Shown piece after piece: positions 1 through 40,705 of a stretch of 40,705 nucleotides of DNA. Made by a program: the position numbers and the translations under genes. The notes beneath the pieces are model-generated. The model made no database searches. It was given only the letters and a program-made list of their open reading frames with translations, and was not told the DNA's origin. Each line of letters starts with the position of its first letter. Within the stretch, counting starts at the first letter, position 1. This stretch comes from Candidatus Rokuibacteriota bacterium (GTDB taxonomy: Bacteria; Methylomirabilota; Methylomirabilia; Rokubacteriales; CSP1-6), in assembly GCA_003221515.1 (NCBI GenBank), contig QHSI01000116.1, positions 1-40,705 of the forward strand, read 5' to 3'.

Positions 1-1194
1 TGCCACACGCGTCCCGTGCTCATGATCCCCGGGCCGACCGAGCTGCCGTACCCGGTCATCCACGCCATGAGCCAGCCGCCGACGATCCAGTACGACAAGA
101 GCTTCGACGAAGGCGTCCTCGAGCCGACGACGCTCGCGCTGCGCGAGGTGTTCCAGACCAAGAGCGAGGTCCTCATCATGCCGGGCTCGGGCCGCACCGC
201 GCTCGAGGCCGGCGCGCTGTCGGTGATCGAGCCCGGCGACCGGGTGCTCGTGGTCGGCGCGGGGCAGTTCGGGATCCTGATGCGCGAGATCATGAACCGC
301 GTCGGCGCCGACTGGACCGAGTTCCCCGTCGAGTGGGGCGCGCGGCTCGATCTGGACCGCCTGGCGCGCGAGGCCGAGCGGCTCCGGCCCAAGGCGATCA
401 CGCTCGTCCACAACGAGACGTCCACCGGCACCACCTACCCGGCGGCGGATGTCGGCCGCATCGCGAAGTCGGTCGACGCGCTGTTCCTGCTGGACACGGT
501 GTCCTCGATCGCCGGTATCGACGTACGGACCGACGAGTGGGGCGTCGACCTGAACATGACCGGATCGCAGAAGTGCCTGGCGGCGCCGCTCGGGATGTCC
601 CTGATCTCGGTGAGCCCGCGCGCCTTCGAGACGATGGAGCGCCGTAAGCGCAAGGCCGGTAGCTACGTGTACGACCTGCTCCGCTGGAAGGAGTGGTGGA
701 TACCCGTCTCGCGCGGCGGCAACGTGCCGGACGGCGCGGCCCGGCGGCAGCCGGTCTCGATCCCGACGCATCTGACCGGCGCGATGAACGTCGCCGTGCG
801 CCTCATCCTGGAGGAAGGACTGCCCGAGCGCTTCCGCCGCCACGCCGTGTCCGGCGCGGCGATGCGCCGCGGGATCACCGCCATGGGCCTCGAGATGTTC
901 CCCGACGCATCGCTGCTGTCGAACACCGTCTCGTGTCTGAAGACGCCCACGGGGATCGATCCGGCCGCGGTGGTCACGCGGATGCGCGAACAGTACGGGA
1001 TCCTGATCGGCACCGGCCTCGACAAGATGCGGACGAGCACGCTGCGCATCGGCACGATGGGCATCACCGCCAGCCCGCTGTACGTCCTGCCGACCCTGTC
1101 GGCGCTCGAGCTGGCGCTGCGCGACCTCGGTCACAAGTGCGAGCCCGGCGCCGGGGTCGCCGCCGCGCAAGCGGCCTTCGCCGACGCCGGCTGA
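1..1194 (+). CDS. Class V PLP-dependent aminotransferase (5' end possibly outside window)
   Basis: This fold-type I aminotransferase resembles the alanine/serine/ureidoglycine-glyoxylate group, which moves an amino group to glyoxylate or a related keto acid in the cytoplasm. The N-terminal IPGPTELP motif and GSQKCL around Lys186 (counted from the GTG at 16) mark the family; Lys186 is the expected Schiff-base lysine. A PGSGRTALE loop near residue 57 fits cofactor phosphate binding, and LLDTVSS near residue 160 carries the aspartate that contacts the pyridine ring. The frame is open to the left edge, so the true start may lie upstream; GTG at 16 is the first start codon seen. A 2-hydroxyacid dehydrogenase follows after 8 nt, suggesting that the keto acid made here is reduced next. 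The exact substrate cannot be told. Confidence 0.9.
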   Translation, partial: CHTRPVLMIPGPTELPYPVIHAMSQPPTIQYDKSFDEGVLEPTTLALREVFQTKSEVLIMPGSGRTALEAGALSVIEPGDRVLVVGAGQFGILMREIMNRVGADWTEFPVEWGARLDLDRLAREAERLRPKAITLVHNETSTGTTYPAADVGRIAKSVDALFLLDTVSSIAGIDVRTDEWGVDLNMTGSQKCLAAPLGMSLISVSPRAFETMERRKRKAGSYVYDLLRWKEWWIPVSRGGNVPDGAARRQPVSIPTHLTGAMNVAVRLILEEGLPERFRRHAVSGAAMRRGITAMGLEMFPDASLLSNTVSCLKTPTGIDPAAVVTRMREQYGILIGTGLDKMRTSTLRIGTMGITASPLYVLPTLSALELALRDLGHKCEPGAGVAAAQAAFADAG

Positions 1195-1202
1195 GCGCCC
1201 GC

Positions 1203-2189
1203 GTGCCCGGCGAGCCCGTGATCGTAGTCCCGGACGACTTCCCGACCGTCTTCAACGGCACGTCCGCCCACGAGCGGTGCCAGAAGCTCGGTGACACGCG
1301 CGTCTACATCGAGCGCGGCGCGGATGACGAGGCCGAGCTGATCCGTCGTATCGGCAACGCGCGCTACGCCATCAACATCCGGGCCCACGCGCGCTTCACC
1401 GAAGGCGTGATGGCCGGATGCCGGAAGCTCGAGATGATCTCGATCTGGGGCACCGGCACCGACAACATCGACCTCGACGCCGCCGGCCGCCATGGGATCA
1501 CGGTCTGCAACACGCCGGGCGTCAACGCCTTCGCCGTCGCCGAGCACACGCTGGCCCTCATGCTCGCCGCCGCCCGGAGGATCCCGCGCATCGATCGCGA
1601 AATGCGCGGCGGTGCCTGGCCGCGCGAGCTCCTCACCCAGCTCCTGGGCAAGACGCTCGGCGTCTTCGGCACCGGTACGATCGGACGGCGCGTGATCGCG
1701 CTCGCCAAGGCCATCGGGATGGACGTGCTGGCCTGGAGCGCCCGCGGCGACGCGGGCGCGGTGGCGACGCTGGGCGCCCGCGCCGCCGCCAAGGACGAGA
1801 TCTGCCGCGCCGCCGACGTCATCAGCCTTCATCTGCGTCTCGGGCCCGACACGCGCGGATTTCTCGGCCGTCGCGAGATTGCGCTCATGAAGCCCACCGC
1901 GATCCTCATCAACACCGGACGCGGGGCCCTGATCGAGCGCGAGGCGCTGCTCGACGCGCTCGGGCAGAGCAAGATCGCTGGCGCCGGGCTCGACGTCTTC
2001 CACGACGAGCCGCTCAAGCCGGGCGACGCGCTCGTGACGTTCCCCAGCGTCGTCCTCTCGCCGCACAACGCCGGGCAGACGCCGGAAGTCATCCGCGACG
2101 GGCTCCTGCGCGCCATCGTGAACGTCGAGAACTACGTGAAGGGCACGCCGACCGACGTCGTCGTCGCTCCCGTCAAGACCCGACGCTGA
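1203..2189 (+). CDS. D-2-hydroxyacid dehydrogenase (SerA/hydroxypyruvate reductase family)
   Basis: It is an NAD(P)-dependent reductase of 2-keto acids, or oxidase of D-2-hydroxy acids, of about 328 residues, normal for the family. The Rossmann glycine motif GTGTIG lies near residue 156. The catalytic triad appears as Arg in NTGRGAL (about 239), Glu in DVFHDEP (about 268) and His in SPHNAGQT (about 287). The frame is open far upstream inside the aminotransferase, but similarity begins only after that gene's stop, so the GTG at 1203 was chosen; GTG at 1218 is an alternative. Next to a glyoxylate-type aminotransferase it may reduce hydroxypyruvate or glyoxylate, or act on phosphoglycerate; this is inference. 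Confidence 0.88.
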   Translation: MPGEPVIVVPDDFPTVFNGTSAHERCQKLGDTRVYIERGADDEAELIRRIGNARYAINIRAHARFTEGVMAGCRKLEMISIWGTGTDNIDLDAAGRHGITVCNTPGVNAFAVAEHTLALMLAAARRIPRIDREMRGGAWPRELLTQLLGKTLGVFGTGTIGRRVIALAKAIGMDVLAWSARGDAGAVATLGARAAAKDEICRAADVISLHLRLGPDTRGFLGRREIALMKPTAILINTGRGALIEREALLDALGQSKIAGAGLDVFHDEPLKPGDALVTFPSVVLSPHNAGQTPEVIRDGLLRAIVNVENYVKGTPTDVVVAPVKTRR

Positions 2190-2208
2190 CCCCGGGGAGG
2201 ACCGTCCC

Positions 2209-4149
2209 ATGGCCGTGACCTCGTTCGAGATCGCCAATCGCTCGGTGGTGCTGGATGGGCGGCCCTTCGGCTCGGTGGGCGCTTACGAGAAGATCGCGGG
2301 CGTGCTCCGCGGTGCCGTCGATCCGGCCAACGTCGCGAACGAGACGATCGCCGACCTGGCGCTGGCGCCACGCAATGCGGCCGGCCTCGTCGAATACGTC
2401 GCCGACTTCTACGTGCTCAAGCCCGTGGACGGCGCGCGCGGCAATCGGCGGCTCCTCCTCGACATTCCGAACCGGGGCCGCAAGGTCGCGCTCGGCATGC
2501 TCAACAGCACCGTGCGCGTCCCCGACCCGACGATGCCCGAAGACTTCGGGAACGGCTTTCTGATGCGCCACGGCTTCACGGTCGCCTGGTGCGGCTGGCA
2601 GCCAGACGTGCCGCGCCAGGACGGGTTGATGGTCCTCACCGCACCGACGGCACGTGGAGACGCTGGGCCGATCGGCGGGCCCGTGCTCTGCGAGTGGCGG
2701 CCCAACGTGCGGGCCACGACGCTGCCGCTGGCCGACCGGTACCACATTCCCTATCGGACGGCCGATCTCGACGACCCGGCCGCGCGCCTGACCGTGCGCG
2801 AGCACGCCGGGGCGCCGGCCGTCGCCCTGCCGCGATCGGCGTGGCGCTTCGCCGATCCCTCGCACGTGTCGCTCCACGCCGGGTTCGAACCCGGGAAGAT
2901 CTACGAGCTCGTCTACCGCGCCGAGAACCCGCCGCTGGTCGGTCTGGGGCTCGCGGCCGTGCGCGACACCGGCGCCGGGCTCCGGTTCGCGGCGGCCGCC
3001 GCGGGCAACCCGTGCGCCGGCGGGCTCGATCGCGCCTACGTGTTCGGCGTCTCGCAGTCCGGCCGCTTCCTCCGCCACCTGCTCTTCCTCGGCCTCAACG
3101 AGGACGAGACCGGGCGGCGGGTCTTCGACGGCGCGATCCCGCACGTCGCCGGCGCGCGGCGCGGCGAGTTCAACCAGCGCTTCGGCCAGCCGTCGCTCAA
3201 CGCGACGCTGAGCTCCGGCAGCCTGTTCCCCTTCACCGGCAGATTACAAGTGGACCCGGTGACGGGCGCCCGCGGCGCCTTACTCGCGCGACTCGAGGCG
3301 CGCGGCACGGTGCCGAAGATCCTCAGCACGAACACGTCGGCCGAGTACTGGCGTGGCGACGCCTCGCTCGTCCACACCGACGTCGAGGGTACGCGCGACG
3401 TCGAAGCGCATCCCGAAACGCGCGTCTATCTGCTGGCCGGCGCCCAGCACACGCCCGGCACGCTGCCGCCGCCCGACGCCGACCCCAACACCGGCAGCCG
3501 CGGGCTCCATCGGTTCAACGTCGTCGACTACGCGCCGTTGCTCCGCGCGGTGCTCGTGAACCTCGACCGCTGGGTCAGTGACGGCGTCGAGCCGCCGGCG
3601 AGCTCGGTGCCTCGGATCGCCGACGGCACCGCGGTCGCCGCCGCCACGGCCCGTCCGCTCTTCTCGCGACTTCCCGGCGCGCGATTCCCCGACCGCGTCG
3701 AGCGGCCGCGGCGACTCGACTTCGGGCCGGGGTTCGAGCGGGGCGTGGTGGACGAGCTCCCGCCCAAAATCGGCGCGCCGTACCAGACGTTCGTGCCCTC
3801 GATCGACGACGACGGCAACGACGTTCCGGGGGTGCGCGGGGTCGAGCTCAGGGCGCCGCTGGCCACGTTCACCGGCTGGAACCCGCGGCACCCCGACCAG
3901 GGCGCGCCGGGCGATCTCATGAGCATGCTCGGCTCCACGCTGGCCTTCGCGCCCACGCGCGCGGCCCGCGCGGCGAGCGGCGACCCGCGGCCCTCGATCG
4001 AGGAGCGCTACGCGTCCCGCGACGCGTATCTGGCGCGGGCTCGCGAGGCGGCGCTGGCGCTGGTCGGCGGGCGACGCATGCTGGCCGAGGACGTCGACGC
4101 GGTGGTCGAGCGCGCGGGGCGGCTCTGGGACTTCATCGTCCCCGCTTGA
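2209..4149 (+). CDS. Large alpha/beta hydrolase domain protein (Abhydrolase_10-like)
   Basis: This 646-residue protein resembles a poorly characterised alpha/beta hydrolase family (Pfam Abhydrolase_10 type). A nucleophile elbow reads GVSQSGR with Ser282, followed by a long cap and C-terminal part. The N-terminus, with SVGAYEKI and a later LLDIPNRGRK, is typical of the family as I recall it. No signal peptide is visible, so it is probably cytoplasmic. The ATG at 2209 has a good ribosome site, GGGGAGG at about 2193-2199. Position in the putative operon after the aminotransferase and dehydrogenase suggests hydrolysis of an ester or amide feeding that pathway. Its last 17 bases overlap convergently with the deacetylase gene. 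Confidence 0.85.
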   Translation: MAVTSFEIANRSVVLDGRPFGSVGAYEKIAGVLRGAVDPANVANETIADLALAPRNAAGLVEYVADFYVLKPVDGARGNRRLLLDIPNRGRKVALGMLNSTVRVPDPTMPEDFGNGFLMRHGFTVAWCGWQPDVPRQDGLMVLTAPTARGDAGPIGGPVLCEWRPNVRATTLPLADRYHIPYRTADLDDPAARLTVREHAGAPAVALPRSAWRFADPSHVSLHAGFEPGKIYELVYRAENPPLVGLGLAAVRDTGAGLRFAAAAAGNPCAGGLDRAYVFGVSQSGRFLRHLLFLGLNEDETGRRVFDGAIPHVAGARRGEFNQRFGQPSLNATLSSGSLFPFTGRLQVDPVTGARGALLARLEARGTVPKILSTNTSAEYWRGDASLVHTDVEGTRDVEAHPETRVYLLAGAQHTPGTLPPPDADPNTGSRGLHRFNVVDYAPLLRAVLVNLDRWVSDGVEPPASSVPRIADGTAVAAATARPLFSRLPGARFPDRVERPRRLDFGPGFERGVVDELPPKIGAPYQTFVPSIDDDGNDVPGVRGVELRAPLATFTGWNPRHPDQGAPGDLMSMLGSTLAFAPTRAARAASGDPRPSIEERYASRDAYLARAREAALALVGGRRMLAEDVDAVVERAGRLWDFIVPA

Positions 4150-5002
4150 ACCACTCGTAGATCTCTTCGCCGGTCGTCATCCAGACGCCTTTACGCTTGC
4201 GGATGTAGTCGTAGACCGCCTCGAAGTACTTGATTCGGTGCGGCACCCCGTGGATGTAGGGATGCACCGCGATCGCCATGACGCGAGGATGGCGCGTGCC
4301 CTCGAGATAGAGCCGATCGAACTGGTCCTTCACCCGCTGCGACCAGGCCACCGACTCGTGGTGCTGGATCAGCATCATCGGGATGTCGTTGAGCTCGAGC
4401 GTGTAGGGCACGGACACCAGCGGACCCGCGGTGGTCCTGATCTCGTAGGGCTGGTCGTCGTTGACCCAGTCGGACACGTACTCGACGCCCTCCTCGGCTA
4501 ACAGATCGAGCGTCTCCCACGTCTCGGTCAACCCTGGCCCCAGCCAGCCTTTCGGCTTCTTGCCCGTGAAGTCCTTCAACATCCCGACCGCCATTCGGAT
4601 CGCCTCACGCTGATCCGGGATCAGGTGCATCGCGCCCTGCTTCACGCCGTGCCCCATGAATTCCCAGCCGGCATCGAGCATCGCGCGCGCGACCGGCTCG
4701 TACGAGCGGCACACGTTGGCGTTGATCGCGGTCGTCACGGGAATCTTCCGCCGCACCAGCGCCTCGTGCATCCGCCAGAACCCCACGCGCATGCCGTAGT
4801 CGTGCCATGCCCAGTTTGGCACGTCGGGCACCGTCGCCACGCCCTGCGGCGCCGAGATCACGCCCCGGGGCATCGGCTTCTCGATGTCCCACTCCTCGAT
4901 GTTCACGATGGTCCACACGGCGATGCGCGCGCCCCGCGGAAGCTTCCACGGACGGCGCGTGGCGATGGGCGAGTAGTCGAAGCGTTCGTGCGGAAGTCTC
5001 AC
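4133..5002 (-). CDS. Polysaccharide deacetylase family protein, PuuE/allantoinase-like
   Basis: The 289-residue protein has a NodB-type metal-dependent hydrolase fold. It resembles the PuuE-like branch, which includes cofactor-light allantoinases acting on cyclic ureides, more than the chitin deacetylases. Supporting stretches are GHGVKQG after the first half, the WLGPGLTETWETLDLL segment, and AVHPYIHGVPHR near the C-terminus, with histidines that would bind metal or substrate. I chose the GTG at 5002 because a strong site AAGGAGG (5014-5008) lies 5 nt upstream; an upstream TTG at 5038 lies on top of the probable promoter. It is divergent from the ABC importer operon. A role on a cyclic amide or ureide is possible, and the nearby class V aminotransferase would fit ureide degradation, but this is not proven. 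Confidence 0.85.
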   Translation of the reverse strand: MRLPHERFDYSPIATRRPWKLPRGARIAVWTIVNIEEWDIEKPMPRGVISAPQGVATVPDVPNWAWHDYGMRVGFWRMHEALVRRKIPVTTAINANVCRSYEPVARAMLDAGWEFMGHGVKQGAMHLIPDQREAIRMAVGMLKDFTGKKPKGWLGPGLTETWETLDLLAEEGVEYVSDWVNDDQPYEIRTTAGPLVSVPYTLELNDIPMMLIQHHESVAWSQRVKDQFDRLYLEGTRHPRVMAIAVHPYIHGVPHRIKYFEAVYDYIRKRKGVWMTTGEEIYEWFKRGR

Positions 5003-5029
5003 CGGTGCCTCCTTGTCGAATCGGCGCCT

Positions 5030-5035
5030 ATAGTA
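5030..5035 (-). promoter_or_regulatory. Candidate -10 box for the PuuE-like deacetylase
   Basis: TACTAT on the minus strand sits 27 nt before the GTG start at 5002, leaving a leader of about 20 nt that carries the AAGGAGG ribosome site. No convincing -35 is seen. It overlaps a plus-strand -10-like box, so the two divergent units may compete. Confidence 0.4.
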
Positions 5036-5039
5036 CAAT
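5034..5039 (+). promoter_or_regulatory. Candidate -10 box for the ABC importer operon
   Basis: TACAAT (5 of 6 bases of the consensus) lies 43 nt before the GTG at 5083 of the first permease gene. No clear -35 is visible. It overlaps the minus-strand box of the divergent deacetylase. Confidence 0.4.
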
Positions 5040-5082
5040 CACCAGCCGTGACCCGGACCCCGCGACTCGCCTGATCGCCGGC

Positions 5083-5937
5083 GTGGACTTCTGGATCAGC
5101 CAGCTCTTCAACGGCGTCTCCTACGGCGCCCTGCTGTTCCTCCTCGCCGGAGGCCTCTCGCTCATCTTCGGCATGATGCGCATCGTCAACATGACCCACG
5201 GCTCGTACTATCTGCTCGGCGGGTACGTCGCGCTCACGGTGATGTGGCGTGGCGGTCCATTCCTGCTGGCGGTCGTGGTCGGCACGCTGGCGATCGCCTT
5301 CATCGGCATCGCGGAGTGGAACGCGTTCCTCAAGCGCTTGAGCGGCCAGGAGCTCGGCCAGGTGCTGACCACGATGGGCTTCGCGCTGATCTTCCAGGAC
5401 CTGGCGCTGGTGCTGTGGGGCGGCGATCCCTACACGCTTCCGGTGCCGGCCATGCTCTCGGGCTCGTACATCATCGGCCAGCTCTACTTCCCGGTCTACC
5501 GCGTGTTCATGATCGTGGTCGCGGTGCTCATCGCGCTGGTCCTGTGGCTCTCGCTCGAGCGCACGCGAATCGGCGCGATGATCCGCGCGACCGTCGACGA
5601 TCCCGAGATGGCCCGCGGCGTCGGGATCAACGTCTACGCGATCTCGATGGCCGTCTTCGCGCTGGGCGCGACGCTGGCCGCCCTGGCCGGCGTGGTGGCC
5701 GGCGGCTTCGTGGGCGTCTATCCCGGCGCGGACTTCGAGATCCTGCCCTACGCGTTCGTGGTGGTCATCGTCGGCGGCATGGGCAGCCTGAAGGGCGCCT
5801 TGATCGGAAGCCTCATGGTCGGCCTGCTCGACAATTTCGGTAAAGCGCTCTTCCCGGAGCTGTCGTACTTCACGCTCTTCGCCCCGATGGCGGCGATCCT
5901 GGCCGTGCGGCCCACCGGGCTCTTCGGCCGCGCCTGA
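5083..5937 (+). CDS. livH: Branched-chain amino acid type ABC transporter permease, LivH family
   Basis: This is an integral membrane permease of about 284 residues with the LivH hydrophobic pattern. N-terminal FNGVSYGALLFLLAGGLSL and GMMRIVNMTHG are hallmarks of LivH, and VGGMGSLKGALIGSL near residue 230 is the conserved cytoplasmic coupling loop region. It forms a heterodimeric channel with the next gene. The frame is open upstream antisense to the deacetylase; GTG at 5083 (VDFWISQLF) matches the usual LivH N-terminus, though no good ribosome site precedes it. Its stop overlaps the next start (TGATG at 5935-5939), indicating coupled translation. The transported compound may be an amide, a short-chain acid or an amino acid; Liv-type systems are often recruited for such substrates. 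Confidence 0.9.
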   Translation: MDFWISQLFNGVSYGALLFLLAGGLSLIFGMMRIVNMTHGSYYLLGGYVALTVMWRGGPFLLAVVVGTLAIAFIGIAEWNAFLKRLSGQELGQVLTTMGFALIFQDLALVLWGGDPYTLPVPAMLSGSYIIGQLYFPVYRVFMIVVAVLIALVLWLSLERTRIGAMIRATVDDPEMARGVGINVYAISMAVFALGATLAALAGVVAGGFVGVYPGADFEILPYAFVVVIVGGMGSLKGALIGSLMVGLLDNFGKALFPELSYFTLFAPMAAILAVRPTGLFGRA

Positions 5938-6881
5938 TGCGACTGCCGCCCGGCGCGTCGCGGATCGCGATCGCCGGCGCGCTCCTCGTGCTGCTGGTCG
6001 CGCCACCCATGGTCTCCTCGTTCCTGCTGGCGCTGCTCACCCAGGCCGTGATCTACGCGGTGCTGGCGATGAGCCTCGACCTCATCCTGGGCTACATCGG
6101 CCTCTCGTCGCTCGGCCACGCCGCCTATCTCGGGATCGGCGCCTACAGCGTCGGCATCCTCGCCACGCGACACGGCGCCTCGTTCTGGATCACCCTGACG
6201 GTCGGCGTCGTGCTGGCGACGGCAGTCGCCGGGATCTTCGGGCTGGTCGCCCTGCGCGCGACCGGCGTGTATTTCCTGATGATCACGCTGGCCCTGGGGA
6301 TGGTGGTCTGGGGCCTGGCCCATCGCTGGGTCACGCTCACCCAGGGCGATAACGGCATCTCCGGCGTGCCGCGCCCGAACCTGGGCCTGCCGTGGTCCTT
6401 CTCGAGCGGGATCCCCTTCTACTATCTGGCGCTCGTCGGCTTCTTCCTCGCCCTGTTCGTGCTGCGGAGGGTGGTCACCTCGCCGTTCGGCCAGACGCTC
6501 GTGGGCATCCGCGAGAGCGAGTCCCGGATGCGGACGCTCGGCTATCACGTGTGGCTGCACAAGTACCTCGGCTGCGTGATCGCCGGCGGGATCGGCGGCT
6601 TCGCCGGCGTGCTGTGGGCGTACTACAACGGCTTCGTGAGCCCGTCCGACCTCGAGCTGGCGACCTCGGTGGAGATCCTCCTGATGGTCGCGCTCGGCGG
6701 CCGCGGGACGCTCATCGGGCCGGCTCTGGGCGCGGTGCTCATCGTGGGGCTGAAGAACCTCGTGTCCGTCTATACGCATCGATGGCTTCTCATCCTGGGC
6801 GGCGTCTACATCGGCACGATCGTGTACGCGCCCGAAGGGATCGTGGGGGCGATCCGACAGTGGACAAAAGGAGAGCGCACC
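5937..6881 (+). CDS. livM: ABC transporter permease, LivM family, with no stop before the binding protein
   Basis: This is the second permease of the importer: about 315 residues, several membrane segments, and LivM motifs such as LGYIGLSSLGHAAYLGIGAY near the start, VALRATGVYFLMITLA, and LGGRGTLIGPALGAV near the C-terminus. The ATG at 5937 overlaps the LivH stop. The oddity is the end: after YAPEGIVGAIRQWTKGERT there is no stop, and the frame runs straight into the signal peptide of the binding protein, giving one 728-codon frame to 8123. I list the two domains separately because a ribosome site precedes the second ATG. Either this is a genuine fusion, or a stop codon was lost by mutation or sequencing error near 6861. 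Confidence 0.85.
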
Positions 6882-8123
6882 ATGGGCAAGAAGGCGGTGG
6901 TCTCGATCCTGGCGCTGGTGGTCCTGCTCGCGCTCGGTGATGCGCCGGCGGCGTGGGCGCAGAAGGGGCCGATCCGGATCGGGGTGATCACGGCGATGAC
7001 CGGCGGCGCCGCGCAGATCGGCAAGGACATGACGAACGGGATCGCGATGTGGCTCGACGAGAACGGGGGGACGATCGCGGGCCGCAAGGTCGAGGTGATC
7101 GTCGAGGACAGTCAGGGGCAGCCGAACATCGCGCTGACCAAGCTGCAGAAGCTCGTGGAGAGCGACCGGGTCCATGTGCTGGTCGGGGAGATCTTCGCCC
7201 ACATCGGCTACGCGATGGCGCCCAAGGTCGACGAGTATCGCATCCCCATGCTCTATCCGGTCATCGCGTCCGACGACCTCACCCAGCGCAAGCCGGCGAA
7301 GTGGGTCGTCCGGACGGGCTGGGCGTCGAGTCAGCCGAACCACCCGTTCGGCGAGTACGTGGCCAAGACCCTGGGCTACAAGCGGGTCGCCACGATCGCC
7401 ATAGACTACTCCTTCGGCTGGGAGCAGGTCGGGGGCTTCCAGAAGACGTTCGAGGAGAACGGCGGCCAGATCGTCCAGAAGCTGTGGGCCCCGCTCAACA
7501 CGACGGACTTCGCGCCGTACCTTTCCCAGGTCAAGCGCGACGCCGACGCGGTCTTCGCGCTGATGGTCTCGATCTCGGCATCGCGCTTCCCCAAGCAGTA
7601 CCAGGACGCCGGCCTCAAGGCCCGGCTGCCGCTGATCGGCGGCGGCACGACGTTCGACGAGTTCGTCCTGCCCTCGCTCGGTGACGAGGCCATCGGCGGC
7701 ATGAGCCCGCTGATCTACAGCGCGGCGCTCGACACGCCGGTGAACAAGAAATTCGTCACCGAGTACCGCAAGAAGTACGGGAAGGTGCCGTCGTACTTCT
7801 CGGAGACCTGCTATACCAGCACCCGCTGGATCGCCGAGGCCGCCCGGGCGATCGGCGGCGACGTCGAGAACCGCGAGAAGTTCCTGGAGGCGCTGAAGAA
7901 GGTCGAGATCCCCGACGCGCCGCGCGGCCCCATCAAGCTCGATTCCTACGGCAACCCGGTCCAGAACATCTACGTCCGGAAGGTCGAGCGGAAGGGCGGC
8001 GAGCTGTGGAACACCGTCGTCCACACGTTCCCGTCGGTCTCGCAGTTCTGGAAGTACAAGCCCGAGGAGTTCCTGAAGCAGCCCGTCTACGACCGCAACT
8101 TCCCAGCGTGCAAGCACTGCTGA
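6882..8123 (+). CDS. ABC transporter substrate-binding protein, LivK/AmiC-like (Peripla_BP_6)
   Basis: This is the periplasmic binding protein of the importer, about 413 residues, a normal length. It begins MGKKAVVSILALVV with a positively charged start, a hydrophobic core and a likely signal peptidase site AWA/QKG. The mature start IRIGVITAMTGGAAQIGKDM is typical of type I periplasmic binding proteins. AAAGGAG lies 7-13 nt before ATG 6882, so independent initiation is likely even though the frame is open through LivM. If read as a fusion, the signal segment would act as a last membrane helix and could still be cleaved to free the binding protein. The closing CKHC is unusual for the family. 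The stop overlaps the next start (TGATG at 8121-8125). Substrate unknown. Confidence 0.9.
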   Translation: MGKKAVVSILALVVLLALGDAPAAWAQKGPIRIGVITAMTGGAAQIGKDMTNGIAMWLDENGGTIAGRKVEVIVEDSQGQPNIALTKLQKLVESDRVHVLVGEIFAHIGYAMAPKVDEYRIPMLYPVIASDDLTQRKPAKWVVRTGWASSQPNHPFGEYVAKTLGYKRVATIAIDYSFGWEQVGGFQKTFEENGGQIVQKLWAPLNTTDFAPYLSQVKRDADAVFALMVSISASRFPKQYQDAGLKARLPLIGGGTTFDEFVLPSLGDEAIGGMSPLIYSAALDTPVNKKFVTEYRKKYGKVPSYFSETCYTSTRWIAEAARAIGGDVENREKFLEALKKVEIPDAPRGPIKLDSYGNPVQNIYVRKVERKGGELWNTVVHTFPSVSQFWKYKPEEFLKQPVYDRNFPACKHC

Positions 8124-8875
8124 TGAACGGCGCCGCCGCCGCGCTGAGCCTCGCCGGCCTCTCCAAGGAGTTCGGCGGGCTCCGCGCGGTCGACGGCGTG
8201 AGCCTCGAGGTCGCGCCGGGCGAGCGCCGGGCCATCATCGGCCCCAACGGCGCGGGCAAGACCACGCTCTTCAGCCTGATCAGCGGCGAGACGCGACCGA
8301 GCCGGGGCCGGATTTCGCTGTTCGGCCGCGACGTCACGCGGTCCTCGCCCCACCGGCGGGCCGGACTCGGGCTGGCGCGCACGTACCAGATCACCAACCT
8401 CTTTCCCCGGCTCACCGCGCTCGAGAACTGCCTGCTCGCGGTCCAGGCGCTGACCGGTGCGAAGTTCCACCTCCACCGGGCCATACGCCGCTATCCGGCG
8501 TTCTTCGAGCGCGCGCGGGCGGTCCTGGCGGCCGTCGGGCTCGGCGAGCAGGCCGACGAAGTCGTCCGCAATCTCTCGCACGGCGAGCAGCGCCAGCTGG
8601 AGGTCGCGCTGGCGTTGGCCGGATCGCCGCGCCTGCTGCTGCTGGACGAGCCCACCGCGGGGCTCTCGCCGGCGGAGTCGCACGCGATGACGGCGTTGCT
8701 CAAAAGGCTCGACCCGGCCATGACGGTGCTCGTGATCGAGCACGACATGGACGTCGCGTTCGCGCTCACCGACCGGATCACGGTCCTGCACTACGGCAAG
8801 GTCGTCGCCGACGGCCTGAGTGGCGAGGTCAAAGCCAACGCGCTGGTGCAGGAAATCTACCTGGGCACGTCCTGA
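8123..8875 (+). CDS. livG: ABC transporter ATP-binding protein, LivG family
   Basis: This is one of the two cytoplasmic ATPases of the importer, 250 residues. Walker A is GPNGAGKTT, the signature is LSHGEQRQLE, Walker B is LLLLDEPTAGLSP, and the switch histidine lies in VIEHDMDVAF. A LivG-type ARTYQI(T)NLFP segment forms the Q-loop. The ATG at 8123 shares a base with the binding protein's stop, and its own stop overlaps the LivF start at 8873-8877, so the two ATPases are probably made in equal amounts. The frame is open further upstream inside the binding protein gene, but homology begins here. Confidence 0.93.
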   Translation: MNGAAAALSLAGLSKEFGGLRAVDGVSLEVAPGERRAIIGPNGAGKTTLFSLISGETRPSRGRISLFGRDVTRSSPHRRAGLGLARTYQITNLFPRLTALENCLLAVQALTGAKFHLHRAIRRYPAFFERARAVLAAVGLGEQADEVVRNLSHGEQRQLEVALALAGSPRLLLLDEPTAGLSPAESHAMTALLKRLDPAMTVLVIEHDMDVAFALTDRITVLHYGKVVADGLSGEVKANALVQEIYLGTS

Positions 8876-9564
8876 TGCTGGAGATCCGCGAGATCCACAC
8901 CTACTACGGCGGCAGCCACGTGCTGCAGGGCATCTCGCTGCGCTTGGCGCGCGGTCAGGTCGTGGGCATCCTGGGGCGGAACGGCATGGGCAAGACGACG
9001 CTGATCCGCTCGATCATCGGCTTCACGCCGCCTCGCCAGGGGCAGATCCTGTTCAAGGACCACGACATCACGGCGTGGCCGTCGAACCGCGCGGTGGCGC
9101 TCGGGCTCGGGCTCGTGCCGCAGGGCCGTCGCGTCTTCCCGACGTTGAGCGTGCTGGAGAACCTCTCGGTGGCAGCCAAGAGCGGCGGCGAGTGGACGCT
9201 CGACCGCGTGCTGGACCTGTTCCCGCGCCTTCGCGAGCGCGGCGCTCACCGCGCCGGCAAGCTCTCCGGCGGCGAGCAGCAGATGCTGGCGATCGCGCGC
9301 GCCCTCATGACCAATCCCGAGCTCTTGTTGATGGACGAGCCCACCGAAGGGCTGGCGCCCCTGCTGGTCCGCGAGGTCGGCCGCGTCATCGAGAGCCTCA
9401 AGGCGCGGGGGCTCTCGATCCTGCTCGTGGAGCAGAACCTGCCGCTGGCCCTGCGAGTGGCCGACCACGTCCACGTCCTCTCGCGCGGCCGGGTCGTGCA
9501 CTCCGGCGCGCCCGACGCGCTGTGGCGGAACGAGGAGATCAAGTCACGGTATCTCGGGCTCTGA
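8875..9564 (+). CDS. livF: ABC transporter ATP-binding protein, LivF family
   Basis: This is the second ATPase of the importer, 229 residues, the usual LivF length. It starts MLEIREIHTYYGGSHVLQGI, close to the LivF consensus. Walker A is GRNGMGKTT, the Q-loop region reads LVPQGRRVFPTL, the signature is LSGGEQQML, and Walker B is LLLMDEPTEGLAP. It pairs with LivG to drive the LivHM channel. It is followed after 10 nt by a dehydrogenase in the same direction, so the importer and downstream enzymes are probably co-transcribed. Confidence 0.93.
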   Translation: MLEIREIHTYYGGSHVLQGISLRLARGQVVGILGRNGMGKTTLIRSIIGFTPPRQGQILFKDHDITAWPSNRAVALGLGLVPQGRRVFPTLSVLENLSVAAKSGGEWTLDRVLDLFPRLRERGAHRAGKLSGGEQQMLAIARALMTNPELLLMDEPTEGLAPLLVREVGRVIESLKARGLSILLVEQNLPLALRVADHVHVLSRGRVVHSGAPDALWRNEEIKSRYLGL

Positions 9565-9574
9565 GGGACACGCG

Positions 9575-10459
9575 ATGAAACGCATCGGGATCGTCGGCGT
9601 CGGGCTCCTCGGCACCGCGGTGGCCTCGCGCCTCCTCGAGGGCGGCTTCGAGGTGGCGGGCTACGACACGCTGCCCGGCCAGCTGGTACCGCTCCGCTCG
9701 CGGGGGCTCGTCGCCGCCGCGAGCCTCGCGGACGCCGCGACCAACGCCGACGCGATCTTCACGATCCTGCCGTCGCCCGATTCCGTGGACGCGGCGTTTC
9801 TGGGCGCCGGCGGGCTCCTCGACGCGGCGCCGCCGTCCGCGACGCTGATCCAGATGAGCACGATCTCGCCCGCGCTGACGCGGCGCCTCGCCGACGCCGC
9901 GGCGGCGAAGGCGCGCGCCTTCCTCGACGCCCCGATGAGCGGAACGAGCGCGATGGTGGCGCGCGGCGACTGCGTGATCTTCGTGGGCGGCGACCCGGGT
10001 CACCTCGAGGCCTGCCGGCCGGCCTTCTCGGCGATCGCGCGCCGGACGGTCCACGTGGGCGCGGCCGGCATGGCCTCGCTCGCCAAGCTCGCGACGAATC
10101 TCCTGGTGGGGCTCAACACCGCGGCGCTCGCCGAGGCGCTGGTGCTCGGCGCCAAGGGCGGGCTCGACCCGGCCCTGCTCGTCGAGATCCTGCGCGACAG
10201 CGCGGCCGCCTCGAAAATGCTCGAGGTCCGCGGCCCGCTGATGGTCGGCCACCGCTTCGAGCCTCAGATGAAGCTCGATCTCTTCCTCAAGGATTTCCGC
10301 CTGATGCTGGAGGAGGGGCAGCGCCTCGGCGTGGCGCTGCCGCTGACGAGCCTCACCCAGCAGCTCTGCACCGCGACCGCCGCCGCTGGACGAGGCGGCG
10401 AGGATCTGGCTGCGCTCATCATCACGCTCGAAGCGATGGCCGGGCTCAGGCGAGCGTGA
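9575..10459 (+). CDS. NAD(P)-dependent 3-hydroxyisobutyrate dehydrogenase / tartronate semialdehyde reductase family protein
   Basis: This 294-residue beta-hydroxyacid dehydrogenase has an N-terminal Rossmann domain (GVGLLGTAVAS at residues 6-16), the family signature DAPMSGTSAMVARGD near residue 120, and the catalytic lysine in SLAKLATNLLVG near residue 170. Known members interconvert 3-hydroxy acids and their semialdehydes, for example 3-hydroxyisobutyrate or glycerate/tartronate semialdehyde. The ATG at 9575 follows GAGGGA, a fair ribosome site. It sits between the importer and a UbiD decarboxylase, so it probably acts on an intermediate of the imported compound. Substrate cannot be decided from sequence. 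Confidence 0.88.
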   Translation: MKRIGIVGVGLLGTAVASRLLEGGFEVAGYDTLPGQLVPLRSRGLVAAASLADAATNADAIFTILPSPDSVDAAFLGAGGLLDAAPPSATLIQMSTISPALTRRLADAAAAKARAFLDAPMSGTSAMVARGDCVIFVGGDPGHLEACRPAFSAIARRTVHVGAAGMASLAKLATNLLVGLNTAALAEALVLGAKGGLDPALLVEILRDSAAASKMLEVRGPLMVGHRFEPQMKLDLFLKDFRLMLEEGQRLGVALPLTSLTQQLCTATAAAGRGGEDLAALIITLEAMAGLRRA

Positions 10460-10488
10460 TCGTGAGGATCATGCGGCCCGACCCGGGG

Positions 10489-10494
10489 TAGGAT
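10489..10494 (+). promoter_or_regulatory. Candidate -10 box close to the UbiD start
   Basis: TAGGAT ends 8 nt before ATG 10503. No -35 and only a weak ribosome site are seen. If used, transcription would begin at or next to the start codon, giving a leaderless message. Confidence 0.3.
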
Positions 10495-10502
10495 CGTCGC
10501 GC

Positions 10503-11879
10503 ATGGCGGACCAGGACCTCCGGAGCTTCGTGAGGGCGTACGGGCGCGCCCACCCCGGCGAGGTGATCCACGTCGCCGACCCCGTCTCGATCGAAGAGGA
10601 CGTGATGGCGCTCGTGCTCGAGTACGAGCGCCGGCGCCGCTATCCGATCCTCTTCTTCGAGAAAGTCGAGGGCTCGGACATCCCGATCGTGTGCAACGTC
10701 GTGGCGAGCCGTCGCGCCCTGGCCTGGGCCCTCGGCGTCTCGCCGACGGCGCTGGCCGCCGAGTACGCGCGCCGCATCAAGGACCACATCAAGCCGGTCG
10801 TCACGCCGAGCCCGGCCTTCCATCAGCGCGTGCTCACGGGGTCGGCGCTCGACCTGGCGGCGCTCCCCATTCCACGCTACTTCCCGGGCGACGCCGGGCG
10901 CTACCTCACCGCCGGGATGCTGGTCGCGCGCGATCTCGACACCGGCGTCGAGACCGAGGGATATCACCGCTTCCAGGTGAAGGGCCGCGACCGCATGGGG
11001 GTCAGCCTCCACTCGCGCCGCCGTATGTTCGAGTATCAGCGGCGTGCCGAGGCGACCGGTCGGCCGCTGCCCTGCGCGGTCGTGCTGGGGCTGCATCCCC
11101 TCGTGTCGATGGGCTCGCTCGCCTATCCCGCGCCCGACGTCGGCAAGTTCGAGGTCGTGGGCGGGCTGCTGGGCGAGCCGCTCGAGATCGCGCGGTGCAC
11201 CGCCATCGACCTGCACGTGCCGGCGGCGGCCGAGATCGTGATCGAGGGCGAGATCCTGCCGAACGTGCGTGAGCCCGAGGGCCCGTTCGGCGAGTTCACC
11301 GGCTACGTCTCGCGCCGCTCCACCGAGCACGTCTTCGTCGCGACGGCGATCGCCATGCGGGAGCGCCCATGGTTCCAGTCGATCGGCTCCGGGCGCGCCG
11401 GCGATCACATCACCACGCTCGGGCTCGTTCGGGAGGCCGAGATCGCCAACGCGCTCGCGCGCGTCATCCCCAACGTACGGGGCGTGCACGTGCCGCTGTC
11501 CGGCACCTCGTCGTTCACCGCCTACGTCTCGATCGCCCAGAGCCGTCCGGGCGAGGCGAAGCACGTGATCCCCATCGTGCTCGGCGTCGATCACTACCTG
11601 AAGTTGGTCATCGTGGTGGACGACGACATCGACGTCTTCGACGAAGCCGAGGTGCTGTGGGCCGTCGCCACCCGCATGCAGGCCGACCGCGACCTGGTCG
11701 TCATCGCCGGGAGCCTCGGCGCCATGCTCGACCCGAGCGCGGACGATCGCGGGGTCACCGCCAAGCTCGGCATCGATGCGACTCGGCCGTTCGGCGAGCC
11801 GTTCGCGGAGAAGCTGGTGATGACGCCCGAGAAAATGGCCTGGGCCCGGGCGCTCGTCGACCGCCTCGCTCAGCGATAG
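10503..11879 (+). CDS. UbiD family decarboxylase
   Basis: This is a 458-residue member of the prenylated-flavin-dependent UbiD family, which reversibly decarboxylates aromatic or alpha,beta-unsaturated acids in the cytoplasm. The conserved EGPFGEFTGY segment supplies Glu259 and Glu264, matching the family glutamates spaced by five, and Arg156 in YHRFQ is the likely partner arginine. The N-terminal half contains IPIVCNVVASRRALAWALG, typical of the family. The cofactor-making partner UbiX is not in the window. The gene is 43 nt after a dehydrogenase and 13 nt before a cyclase gene, so it is probably part of a catabolic unit. Whether it decarboxylates or carboxylates in vivo is unknown. Confidence 0.92.
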   Translation: MADQDLRSFVRAYGRAHPGEVIHVADPVSIEEDVMALVLEYERRRRYPILFFEKVEGSDIPIVCNVVASRRALAWALGVSPTALAAEYARRIKDHIKPVVTPSPAFHQRVLTGSALDLAALPIPRYFPGDAGRYLTAGMLVARDLDTGVETEGYHRFQVKGRDRMGVSLHSRRRMFEYQRRAEATGRPLPCAVVLGLHPLVSMGSLAYPAPDVGKFEVVGGLLGEPLEIARCTAIDLHVPAAAEIVIEGEILPNVREPEGPFGEFTGYVSRRSTEHVFVATAIAMRERPWFQSIGSGRAGDHITTLGLVREAEIANALARVIPNVRGVHVPLSGTSSFTAYVSIAQSRPGEAKHVIPIVLGVDHYLKLVIVVDDDIDVFDEAEVLWAVATRMQADRDLVVIAGSLGAMLDPSADDRGVTAKLGIDATRPFGEPFAEKLVMTPEKMAWARALVDRLAQR

Positions 11880-11892
11880 GAGACCCATCCGC

Positions 11893-12558
11893 GTGAAGCG
11901 CTACATCGATCTGTCCGTGACCGTCAACGACACGACGATGTCCCCACCGTCCACTAACATGCGGCTCGAGATCACCCCGCACCGGCGCGGACCGGGGTTC
12001 TGGCAGGTGTCGAGCGTCAACCAGAGCCTTCACACCGGGGCGCACATCGACTCGCCGCTCCACGTCTACCGGGACGGGATCACGACCGCGGAGATCTCGC
12101 TCGATCAGGTGCTGGGCGAGGCCCTCGTCGTCGATCTCTCGTTCGCGGGCGCCAACCACAAGATCACGATCGACGACCTCAAGCGCGGGGGCGCGGACGA
12201 CGTGCGCCAGGGCGACATCGTGCTCCTGCGCACCGGGTGGACCGACGCGATGTACGGCCGATGGCCCGACTACTTCACGCAGTCGCCGTATTTCCCGCCG
12301 GAGACGGCGGAGTGGCTGGTCGCGCGGGGTCCCAAGAACATCGGCTTCGATTTCTTCGAGGAGTACTGCGCGCGCCTGCCGGACTTCTCGTCCGAGGACT
12401 TCCCGATGCATCGGGTGATCCTCGGCGCCGGCGTCGTGATCATGGAGGGGTTGACGAACCTGGGGGCCCTGCCCCGGCGGCGCGTGGATTTCGCCGCGCC
12501 CTTCTACAAGATCGCCGGCACCGAAGGCGCCCCCGCTCGCTTCTTCGCGACGATCTGA
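11893..12558 (+). CDS. Cyclase family metal-dependent hydrolase (kynurenine formamidase-like)
   Basis: This 221-residue protein belongs to the cyclase/KynB-type superfamily, which hydrolyses amides, lactones or formyl groups with a bound metal. The metal motif is HTGAHIDSPLH: His47, His51, Asp53 and His57, differing from the usual HxGTHxDxPxH only in an Ala for Thr. A second conserved stretch, GFDFFEEY, lies in the latter half. The start is GTG at 11893 with AGGAGA 8-13 nt upstream. It directly follows the UbiD gene and probably belongs to the same transcript. It could open a cyclic intermediate, but the tryptophan pathway is not otherwise present here. Confidence 0.88.
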   Translation: MKRYIDLSVTVNDTTMSPPSTNMRLEITPHRRGPGFWQVSSVNQSLHTGAHIDSPLHVYRDGITTAEISLDQVLGEALVVDLSFAGANHKITIDDLKRGGADDVRQGDIVLLRTGWTDAMYGRWPDYFTQSPYFPPETAEWLVARGPKNIGFDFFEEYCARLPDFSSEDFPMHRVILGAGVVIMEGLTNLGALPRRRVDFAAPFYKIAGTEGAPARFFATI

Positions 12559-12717
12559 TCGACACTGGCCTGGGCGAGGATCCTCCTGGCGAGCGTTTCA
12601 CGGCGGGTCACTCTGGCACGCGACTTTGGGGTTCGGGGCTCGACCCGGACGGATGGTACTATGTGGACGCACCATTTCGGTGCGGGTTTCAGCGCTCTTC
12701 CCGATCTGGGGAGGATC

Positions 12718-13206
12718 ATGGATCTGCTCGAGGTGAAGAGCCGTATCGCTGAAGCCCTCGTCGAAGCTATCTTCCGTCGCGCCCGCTACCAGATCCGCCC
12801 CTTCCGCACCGACGCGTTTCCGCTGCGCTTCGGGCGCGAGGACTTCTCGCCGGACTTCCGCGTCTCCTCCGAGTCGGAGGGCGGCTCCGAGTTCCTGGTC
12901 GAGGTCAAATACCGGCCCTCGGCCTACCAGTTCGTCTCGGTCGAGAACCAGCGGGGCGAGCGCTCGATCTTCCACATGGCGCGGCGCCAGTGGCCCAACC
13001 TCTACTTCGTCCTGGTGACCGACCGGCCGGAATCCGGCCGCTCCTGTTTCCAGGCGATCGCCTTCGGCGCGCTGCGACCGGGCGAGCCGTTTCAGACCGT
13101 GGACCTCGTGGAGCTGAAGGAGCTGCGGATCTTCCAGCACAACATCGAGGACCACGAGGAGCTGATCCGCCGCATCTTCTCGCTGCTGACCGGCGCCCAG
13201 TCCTGA
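12718..13206 (+). CDS. Unknown small protein with a PD-(D/E)xK nuclease-like signature
   Basis: I do not recognise the family. The 162-residue protein contains Pro45-Asp46 and then Glu62-Val63-Lys64, with Glu12 or Glu16 in an N-terminal helix. This is the order and spacing expected of a PD-(D/E)xK active site, found in restriction-type and repair nucleases; the surrounding strands (FLVEVKYRP, LYFVLVTDR) also fit that fold. I chose ATG 12718 because GGGGAGG lies 4 nt upstream; ATG 12661 would add 19 residues and lacks a site. The gap before it (12559-12717) contains a TACTAT at 12657 but no clear promoter. No methylase or other defence gene is adjacent, so a housekeeping role or a degenerate nuclease fold are both possible. 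Confidence 0.7.
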   Translation: MDLLEVKSRIAEALVEAIFRRARYQIRPFRTDAFPLRFGREDFSPDFRVSSESEGGSEFLVEVKYRPSAYQFVSVENQRGERSIFHMARRQWPNLYFVLVTDRPESGRSCFQAIAFGALRPGEPFQTVDLVELKELRIFQHNIEDHEELIRRIFSLLTGAQS

Positions 13207-13212
13207 CGCCGC

Positions 13213-13944
13213 TCAGATCGCCCGCATCACCAGCCAGACGCCGAGCACGGCCAGGAAGATCAGGACCGCGCGGTTGAACGTCCGCTGATCGAGTTTGTCC
13301 TGTAGCCGGACCCCCAGGCCGAAGCCGACCAGCGCCGCCGCGGTCAGCCCCACCGAGGCCAGCACGATCCCGCCGCTCAGGAGTCCGTACCACGCGAGCG
13401 TGGCGAGCTGCACCGCCTTGACGATGAGAAAGCTGAACGCGACCGAGCGGACGAACTCGCGCTTGTCCATGCCCAGCGCGATGAAGTAGACCGCCAGCGG
13501 CGTCCCGGGCGCGTTGGTGATCCCGCCCATGATCCCGGCGACGAGGCCGACGGGCGCCGCGAGCATCCGCTCCCACCGCCGATCCACTCGCGGCGAGAAG
13601 CGAACGAGCTCGAACAGGACGAAGGCGAGGACGAACGCGCCGAGGATCAGCGTCACCGCCCGGCCCGACAGCGCGACCAGGAGCTTGGTGCCGACGACGG
13701 TTCCTAGCATCGTGAAGACCAGCAGCGGCGCGAGCCGGCGCGGGGTGTCGCCCACCGGCCCCTGACGGCGGAGCTGGATCCCGTCCATCACGAGGTTCGG
13801 GATGACCAGCGACGCCACCGCGACCTTCACGTCGACGAAGAGCGCCAGCAGCGGCGTGCCCAGCGTGGGGAACCCGAAGCCGATCGCGCCCTTGACGAAC
13901 GCGGCGACGAAGACCGCGGCGACCGCGCCGAGGGCTAGCGCGAG
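13213..13944 (-). CDS. TauE/SafE family sulfite/anion permease (start codon unclear)
   Basis: The protein of about 243 residues has the TauE/SafE pattern: AAFVKGAIGFGFPTLGTPLL near the N-terminus, a repeated second half with GLVAGIMGGITNAPGTPLAVY, and roughly eight hydrophobic segments. Family members export sulfite, sulfoacetate or related anions across the inner membrane. The start is a problem: the frame is open upstream into the oxidoreductase gene, but no ATG, GTG or TTG lies where the first helix begins; the boundary given (CTC at 13944) is approximate. It overlaps the stop of the upstream gene, so reinitiation by coupling is possible. The first canonical codon inside is a GTG after the first helix, which would delete that helix. 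Confidence 0.8.
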   Translation of the reverse strand, partial: LALALGAVAAVFVAAFVKGAIGFGFPTLGTPLLALFVDVKVAVASLVIPNLVMDGIQLRRQGPVGDTPRRLAPLLVFTMLGTVVGTKLLVALSGRAVTLILGAFVLAFVLFELVRFSPRVDRRWERMLAAPVGLVAGIMGGITNAPGTPLAVYFIALGMDKREFVRSVAFSFLIVKAVQLATLAWYGLLSGGIVLASVGLTAAALVGFGLGVRLQDKLDQRTFNRAVLIFLAVLGVWLVMRAI

Positions 13945-16796
13945 AGGGCCTCTCGCAGTACCTCGGCGGGGTGCTTCGCCCGCCGGCCGGCCAGGTGCTG
14001 GATCTGCTGGCGACAGGAGATGCCGGGGGCGACGATCTCCGTCTCCGCCGGCGCGGCCTTCACGGCCGGCGCCAGCCGGCGGTTGCCGAGCGCGACCGAG
14101 ACGTCGTAGTGCTCGCGCTCGAAGCCGAATGAGCCGGCCATCCCGCAGCAGCCCGAATCCACCTCGGAGACCTCGAACCCCGCCCAGCGGAGCGCTGCGA
14201 CCGTCGGCGCCGTGCCCACCAGCGCCTTCTGGTGACAGTGGCCGTGGAGCAGCGCCTTGCGGCCGTTGGGGCCGAACTTCAACGCCAGGCCGCGGCCCCG
14301 CTCGCGAACGAGGAACTCCTCGAACAGGAGCGACTGGCGCGCGACGGCGCGGGCGTCGTCGGTGCGGAGCAGATCGACGGTCTCGTCGCGCAGCGTGAGC
14401 AGGCAGGAGGGCTCGAGCCCGACGATCGCCACGCCGCGCCGTGCATAGGGCGCCAGCTGCGCCACGTTCCAGGCGGCGTGCTCGCGCGCCTGGGTCAACA
14501 TGCCCTTGGAGATCAGCGGGCGTCCGCAGCACTTGCGATCGACCAGCACCGCGCGGTAGCCGGCGGACTCGAGCACCTCGACGGCGGCGCGCGCGATCTC
14601 CGGCACGTTGTAGGTCACGAACGTATCGTTGAACAGCACCACCTCGCCGCGCGGCGCCGCCGCGGGCGGCGTGTGGCGCCTGAACCAATCATCGAACGTC
14701 TCCGCCGCCAGCGACGGCAGCGGCCGGCGCCGGTCGATCCCGGCGATCTTCTCGAGCGCCCAGCGACTCGGCGCCAGGCCGGAGAGCCGGTTGACGAGCG
14801 CGGGCAGCCGGGAGCCCAGGCGATTGACCTTCGCGATCTGGCCGAAGAGCCGATTGCGGAGCGGCAGCCCGTTGGCCTCGTAGTAATGGTGGAGGAACTC
14901 GTACTTGAGCTTCGCCATGTCCACGTTCGCCGGACACTCGGCCTTGCACCCCTTGCACTCGAGGCAGAGGTCCATGACCTCGTAGAGCCGCCGGCCGGTG
15001 AACTCCGCCTTCGGCAGGCGGCCGGACAGCGCCGCCCGCAGCGCGTTGGCGCGGCCGCGCGTCGAGTGCTCCTCGTCCTTCGTGGCCATGTAGGACGGGC
15101 ACATCGTGCCCTCGAGGGTCTTGCGGCAGGCGCCGACGCCGTTGCACATCTCGATCGCCGCCGCGAAGCCGCCCTGCTCCGAGAAATCGAGCAGCGTCGA
15201 CGGCTCCCACGTCGTGTACTGGGTGCCGTAGCGGAGATGGTCGGTGATCCCGACCGGGGCCACGAGGTTGCCGGGGTTCATCCGGTTGTCCGGGTCGAAG
15301 GCGTGCTTGAGCTCGCGAAACGCCTGCATCAACCGTGGACCGAACAGCTTTTCCAGGTACGGGCTGCGCGCCCGGCCGTCGCCGTGCTCGCTCGACAAGG
15401 TCCCGCGGAACCTCACCACCAGGTCGGTGATCTCGTCGGCGATCGCGCGCACCTGCTCGAGGCCGCGCGGCGTCTTGAGGTCGATGACCGGCCGGATGTG
15501 CAGGCAGCCGACGGAGCAGTGGCCGTAGTAGGCGCCGACGGTGTCGTGCTTGGCGAAGATCTCGCGGAAGCTCGACACGAACTCGGCGAGGTGCCGCGGC
15601 TCGACCGCGGTGTCCTCGACGAAGGCGATCGGCTTCTTGTCGCCCTTCATCCCGAGCAGCAGGCCCAGGCCGGCCTTGCGGAGCTTCCAGATCGACTGCT
15701 GCTCGGCGGTGTCGCGGGCGACGTGCGCGGCGTAGCCGAAGCGCCCGCGCTGCCGGCAGGCGTCCAGCGCCTCGATCTTCGCCCGCACCTCGGCGTCGGT
15801 CTCGCCGGCGTACTCGACGATCATGATCGCCGCCGGGTCGCCCTGGACGAATCCCATCCGCTGCGACTGCTCGATGTTGTTGCGCGCCAGGTCGAGGATC
15901 ATCTTGTCGGTCAGCTCGACGGCGTACGGGCCGGTCTCGAGGATCGGCTGCGAGGACTCCAGCGCCTCCTGGATGTCGTGGTAGTGGATCACCTCGAGCG
16001 CCGTCTTCCGCGGGCGCCGCACCAGCCGGACCCTCGCCTCGAGCACGGTCACCAGCGTGCCCTCGGAGCCGACGACGACCCGCGCCATGTTCAGCGGCCG
16101 GTCCTTCACCAATTCATCCAGGTTGTAGCCGGAGACGCGGCGCCAGTGCGCGGGATAGCGGGTGCGGATCTCGTCCGCGTACGTGTCACGGATGCGCGCG
16201 ACCTCGCGGTAGATCTCTCCCTCGAGCCCGGGCGCCCGGCACTTGGCCGCGAAGGCCTCGGGCGTCACCTCGCCGAAGACCGCGCGGCTGCCGTCGGCGA
16301 GCCGCGTCGTCAGCTCGATGACGTGCTCGACGGTGAGGCCGTACGCGATCGAGTGGGAGCCGCCCGAATTGTTGCCGAGCATGCCGCCGAGCGTCGCGCG
16401 GTTCGACGTCGAGGTGTCCGGGCCGAACTGCAGGCCGAGCGACCGCACCTGGTCGTTCAGGTTGTCCTGCACGAGTCCCGGCTGTACGCGCGCCCAGAGC
16501 TCCTCGGCGTTGACCTCGAGCATCTGGTCCATGTGGCGCGAGAAGTCGAGCACGAGGGCGTGATTCACCGTCTGTCCGGTGAGCGACGTGCCGCCGCCAC
16601 GCGGCAGGACGGCCACGCGATGCCGGCGGGCGACCTCGAGCGCGGCCTGCACGTCGTCCCCGTCGCGCGGGATCACGACGCCGACGGGCTCGACCTGGTA
16701 CATCGACGCGTCGGTGGAGTAGAGGAGACGCGACGCCGCGTCGAAGCGGACGTCCCCACGGATCACGTTGCGGAGCTCGCGTTCGAGGTCGTTCAC
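13935..16796 (-). CDS. FAD-linked oxidase fused to Fe-S domain (GlcD-GlcF / YdiJ-like D-2-hydroxyacid dehydrogenase)
   Basis: This 953-residue flavoprotein joins a GlcD-like half and a GlcF-like half. The FAD_binding_4 region shows PRGGGTSLTGQTVNH and NNSGGSHSIAYG. Two Fe-S motifs follow: CNGVGACRK with a later CP near residue 550, and CLECKGCKAECPAN near residue 610. CCG motifs of the heterodisulfide-reductase type lie at 756-757 and near 882. Such proteins oxidise D-lactate, D-2-hydroxyglutarate or glycolate and pass electrons to a quinone. The open frame extends far upstream; I chose GTG 16796 because homology begins there and a perfect TATAAT lies 6 nt before it. It is divergent from a thioredoxin-like gene. 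Confidence 0.92.
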   Translation of the reverse strand: MNDLERELRNVIRGDVRFDAASRLLYSTDASMYQVEPVGVVIPRDGDDVQAALEVARRHRVAVLPRGGGTSLTGQTVNHALVLDFSRHMDQMLEVNAEELWARVQPGLVQDNLNDQVRSLGLQFGPDTSTSNRATLGGMLGNNSGGSHSIAYGLTVEHVIELTTRLADGSRAVFGEVTPEAFAAKCRAPGLEGEIYREVARIRDTYADEIRTRYPAHWRRVSGYNLDELVKDRPLNMARVVVGSEGTLVTVLEARVRLVRRPRKTALEVIHYHDIQEALESSQPILETGPYAVELTDKMILDLARNNIEQSQRMGFVQGDPAAIMIVEYAGETDAEVRAKIEALDACRQRGRFGYAAHVARDTAEQQSIWKLRKAGLGLLLGMKGDKKPIAFVEDTAVEPRHLAEFVSSFREIFAKHDTVGAYYGHCSVGCLHIRPVIDLKTPRGLEQVRAIADEITDLVVRFRGTLSSEHGDGRARSPYLEKLFGPRLMQAFRELKHAFDPDNRMNPGNLVAPVGITDHLRYGTQYTTWEPSTLLDFSEQGGFAAAIEMCNGVGACRKTLEGTMCPSYMATKDEEHSTRGRANALRAALSGRLPKAEFTGRRLYEVMDLCLECKGCKAECPANVDMAKLKYEFLHHYYEANGLPLRNRLFGQIAKVNRLGSRLPALVNRLSGLAPSRWALEKIAGIDRRRPLPSLAAETFDDWFRRHTPPAAAPRGEVVLFNDTFVTYNVPEIARAAVEVLESAGYRAVLVDRKCCGRPLISKGMLTQAREHAAWNVAQLAPYARRGVAIVGLEPSCLLTLRDETVDLLRTDDARAVARQSLLFEEFLVRERGRGLALKFGPNGRKALLHGHCHQKALVGTAPTVAALRWAGFEVSEVDSGCCGMAGSFGFEREHYDVSVALGNRRLAPAVKAAPAETEIVAPGISCRQQIQHLAGRRAKHPAEVLREALSR

Positions 16797-16802
16797 CGGG
16801 AC

Positions 16803-16808
16803 ATTATA
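16803..16808 (-). promoter_or_regulatory. Perfect -10 box just before the FAD oxidase start
   Basis: TATAAT on the minus strand ends 6 nt before GTG 16796, so the transcript would begin at or near the start codon. No ribosome site precedes that codon. No good -35 is visible. Confidence 0.5.
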
Positions 16809-16817
16809 CTTTACGGG

Positions 16818-16823
16818 TACTAT
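16818..16823 (+). promoter_or_regulatory. Candidate -10 box just before the thioredoxin-like gene
   Basis: TACTAT ends 6 nt before GTG 16830, with no ribosome site between. It mirrors the minus-strand TATAAT nine bases away, making a compact divergent promoter pair. Confidence 0.4.
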
Positions 16824-16829
16824 AGCGGT

Positions 16830-17324
16830 GTGGCCGCCCGCCTCCTCGCCTTCATCGTGATCCTCGCGCTGCCGGCCGTCGGCCACGCCGCACCGGCGGC
16901 GCCGGGGTTCACGGTGCGGCTCCTCGACGGCAAGACGTCGGTCGACTCGCGCGACCTGATCGGCAAGAAGATCCTGGTGCTGCGCTTCCAGGCGTCGTAC
17001 TGCAAGCCGTGCGCGAAGGAATCGCCGGCGCTCGGGCGACTGGCCGAGCGCTATCGCGCGCGCGGGGTCGAGGTGCTGGCGTTCCATGTCCAGGACACGG
17101 TCGCCGACACGCGGTCCTTCGTGCGCGCCAACAAGGTGACCTACCCGGTCGCCCTCGACCCGAAGCTCTCGATCGGCAACTCGTTCGGCTTCAAGGGCAC
17201 GCCGTACACCGTCGTGATCGATCAGAAGGGCGAGATGGTGGCGCACATCAGCGGCCAGTCCGCCCCCACACGCCTGCCGCGCATCCTCGACGAGCTCTTG
17301 AAGAAAGAGCCGAAGCCCTCCTGA
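16830..17324 (+). CDS. Secreted TlpA/peroxiredoxin-like thioredoxin-fold protein
   Basis: This 164-residue protein has an N-terminal signal segment (hydrophobic core LLAFIVILALPAVG, cleavage about after GHA) and a redoxin fold. The redox motif is Cys58-Lys-Pro-Cys61, and the cis-proline loop is GTPYTVV near residue 133. It probably acts in the periplasm as a thiol-disulfide reductase, possibly in cytochrome maturation. The frame is open 2.6 kb upstream antisense to the FAD oxidase, but the signal peptide fixes the start at GTG 16830. It stops 1 base from the end of the convergent alcohol dehydrogenase gene. Confidence 0.85.
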   Translation: MAARLLAFIVILALPAVGHAAPAAPGFTVRLLDGKTSVDSRDLIGKKILVLRFQASYCKPCAKESPALGRLAERYRARGVEVLAFHVQDTVADTRSFVRANKVTYPVALDPKLSIGNSFGFKGTPYTVVIDQKGEMVAHISGQSAPTRLPRILDELLKKEPKPS

Positions 17325-17325
17325 G

Positions 17326-18378
17326 TCAGGGCCGCAGCATCACCTTGATCGCGCGGTCTTCCTTGCGGTCGAAGATCGCGTAGCCGCGCGGCCCATCGGA
17401 CAGCGGCATGGTGTGGGTGATGATGCTCGCCGGCCGGAGCTTGCCCGCCTGAACGAGCGGCAGCAGCGGCGACATGTAATTGCGCGCGTTGCAGATCCCC
17501 ATCTTGAGCGACAGGTCCTTGAAGAAGGCTTCGCGCGCCGGGAAGCCCATGCTCGACTCCACGTAGACGCCCACCGACGAGACGGTGCCGCCCGCGCGCA
17601 CGGCCTGGATCGCCTGGGTGAACGGGGTCTCGTGTCCGACGCATTCGAGCACGACGTCGGGCCCGCGGCCGCCCGTGAGCGCGCGGAGCTGCTCGGCCGG
17701 ATCGCCCCGCTCGAGATTGACGGGCTGGGCGCCAAACGCTTCGGCCAGCTTCAGGCGATAGTCGACCCGATCGACGGCGAAGAGCCGCGCCGGACCGAAG
17801 AGCTGCGCGGACTGCATCGCGAGCAACCCGACGGGCCCGGCGCCGAACACCGCGACGGCGTCGCCCGGGCGGATCCCGCCGTTCTCGGCGCAGACGTACC
17901 CGGTGGAAAGGATGTCGCCGAGGAAGATCGCGTCGTTGTCGGACATCTCCGCCGGCACGCGCTCACAGAGATAGTCCGCGAACGGCACGCGCACTCGCTC
18001 GGCCTGACCGCCTCCCCACACGTGGCCGAACCGGCCGCCGAAGACCGCCCGCCCGGTCGTGGTGCACTGGGTGGGCAGGCGCCGCCGGCACCATTCGCAC
18101 GAGCCGCACGAGACCGAGAACGGGACGATCACCCGGTCGCCGCGGCGGAACTGGCGGACCTCGGCGCCGAGGTCTTCCACGACGCCCATGAACTCGTGGC
18201 CCATCGTGGCGCCGGTCTGGACGAGCGCGCCGCCGCGGCCGTGGTACTGGTGCAGGTCGGAGCCGCACACCGCGCTCGTGGTGATGCGCACGACGACATC
18301 GGTCGCGTCGACGACGTTGGGGTCGGCGACGTCCTGGGTGCGCACGTCACCGACACCGTGGAACGTGATGGCTTTCAT
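17326..18378 (-). CDS. Zinc-dependent alcohol dehydrogenase (medium-chain family)
   Basis: This 350-residue medium-chain dehydrogenase has catalytic zinc ligands Cys38 (VCGSDLH) and His61-Glu62 (GHEF). The structural zinc is held by Cys91, Cys94, Cys97 and Cys105. The NAD-binding glycine motif is GAGPVGLLAMQ near residue 173. The family oxidises alcohols, polyols or formaldehyde adducts; the sequence resembles threonine/sorbitol-type and FdhA-like members, and I cannot choose. Its ATG shares bases with the ROK kinase stop (ATGA at 18378-18375), so the two are translationally coupled and may work on the same sugar-derived substrate. Confidence 0.92.
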   Translation of the reverse strand: MKAITFHGVGDVRTQDVADPNVVDATDVVVRITTSAVCGSDLHQYHGRGGALVQTGATMGHEFMGVVEDLGAEVRQFRRGDRVIVPFSVSCGSCEWCRRRLPTQCTTTGRAVFGGRFGHVWGGGQAERVRVPFADYLCERVPAEMSDNDAIFLGDILSTGYVCAENGGIRPGDAVAVFGAGPVGLLAMQSAQLFGPARLFAVDRVDYRLKLAEAFGAQPVNLERGDPAEQLRALTGGRGPDVVLECVGHETPFTQAIQAVRAGGTVSSVGVYVESSMGFPAREAFFKDLSLKMGICNARNYMSPLLPLVQAGKLRPASIITHTMPLSDGPRGYAIFDRKEDRAIKVMLRP

Positions 18379-19355
18379 GGCGCTGTCCTCCGCCGTTCGG
18401 TTGTTCTCTCTCGCGTCTCGTAGAGGGCCAGGGCGGCGGCGCCGCGCACTCCGGCCCGCTTGTCTCCCGGCACGATCGCCACGCGCGTCGCGACGAGCGC
18501 CCGGGCGAACGCGTGGTCACGCGCGGCGCCGAGAATCCTGGCCTCGAGCGGCGCCAGCGATCGCGCGACGCCACCGGTGATCACGATCACCTCCGGGTTG
18601 AGCCCGTTCACGATGGTGCCGATCGTCGCGCCGAGCGCGCGGCACGCCTCGTCGACCACCGACGCGGCGACCGGATCGCCCTCGGCGGCGGCCCGAAAGA
18701 CCATGGCGGCGGTGATCGCCGTCGGATCGCCACCGGCGGCGGCCAGCATGCGTGAGCTCGCCTCCCCGGCGATCCGCGCCCGCGCCGCGTCGGCGATCCC
18801 GCGCCCGCTGGCGTAGATCGCCAGGCACCCCCGACCGCCGCAGAAGCATGGGGGTCCGTCGAACTTCACGGGTGTGTGGCCCAGCTCGCCCCCGAAGCCC
18901 GCACCCCGCACGAGATGGCCGTCCAGCACGATACCGCCGCCGACGCCGGTCCCGGCGGCCAGGACGACGAGCGAGGTCGCGCCGCGGGCGGCGCCGAACA
19001 TCCACTCGCCCAGCGCCAGCGCGTTGACGTCGTTGTCGACGAAGACCGGTAAGCCGCAGCGGCGCGCGAGCTCCGGCCCCACCGCCAGTCCGGCGAGCGC
19101 GGGGACGTGAGTCACCGGCTCTCCGACGCGGCCGCTCCGCGTGTCGACGGGACCGGGCACGCCGATCCCGATGGCGGTCCCGCGGCGGCCCATTCGCTGA
19201 CTCACCTGCTCGATCAGCGCGGCGATCGCATCGACGGCCCGGCCGGGGTCCGATCTCTCCGTCGGGGCCGTGACGTCGGCGACGACCTCGCCGCCTTCCG
19301 TCACCACGCCGGCGGCGGTCGTGGTGCCTCCGACGTCCACGCCCACGATCCACAT
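18375..19355 (-). CDS. ROK family sugar kinase
   Basis: This 326-residue ROK protein has the ATP-binding DVGGTTTAAGVV at residues 6-17, the catalytic aspartate in VDNDVNALALGE, and the ELGH motif with the zinc-holding histidine. The zinc motif reads CFCGGRGCLA; the cysteines are intact but the Glu usual after GCL is Ala. No DNA-binding N-terminal domain is present, so it is a kinase (glucose, N-acetylmannosamine or related) rather than a repressor. It follows a YdjC-type sugar deacetylase and overlaps a dehydrogenase, pointing to a small sugar or polyol module. Confidence 0.92.
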   Translation of the reverse strand: MWIVGVDVGGTTTAAGVVTEGGEVVADVTAPTERSDPGRAVDAIAALIEQVSQRMGRRGTAIGIGVPGPVDTRSGRVGEPVTHVPALAGLAVGPELARRCGLPVFVDNDVNALALGEWMFGAARGATSLVVLAAGTGVGGGIVLDGHLVRGAGFGGELGHTPVKFDGPPCFCGGRGCLAIYASGRGIADAARARIAGEASSRMLAAAGGDPTAITAAMVFRAAAEGDPVAASVVDEACRALGATIGTIVNGLNPEVIVITGGVARSLAPLEARILGAARDHAFARALVATRVAIVPGDKRAGVRGAAALALYETRERTTERRRTAP

Positions 19356-19380
19356 CGCGCTCTCGAGGGTTGTCCGCCCG

Positions 19381-20124
19381 CTAGAGCACGCCGAAGTGGC
19401 AGAGCCTGATCCCGAGACTCTCGACCGCGGCGCGCGCGGCCGGCGTCCCGAGGCCGACCATTTCCGTCTCGCGCTGTCGCCCGTAGCGGCTGTACGCGAG
19501 CTCGTCGTCGAACCAGCCGGGATGCGCCATGAACTCCGAGACCCCGAGCGGCAGGGTTTTCAGATGCGCCAGCGTGCGCGCGAGCGACCAGTAAGGGCCG
19601 GGACCCGACTCACCGAAGAAGTGATCCGGCGTCCGGAGGCCCGCGCTCCGTGCCCGCGCGCGCGCCGACTCGTCCTGGCTCCTCACCGGAACGCCGAGGC
19701 GCCGCGCCGCGTCCAGGACGACGTCGGTGACCGGCGCCAGGAGACCGACATGATGATGCGTGTCCAGATGAGTCGGCTTCCGCCGCATCCAAACCACGAA
19801 CCTTTCTATCTGCGCCGACACCTCCCGCTCGACGTCCCGGCCATCGGCACGCGAGGCGGCGTGGCGCGCGTCGCGGACGAAGCGACCGTCCGCGTCCACG
19901 AGCGAGCGCCCCCCCGAGAGCGGCCGGCCCAGCGTGAGGTTCACGTGCAGGCCGACGCCCAGGCCCGAGTCGCGAAGCGCGCCCACGGAGTCGTCGTCGA
20001 TCGCGACGGTGACCAGGGCCGTCGTGCTGCTGACGATCCCGTGGCGATGCGCTGTCAGGATGCCGGCGCTCACCTGGGGCGCGAGACCGAAGTCGTCGGC
20101 GTTGACGATGAGTCGCCGCATCAT
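19381..20124 (-). CDS. ChbG/HpnK family (YdjC-like) carbohydrate deacetylase
   Basis: This 247-residue protein starts with NADDFGLAPQVSAGI, the metal-binding NADD motif of the YdjC family, and has the LDTHHHVG histidine cluster near residue 117. Known members remove acetyl groups from chitooligosaccharides (ChbG) or act in hopanoid biosynthesis (HpnK). No other hopanoid gene is in the window, and the ROK kinase downstream is more consistent with an amino sugar or disaccharide. The start ATG at 20124 lies 7 nt after the methyltransferase stop; a second ATG follows it at once. Confidence 0.88.
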   Translation of the reverse strand: MMRRLIVNADDFGLAPQVSAGILTAHRHGIVSSTTALVTVAIDDDSVGALRDSGLGVGLHVNLTLGRPLSGGRSLVDADGRFVRDARHAASRADGRDVEREVSAQIERFVVWMRRKPTHLDTHHHVGLLAPVTDVVLDAARRLGVPVRSQDESARARARSAGLRTPDHFFGESGPGPYWSLARTLAHLKTLPLGVSEFMAHPGWFDDELAYSRYGRQRETEMVGLGTPAARAAVESLGIRLCHFGVL

Positions 20125-20131
20125 GTGCCGC

Positions 20132-20833
20132 TCATGCGGGGACGGTCCCCTGGATCATGAAGCGCTCGATGGTCGCGGGGGTTCCCCCACCCACCGTGGC
20201 TTCTGTATCGAGCGACCGAATGTGCTCGAGCCGCTCGTACCCGATCCGAGGAAACGATTGGATCTCGCTGGCCACCACCGTGGGCTCGAGCCCGGCGGCC
20301 TCGAGCTTCGCGCAGGCGCGCTTGAGCCCGAGAAACGCGAAGATCGTGAACACGAGCCGCCCGCGCGGCTGGAGATGCGCGCGGGCGCCGCCGATCACCC
20401 GATCCAGGATCTCCCAACCGTCGACGCCTCCGTTGTCGGCCGCGGCTGTCGCGTCGCGCCGCGCGCGGCCTGACGGCGTCGGCATCTGCGGGGGGTTCGT
20501 GCACACGAGGTCGAACCGGTCGTCACCGACGGGCGCCCAGCAGTCGCCGAGGCGCGTGTCGAGGACGACGCCGTTGAGGGCGGCGTTGGCACGGATCACC
20601 TCGACCGCCTCGGGCAGGATGTCGGTCGCGACGACGCGCGCGCCACTCCGGGCGGCCAGCACCGCGGCCAGGCCGAGCCCGGCGCCGATCTCGAGCATGC
20701 GCTCGCCCGGCCTCACGACCAGGTTCCGGCAGAAGAAGAGCGAGCCGGCCTTGGGCGCCTGGACCTGGTCCGGGACGCGGAAGAGACATCCGCGCCAGGC
20801 GAACGTGAGAACGCCGGCGTCGTTACTTTCCAA
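20132..20833 (-). CDS. SAM-dependent methyltransferase with NPP motif
   Basis: This is a class I methyltransferase of about 233 residues. Motif I is LEIGAGLGLAAVLAA, the acidic residue of motif II is in VATDILPEAVEV, and the catalytic CTNPPQMP lies near residue 110. NPP is typical of enzymes methylating exocyclic amines or glutamine (HemK/PrmC, RsmC, TrmN6 type). The frame is open upstream, but that part overlaps the small gene before it in another frame and looks non-coding. I take TTG 20833, which overlaps the end of that gene by 11 nt, as the likeliest start. The true target is unknown. Confidence 0.8.
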   Translation of the reverse strand: MESNDAGVLTFAWRGCLFRVPDQVQAPKAGSLFFCRNLVVRPGERMLEIGAGLGLAAVLAARSGARVVATDILPEAVEVIRANAALNGVVLDTRLGDCWAPVGDDRFDLVCTNPPQMPTPSGRARRDATAAADNGGVDGWEILDRVIGGARAHLQPRGRLVFTIFAFLGLKRACAKLEAAGLEPTVVASEIQSFPRIGYERLEHIRSLDTEATVGGGTPATIERFMIQGTVPA

Positions 20834-21134
20834 GGACCCGGCGGAAGTAGAGCCGGAGCGCTTCCTTGAGCTGGGCCCGCGCGCCGGCCGAGGTCTTCGC
20901 ATCCTCGAGCTGCTCGATGTCGAGCTGCAGCGGGACGCCCTCGCGTTTGACGCCGTCGAGCTCGGCGGTGAGCCCGCAGCGCTCGTCCGACTCGGTGAAG
21001 ACGATCCGCGCCTTCTTGAAGGCTCCGTCGTCCTGGGCAAGCTGCTGCACGGTCTCGACGATCACGCGTTGGATCTCCTCGGCCTCGGCCGCCGGCACGG
21101 TCGAGAACGCGGCAGTCAGGCTGACTTCGGCCAT
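20823..21134 (-). CDS. Unknown 103-residue protein
   Basis: I do not recognise this protein. It is soluble, rich in Ala, Glu and Leu, with an N-terminal MAEVSLTAAFSTV, two likely helices in the first third, then LTAELDGVKREGVPLQLDIEQL and a basic C-terminal helix. The ATG at 21134 has AGGGAG about 8 nt upstream. It lies between gamma-glutamyltransferase and a methyltransferase whose start overlaps its end, so it is expressed with them. No cysteines or histidines suggest a metal site. Confidence 0.7.
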   Translation of the reverse strand: MAEVSLTAAFSTVPAAEAEEIQRVIVETVQQLAQDDGAFKKARIVFTESDERCGLTAELDGVKREGVPLQLDIEQLEDAKTSAGARAQLKEALRLYFRRVLGK

Positions 21135-21159
21135 ACGTGGTCTCCCTTACTCGCCGCGC

Positions 21160-22827
21160 CTAGTGGCCGGCGGCCGCGGCGGGGCGCAGGTGATCCAGGC
21201 CCGCCTCGAGCCCGCGCGGGCCCACACGGATGCCGACCGGCTTGGCGAAGTTCAGCGTCGCGTACGTCTCCTCCCGCGGGGAGACCTCGTGACCGAGCCC
21301 GCGGAGCGCCGTGAGCGCCTTCTCGCCGACCCGGGCGTCGACGAGGAGCTCGCGCCCTTCGTCGTGCAAGCGCGGCGCCTCGATCGCCGCCTGCAAGCTG
21401 CAGCGGGTGTCGGTCAGCGTGGCGATCACCTGAGGAATCGCCGAGATGATCCGCCGGCCGCCCGGCGCCCCGAGGGTGAGGTACGGCTTGCCCTTCTTGA
21501 AGGCGAGGACCGGCACCATGTTGACGAGCGCCCGCTTGCCGGGCGCGATCGAGTTCCGCCGTCCGGGGCGCGGGTCGAACCACATCATGCCGTTGTTCAT
21601 CAAGATTCCCGTACCGGGCACGACGACGTGCGAGCCGAATAGCGACACCGCCGTATGAGTCAGCGCCACCGCGTTCCGCTGCCGGTCGACGACGCCGATG
21701 TGCGTCGTGCAGTCGCCGCCCGCTGCCAGCGCGCCGGCTCCATGCGCTGGTCGGCCGCCCCGGCGTGGGCGCCGGATCTCGGCGGCGAGCTCGCGCGCGT
21801 ATTCCTTGGAGGTGAGCCGGTCCACCGGATTCCTCACGACGGCCGGATCGCCGAGGTGCTCGAAGCGGTCGGCGAAGGCGCGTCGGATCGCTTCGGCCCG
21901 CGCGTGCAGCCCGCGCGCCGTCCCCCAACCGACCGCGCCCGGCGGGAACTGCTCGAGGATGTTCAGGATCTCGAGCGCCGTGATGCCCCCCGTGGACCCG
22001 GGCGAGAACGCGAGCTCGAGCCCACGGTAGGTGCCGACGAGCGGTGGCCCGACCCTCACCTCGTACGCGGCGAGATCCTCTCGCGTGATCAGCCCTCCGT
22101 GGGCGGCCATCGCGTCGTGGATCGCTCCGGCGAGCGCGCCACGATAGAACGCCGCGGCCCCCTCGCGCGCGATGAGCTCGAGGCTTCGGGCGAGATCCGG
22201 GTACGTGACGCGATCGCCTTCCTCCATCCCCGTCGGCGGGCGGTGGACCGAGCGGCCGTTTCTCAGGTAGACGCGGGCGGCTTCGTCGAAGCGGGCAAGC
22301 TCCTCGAGCTGCCGCGCCGTGCTGAGGGTCTGGTACCAGTCGGGGACGAAGCCTTCGCGCGCCAGCGCGATCGCCGGCTGCAACACGTCGCGGAGCGCCA
22401 TGGTCCCGAACCGCTCGAGCGCCAGCGCGAGCCCGGCGACCGAGCCCGGCACCGCGACCGCCAGGTAGCCGCGGTCGTTCGCGGCGCCCTCGACGTTCGG
22501 CCAGGCGAAGAGCCCGCGCGAGATTCCCGGGGCGATCGTGAACATCGACTCGTGGGCGCGTCCGGGGGCGCAGCCGTTGAAGTCGAGCGCCACGGTCTCC
22601 CCGCGCCTGGCCACGTGCACGAGCATCGTGCCGGACCCGCCGATCGTGGACATGAACGGCTCGACCACCGTCATCGCGAACGCGGTGGCGACGGCGGCGT
22701 CGACCGCGTTGCCGCCAGCCTCGAGCATGGACGCGCCCACGCGGGCGCCAACGGGATGCTCGGCCACCACCATGCCCCGCGGGGCGGGCGGAGTCCGCTT
22801 CGTGACGACCAGCTGCGAGTGGATCAC
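21160..22827 (-). CDS. ggt: Gamma-glutamyltransferase family protein
   Basis: This 555-residue N-terminal nucleophile hydrolase matches the gamma-glutamyltransferase family, which cleaves glutathione and other gamma-glutamyl amides. The self-cleavage and catalytic threonine is Thr374 in the DCTTHIGVVD segment; GGNAVDAAVATAFAMTVVEP near the N-terminus and a late APGGRRI glycine loop are also typical. No signal peptide is evident, which is unusual for periplasmic GGT and suggests a cytoplasmic acylase- or CapD-like role. The start is GTG 22827, just after the lipoprotein stop; an internal ATG at MVVAEHP is an alternative. Confidence 0.92.
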   Translation of the reverse strand: MIHSQLVVTKRTPPAPRGMVVAEHPVGARVGASMLEAGGNAVDAAVATAFAMTVVEPFMSTIGGSGTMLVHVARRGETVALDFNGCAPGRAHESMFTIAPGISRGLFAWPNVEGAANDRGYLAVAVPGSVAGLALALERFGTMALRDVLQPAIALAREGFVPDWYQTLSTARQLEELARFDEAARVYLRNGRSVHRPPTGMEEGDRVTYPDLARSLELIAREGAAAFYRGALAGAIHDAMAAHGGLITREDLAAYEVRVGPPLVGTYRGLELAFSPGSTGGITALEILNILEQFPPGAVGWGTARGLHARAEAIRRAFADRFEHLGDPAVVRNPVDRLTSKEYARELAAEIRRPRRGGRPAHGAGALAAGGDCTTHIGVVDRQRNAVALTHTAVSLFGSHVVVPGTGILMNNGMMWFDPRPGRRNSIAPGKRALVNMVPVLAFKKGKPYLTLGAPGGRRIISAIPQVIATLTDTRCSLQAAIEAPRLHDEGRELLVDARVGEKALTALRGLGHEVSPREETYATLNFAKPVGIRVGPRGLEAGLDHLRPAAAAGH

Positions 22828-22834
22828 GGGAGAC

Positions 22835-23326
22835 TTAGGGGACGAGGTACTGCGTGATATCGACCACCGTCGTGTCCTTGAAGTAGAGGCGCCAGCCCGC
22901 CGGGTACAGCCAGGCTTCAGACGCGTCGGTGCCCTTGACGGCGGGCCAGTACGCGCGGGCCAGCTTCTCCATCTCGGCTTTGTCCGTGGTCGCCGCCATC
23001 GGCGAACCCAGCAGGATCAGCACCTGCTCCTTCGTCTGGCCGACCGACACCTGGCGGACGAAGCGGAAGGTCGACACGTCGAGCGAGTTGGCAACCTCGG
23101 GATGCTGGTGCAGGTACTGGGAGATCTTGAGCTCGAGCTGGTTCGTCCAGTGGCGCCGCTCGTCGAAGCTCGGCTCGCGCCCGTTGGCCAGGATCACGCT
23201 CGTCATCCAGAGGTCCTCGGCCATTGGCCCCTGGGTCGTCCGCTGCTCCTTGACCCGAGCCGACGCGCACGCGGCAAGAATCACGAGGCCGGTGACGAGG
23301 AGGATCCGTCTCACGCCTCGAATCAT
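22835..23326 (-). CDS. BamE/SmpA-like outer membrane lipoprotein
   Basis: This 163-residue protein has a lipoprotein signal peptide: basic IRGVRR, hydrophobic core, and lipobox LAAC. The C-terminal half shows a BamE/OmlA-like pattern, with VSVGQTKEQVLILLGSP, then AWLYPAGWRLYFKD and VVDI. BamE supports the beta-barrel assembly machine, but other small lipoproteins share the fold. The ATG at 23326 overlaps the helicase stop (ATGA), fixing the start. It lies in the helicase-GGT run, with no barrel-assembly genes nearby, so the job is uncertain. Confidence 0.82.
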   Translation of the reverse strand: MIRGVRRILLVTGLVILAACASARVKEQRTTQGPMAEDLWMTSVILANGREPSFDERRHWTNQLELKISQYLHQHPEVANSLDVSTFRFVRQVSVGQTKEQVLILLGSPMAATTDKAEMEKLARAYWPAVKGTDASEAWLYPAGWRLYFKDTTVVDITQYLVP

Positions 23327-25980
23327 AACAGGGCCGACTCCAGAACGATGCCACGATCGATCACGCGGGCCGCCTGGGCCAGCAACCGGCCGGTCTCCGC
23401 GTCGACCTCCTCGGCGTCCCCGAGCTGGCGGAGCAGGTCGATGAGCCGGCGCATCGCCCGGATCAGATCGCCCTCGTGGCCGCCGAAGGAGTCCTCCACC
23501 ACGCCGCTCCAGTCGTCCTCGCCGGACGCCCAGCGGTAGACCGAGGGCATGAAACCGGGATGCACGCCGACCGGGACGTTGAGGTGGCGCGCCCGCTGGG
23601 CCTCGTGCACGATGTCGGCGATCCGCGCGAGCTGGTCCAGCTTGCGCTTGAGCTTCGGCCGCTTCTTGAGAAAGAGGCGCGCCACCGCCGGGTCCCCCGA
23701 CCGCGCTTCCTCGATCAGCATCGAGCAGATCGCCGCGGCCTCGGGCGCGCTGACGTTGTCGAAGATCCCCTGCGTCACGCTCTCGGCCACCAGCAGCTCG
23801 TTGTCGTGGCGAAGCCCGGCGATGAGCCGACCCTTCGGCTCGAGCTTGTGGTCGCGCACCGCGCCGAACTGTTCCAGCGTCTCGACGACCTGCAGGAACT
23901 CCTGCCAGTAGGCGCCGCGCAGGTGCTCGAGCTGGCGGCGCCGCACCCCGAGCCGCTCGGTGACGGTCTCGAGCTCGCGCCATTCGCGATCGCACCGGGC
24001 GGTGGCGCCCCACGGACAGCGATGGCACTCGATCGACGACAGGACGGCCTCCGGCCCCTGAGACCGCTCGCGATCGAGCAGCTCGGCCACCGACAGCCGT
24101 TCGAGCTGCTCGGCCAGCTGGCGCAGCCCGCGGCCGTCGTGGCCGCGCCGGTCGTGGTCGCGTCCCTCGCGACCGTCGCGCCGCCAGCGGCCGTCCTCGC
24201 GGGTCTGGCGCCCACCGTCGCGCGGCACGTGCAGCGGCGGCGTGGCCCAGAAGATGCGTTTGATGACGCCGCTCTTCACGCGCACGGTGGCCCCGTGGGG
24301 CAGGAGCGCCTCGATGAGCACGCGGTGGCTGCGGATCGAGTGGACGCCGAGCACCATCGCGAGCGCGGGCGCGCCACCGCGGCGCACCAGGATGAGCCGT
24401 CCGGGCTCGGCCTCCGCCGCCGTGCGCTCGCCGCGCCGGGCACCACGGCCCAGCGCCGGGCGCCGTGCCTCGACCTCCTGACGCGCCCGCCGATAGCGGC
24501 CGATCCGCTGGAAGTCGCCGCAGGGCGCCGCGTAGCCGCGCAGACCTTCGAGCGATGTCTGGAGCGCGGCGACGTCCGCCTCCATCGCGCGGATCCGCTT
24601 GAGGTTCTGATACTGGCCGAACGACGATTCGATCCGACGCCGCAACGCCTCCGGTGGAGCGCCGGTCCCCAGCAGGAGCGCCGCGGACCCGTAGCCGAGC
24701 TTGAACTGGCTCTCGATCGGCTCCGGCGAGCCATCGAGCACGCGCAGCATGTCCTCGAGCCCGTCGCGCGCGTCGAGCGCCACGACGCACGTACCCTCGG
24801 GGTCGATCCCCCGGCGGCCGGCCCGGCCGGCCATCTGGGTGAGCTCGTTGTGGGTGAGCGACCGGAAGCCGCGATCCGTCCGCTTCGTGAGGCCCTGGAG
24901 GACGACGGAGCGCGCGGGCATGTGGATGCCGAGCGACATCGTCTCGGTCGCGAACACGACGCGGCACAGACCCCGCTCGAAGAGGAGCTCGATCAGACGT
25001 TTGAGGCTCGGCAGGATCCCGGCGTGGTGGAGCCCGATGCCCATGCGCAGCGCTTCGAACACGCTCTGGTTCAGCGCCGACTCGCCGACCGTCGGGCTCT
25101 CGCGCAAGAGGTCGCCGATCGCGGTGTCGACCTCGCGCTGCTGCGGCGGCGCCAGCAAGCTCCGACCCTCGGTGAGCACGTCCTGCATGGCGCGCTCGCA
25201 GCCGGCGCGGCTGAAGATGAAGTAGATCGTCGGGAGCCATCCCCGCGCGGCCAGCGCGTCGATCAGGATCGTCGGCTGAACCACCCGGCGCGTGTACCAC
25301 CGGCCGCGGTCGTCACCGCCGCGCGGCTCGTCGCCGATGACCCGCGCGCGCCCGGCGCGGACGTCGGCGAGGGCGTGGATCTCGCCGGCCAGGTCGGCGA
25401 TCTCGTACGAGAGCGGCACCGGCCGGTGCGGGTGGAAGATGGGGACGATGGGCCGGTGGACGATCGAGATCCAGTCGGCGATCTCCTTGACGTTGGCGAC
25501 GGTCGCGGAGAGGGCGACCAGCGCCACGTCCTTGGGGGCGCTGACGATGATCTCCTCCCAGACGGTGCCCCGGCCCTCGTCGCCCATGTAATGACACTCG
25601 TCGAGCACGATGTACCCGAGGCCGTCGAGGCCGCTGCCGTAGAGCGCGTTCCGAAGGATCTCGGTGGTCATGACCAGAATCGACGCGCGCGGGTTCACTT
25701 TCACGTCGCCGGTCAGGATGCCGACCGTATCAGCGCCGAACGCGCGCGTGAAGTCGGCGAACTTCTGATTCGAGAGCGCCTTCAGCGGAGTCGTGTAGGC
25801 TAGACGGCGGCCGGCCGCGAGTGCCTGGTGGATGGCGAACTCGGCGACGAGCGTCTTGCCGGCGCCGGTGGGCGCCGACACGATGACCGACTGGCCCGCC
25901 TCGATGGCGCGAGTGGCCTGAACCTGGAAGTCGTCGAGCGGGAACGAATAGCCCGAGCGGAAACGCTCGAAAAGCTCCAT
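23323..25980 (-). CDS. Ski2-like DEAD/DEAH-box RNA helicase with DSHCT domain
   Basis: This superfamily 2 helicase of about 885 residues resembles the Ski2/Mtr4-like proteins of bacteria. The motifs in order are SAPTGAGKT, TTPLKALSNQK, DECH, SAT, GLHHAGILP, ATETMSLGIHMPARS and QMAGRAGRRGID. The middle is basic and Arg/Gly-rich (near residues 600-650), and the C-terminal third matches DSHCT. It probably unwinds structured RNA or assists RNA turnover. I chose ATG 25980 (MELFERF); GTG 25998 would add six residues but lies upstream of the apparent -10. The gene is divergent from the YciI-like gene. Confidence 0.9.
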   Translation of the reverse strand: MELFERFRSGYSFPLDDFQVQATRAIEAGQSVIVSAPTGAGKTLVAEFAIHQALAAGRRLAYTTPLKALSNQKFADFTRAFGADTVGILTGDVKVNPRASILVMTTEILRNALYGSGLDGLGYIVLDECHYMGDEGRGTVWEEIIVSAPKDVALVALSATVANVKEIADWISIVHRPIVPIFHPHRPVPLSYEIADLAGEIHALADVRAGRARVIGDEPRGGDDRGRWYTRRVVQPTILIDALAARGWLPTIYFIFSRAGCERAMQDVLTEGRSLLAPPQQREVDTAIGDLLRESPTVGESALNQSVFEALRMGIGLHHAGILPSLKRLIELLFERGLCRVVFATETMSLGIHMPARSVVLQGLTKRTDRGFRSLTHNELTQMAGRAGRRGIDPEGTCVVALDARDGLEDMLRVLDGSPEPIESQFKLGYGSAALLLGTGAPPEALRRRIESSFGQYQNLKRIRAMEADVAALQTSLEGLRGYAAPCGDFQRIGRYRRARQEVEARRPALGRGARRGERTAAEAEPGRLILVRRGGAPALAMVLGVHSIRSHRVLIEALLPHGATVRVKSGVIKRIFWATPPLHVPRDGGRQTREDGRWRRDGREGRDHDRRGHDGRGLRQLAEQLERLSVAELLDRERSQGPEAVLSSIECHRCPWGATARCDREWRELETVTERLGVRRRQLEHLRGAYWQEFLQVVETLEQFGAVRDHKLEPKGRLIAGLRHDNELLVAESVTQGIFDNVSAPEAAAICSMLIEEARSGDPAVARLFLKKRPKLKRKLDQLARIADIVHEAQRARHLNVPVGVHPGFMPSVYRWASGEDDWSGVVEDSFGGHEGDLIRAMRRLIDLLRQLGDAEEVDAETGRLLAQAARVIDRGIVLESALL

Positions 25981-25988
25981 CTCGTCCC

Positions 25989-25997
25989 ACACTAGCA
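25989..25997 (-). promoter_or_regulatory. Extended -10-like box before the helicase
   Basis: TGCTAGTGT on the minus strand ends 8 nt before ATG 25980. This fits an extended -10 (TGn plus TAGTGT) with a start site at or next to the coding start and no room for a ribosome site. Confidence 0.35.
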
Positions 25998-26009
25998 CGG
26001 AGGTGCGAC

Positions 26010-26546
26010 GTGGTCGTTTTTCACATCGCCGTGACCGCCGCCGACGACTACCTGACCCGTCGTGAGGGGCATCGGCGCGCGCACATCGAGCGGCTCCAGG
26101 GATTGCGCGCCGCCGGCATCTTGATCGGCGGCGGGCCGACCCCGGACGGTAAGACCGCCGACATCTTCTATCGCCTGCAGCAGCCCGCCCAGATCAAGCC
26201 CGCGATGGAGGAGGATCCCTACTGGCTCGGCGGCGTGTGGACGCGCTACGAGCCCCGAAGCTTCAGTCAGTTCGTCGAGCCGTGGGAGATGGTGCCCGTC
26301 GTGCTCGACGGCTCGCGCCCGGCGGTGCTCGTCGAGGGCCCGACGGACCAGCACGACATGGCCCAGTTCGCGCTGATCGAGATGCGCGGCGCCGGCCGGA
26401 TCGCCTTCGGCGGGTTCTTCGAGGGTGGCGGGACGCTCGCGGTCGCGAAGACCGCGGACGCCGCCGAAGCGCTCGGGTGGTTCGCCGAGACCGGGTTCTG
26501 GAAGCCCGACGCGCTCACCGCGCGCCCGTGGCTCCACGTCCTCTAG
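26010..26546 (+). CDS. YciI-like dimeric alpha/beta barrel protein, tandem
   Basis: The 178-residue protein appears to hold two YciI-like halves. The first has RRAHIERLQGLRAAGILIGGGP, with a conserved Arg-His pair; the second has FALIEMRGAGRIAFGGFFEGGG followed by DAAEALGWFAETGFW, but lacks the histidine. YciI proteins are small dimers often linked to muconolactone-type chemistry, with unclear function. A tandem would form the dimer within one chain. GTG 26010 has GGAGGT about 6 nt upstream. It stands alone between the helicase and the convergent phosphodiesterase. Confidence 0.75.
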   Translation: MVVFHIAVTAADDYLTRREGHRRAHIERLQGLRAAGILIGGGPTPDGKTADIFYRLQQPAQIKPAMEEDPYWLGGVWTRYEPRSFSQFVEPWEMVPVVLDGSRPAVLVEGPTDQHDMAQFALIEMRGAGRIAFGGFFEGGGTLAVAKTADAAEALGWFAETGFWKPDALTARPWLHVL

Positions 26547-26555
26547 CGACGCCGA

Positions 26556-27380
26556 TCAGAGCCCGGCGGCGCCGTTCGCGCCGTGGAGGTGGAGCACGCG
26601 GGTGGCGAGCGCGGGACCGCTCACGCGCACGACTCGGAAGCCCGGTGGTCCCGCCAGCACCTTGTACGTCTGAGACACCTTCGAGACCTGGAAGCAGGTG
26701 GACGGCGTCGTCAGCATCGTGAGGCTGCCCCGCTGGACCTCGTAGTCCTGGTGGACGTGGCCGCAGACGATCCAGCGCACGGCCGGATGATGTTCGAGGA
26801 TCGAGATCAGCTGCTCGCCGTTCCGCAGCGACATGGCGTCCATCCAGGCGAGCCCCAGCGGCCAGGGGTGGTGGTGGACGAAGACCAGCGTCGGCTGACC
26901 CCGATGCGTCCGCAGATCCGCGTCGAGCCATTCGAGCTGAGGCGCGTTGATCTCGCCCCACGGCTTGCCCGGCACGAGCGAGTCGAGCCCGACGAAGTGA
27001 CAGCCGCCGTGGTCGAAGCTCCAGTGCTGGGTCGCGTCGAGGTTCGTGGTGCGGTCGCCCATGACACGATGGAAGGCCGGGCGGTCGTCGTGGTTGCCGA
27101 GCAGGAAGTGCGCGGGGCAGCGCAGCCCGCCCACGATCTCCCGCAGCAGGCGGTACGACGGCATCCATTCGTCGCTGGCCAGCGTCCGGCCGCGGTCGAG
27201 CAGGTCCGGGCTCGTGAGATCGCCGCCGACGATCGCGAAGGCCGGCGCCGGCTCGAGCGCGTTGATCGTCTCGATCACGCGACGCAGCGAGGCGCTGGTG
27301 TCGACCTGGCCGTTGTCCCACGCGCCCCCGGCCATGATGTGGGTATCGGTGAAGTGAACGAACGAGAAGTCGGTGGGCAC
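26556..27380 (-). CDS. Calcineurin-like phosphoesterase, CpdA-like (cyclic nucleotide phosphodiesterase)
   Basis: This 274-residue metallophosphoesterase carries the full metal set: Asp12-x-His14 in TDTHI, GGDLT, GNHDD, VHHHPW and CGHVHQDYE. The spacing and the HFTDTHIMAGG start match class III cyclic nucleotide phosphodiesterases (CpdA), which hydrolyse cAMP in the cytoplasm; other phosphodiesterases of this fold cannot be excluded. The start is GTG 27380, 16 nt after the DUF993 stop, so the two share a transcript. A membrane adenylate cyclase lies 2.7 kb away on the other strand, which supports a cAMP role by context. Confidence 0.85.
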   Translation of the reverse strand: MPTDFSFVHFTDTHIMAGGAWDNGQVDTSASLRRVIETINALEPAPAFAIVGGDLTSPDLLDRGRTLASDEWMPSYRLLREIVGGLRCPAHFLLGNHDDRPAFHRVMGDRTTNLDATQHWSFDHGGCHFVGLDSLVPGKPWGEINAPQLEWLDADLRTHRGQPTLVFVHHHPWPLGLAWMDAMSLRNGEQLISILEHHPAVRWIVCGHVHQDYEVQRGSLTMLTTPSTCFQVSKVSQTYKVLAGPPGFRVVRVSGPALATRVLHLHGANGAAGL

Positions 27381-27396
27381 GGGGGCGTCGATGGCG

Positions 27397-28563
27397 CTAC
27401 TCGATCCCGGCCACCGCGAGCACCCGGCCCATCCGCGTCGCCGCGAGGTCGGGGTCGCGCAGCAGACCGGCCCGGTCCATCAACACGAGCTGCGCGGCCA
27501 GGTGCACGATCGAGCGCGCGCTCTCCATGCCGCCGACCATCCGAAAGTGCGACTGGTGGCCGTTCAGATAGGCCGCGAACACCACGCCAGTCTTGTAGAA
27601 GCGCGTCGGCGCGCCGAAGACGTGCCGCGAGAGCGGCAGCGTGGGCGCCAGGATCGCCTCGTAGCGGGCGACGTCGCCGGTGTCGAGCGCCTTCAGGGCT
27701 GCCGCCGCTGCGGGCGCGATGACATCGAAAATCCCGAGCAGCGCGTCGCTGGCGCGCTCGCCGTCGCCGCGGATCGTCGTCGGATAGTCGAAGTCGTCGC
27801 CGGTGTACATGCGGACGGCCTTCGGGAACCGCCGGCGCATCGCGATCTCGCGGCGCTGATCGAGGAGCGAGATCTTCACGCCGTCGATCTTCGCCGCGTA
27901 CTCCCCCACGATCGCCAGCAGCGTCTCCGCCGCCCGATCGAGGTCGCGCGAGCCCCAGTAGCCGGCGAGCGCCGGATCGAACATCTCGCCGAGCCAGTGG
28001 ATGATCACGGGCTCGCGCGCCTGGCTGAGGATGCGCCCGTAGACCTTCGCGTAGTCGTCGGGCCCCTTGGCGCAGGCGGCCAGCGCGCGGCTCGCCATCA
28101 GGATGATGCGCCCGCCGCAGCCCTCGATCCACGCGCACTGTTCTTCGTACGCCGCCTCGACGTCGGCCAGCGTCACGCGCGGTCCGGGTTCGAGGTGGTC
28201 GGTGCCGGCGCCCGAGGCCAGCACCGCGCCGTCGGCGCCCTTCGCCTCGGCCACCGAGCGCTTGATGAGCTCCTTCGCCGCGCTCCACGGCAAGCCCATC
28301 CCGCGCTGCGAGGTGTCCATCGCTTCGGCGACCGCGAGCCCGAGCGACCAGAGATAGCGCCGGTAGGCGAGCGTCGCTTCCCAGTCGAGCGCGACCCCGA
28401 GAGTCGGGTTGACATCGGCGAGCGGATCGGCGACCACGTGCACCGCGGCGAACGCGACGCGGCCTCGGATCGGGCCGGCCGGCGCCGAGACGGCCGCGCG
28501 CCCGCTCAGCGTGTACGGCGCCACCGTTCCGTTGGCGCGCGGCAACCGCAGCGTTCGGCTCAT
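27397..28563 (-). CDS. DUF993 family protein (dihydrodipicolinate synthase-like TIM barrel)
   Basis: This 388-residue protein resembles DUF993, a poorly studied group distantly related to dihydrodipicolinate synthases. A candidate Schiff-base lysine lies in DGVKISLLDQ in the second half; MYTGDDFDYP and a long YGRILSQAREPVIIHWLGEMF stretch are probably part of the barrel. Such proteins would perform aldol-type chemistry, but no substrate is known to me. ATG 28563 has AGGAGG about 6 nt upstream. It is divergent from the TrpB2 gene, and followed by the phosphodiesterase. Confidence 0.8.
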   Translation of the reverse strand: MSRTLRLPRANGTVAPYTLSGRAAVSAPAGPIRGRVAFAAVHVVADPLADVNPTLGVALDWEATLAYRRYLWSLGLAVAEAMDTSQRGMGLPWSAAKELIKRSVAEAKGADGAVLASGAGTDHLEPGPRVTLADVEAAYEEQCAWIEGCGGRIILMASRALAACAKGPDDYAKVYGRILSQAREPVIIHWLGEMFDPALAGYWGSRDLDRAAETLLAIVGEYAAKIDGVKISLLDQRREIAMRRRFPKAVRMYTGDDFDYPTTIRGDGERASDALLGIFDVIAPAAAAALKALDTGDVARYEAILAPTLPLSRHVFGAPTRFYKTGVVFAAYLNGHQSHFRMVGGMESARSIVHLAAQLVLMDRAGLLRDPDLAATRMGRVLAVAGIE

Positions 28564-28582
28564 TCCCCGCCTCCTGGCAGCC

Positions 28583-28591
28583 AGTGTAGCA
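28583..28591 (-). promoter_or_regulatory. Extended -10 box for the DUF993 gene
   Basis: TGCTACACT on the minus strand (TGn plus TACACT) lies 19 nt before ATG 28563, leaving a short leader with AGGAGG. No -35 is obvious. Confidence 0.45.
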
Positions 28592-28603
28592 TCCGGCCTC
28601 GTG

Positions 28604-28633
28604 TTGACAGCGCCGGGCGCGCTCTCGTATCGT
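28604..28633 (+). promoter_or_regulatory. Sigma-70-type promoter for trpB2
   Basis: A perfect TTGACA (28604-28609) is followed after 18 nt by TATCGT (28628-28633). The expected start near 28640 gives a leader of about 58 nt to ATG 28698. No peptide leader or tryptophan attenuator is seen there. Confidence 0.6.
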
Positions 28634-28697
28634 TAGCGCACTTTTCCCCGCAGCGCACCGGCGGATTCGATCCGGCGCCGCTCCGAAGGAGGCCCGC

Positions 28698-30080
28698 ATG
28701 GCCAGCAAGGCGACCGACAAGAACCGCACCACGTACCTTCTCGACGAGAAGGACATCCCGACGAAGTGGTACAACATCCAGGCCGACTTCAAGACGCCGG
28801 CGCCTCCCGTCATCCATCCGGGGACCAAGCAGCCGATCGGGCCGCAGGACCTCGCCCCGCTGTTCCCCATGGAACTCATCAAGCAGGAGGTCAGCCAGGA
28901 GCGCTGGATCGCGATCCCCGACGAGATCCGCGACGTCTATCGTCTGTGGCGGCCGTCGCCGCTCTACCGCGCCCGCCGGCTCGAGAAGGCGCTGGGAACG
29001 CCCGCCCGCATCTACTACAAGTACGAGGGCGTGAGCCCGGCTGGCAGCCACAAGCCGAACACCGCAGTCGCGCAGGCGTACTACAACAAGAAAGAGAAGG
29101 TCACCCGGCTCAGCACCGAGACGGGGGCCGGCCAGTGGGGCTCGGCCCTCGCGCTCGCGTGCCAGATGTTCGGGCTGCAGTGCAAGGTCTACATGGTCAA
29201 GGTGTCGTACCAGCAGAAGCCGTACCGGCGGATCATGATGGAGACCTGGGGCGCCCAGGTCGTGGCCAGCCCGAGTCCCGACACGCAATCCGGGAAGAAA
29301 GTCCTCGAACAGGATCCGAACTCCCCCGGTTCGCTCGGGATCGCGATCAGCGAGGCGGTCGAGGACGCGGCCACGCGCGACGACACGAAGTATTCGCTCG
29401 GCAGCGTGCTGAACCACGTGCTCATGCACCAGACGGTCATCGGGCAGGAAGCGAAGAAGCAGCTCGAGAAGGCCGATGACGCCGCGGACATCGTGATCGG
29501 ATGCGCCGGCGGCGGCTCGAACTTCGCGGGGCTCTCGTTCCCGTTTGCGGCCGACAAGCTCACCGGCAAGAACAAGAAGATCCGGATCATCGCCGTCGAG
29601 CCCTCCGCCTGCCCGAGCCTCACCAAGGGCAAGTACGTCTACGACTTCGGCGACACCGTCGGCCTCACGCCGCTCGTCAAGATGCACACCCTCGGCCACA
29701 CGTTCATCCCGGCGCCGCTGCACGCCGGCGGCCTGCGCTACCACGGCATGGCACCGCTCGTTTGCAAGCTCTACGACGAAGGCGTGATCGAGGCGATGGC
29801 GGTGCCGCAGCTCGCCACGTTCCAGGCCGCGATGCAGTTCGCGCGCTCGGAGGGCATCATTCCAGCGCCGGAGTCGGCGCACGCGATTCGCGTCGCGATC
29901 GACGAGGCGCTGCGCTGCAAGCGCGACGGCAAGCGACAGACGATCCTCTTCAACCTCTCCGGCCACGGCCACTTCGATCTCGCCGCCTACGAGGCCTACC
30001 TGGCCGGCAAGCTCCAGGACTACGAGTACCCGTCCGAGAAGGTCGCGGAGGCGCTCAAGCAGCTCCCGCGGATCAAGTAG
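28698..30080 (+). CDS. trpB2: TrpB2-type tryptophan synthase beta-like PLP enzyme
   Basis: This 460-residue protein is longer than classic TrpB and matches the TrpB2 group: [12 protein letters not shown] near the N-terminus, the PLP lysine Lys119 in AGSHKPNTA, the catalytic glutamate in [11 protein letters not shown], and the GCAGGGSN phosphate loop. TrpB2 enzymes join indole and serine (or phosphoserine) to make tryptophan. No trpA is beside it, so it may salvage indole. A strong AAGGAGG lies 5 nt before ATG 28698. The adenylate cyclase gene follows after 29 nt and could be in the same transcript. Confidence 0.93.
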
Positions 30081-30109
30081 GCACAACGGCGCCGGGCGTC
30101 GATCGGCTG

Positions 30110-31771
30110 GTGACCACCGTCGACGTCCGGCGCCTCCGGCTCGGCGCCTCGTTCGTCCTCCTCACCTACCTGACCCTTCATCTGAGCAACCACGCCCTGG
30201 GCCTCGTCTCGTTGGAGACGATGGAGGCCGGACAGCGGTGGTTCATCGCGCTCTGGCGGAACGCGCTCGGGACGCTGGCCCTCTACGGCGCCTTCACCGT
30301 TCACGGCGTGCTGGCCCTCTGGCTCCTCTACCGACGCGGCTCGCTGCGCATGCCCGCGTGGGAGGCGGCGCAATACGGGCTCGGCTTGGCGCTGCCGGCG
30401 TTGCTCGCGATCCACGTCGTGGGCACGCGGATCGCGTGGTGGCGCCTGGGCGCTGACGATCCCTATGCGCGCATCGTGCTCGGGCTCTGGGTCATCGGGC
30501 CACCGCGCGGGATCTGGCAGGCGACGACGCTCGTGATCGCATGGCTCCACGGCTGCATCGGCATGCACTACTGGCTTCGCTTCCGACCGTGGTATCCGCG
30601 GGCCGCGCCGTGGCTGCTCTGCGTCGCGCTGCTGCTACCGGTGCTGGCGCTTCTCGGCTTCGTGGCGGCCGGCCGTGAGGTCGCGGCGCTGGCGCGCACG
30701 CCCGGCTGGGTCGACACGCTGCTGCGCGAGACGCACGCGCCACGCCCGGCCGAGTCCGCGATGCTCGTGGCCATCCGCCAGACCTTCCTGAACGCGTACC
30801 TCGCGGCGCTGGTCGGCGTCCTGGTCGCGCGCGGAGTCCGCCGCCTCGCGCGGGGACGAGGCGCCATTCGGGTCACCTACCCGGACGGCCGCGTGGTGGC
30901 GGCACCGCGTGGGCTCACGATCCTCGAGGCGAGCCGCCTCGGCGGCATCCCGCACGCCTCGGTCTGCGGAGGCCGAGGGCGCTGCTCGACCTGTCGCGTG
31001 CGGGTCGTCCGCGGCCTGACTGAGCTCCCGCTGCCCCACGACGCCGAGCGGCGCGTGCTCGCGCGCGTCGGCGCCGCGCCGGACGTACGGCTCGCGTGTC
31101 AGACTCGACCGGTCAGCGATGTTGCGGTCCTGCCGCTCGTGGTGCCGACCGTGGAGCCGGCCGCGGCCATGACGCCCGACGCCCGTCAGGGGCGCGAGCG
31201 CGAGCTGGCGGTCCTGTTCGCCGATCTCCGCGGCTTCACGCGCATGGCCGAGAACAAACTGCCGTACGACGTCGTGTTCGTCCTCAACCGCTACTTCGCG
31301 ACGGTCGGCGCCGCCATCGCCGGCGCCGGCGGGATCGCCAACCAGTTCACCGGCGACGGCGTGATGGCGCTCTTCGGCGTCGACGACGGGCCCGCCGCCG
31401 GGTGCCGCCACGCGCTGGCGGCCGCCCGGGCGATGGCCGAGGGCGTCGCCGCGCTGAGCCGCGAGCTCGCCCCCGAGCTGGCGACACCGATGCGGATCGG
31501 GATCGGCATCCACGCCGGACCGGCGGTGGTCGGCTGGATGGGCTGGGGCGAGAGCTTCTATCTGACCGCGGTCGGCGACACCGTGCACGTCGCCGCCCGG
31601 CTCGAGCAGGCGACCAAGGACTACGACTGCGAGCTGGTCATCTCCGAGGACGTGGCCACGCGCGCCGGACTGAACGCCGCGTCGTTCCCGCGCCACGAGG
31701 TCGCGTTGCGCAACCGCGCGACGCCGGTGGTGGTGCGCGTCGTCGCGCGGGCGGCCGGCTTGGCTACGTGA
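30110..31771 (+). CDS. Membrane adenylate cyclase with His-rich anchor and 2Fe-2S domain
   Basis: The 553-residue protein has three modules. Residues 1-about 260 are membrane helices with His24/His28, His65, His102 and His147/His153, an arrangement like the diheme-b anchor of succinate dehydrogenase and of redox-regulated CyaC of Sinorhizobium. Residues about 262-335 form a ferredoxin domain with Cys286, Cys292, Cys295 and Cys330. Residues 365-553 are a class III nucleotide cyclase with metal aspartates Asp372 and Asp416. The adenine-selecting Lys is Gln412 and the transition-state Asn is His493, while Arg497 is kept. It probably makes cAMP in response to quinone or redox state. GTG 30110 was chosen by homology, since the frame is open further upstream. 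Confidence 0.88.
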   Translation: MTTVDVRRLRLGASFVLLTYLTLHLSNHALGLVSLETMEAGQRWFIALWRNALGTLALYGAFTVHGVLALWLLYRRGSLRMPAWEAAQYGLGLALPALLAIHVVGTRIAWWRLGADDPYARIVLGLWVIGPPRGIWQATTLVIAWLHGCIGMHYWLRFRPWYPRAAPWLLCVALLLPVLALLGFVAAGREVAALARTPGWVDTLLRETHAPRPAESAMLVAIRQTFLNAYLAALVGVLVARGVRRLARGRGAIRVTYPDGRVVAAPRGLTILEASRLGGIPHASVCGGRGRCSTCRVRVVRGLTELPLPHDAERRVLARVGAAPDVRLACQTRPVSDVAVLPLVVPTVEPAAAMTPDARQGRERELAVLFADLRGFTRMAENKLPYDVVFVLNRYFATVGAAIAGAGGIANQFTGDGVMALFGVDDGPAAGCRHALAAARAMAEGVAALSRELAPELATPMRIGIGIHAGPAVVGWMGWGESFYLTAVGDTVHVAARLEQATKDYDCELVISEDVATRAGLNAASFPRHEVALRNRATPVVVRVVARAAGLAT

Positions 31772-32825
31772 GGATCCGGTCGTAGCGGCCGTACTCGCGC
31801 GCCGCGTCCATCATCCACTTGACGCAGTCGGGGTTGGCCCGCGGCGGCAGCTCGCACGAGGTCGAGAGCACGAAGCGCGAGCGCTTGCCGACCGTGTCGA
31901 TGCAACGGCGCACCTCGGCCTCGACCTCCGCCTTGGTGGCGCGCTCGAAGATCGTCACGTCGACGTTGCCGATCGCGACCACGTTGCGCTGGTTGCCGAG
32001 CGTGACGAGCTTGTCGAGCTGGTCCACCTTCAATGCCGGATCGCCTTGCTGGTCGAGATCGATCGTGATCGCCACGAAGCCGACGTCGACCAGGTCCTCG
32101 TGGATCTGGTGCGTGGTCCCGCAGATGTGGACGGTCGTGCCGACCTTCTTCGCCCGGAAGTACTCCACCAGCTCCTTGTGGTAGGGCTTGATGAACTCGC
32201 GGTACGTGTCCGGCCCCACCAGCGAGCAGGACGCCGTCGGGTCGGTGTAGCTGAGCCCGATCTTCGTCGCGAGCACGGCGTCGCCGAGGCGCTTGGCATA
32301 CTCGGTGGAGAAGCGCATGAGCTCGTGGACGAACGGGGGATCGTCGATCGTGTCCAGGCACATCAGCTCGGGGTTGCGCAGGAGCATCGCGATGGTCCAC
32401 GGCCCCACCAGCACCGCGCCGAGCGCGCTCGGGAACCGGGCCGCCGAGAGCGCCTCGCACTGCTCGAGAAAGGCGGGCAGCCGCCCGTCTCGGCGCGGAT
32501 CGGGGATCTCCAGGCTCGCGAGCTTGGCCTTGTCGTCCTGGAGCACGTGCTGGTCGATCGACGGCACGACGTAGTCGGAGTACTTCACGTGGCAGCCCAC
32601 CGCCTCCGCCTCCTTGGCGAGGTCGTTGAAGGCGATCATGATGTCGGGCTGGTAGCGCTCGTAGTAGTTGAGCATCGCCTTGACGGCCTTGGTGGGATTC
32701 GTGCAGTACTCCTCGATCGACAGCCCGTCGAGGCAGCCGGCGAACGAGCCCGCGATCGGGTACGCCGGCACGCGGTCGGCGAAGCCCCCCTTGTAGGCCG
32801 CGACCACGCGCTCCCGTCCGGTCAC
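31764..32825 (-). CDS. Uroporphyrinogen decarboxylase family protein, MtaA/CmuA-like methyltransferase
   Basis: This 353-residue UroD-fold protein has His233-x-Cys235 in VHICG and Cys324 in TSCELPP, matching the His-Cys-Cys zinc set of methylcobamide:thiol methyltransferases (MtaA, MtbA, CmuA) rather than true haem-pathway UroD. It may move a methyl group between a corrinoid protein and a thiol, but no corrinoid protein is in the window. I chose GTG 32825 (TGRERVV, the usual family start) because GGAAGG precedes it and the -10 box overlaps the ATG at 32846. Its end overlaps the cyclase gene convergently by 8 nt. Confidence 0.87.
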   Translation of the reverse strand: MTGRERVVAAYKGGFADRVPAYPIAGSFAGCLDGLSIEEYCTNPTKAVKAMLNYYERYQPDIMIAFNDLAKEAEAVGCHVKYSDYVVPSIDQHVLQDDKAKLASLEIPDPRRDGRLPAFLEQCEALSAARFPSALGAVLVGPWTIAMLLRNPELMCLDTIDDPPFVHELMRFSTEYAKRLGDAVLATKIGLSYTDPTASCSLVGPDTYREFIKPYHKELVEYFRAKKVGTTVHICGTTHQIHEDLVDVGFVAITIDLDQQGDPALKVDQLDKLVTLGNQRNVVAIGNVDVTIFERATKAEVEAEVRRCIDTVGKRSRFVLSTSCELPPRANPDCVKWMMDAAREYGRYDRILT

Positions 32826-32844
32826 CGTGCCTTCCACGTGCGTC

Positions 32845-32853
32845 ATTTTAGCA
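32845..32853 (-). promoter_or_regulatory. Extended -10 box for the MtaA/UroD-like gene
   Basis: TGCTAAAAT on the minus strand (TGn plus TAAAAT) ends 19 nt before GTG 32825. It overlaps the ATG at 32846, which argues against that codon as the start. Confidence 0.5.
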
Positions 32854-32893
32854 TCGGCGCGAACGCGCTCAGGGCTGGAGGAACACCATCGGC

Positions 32894-32899
32894 TATGCT
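32894..32899 (+). promoter_or_regulatory. Weak -10-like box before the 419-residue membrane protein
   Basis: TATGCT lies 28 nt before ATG 32928, and AAAGGAG (32915-32921) gives a strong ribosome site. No -35 is seen. Confidence 0.3.
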
Positions 32900-32927
32900 A
32901 ACAGTTCACCTAACAAAGGAGCGGTGA

Positions 32928-34187
32928 ATGACCAAGGCGTGGGTGGCCCTGGCTGTCACGCTTTGCGCGGCGGCGCCCACGACGATCGAGGCTCAGGTGT
33001 TCCTCGCCTCGGAGCCGAGCCCCCGGTTCCTGATCGGTCCCTTGTTCGTGGTGGCCAACGTGAGCCCCGGCCTCGGGCCGGTTACCGTCAATCTCTCCTG
33101 GAGCCTCACGGCCAGGCCGGGGCAGGGCTCTGCGGACATCGCCCAGGACCTCTATCTCCTCTGGCCCGCCGAGATCGCCGAGCGCACCGCGCCCGGCCCG
33201 GCTGACCCCGAGCTCGTGCGCGACATCGAGGGCCGCGGCTTCGCGGTGGCCAGCAGCGGTCGGCTGATGCTGCGAACCCGCGATCGAATGCAGGTCGGCA
33301 CCGCCGCGCTCGGCGACCCCATCGACGTGACCGCGTCCTACGTCAGCTTCGCACGGACCGGGAGTCAGTCCGGCGCCGTCACATTCATCAAGATCCCGTG
33401 GACGCCGCGGCTCGTCGATCCGCTCTCGCTCGTCGCTCTCGCCATGCCGCTCCGCGGGCTCATCGTGCCCAAGGCGGCGACCTGGATCGACGAACTCTTC
33501 TGGGGCCGGCGCTACGTCCTCACGACGGGCTTCGGCGACCTGGGGCCGCCCGCGCTCGGGCTCTTCGCGCTCTACTACGAGCGCCGCCACCGGATCGTGC
33601 ACCTGGCCCGCGAGTACTCGCTGGTCATCGCCAACTTCGGCGACTCCGACCACCTCAAGCTCGAGGAGATCTCGCCGGCCACCGCGGTCCGGCGGCAGAG
33701 CCGCGTGCGCGCCGGTGGCGAGGTCGTGGCGCTGGCGCTGCTGCCCGCGGAAGACATCACCGCGCAGAGCTTGCGTGTCCAGTTCCAGTACTTCGGCGGC
33801 CGCATCAACTGGCGGCCGGTCATCGTCTCCGCCATCCTGATCCTGGTCACGAACTTCGCGGGCGTGCTGATCCTGAGCAAGGACGTGAGCCGCCGGATCC
33901 GCCGGCGGTTCCGCGCCCGCCGGCGGTTGGCGGCCGCCCCCGGTCCGCAGAACGACGCCGTGCCCCCGCGCGACGCCGTCGGCGCCCTGATTCCGGCCGG
34001 CACGAGCTACGACGACGTCGTCGCGCGGCTCGGGCGGCCCGACGAGGAGCGCGAGCGTGTGACGCCGCCGGGGCGGCGCACGATGATCTATCGCGGCGCC
34101 AACGGCAACGGCGCCGGACAGTACGAGGTGGCGGTCGAGCTGCACGACGATCGCGTCCGGGAAGTGACGTGCGTTACCACCCGCTGA
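32928..34187 (+). CDS. Unknown exported membrane protein with BamE-like C-terminal module
   Basis: I do not recognise the whole protein. The 419 residues begin with a signal peptide (cleavage about after IEA), then a large extracytoplasmic domain to about residue 300, one membrane helix (VIVSAILILVTNFAGVLILS), a very basic stretch (RRIRRRFRARRR), and a cytoplasmic tail. The tail, about 350-419, reads GTSYDDVVARLGRPDEE and later VAVELHDDRVREV, which resembles a BamE/OmlA-like fold. AAAGGAG lies 6 nt upstream of ATG 32928. It precedes the nitrilase-like gene by 22 nt, so they may be co-expressed. Function unknown. Confidence 0.75.
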   Translation: MTKAWVALAVTLCAAAPTTIEAQVFLASEPSPRFLIGPLFVVANVSPGLGPVTVNLSWSLTARPGQGSADIAQDLYLLWPAEIAERTAPGPADPELVRDIEGRGFAVASSGRLMLRTRDRMQVGTAALGDPIDVTASYVSFARTGSQSGAVTFIKIPWTPRLVDPLSLVALAMPLRGLIVPKAATWIDELFWGRRYVLTTGFGDLGPPALGLFALYYERRHRIVHLAREYSLVIANFGDSDHLKLEEISPATAVRRQSRVRAGGEVVALALLPAEDITAQSLRVQFQYFGGRINWRPVIVSAILILVTNFAGVLILSKDVSRRIRRRFRARRRLAAAPGPQNDAVPPRDAVGALIPAGTSYDDVVARLGRPDEERERVTPPGRRTMIYRGANGNGAGQYEVAVELHDDRVREVTCVTTR

Positions 34188-34209
34188 TGTCTCCTCAAGG
34201 AGCGCGCGC

Positions 34210-35277
34210 ATGATCAAGCCGTACACCGCCGTCGGCCTCGTCCCCACCGTGCGCGGCATCCGCAAGCGCAAGGACATCAAGATCAACCTCGAGCATCTCT
34301 CGCACCTGGTGAAGGCGGCGTCGTGGCTGTCGAGCCTCGATATTCCGGTGAGGCTGATCGCCTTCCCTGAGGGAGCGCTGCAGGCGTTCAACGATGAAGT
34401 GCTCGACCTCGACCACGCGACCTTTGCCCGGGAGTGCGCGATCGATATTCCAGGTGAGGAGACCGAAGAGCTCGGCAAGATCGCCAAGGAGTACAACGCG
34501 TTCGTCATGGCGCAGGCGAAGGCTCGCCATCCCGACCTGAAGGATCGCTTCTTCAACGTCGGGTTCATCATCGACCCGCGCGGCCGCGTGATCCTGAAAC
34601 ACTACAAGGTGTCACCGCTGTTCCCGGTCGAGCACTCGGTGTGCCCGCACGACGTCTACGACTGGTGGATCGAGAAGTACGGGCGCACCCTCGACGCGTT
34701 CTGGCCGGTCGCCGACACCGAGATCGGCCGCCTGGGCATCATGATGGCCAACGAGGGCTCGTATCCCGAAAACGCGCGGGCGCTGGCGCTGAACGGCGCC
34801 GAGGTCGTCTATCGTGCCTCGTATCCGCACCCGGCGACCGGCAACGAGATCTTCGAGATCCAGAGCCGTGCCCGGGCGCTCGACAACAACATGTACCTGG
34901 TGGCGCCGAACATGGGGACGTACTATCTCTTCCCCGAGGAGACGACCCCCATCGACACCTTCGGCGGCCGCTCCTTCATCATCGACTACAAGGGGCGGAT
35001 CGTCGGCCGCCAGGACTATGGCGCCGGCTCGACGTACGTCGGCGGCGTCGTCGACATCCAGGCCCTGCGCGACCACCGGGCCCGGGCGCAGTGGGACAAC
35101 TGGGTGAAGGACCTCCGCACCGAGCTCTACCAGCTGCTCTACGAAAAGCCGATCTATCCCAAGAACCTTTACCTGAAGCGGGCGCCCATGAAGCACGCCG
35201 AGTACCGCGAGAAGGTCATCAAGCGGCAGATCCGGCTCATGCACGACCGCGACATCTGGAAGAGACCCGACCGATGA
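34210..35277 (+). CDS. Nitrilase/amidase superfamily protein lacking the catalytic cysteine
   Basis: This 355-residue carbon-nitrogen hydrolase homologue keeps the active-site Glu54 in FPEGAL and the lysine (Lys133, LKHYKVS). Where the family has the nucleophilic Cys, the sequence is MMANEGSYPE, giving Ala180 six residues before the conserved PE. The closest pattern I know is the aliphatic amidase/formamidase group (CDDGNYPE). Either it is inactive, and acts as a binding or partner protein, or a different residue supplies the chemistry. A long basic C-terminal extension follows. ATG 34210 has AAGGAG about 9 nt upstream. The stop overlaps the next start (ATGA at 35274). Confidence 0.85.
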   Translation: MIKPYTAVGLVPTVRGIRKRKDIKINLEHLSHLVKAASWLSSLDIPVRLIAFPEGALQAFNDEVLDLDHATFARECAIDIPGEETEELGKIAKEYNAFVMAQAKARHPDLKDRFFNVGFIIDPRGRVILKHYKVSPLFPVEHSVCPHDVYDWWIEKYGRTLDAFWPVADTEIGRLGIMMANEGSYPENARALALNGAEVVYRASYPHPATGNEIFEIQSRARALDNNMYLVAPNMGTYYLFPEETTPIDTFGGRSFIIDYKGRIVGRQDYGAGSTYVGGVVDIQALRDHRARAQWDNWVKDLRTELYQLLYEKPIYPKNLYLKRAPMKHAEYREKVIKRQIRLMHDRDIWKRPDR

Positions 35278-36305
35278 CGGCCCGGCTGCTCGCGCTCCTG
35301 CTCCTGCTGGCTCCCCTTCCCGCGGCGGCCGAGATCGTGTTGCCGACGGGATTCAGCACCCACGTGTACGTGACCGGAGAAGGCTTCGACACGGACTCGG
35401 GCCGCGGCGCCCGCGGCATCCCCTCGACCTCCACGATCGCGTTCGACGGCACCGGCGCCCTGTATCTCGCGCGAACCGGGCGCCGCTACGGCGGCGGTGA
35501 AGCCTACGACCTCTGGCCGATCTACCGAATCCCGCCGGGCGGCGCGCGCGTCACGCCCGAGACCGAGCGACGATTCCTCCACGGCCCACCGCTCTCGAAC
35601 CCGCAGGTGGCCGGGACGCGCCGGGGTAAGGAGATTCTGGTCACCACGTTCGACCGCGAACGAAAGGTCGGGGCGCTCTATCGCATGGCCGACGGCCGCG
35701 CCGAGCTCCTGGCCGGCGGCACCCCCCCGCGCGGCACACCGGCGCTGTTCCAGCAGCCCGAGGGCGCGGCCGTCGACGCGGAAGGCAACGTCTACGTCAC
35801 CGATCGCGCCCAGAACGTCGTGGTCCGACTGGATGGCGACGGCCGGGTCGTCGACCCTCGCTATCTCGCCGTGACCCGGCCCCGCCTGCTCGCCACCGAC
35901 GACAAGGGCCAGGTCTGGGTCGCCAGCGACGGCGCTGCCGAGGCTCCGTTTCAGCAGGGGCCGGGCGAGATCGTTCGGATCGACCCCACGGGGACGTCGA
36001 GCGTCGTGCACCGCGGATCCGTGGTGGCCGCGATCGGCGTGAGTCCGGGCGGCCATCTGTTCGTTGCCGACCGCCACGAGCGACAGATCTTCGTGCTCAC
36101 GCAGGACGGCCGACGTGTCGCGTTCGCCAGCTTCACCGACAACGACGCGCCCCGGAGCCTCGGCTTCGCGCCGGTCACGCCCGAGACGCAGCGAGCCGGC
36201 GTCGCCGGCGATCTCTTCATCGTCCGGATCACGGCCGGAACCTGGATCGTCAACGAGGTCCTTCGGATCTCGGGCCCCTTCGACGAGCTGATTCGCGGGC
36301 GATAG
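35274..36305 (+). CDS. Secreted beta-propeller (NHL/SMP-30-like) protein
   Basis: This 343-residue protein has a clear signal peptide (LLALLLLLAPLPAAA, cleavage near AAA/EIV). Repeating strands such as EGNVYVTDRAQNVVVRLDGDG, GQVWVASDGA and GHLFVADRHERQIFVL are typical of NHL or gluconolactonase-type propeller blades. It is probably periplasmic and may bind or hydrolyse a small ligand; no clear metal site can be assigned. Its ATG overlaps the nitrilase-like stop, so they are translationally coupled. It is followed by an inverted repeat at 36318-36358. Confidence 0.83.
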   Translation: MTARLLALLLLLAPLPAAAEIVLPTGFSTHVYVTGEGFDTDSGRGARGIPSTSTIAFDGTGALYLARTGRRYGGGEAYDLWPIYRIPPGGARVTPETERRFLHGPPLSNPQVAGTRRGKEILVTTFDRERKVGALYRMADGRAELLAGGTPPRGTPALFQQPEGAAVDAEGNVYVTDRAQNVVVRLDGDGRVVDPRYLAVTRPRLLATDDKGQVWVASDGAAEAPFQQGPGEIVRIDPTGTSSVVHRGSVVAAIGVSPGGHLFVADRHERQIFVLTQDGRRVAFASFTDNDAPRSLGFAPVTPETQRAGVAGDLFIVRITAGTWIVNEVLRISGPFDELIRGR

Positions 36306-36317
36306 TCGGGCCGTAGT

Positions 36318-36358
36318 GCTCGGGCACAATTCCGGAGCCTCTGAGGTTCTGCCCGAGC
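36318..36358. repeat. Nine-base perfect inverted repeat with 23-nt loop
   Basis: GCTCGGGCA at 36318-36326 pairs with TGCCCGAGC at 36350-36358. It lies 13 nt after the propeller gene's stop. No T-run follows, so it may be an operator or a Rho-assisted 3' end rather than an intrinsic terminator. Confidence 0.5.
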
Positions 36359-36486
36359 GAGATCCCCCCCTGTACTTGTCAAGTTGCTAATCCTGTGCGC
36401 TTCCGGTAATCGGCACGCCTCGTGCTCTGCGATGTCGTCCAGATGTACCAGACCGACGCGGGCCCAGGCGCCCGGGAGGTGATGCG

Positions 36487-36672
36487 ATGCACCTCGACCT
36501 CTGGTTCGAACTGGCTGTCAGAGGGGAACCAAATCTAGCGTTCGACCTGCTCCATCGATTCGCGCTCGCTGAGCCCTCAGGCCCGGTGGCCGACCCGACG
36601 CCGGACCCAGCACCCGACGCGGGGATCGAGGCGACGTACGAGCCCCCGCCAAGGGGCGGGCTCAGCGCGTAG
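36487..36672 (+). CDS. Small unknown protein, 61 residues
   Basis: A short frame starting MHLDLWFELAVRG with GGGAGGTG about 5 nt upstream of ATG 36487. It has a hydrophobic/amphipathic N-terminal half (NLAFDLLHRFALAE) and a Pro-rich tail (DPTPDPAPDAG). It has no recognisable domain. The 3' end lies in a hairpin shared with the convergent small gene. The upstream stretch 36359-36486 is less GC-rich and includes TTGTCA at 36376, but no convincing -10. The good ribosome site is the main argument that it is real. Confidence 0.45.
   Translation: MHLDLWFELAVRGEPNLAFDLLHRFALAEPSGPVADPTPDPAPDAGIEATYEPPPRGGLSA
36640..36663. terminator. GC-rich hairpin between convergent small genes
   Basis: CCCGCC and GGCGGG pair across a short loop inside flanking GAG/CTC pairs. 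It sits across the 3' ends of the 61-residue plus-strand and 56-residue minus-strand frames, where a shared terminator is expected. No T-run is present. Confidence 0.4.
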
Positions 36673-36832
36673 CGGCGCGGATGGCGGCGACTATCGCCGC
36701 CGCCGCCGCGACGACGAGCCAGATCGTGCCTTTCGGGAAGTGCATCAGCTCGACGATCCCGACCGCGAAGCCGGCGGCGATGACGACACCGCCCGCGAGA
36801 ATCATTCCGATCCGCGCACGCCGGGCACTCAC
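36662..36832 (-). CDS. Small two-helix membrane protein, 56 residues
   Basis: This 56-residue frame has two hydrophobic segments, GMILAGGVVIAAGFAVGIV and IWLVVAAAAAIVAAI, separated by ELMHFPKGT. It is probably an inner-membrane protein of unknown function. The GTG at 36832 is preceded by GAGGGG about 7 nt upstream, partly within the end of the glycosyltransferase gene (stop at 36843). It is the last gene of the minus-strand run from the carboxymuconolactone-like gene. Confidence 0.6.
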   Translation of the reverse strand: MSARRARIGMILAGGVVIAAGFAVGIVELMHFPKGTIWLVVAAAAAIVAAIRAATR

Positions 36833-36842
36833 CCCCGTCCCC

Positions 36843-37781
36843 TCATCCGCCGGGCCCCGCCAGCGCCCGCCGCACTCGGTCGACGTCGGCGGGTTCGACG
36901 GTCTGCGTCGATACGACCAGTGGCTCCACAGTGCATAGCCAGGGCCGCCACGCGACATGGTCGGCCGTGAAGAGCACCGTCGACCGGACACCCAACGCCG
37001 CAGCAAGATGGCTGATTCCCGAGTCGTTCCCGAGATATGCGCCCGCGTGGCTCAGAACGCCCGCGAGCCCCGCGAGGGGCGGCTCCTCGAGCAGCACCAC
37101 GCCGCGGGCGAGCCGAAGCCGCAGCGCCGCGACCGCATCGGCGTCGGCGGGCCCTCGATGGACCACGACCATCGGTCGTCCGATCGCCTCCAGCGATTCC
37201 AGTACCGAAGCAAACCCTTGCGCCGGCCACTGCTTTGTTCGTCCACCAGCGCCTGGGTGGACGACGAGCACCGGCGTACGGCCGTCCCAGCCGGCACGCT
37301 CGAGCTCACGCCGTCCAGCGTCGGCGACTGAAGCCGGGACGGCGATCCGCTCACGCCACCGCGACGCATCCTCGACGCCTGGCGCGACGGTCCCCAGGAG
37401 ATGTCGCCAGACCGCGCCATGGCCGCCAACGGATGGAGCAACGAGCGCGCACGGCACGAGGCTGGTCAGTCGCCGAGCGAAATCAGGGTCGCGGGAGCCG
37501 AACCAGGAGACCACGCGTGCGGCCCGACGCAATTCCTCAGCGCATCGCGCCGGCCAGGCGCGATCGGCTTCGACGGGATGGTCCCCGAAGAGGGCGTCGA
37601 GGCCGAGGCTGTCGAATGCGACACTCCGATCGACGACTCCGAGCGTCGTCAGGAGCTCCCCGATTCTTGGCTGGGCCGCGAGCGTCAGCCGCGCGTCGGG
37701 CCACCGCTGCCGGATGGCGCGCAGCGCCGGAATCGCCAGGAGGACGTCACCGAGCGCTCCGGGATGAAGTACGAGAGTCAG
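36843..37781 (-). CDS. Glycosyltransferase family 9 (heptosyltransferase-like), probable CTG start
   Basis: This protein of about 312 residues resembles GT9 heptosyltransferases, which transfer sugars from ADP- or NDP-heptose to the lipopolysaccharide core. Typical parts are VLHPGALGDVLLAIPALRAI at the N-terminus, VVHPGAGGRTKQWP near residue 180, and LGNDSGISHLAAALG near residue 260. Homology starts at LTLVLHPGALG, where no ATG, GTG or TTG exists; a CTG at 37781 overlaps the TGA of the phosphatase gene and is my best guess. It follows the phosphatase and precedes a small membrane protein. Confidence 0.85.
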   Translation of the reverse strand: MTLVLHPGALGDVLLAIPALRAIRQRWPDARLTLAAQPRIGELLTTLGVVDRSVAFDSLGLDALFGDHPVEADRAWPARCAEELRRAARVVSWFGSRDPDFARRLTSLVPCALVAPSVGGHGAVWRHLLGTVAPGVEDASRWRERIAVPASVADAGRRELERAGWDGRTPVLVVHPGAGGRTKQWPAQGFASVLESLEAIGRPMVVVHRGPADADAVAALRLRLARGVVLLEEPPLAGLAGVLSHAGAYLGNDSGISHLAAALGVRSTVLFTADHVAWRPWLCTVEPLVVSTQTVEPADVDRVRRALAGPGG

Positions 37782-38536
37782 GGGCGGAGACGTTCGAGCG
37801 CGGCGTCGTGGAGGCGGCCGTTCGTGGCCAGCGCCGTGCCCGTATAGATCGTCGGCCGTCCGTCCCAGTCGGTGAACCGGCCGCCCGCCTCCTCGACGAT
37901 GAGCTTGCAGGGCGCCAGGTCCCAAGGCTTGAGATCGAGCTCCGCGTAGAGGTCGGCCTTGCCCTCGGCGACCAGCGCGTAGCCGAGGTAGTCGCCGAAG
38001 CCGCGCTGCCGCTCGGTCGCGTCGGACAGGCGTAGGAACTCGTTCCAGCGGCCGGCCCGGCGAACGGTCCCGAGCCCGGCGTGCACGAGGAAGGACCGGC
38101 CGAGGTCGGTCGCGTCGGAGACGTGGATCCGCTCGCCGTTCAGGAACGCGCCGCCGCCTCGCCGCGCGGAGAAGAGATCGCCCGTGACGGGATTGTGGAT
38201 GACGCCCACGGTGATCTCGCCGTGCTCCTCCAGCGCGATCAGCGTGGCCCAGACGGGAATGCGACGGACGAAGTTCTTGGTGCCATCGATCGGATCGATG
38301 ATCCAGCAGATGTCGCGTCGTCCAGCGCCGCCGAACTCTTCGCCGAGCACGCCGTAGTCGGGGAACGCGCGCCCGAGAAGCTCCACGATCGCCCGCTCGG
38401 CCTCGCGATCGGCCTGGGTCACCGGGGTGTCGTCCGGCTTCAGCATGACCTCGAAGCCGCCGCGGTAGTACTTCATCGCGACCTGCCCGGCGGCACGGGC
38501 CGCCTCGACGGCGGCGTCGAGTGCCGGCTGGCTCAC
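37778..38536 (-). CDS. Inositol monophosphatase family phosphatase (HisN-like)
   Basis: This 252-residue metal-dependent phosphatase has the Glu pair in VLGEEFGG (about 66-67), WIIDPIDGTKNF with Asp81 and Asp84, and the C-terminal metal aspartate in WDLAPCKLIVEEAGG. The DGTKNFV form is common in HisN-type histidinol phosphatases, but inositol, nucleotide or sugar phosphates are also possible. The start is GTG 38536, sharing bases with the stop of the preceding gene (GTGA), so they are coupled. It may serve cell-envelope sugar metabolism alongside the GT9 and phosphomannomutase. Confidence 0.9.
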   Translation of the reverse strand: MSQPALDAAVEAARAAGQVAMKYYRGGFEVMLKPDDTPVTQADREAERAIVELLGRAFPDYGVLGEEFGGAGRRDICWIIDPIDGTKNFVRRIPVWATLIALEEHGEITVGVIHNPVTGDLFSARRGGGAFLNGERIHVSDATDLGRSFLVHAGLGTVRRAGRWNEFLRLSDATERQRGFGDYLGYALVAEGKADLYAELDLKPWDLAPCKLIVEEAGGRFTDWDGRPTIYTGTALATNGRLHDAALERLRP

Positions 38537-38949
38537 CGCGACGGCTCGTCCGCCGGGAACGGCTCGCCGCGCTCGGCGAGCACGTGCCCATACACTTCCA
38601 AGGCGTCGACCACCACGGGCATGCCGCCGTAGGTGACCATCTGGAAGATGACCTCCGCCACCTCCTGCCGGGTCGCGCCGACGTTGAGCGCCGCGTGAAT
38701 GTGCGCGCGCACCTCGTTCGGACGATGGAGCGCCGTCAGCGCGCCGACCGCGCAGAGCTCACGCTGCTTCTGGGAGATGACCTCGCGGCTGTACAGGACG
38801 CCGGTGAAGAACAGTGACAGCTCGCGGGCCAGCCCCTTGTCGAACTTCTTCCACGTCTCGAACCCGGAGCCGCCCTTCAGCGTGTGGAAGAGCTTCTGGC
38901 TCGTCTGCTTGGTACGGGCTCGTAACTCCGGGTCGTCCATGAGGGCCAT
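38533..38949 (-). CDS. Carboxymuconolactone decarboxylase family protein
   Basis: This small 138-residue AhpD-like protein has the CMD signature RELCAVGALTALHRPNEVRAH followed by GATRQEVAEVIFQM. It lacks the CxxC of AhpD peroxidases, so it is closer to PcaC, which decarboxylates carboxymuconolactone, though many family members have unknown roles. ATG 38949 has AAGGAG 6-7 nt upstream. It is the first gene of the minus-strand group and is divergent from phosphomannomutase. Confidence 0.85.
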   Translation of the reverse strand: MALMDDPELRARTKQTSQKLFHTLKGGSGFETWKKFDKGLARELSLFFTGVLYSREVISQKQRELCAVGALTALHRPNEVRAHIHAALNVGATRQEVAEVIFQMVTYGGMPVVVDALEVYGHVLAERGEPFPADEPSR

Positions 38950-39027
38950 ACATGTCTCCTTGTGATAACCTGCGACGAGAACGATTCTGGCGCGGCGTCA
39001 CAATATCGTAGCCCAGGGAACCGCACA

Positions 39028-40398
39028 ATGTTGAACCCGCACGTGTTTCGCGCGTACGACGTCCGCGGTCTCGTCGGCCCGGACATCAACCCCGACGTGT
39101 TCCGTCAGGTCGGGCGCGCCTACGCGACGCTGATCTGCCGCAACGGCGGTCGGCGCATCGCCGTCGGTCAGGACAATCGGCTCTCCTCGAAGGATCTCAA
39201 GGCCGGCTTCGTCGACGGCGTGCGCGCGGGGGGGATCGACGTGGTCGACGTGGGTCTGGTGACCACGCCCATCCTCTACTTCGCGACCGCGCACTGGAAG
39301 CTCGACGGCGGCGCCAACATCACCGGAAGCCACAACCCCATCGAGTACAACGGCGTCAAGATGGTCCATCCGGGCGCGGCGCCGCTGACCGAGGACGAGA
39401 TCCAGAGCCTCCGCGCGATGGCCGAACGCGGCGACTACGAGAGCGGCGCCGGCGCCCTCGAGGAGCGCAGCCCCCGCGACGACTACTTCGAGATCGTCGG
39501 CCGTCTGGTGCGCCCGAGCCGCCGCCTGCGCGTCGTCGTCGACGCCGGCAACGGCGTGGCCGGCCTCTACGCCCCCGATCTACTCCGCCGAATCGGGTGC
39601 GACGTCGTCGAGCTGCACTGCGAGTCCGACGGGAGCTTCCCGAATCACCTGCCCGACCCCGAGGACGAGCACAACGTGGAGGACGTGAAGGCCAAGGTGG
39701 TGGAGGTCTCCGCCGACCTCGGTATCGCCTATGATGGCGACGCCGACCGGGTCGGCGTGATCGACGAGCGGGGCGGTCGCCACGAGGCCGACCTGATCCT
39801 GATCCTGCTCGCGCGCGAGCTCCTGGCGCGCCGTCCGGGCGAGAAGATCGTGTTCGACGTGAAGTCGTCGCAGTCGCTCGTCGACGACATCCGTCGCCAC
39901 GGCGGCATCCCGGTCATGTGGAAGACCGGGCACTCGCACCTCAAGCGCAAGATGCGCGAGGACAACATCTTGTTAGGCGGCGAGGTGAGCGGCCACATGT
40001 TCTTCGCCGAGAACTACTACGGCGTCGACGACGGCATCCTGGCCTCGTGCAAGATGATCGAGCTGACCTCGCGCGCGGCCGAGCCGCTCTCGCGACTCTT
40101 CGCGTCGGTCCCTCACCTGCGCGCGACGCCGGAGCTGAAGGCGCCCTGCCCCGACGGCGAGAAGTTCCGGGTCGTCGACGAGGTGACGCAGGAGCTGAAG
40201 CGGCGCTACGAGACGATCGACACCGACGGCGCGCGCGTGATCTTCCCCGGTCGCGGCTGGGGGCTCGTCCGCGCGTCGAACACGAACCCGTACCTCACGC
40301 TGCGGTTCGAAGCCCGGACGGACGGCGAGATCGAGGAGATGAAGCGTGAGATCTACGCCGTCCTTCGCCGCTACCCGTTCGTGACGCTGCCGAGCTAG
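39028..40398 (+). CDS. Phosphomannomutase/phosphoglucomutase
   Basis: This 456-residue alpha-D-phosphohexomutase has the four family motifs: active Ser101 in ITGSHNP, metal loop DGDADR (Asp236, 238, 240), sugar-binding GGEVSGHMFF, and phosphate-binding RASNTNPYL. It interconverts mannose- or glucose-6-phosphate and the 1-phosphate, supplying GDP-mannose or UDP-glucose for envelope polysaccharide. ATG 39028 was chosen over an upstream ATG at 38962 because MLNPHVFRAYDVRG is the standard start and AGGGA precedes it. TATCGT at 39004 is a possible -10. The stop overlaps the convergent HAD gene by 3 nt. Confidence 0.93.
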   Translation: MLNPHVFRAYDVRGLVGPDINPDVFRQVGRAYATLICRNGGRRIAVGQDNRLSSKDLKAGFVDGVRAGGIDVVDVGLVTTPILYFATAHWKLDGGANITGSHNPIEYNGVKMVHPGAAPLTEDEIQSLRAMAERGDYESGAGALEERSPRDDYFEIVGRLVRPSRRLRVVVDAGNGVAGLYAPDLLRRIGCDVVELHCESDGSFPNHLPDPEDEHNVEDVKAKVVEVSADLGIAYDGDADRVGVIDERGGRHEADLILILLARELLARRPGEKIVFDVKSSQSLVDDIRRHGGIPVMWKTGHSHLKRKMREDNILLGGEVSGHMFFAENYYGVDDGILASCKMIELTSRAAEPLSRLFASVPHLRATPELKAPCPDGEKFRVVDEVTQELKRRYETIDTDGARVIFPGRGWGLVRASNTNPYLTLRFEARTDGEIEEMKREIYAVLRRYPFVTLPS

Positions 40399-40705
40399 CG
40401 CCTCTCGGTCACCAGGCGGATCGCGCTCAGCAGATCGGGGACCCGCGGGCAATCGCGCTCGCCCCAGTGTCCGCCCGGATCCAGCAACACCGCGTGCAGC
40501 CCGCCCGCGCGCGCGCCGCGGACGTCGATCGAGTAGAGATCGCCCACGTGGACCGCCTCCGCGGCGGCGATGCCCGCCCGGGCCAGCGCCAGCTCGAAGA
40601 TCCGCGGGTCGGGCTTCTCGAACCCTACTTCGCCGGAGTCGAGGACGAAATCCAGGTACGGCGCGAGCCCGAGCGCCTGAAGACTCGCTCGGACCGAGCC
40701 GTTGG
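40395..40705 (-). CDS. HAD-superfamily hydrolase, C-terminal part (runs off the window)
   Basis: The frame enters at the right edge on the minus strand and stops at TAG 40397-40395. It reads NGSVR at the edge (motif II), then SGEVGFEKPDPRIFELAL (the motif III lysine) and HVGDLYSIDVRGARAGG (motif IV GD with the second Asp), then ends in LVTERR. This is the C-terminal half of a haloacid-dehalogenase-type phosphatase; the N-terminal nucleophile aspartate lies outside the window. Probably a small-metabolite phosphatase. Confidence 0.85.
   Translation of the reverse strand, partial: NGSVRASLQALGLAPYLDFVLDSGEVGFEKPDPRIFELALARAGIAAAEAVHVGDLYSIDVRGARAGGLHAVLLDPGGHWGERDCPRVPDLLSAIRLVTERR

Follow-up and report, generated by a model that had tools for sequence, protein, structure and literature searches.

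The locus at positions 30110..31771 (plus strand) of a Rokubacterial contig raises the question of whether a single polypeptide couples redox state to a cyclic nucleotide, and of what the replacement of two of the usual active site residues means for its output. Within the window, the whole 40,705-nucleotide stretch of DNA that was analyzed, this open reading frame encodes a protein of 553 aa, classed as a CyaC-type redox-regulated class III nucleotide cyclase, with a GTG start that is matched by ATG at the equivalent place in an orthologue with 93% identity (L009). Conservation in 87 homologues, together with dN/dS values of 0.1-0.6, excludes a chance or wrong-frame ORF. Pfam, AlphaFold2 (mean pLDDT of 88 for the whole protein) and full-length alignment all gave the same domain order, with a six-transmembrane (6TM) anchor followed by a [2Fe-2S] ferredoxin and a class III cyclase. 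A preliminary description of the locus had proposed that a haem-type anchor, a ferredoxin and a cyclase act here as one redox-to-cyclic-nucleotide chain, and both the domains and the family to which the protein belongs support this at the level of sequence.

The architecture as such is not a novelty, being already represented by CyaC of Sinorhizobium meliloti and by a ferredoxin-linked 6TM cluster reported in 2016. S. meliloti CyaC (SMc01818) contains two haems b, with a [2Fe-2S] cluster indicated, responds to ubiquinone in its activity, forms cAMP and binds both CycR and Clr, the former independently of nucleotide (PMC10463352). It has the same 6TM anchor, [2Fe-2S] ferredoxin and class III cyclase in the same order, so that the preliminary description was right to name it as a precedent but understated the match in calling it merely the nearest one. 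The 2016 study placed 30 class IIIb cyclases in its cluster 1, where a ferredoxin separates a cytochrome-b-like 6TM anchor from the catalytic domain and four intramembrane histidines are predicted to hold two haems (PMC4821796). Members such as Rhodopseudomonas palustris Q132R4, which was compared by description, share the architecture of the 553-aa protein; the cluster is drawn from alpha- and beta-proteobacteria, whereas the present protein is Rokubacterial and has a Gln/His active site.

For residue-level comparison the orthologue from Sinorhizobium sp. M103 (possible start codon TTG) was used as a stand-in for S. meliloti CyaC, as the residue numbers match, with its key residues at the positions published for CyaC (K410/T484/N491/R495). 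The two proteins are homologous over their full length, with 245 of 545 aligned residues identical (∼45%), and the orthologue shares the four Fe-S cysteines and the equivalents of H24, H28, H65, H102, H147, T486, and R497. It differs in that K410 corresponds to Q412, N491 to H493 and the neighboring Asp to N411, with Trp at the position of H153, and the present gene adjoins trpB-like and URO-D genes. The K/T substrate pair and N/R transition-state pair of the studied CyaC are thus Q/T and H/R here, and are not family-defining. A further 17 orthologues from related genomes are 57-93% identical, and the best-matching public sequence for this locus, among the matches listed, is Candidatus Rokuibacteriota AR31, also at 93%. 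Matches at E ≤ 1e-30 were found in 21 of the 59 genomes related to the host genome, a few of them through the cyclase domain only. Relatives occur in 55 of the 151 genomes sampled around a Rhizobium, and the anchor-ferredoxin part has relatives encoded in at least 562 matched stretches of public genomes. The 553-aa protein can be assigned to the CyaC family as a true and well-conserved member, and what is new, as read from the alignments, is its conserved N-Q/His active site, a lineage variant of a known design.

The anchor (residues 1-250; 30110..30859, plus strand) resembles the SdhC b558 family and was modeled by AlphaFold2 with a pLDDT of 96.6 as six long helices (residues 3-32, 52-75, 83-113, 131-156, 162-195, and 213-248), consistent with a 6TM anchor. 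Histidines are found at positions 24, 28, 65, 102, 147, and 153, and all six are invariant in the 18 sequences from the host genome and its relatives. Across the wider set of homologues H24, H28, H65, and H147 are present in 87/87 and H102 in 86/87; H153 is present in 58/87, being conserved only in the close clade, and is probably not a haem ligand. The six suitably placed histidines of the preliminary description are therefore all there, but as a set of six haem histidines they are ruled out by the variation at H153. Their conservation in close homologues had been named beforehand as a point on which the proposal could fail, and for five of the six this conservation reaches well past the close homologues.

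The intramembrane histidines that could serve two haems are thus H24, H65, H102, and H147, plus H28, and all are present in the Sinorhizobium orthologue. Counting helices from a cytoplasmic N terminus, and placing residues by helix order and charge pattern, H24 and H102 would be nearer the periplasmic end of the modeled helices, with H65 and H147 nearer the cytoplasmic one. The predicted haem pairs are H24/H102 and H65/H147, with one histidine per helix on four helices. Two pairs arranged in this way are found in the di-haem SdhC. H28, which is invariant, sits one turn from H24; no partner for it stands out, and a quinone site could lie close to it.

The likeness to the SdhC b558 family (TIGR02046; di-haem SDH/FRD anchors) consists of four helices that each carry one conserved histidine; unlike those anchors, the present one has six helices and is fused to a ferredoxin and a cyclase, with no flavoprotein or iron-sulfur SDH subunits. 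TIGR02046 matched 20 of 54 CyaC family members, weakly (best E of 4e-5, all those examined being far below the cut-off of 96 bits) and in a co-linear manner, and gave no match to the anchor of the 553-aa protein itself. A Foldseek search of the anchor model against solved structures, SDH/FRD anchors included, returned no match at E ≤ 0.001, a PDB profile search with the anchor found no significant structure, and in hhalign/HMM comparisons with SdhC of related genomes shuffled controls scored equally well. As its own anchor fails in all four comparisons, the link to SdhC is drawn from other family members and the literature, and the sequence support for it is modest.

The ferredoxin domain (residues ∼252-345; 30863..31144, plus strand) is matched by Pfam Fer2 at residues 259-334 with an E value of 3.7e-10, above the cut-off, and also matches NqrF and ISC ferredoxin. 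The predicted Fe-S ligands, C286, C292, C295, and C330, are invariant in 87/87 homologues; the first three make up the C-x5-C-x2-C motif that had already been recognized, although the fourth had been omitted. H282 (∼30953-30955), located just before the Fe-S loop in the segment IPHASVCGG, is equally invariant (87/87) and is, to our knowledge, not a known [2Fe-2S] ligand.

The class III cyclase catalytic domain (residues ∼361-545; 31190..31744, plus strand), delimited by Pfam and a residue census, is matched by Pfam Guanylate_cyc at residues 364-505 (E value of 3.5e-12, above the cut-off). The closest solved structures are the soluble adenylyl cyclase of Arthrospira platensis (1wc1), which is also named CyaC but is a different protein from that of S. 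meliloti, and the Synechocystis guanylyl cyclase Cya2 (2w01). Its active site is composed of the metal-binding D372 and D416, Q412 in place of the usual Lys, T486, H493 in place of the usual Asn, and R497. D372, D416, D490, and R497 are invariant in all scorable homologues and T486 is found in 85/86. The N411-Q412 codons (31340..31345, plus strand) replace the canonical D-K pair of CyaC in the alignment, and the H493 codon (31586..31588, plus strand) replaces that of the transition-state Asn (N491 in S. meliloti CyaC). Both substitutions had been noted in the preliminary description, and both prove to be conserved in the lineage.

Among the 86 scorable homologues Lys has been lost in 35, all with Gln in its place, and Asn in 23, where position 493 is His (Asn in the other 63). 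The two positions occur in three combinations, K-N (51 sequences, nearly all alphaproteobacterial), Q-N (12), and Q-H (23), with no case of K-H. The Q-H set consists of all 21 scorable Rokubacterial sequences, in which the change is thus fixed lineage-wide, together with one Nitrospinota and one betaproteobacterial genome. The residue beside the Lys position covaries, with D-K in 51/51 K-N sequences and N-Q in 23/23 Q-H sequences, and position 535 changes from Gly to Asn along with the N-Q/His change. In a tree built with these two columns left out each trait requires four changes; the absence of K-H fits Gln having arisen before His, in a tree that is unrooted and weakly resolved at this point. 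That one and the same sensor naturally carries K-N, Q-N, or Q-H at its active site offers a ready comparison for replacement of the Lys and of the transition-state Asn, and the distribution extends CyaC-type signaling from the respiratory chain to cyclic nucleotides into Nitrospinota and Rokubacteria, a largely uncultured soil group.

The two substitutions are not equally unusual. In other class III cyclases of the host and related genomes Gln occupies the Lys position in 6 of 24 scorable sequences, whereas Asn is kept in 24/24, which makes Gln412 ordinary and His493 the rarer change; both are altered catalytic residues as described, but Gln412 taken alone is unremarkable. Loss of the Asn is nonetheless compatible with catalysis in this class, since Ma1120, which has Ala there, is an active cyclase whose activity is harmed when Asn is put back (PMC4215837). 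Ma1120 (Mycobacterium avium) and Rv0386 (Mycobacterium tuberculosis) are, like the 553-aa protein, cyclases with non-canonical active sites, both being active adenylyl cyclases, but their regulatory domains are unrelated to those found here. Neither is known to us to combine Gln with His.

Taken together, the protein is probably an active class III cyclase of the CyaC family, regulated by quinone or redox state, with a di-haem anchor and most likely making cAMP, a reading that draws on the sequences and on analogy with CyaC. The di-haem state, Fe-S cluster, quinone response and cAMP product are carried over from the published S. meliloti enzyme, and we infer the same chemistry, haem pairing and product for the 553-aa protein. 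The six-helix anchor would most likely hold two b haems, with H24 of helix 1 and H102 of helix 3 ligating one toward the periplasmic side, and H65 of helix 2 and H147 of helix 4 ligating the other toward the cytoplasmic side. Electron exchange with the quinone pool would alter the redox state of the haems and the [2Fe-2S] cluster, and this change, passed on through helix 6 and the ferredoxin, would set the activity of a cytoplasmic homodimeric cyclase. With T486, both metal aspartates and R497 retained the product would most likely be cAMP; N411-Q412, a neutral pair in place of the charged D-K, could still hydrogen-bond adenine, and H493 would stand in for the Asn that orients the substrate.

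An anchor devoid of haem, with the six helices sensing a lipid or another ligand and the histidines serving structure only, would agree with the weak sequence link to SdhC and with the lack of a significant match between the anchor model and a solved di-haem protein. This appears highly improbable, given five histidines that are invariant or present in 86/87 homologues down to about 45% identity, the published di-haem nature of CyaC (PMC10463352), and the two haems independently predicted for the cluster of ferredoxin-linked cyclases (PMC4821796). It is also quite unlikely that the cyclase is weak or dead and that the protein serves instead as a scaffold or binding partner dependent on redox state. 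Two catalytic site residues are altered, and S. meliloti CyaC does form complexes with transcription regulators, binding CycR without nucleotide (PMC10463352); against this stand the invariance of Asp372, Asp416, Asp490, and Arg497 in all scorable homologues and a Thr486 conserved in 85/86. Moreover, purifying selection acts on the cyclase domain (dN/dS of 0.10-0.38), which argues against its decay, and the dN/dS of this domain is as low as or lower than that of the anchor in seven of eight pairs.

The nature of the product is a further point on which readings diverge. The same sensor could drive a cyclase that uses both ATP and GTP, or that produces cGMP, through loss of the adenine-selecting Lys: the K to Q change together with the neighboring D to N removes a charged pair, Gln is present in 35/86 scorable family members, and one of the closest structures is that of the guanylyl cyclase Cya2. 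We regard such a cyclase as unlikely, as Gln is common at this position in class III cyclases of related genomes and the second selecting residue, T486, is T484 in the cAMP-forming CyaC. Rv0386 has Gln at the Lys position, and its published description is of an adenylyl cyclase that selects its substrate in a novel way. In guanylyl cyclases the Lys position is normally occupied by Glu, and its partner is a residue other than Asp (C, S, T, H, A, or G) (PMC4215837); here the former is Gln412 and the latter T486, a residue found in both kinds of enzyme. With Thr486 and Arg497 kept and Glu absent at 412, cAMP is the likeliest predicted product. There is a small chance that N-Q/H493 instead marks a lineage-specific CyaC subtype with an output unlike that of CyaC, either in nucleotide choice or in a mechanism in which His493 would be catalytic in place of Asn.

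A TrpB-like, PLP-dependent gene (PF00291; 28698..30080, plus strand) ends 29 bp upstream of the cyclase, and a trpB homologue is directly upstream in eight Rokubacterial loci, making it a possible operon partner within one transcription unit. Downstream, a URO-D-type gene on the minus strand (31764-32846) overlaps the cyclase stop by 8 bases. No neighbor gave a functional hint, trpB, URO-D and others being retained with the cyclase only among Rokubacteria, and a wider gene-cluster search around cyaC relatives returned Rhizobium-specific neighbors only. In that Rhizobium group (L047:6677-7555, L059, L061, L062, L064, and L070) a conserved ORF of ∼292 aa directly follows cyaC and is possibly a CycR-like partner or regulator. 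The host genome also encodes five cNMP-binding-domain proteins, possible receivers of a cAMP signal, and roughly a dozen class III cyclases besides this one, so that the present enzyme is one input among many.

Several relatives depart from the common pattern. The gene annotated cyaCa on plasmid pA of Rhizobium etli CIAT 652 (L117:3836-5554) does not encode the HxxNH motif of helix 1 that is present in all aligned relatives, and its first ∼45 residues are seemingly out of frame; either helix 1 has been lost or the record may contain a frameshift. A CyaC cyclase-domain remnant with the motif TAVGDTVHVAARLE and a disrupted N-terminal half (L030, G008:C143:13656-14174) is likely a pseudogene, the same genome having an intact copy (L017). 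One genome of Methylobacterium planeticum has two CyaC-type copies (L087 and L065), both with the Gln and Asn active site, and the first of these carries Ala at the otherwise invariant T486 position.
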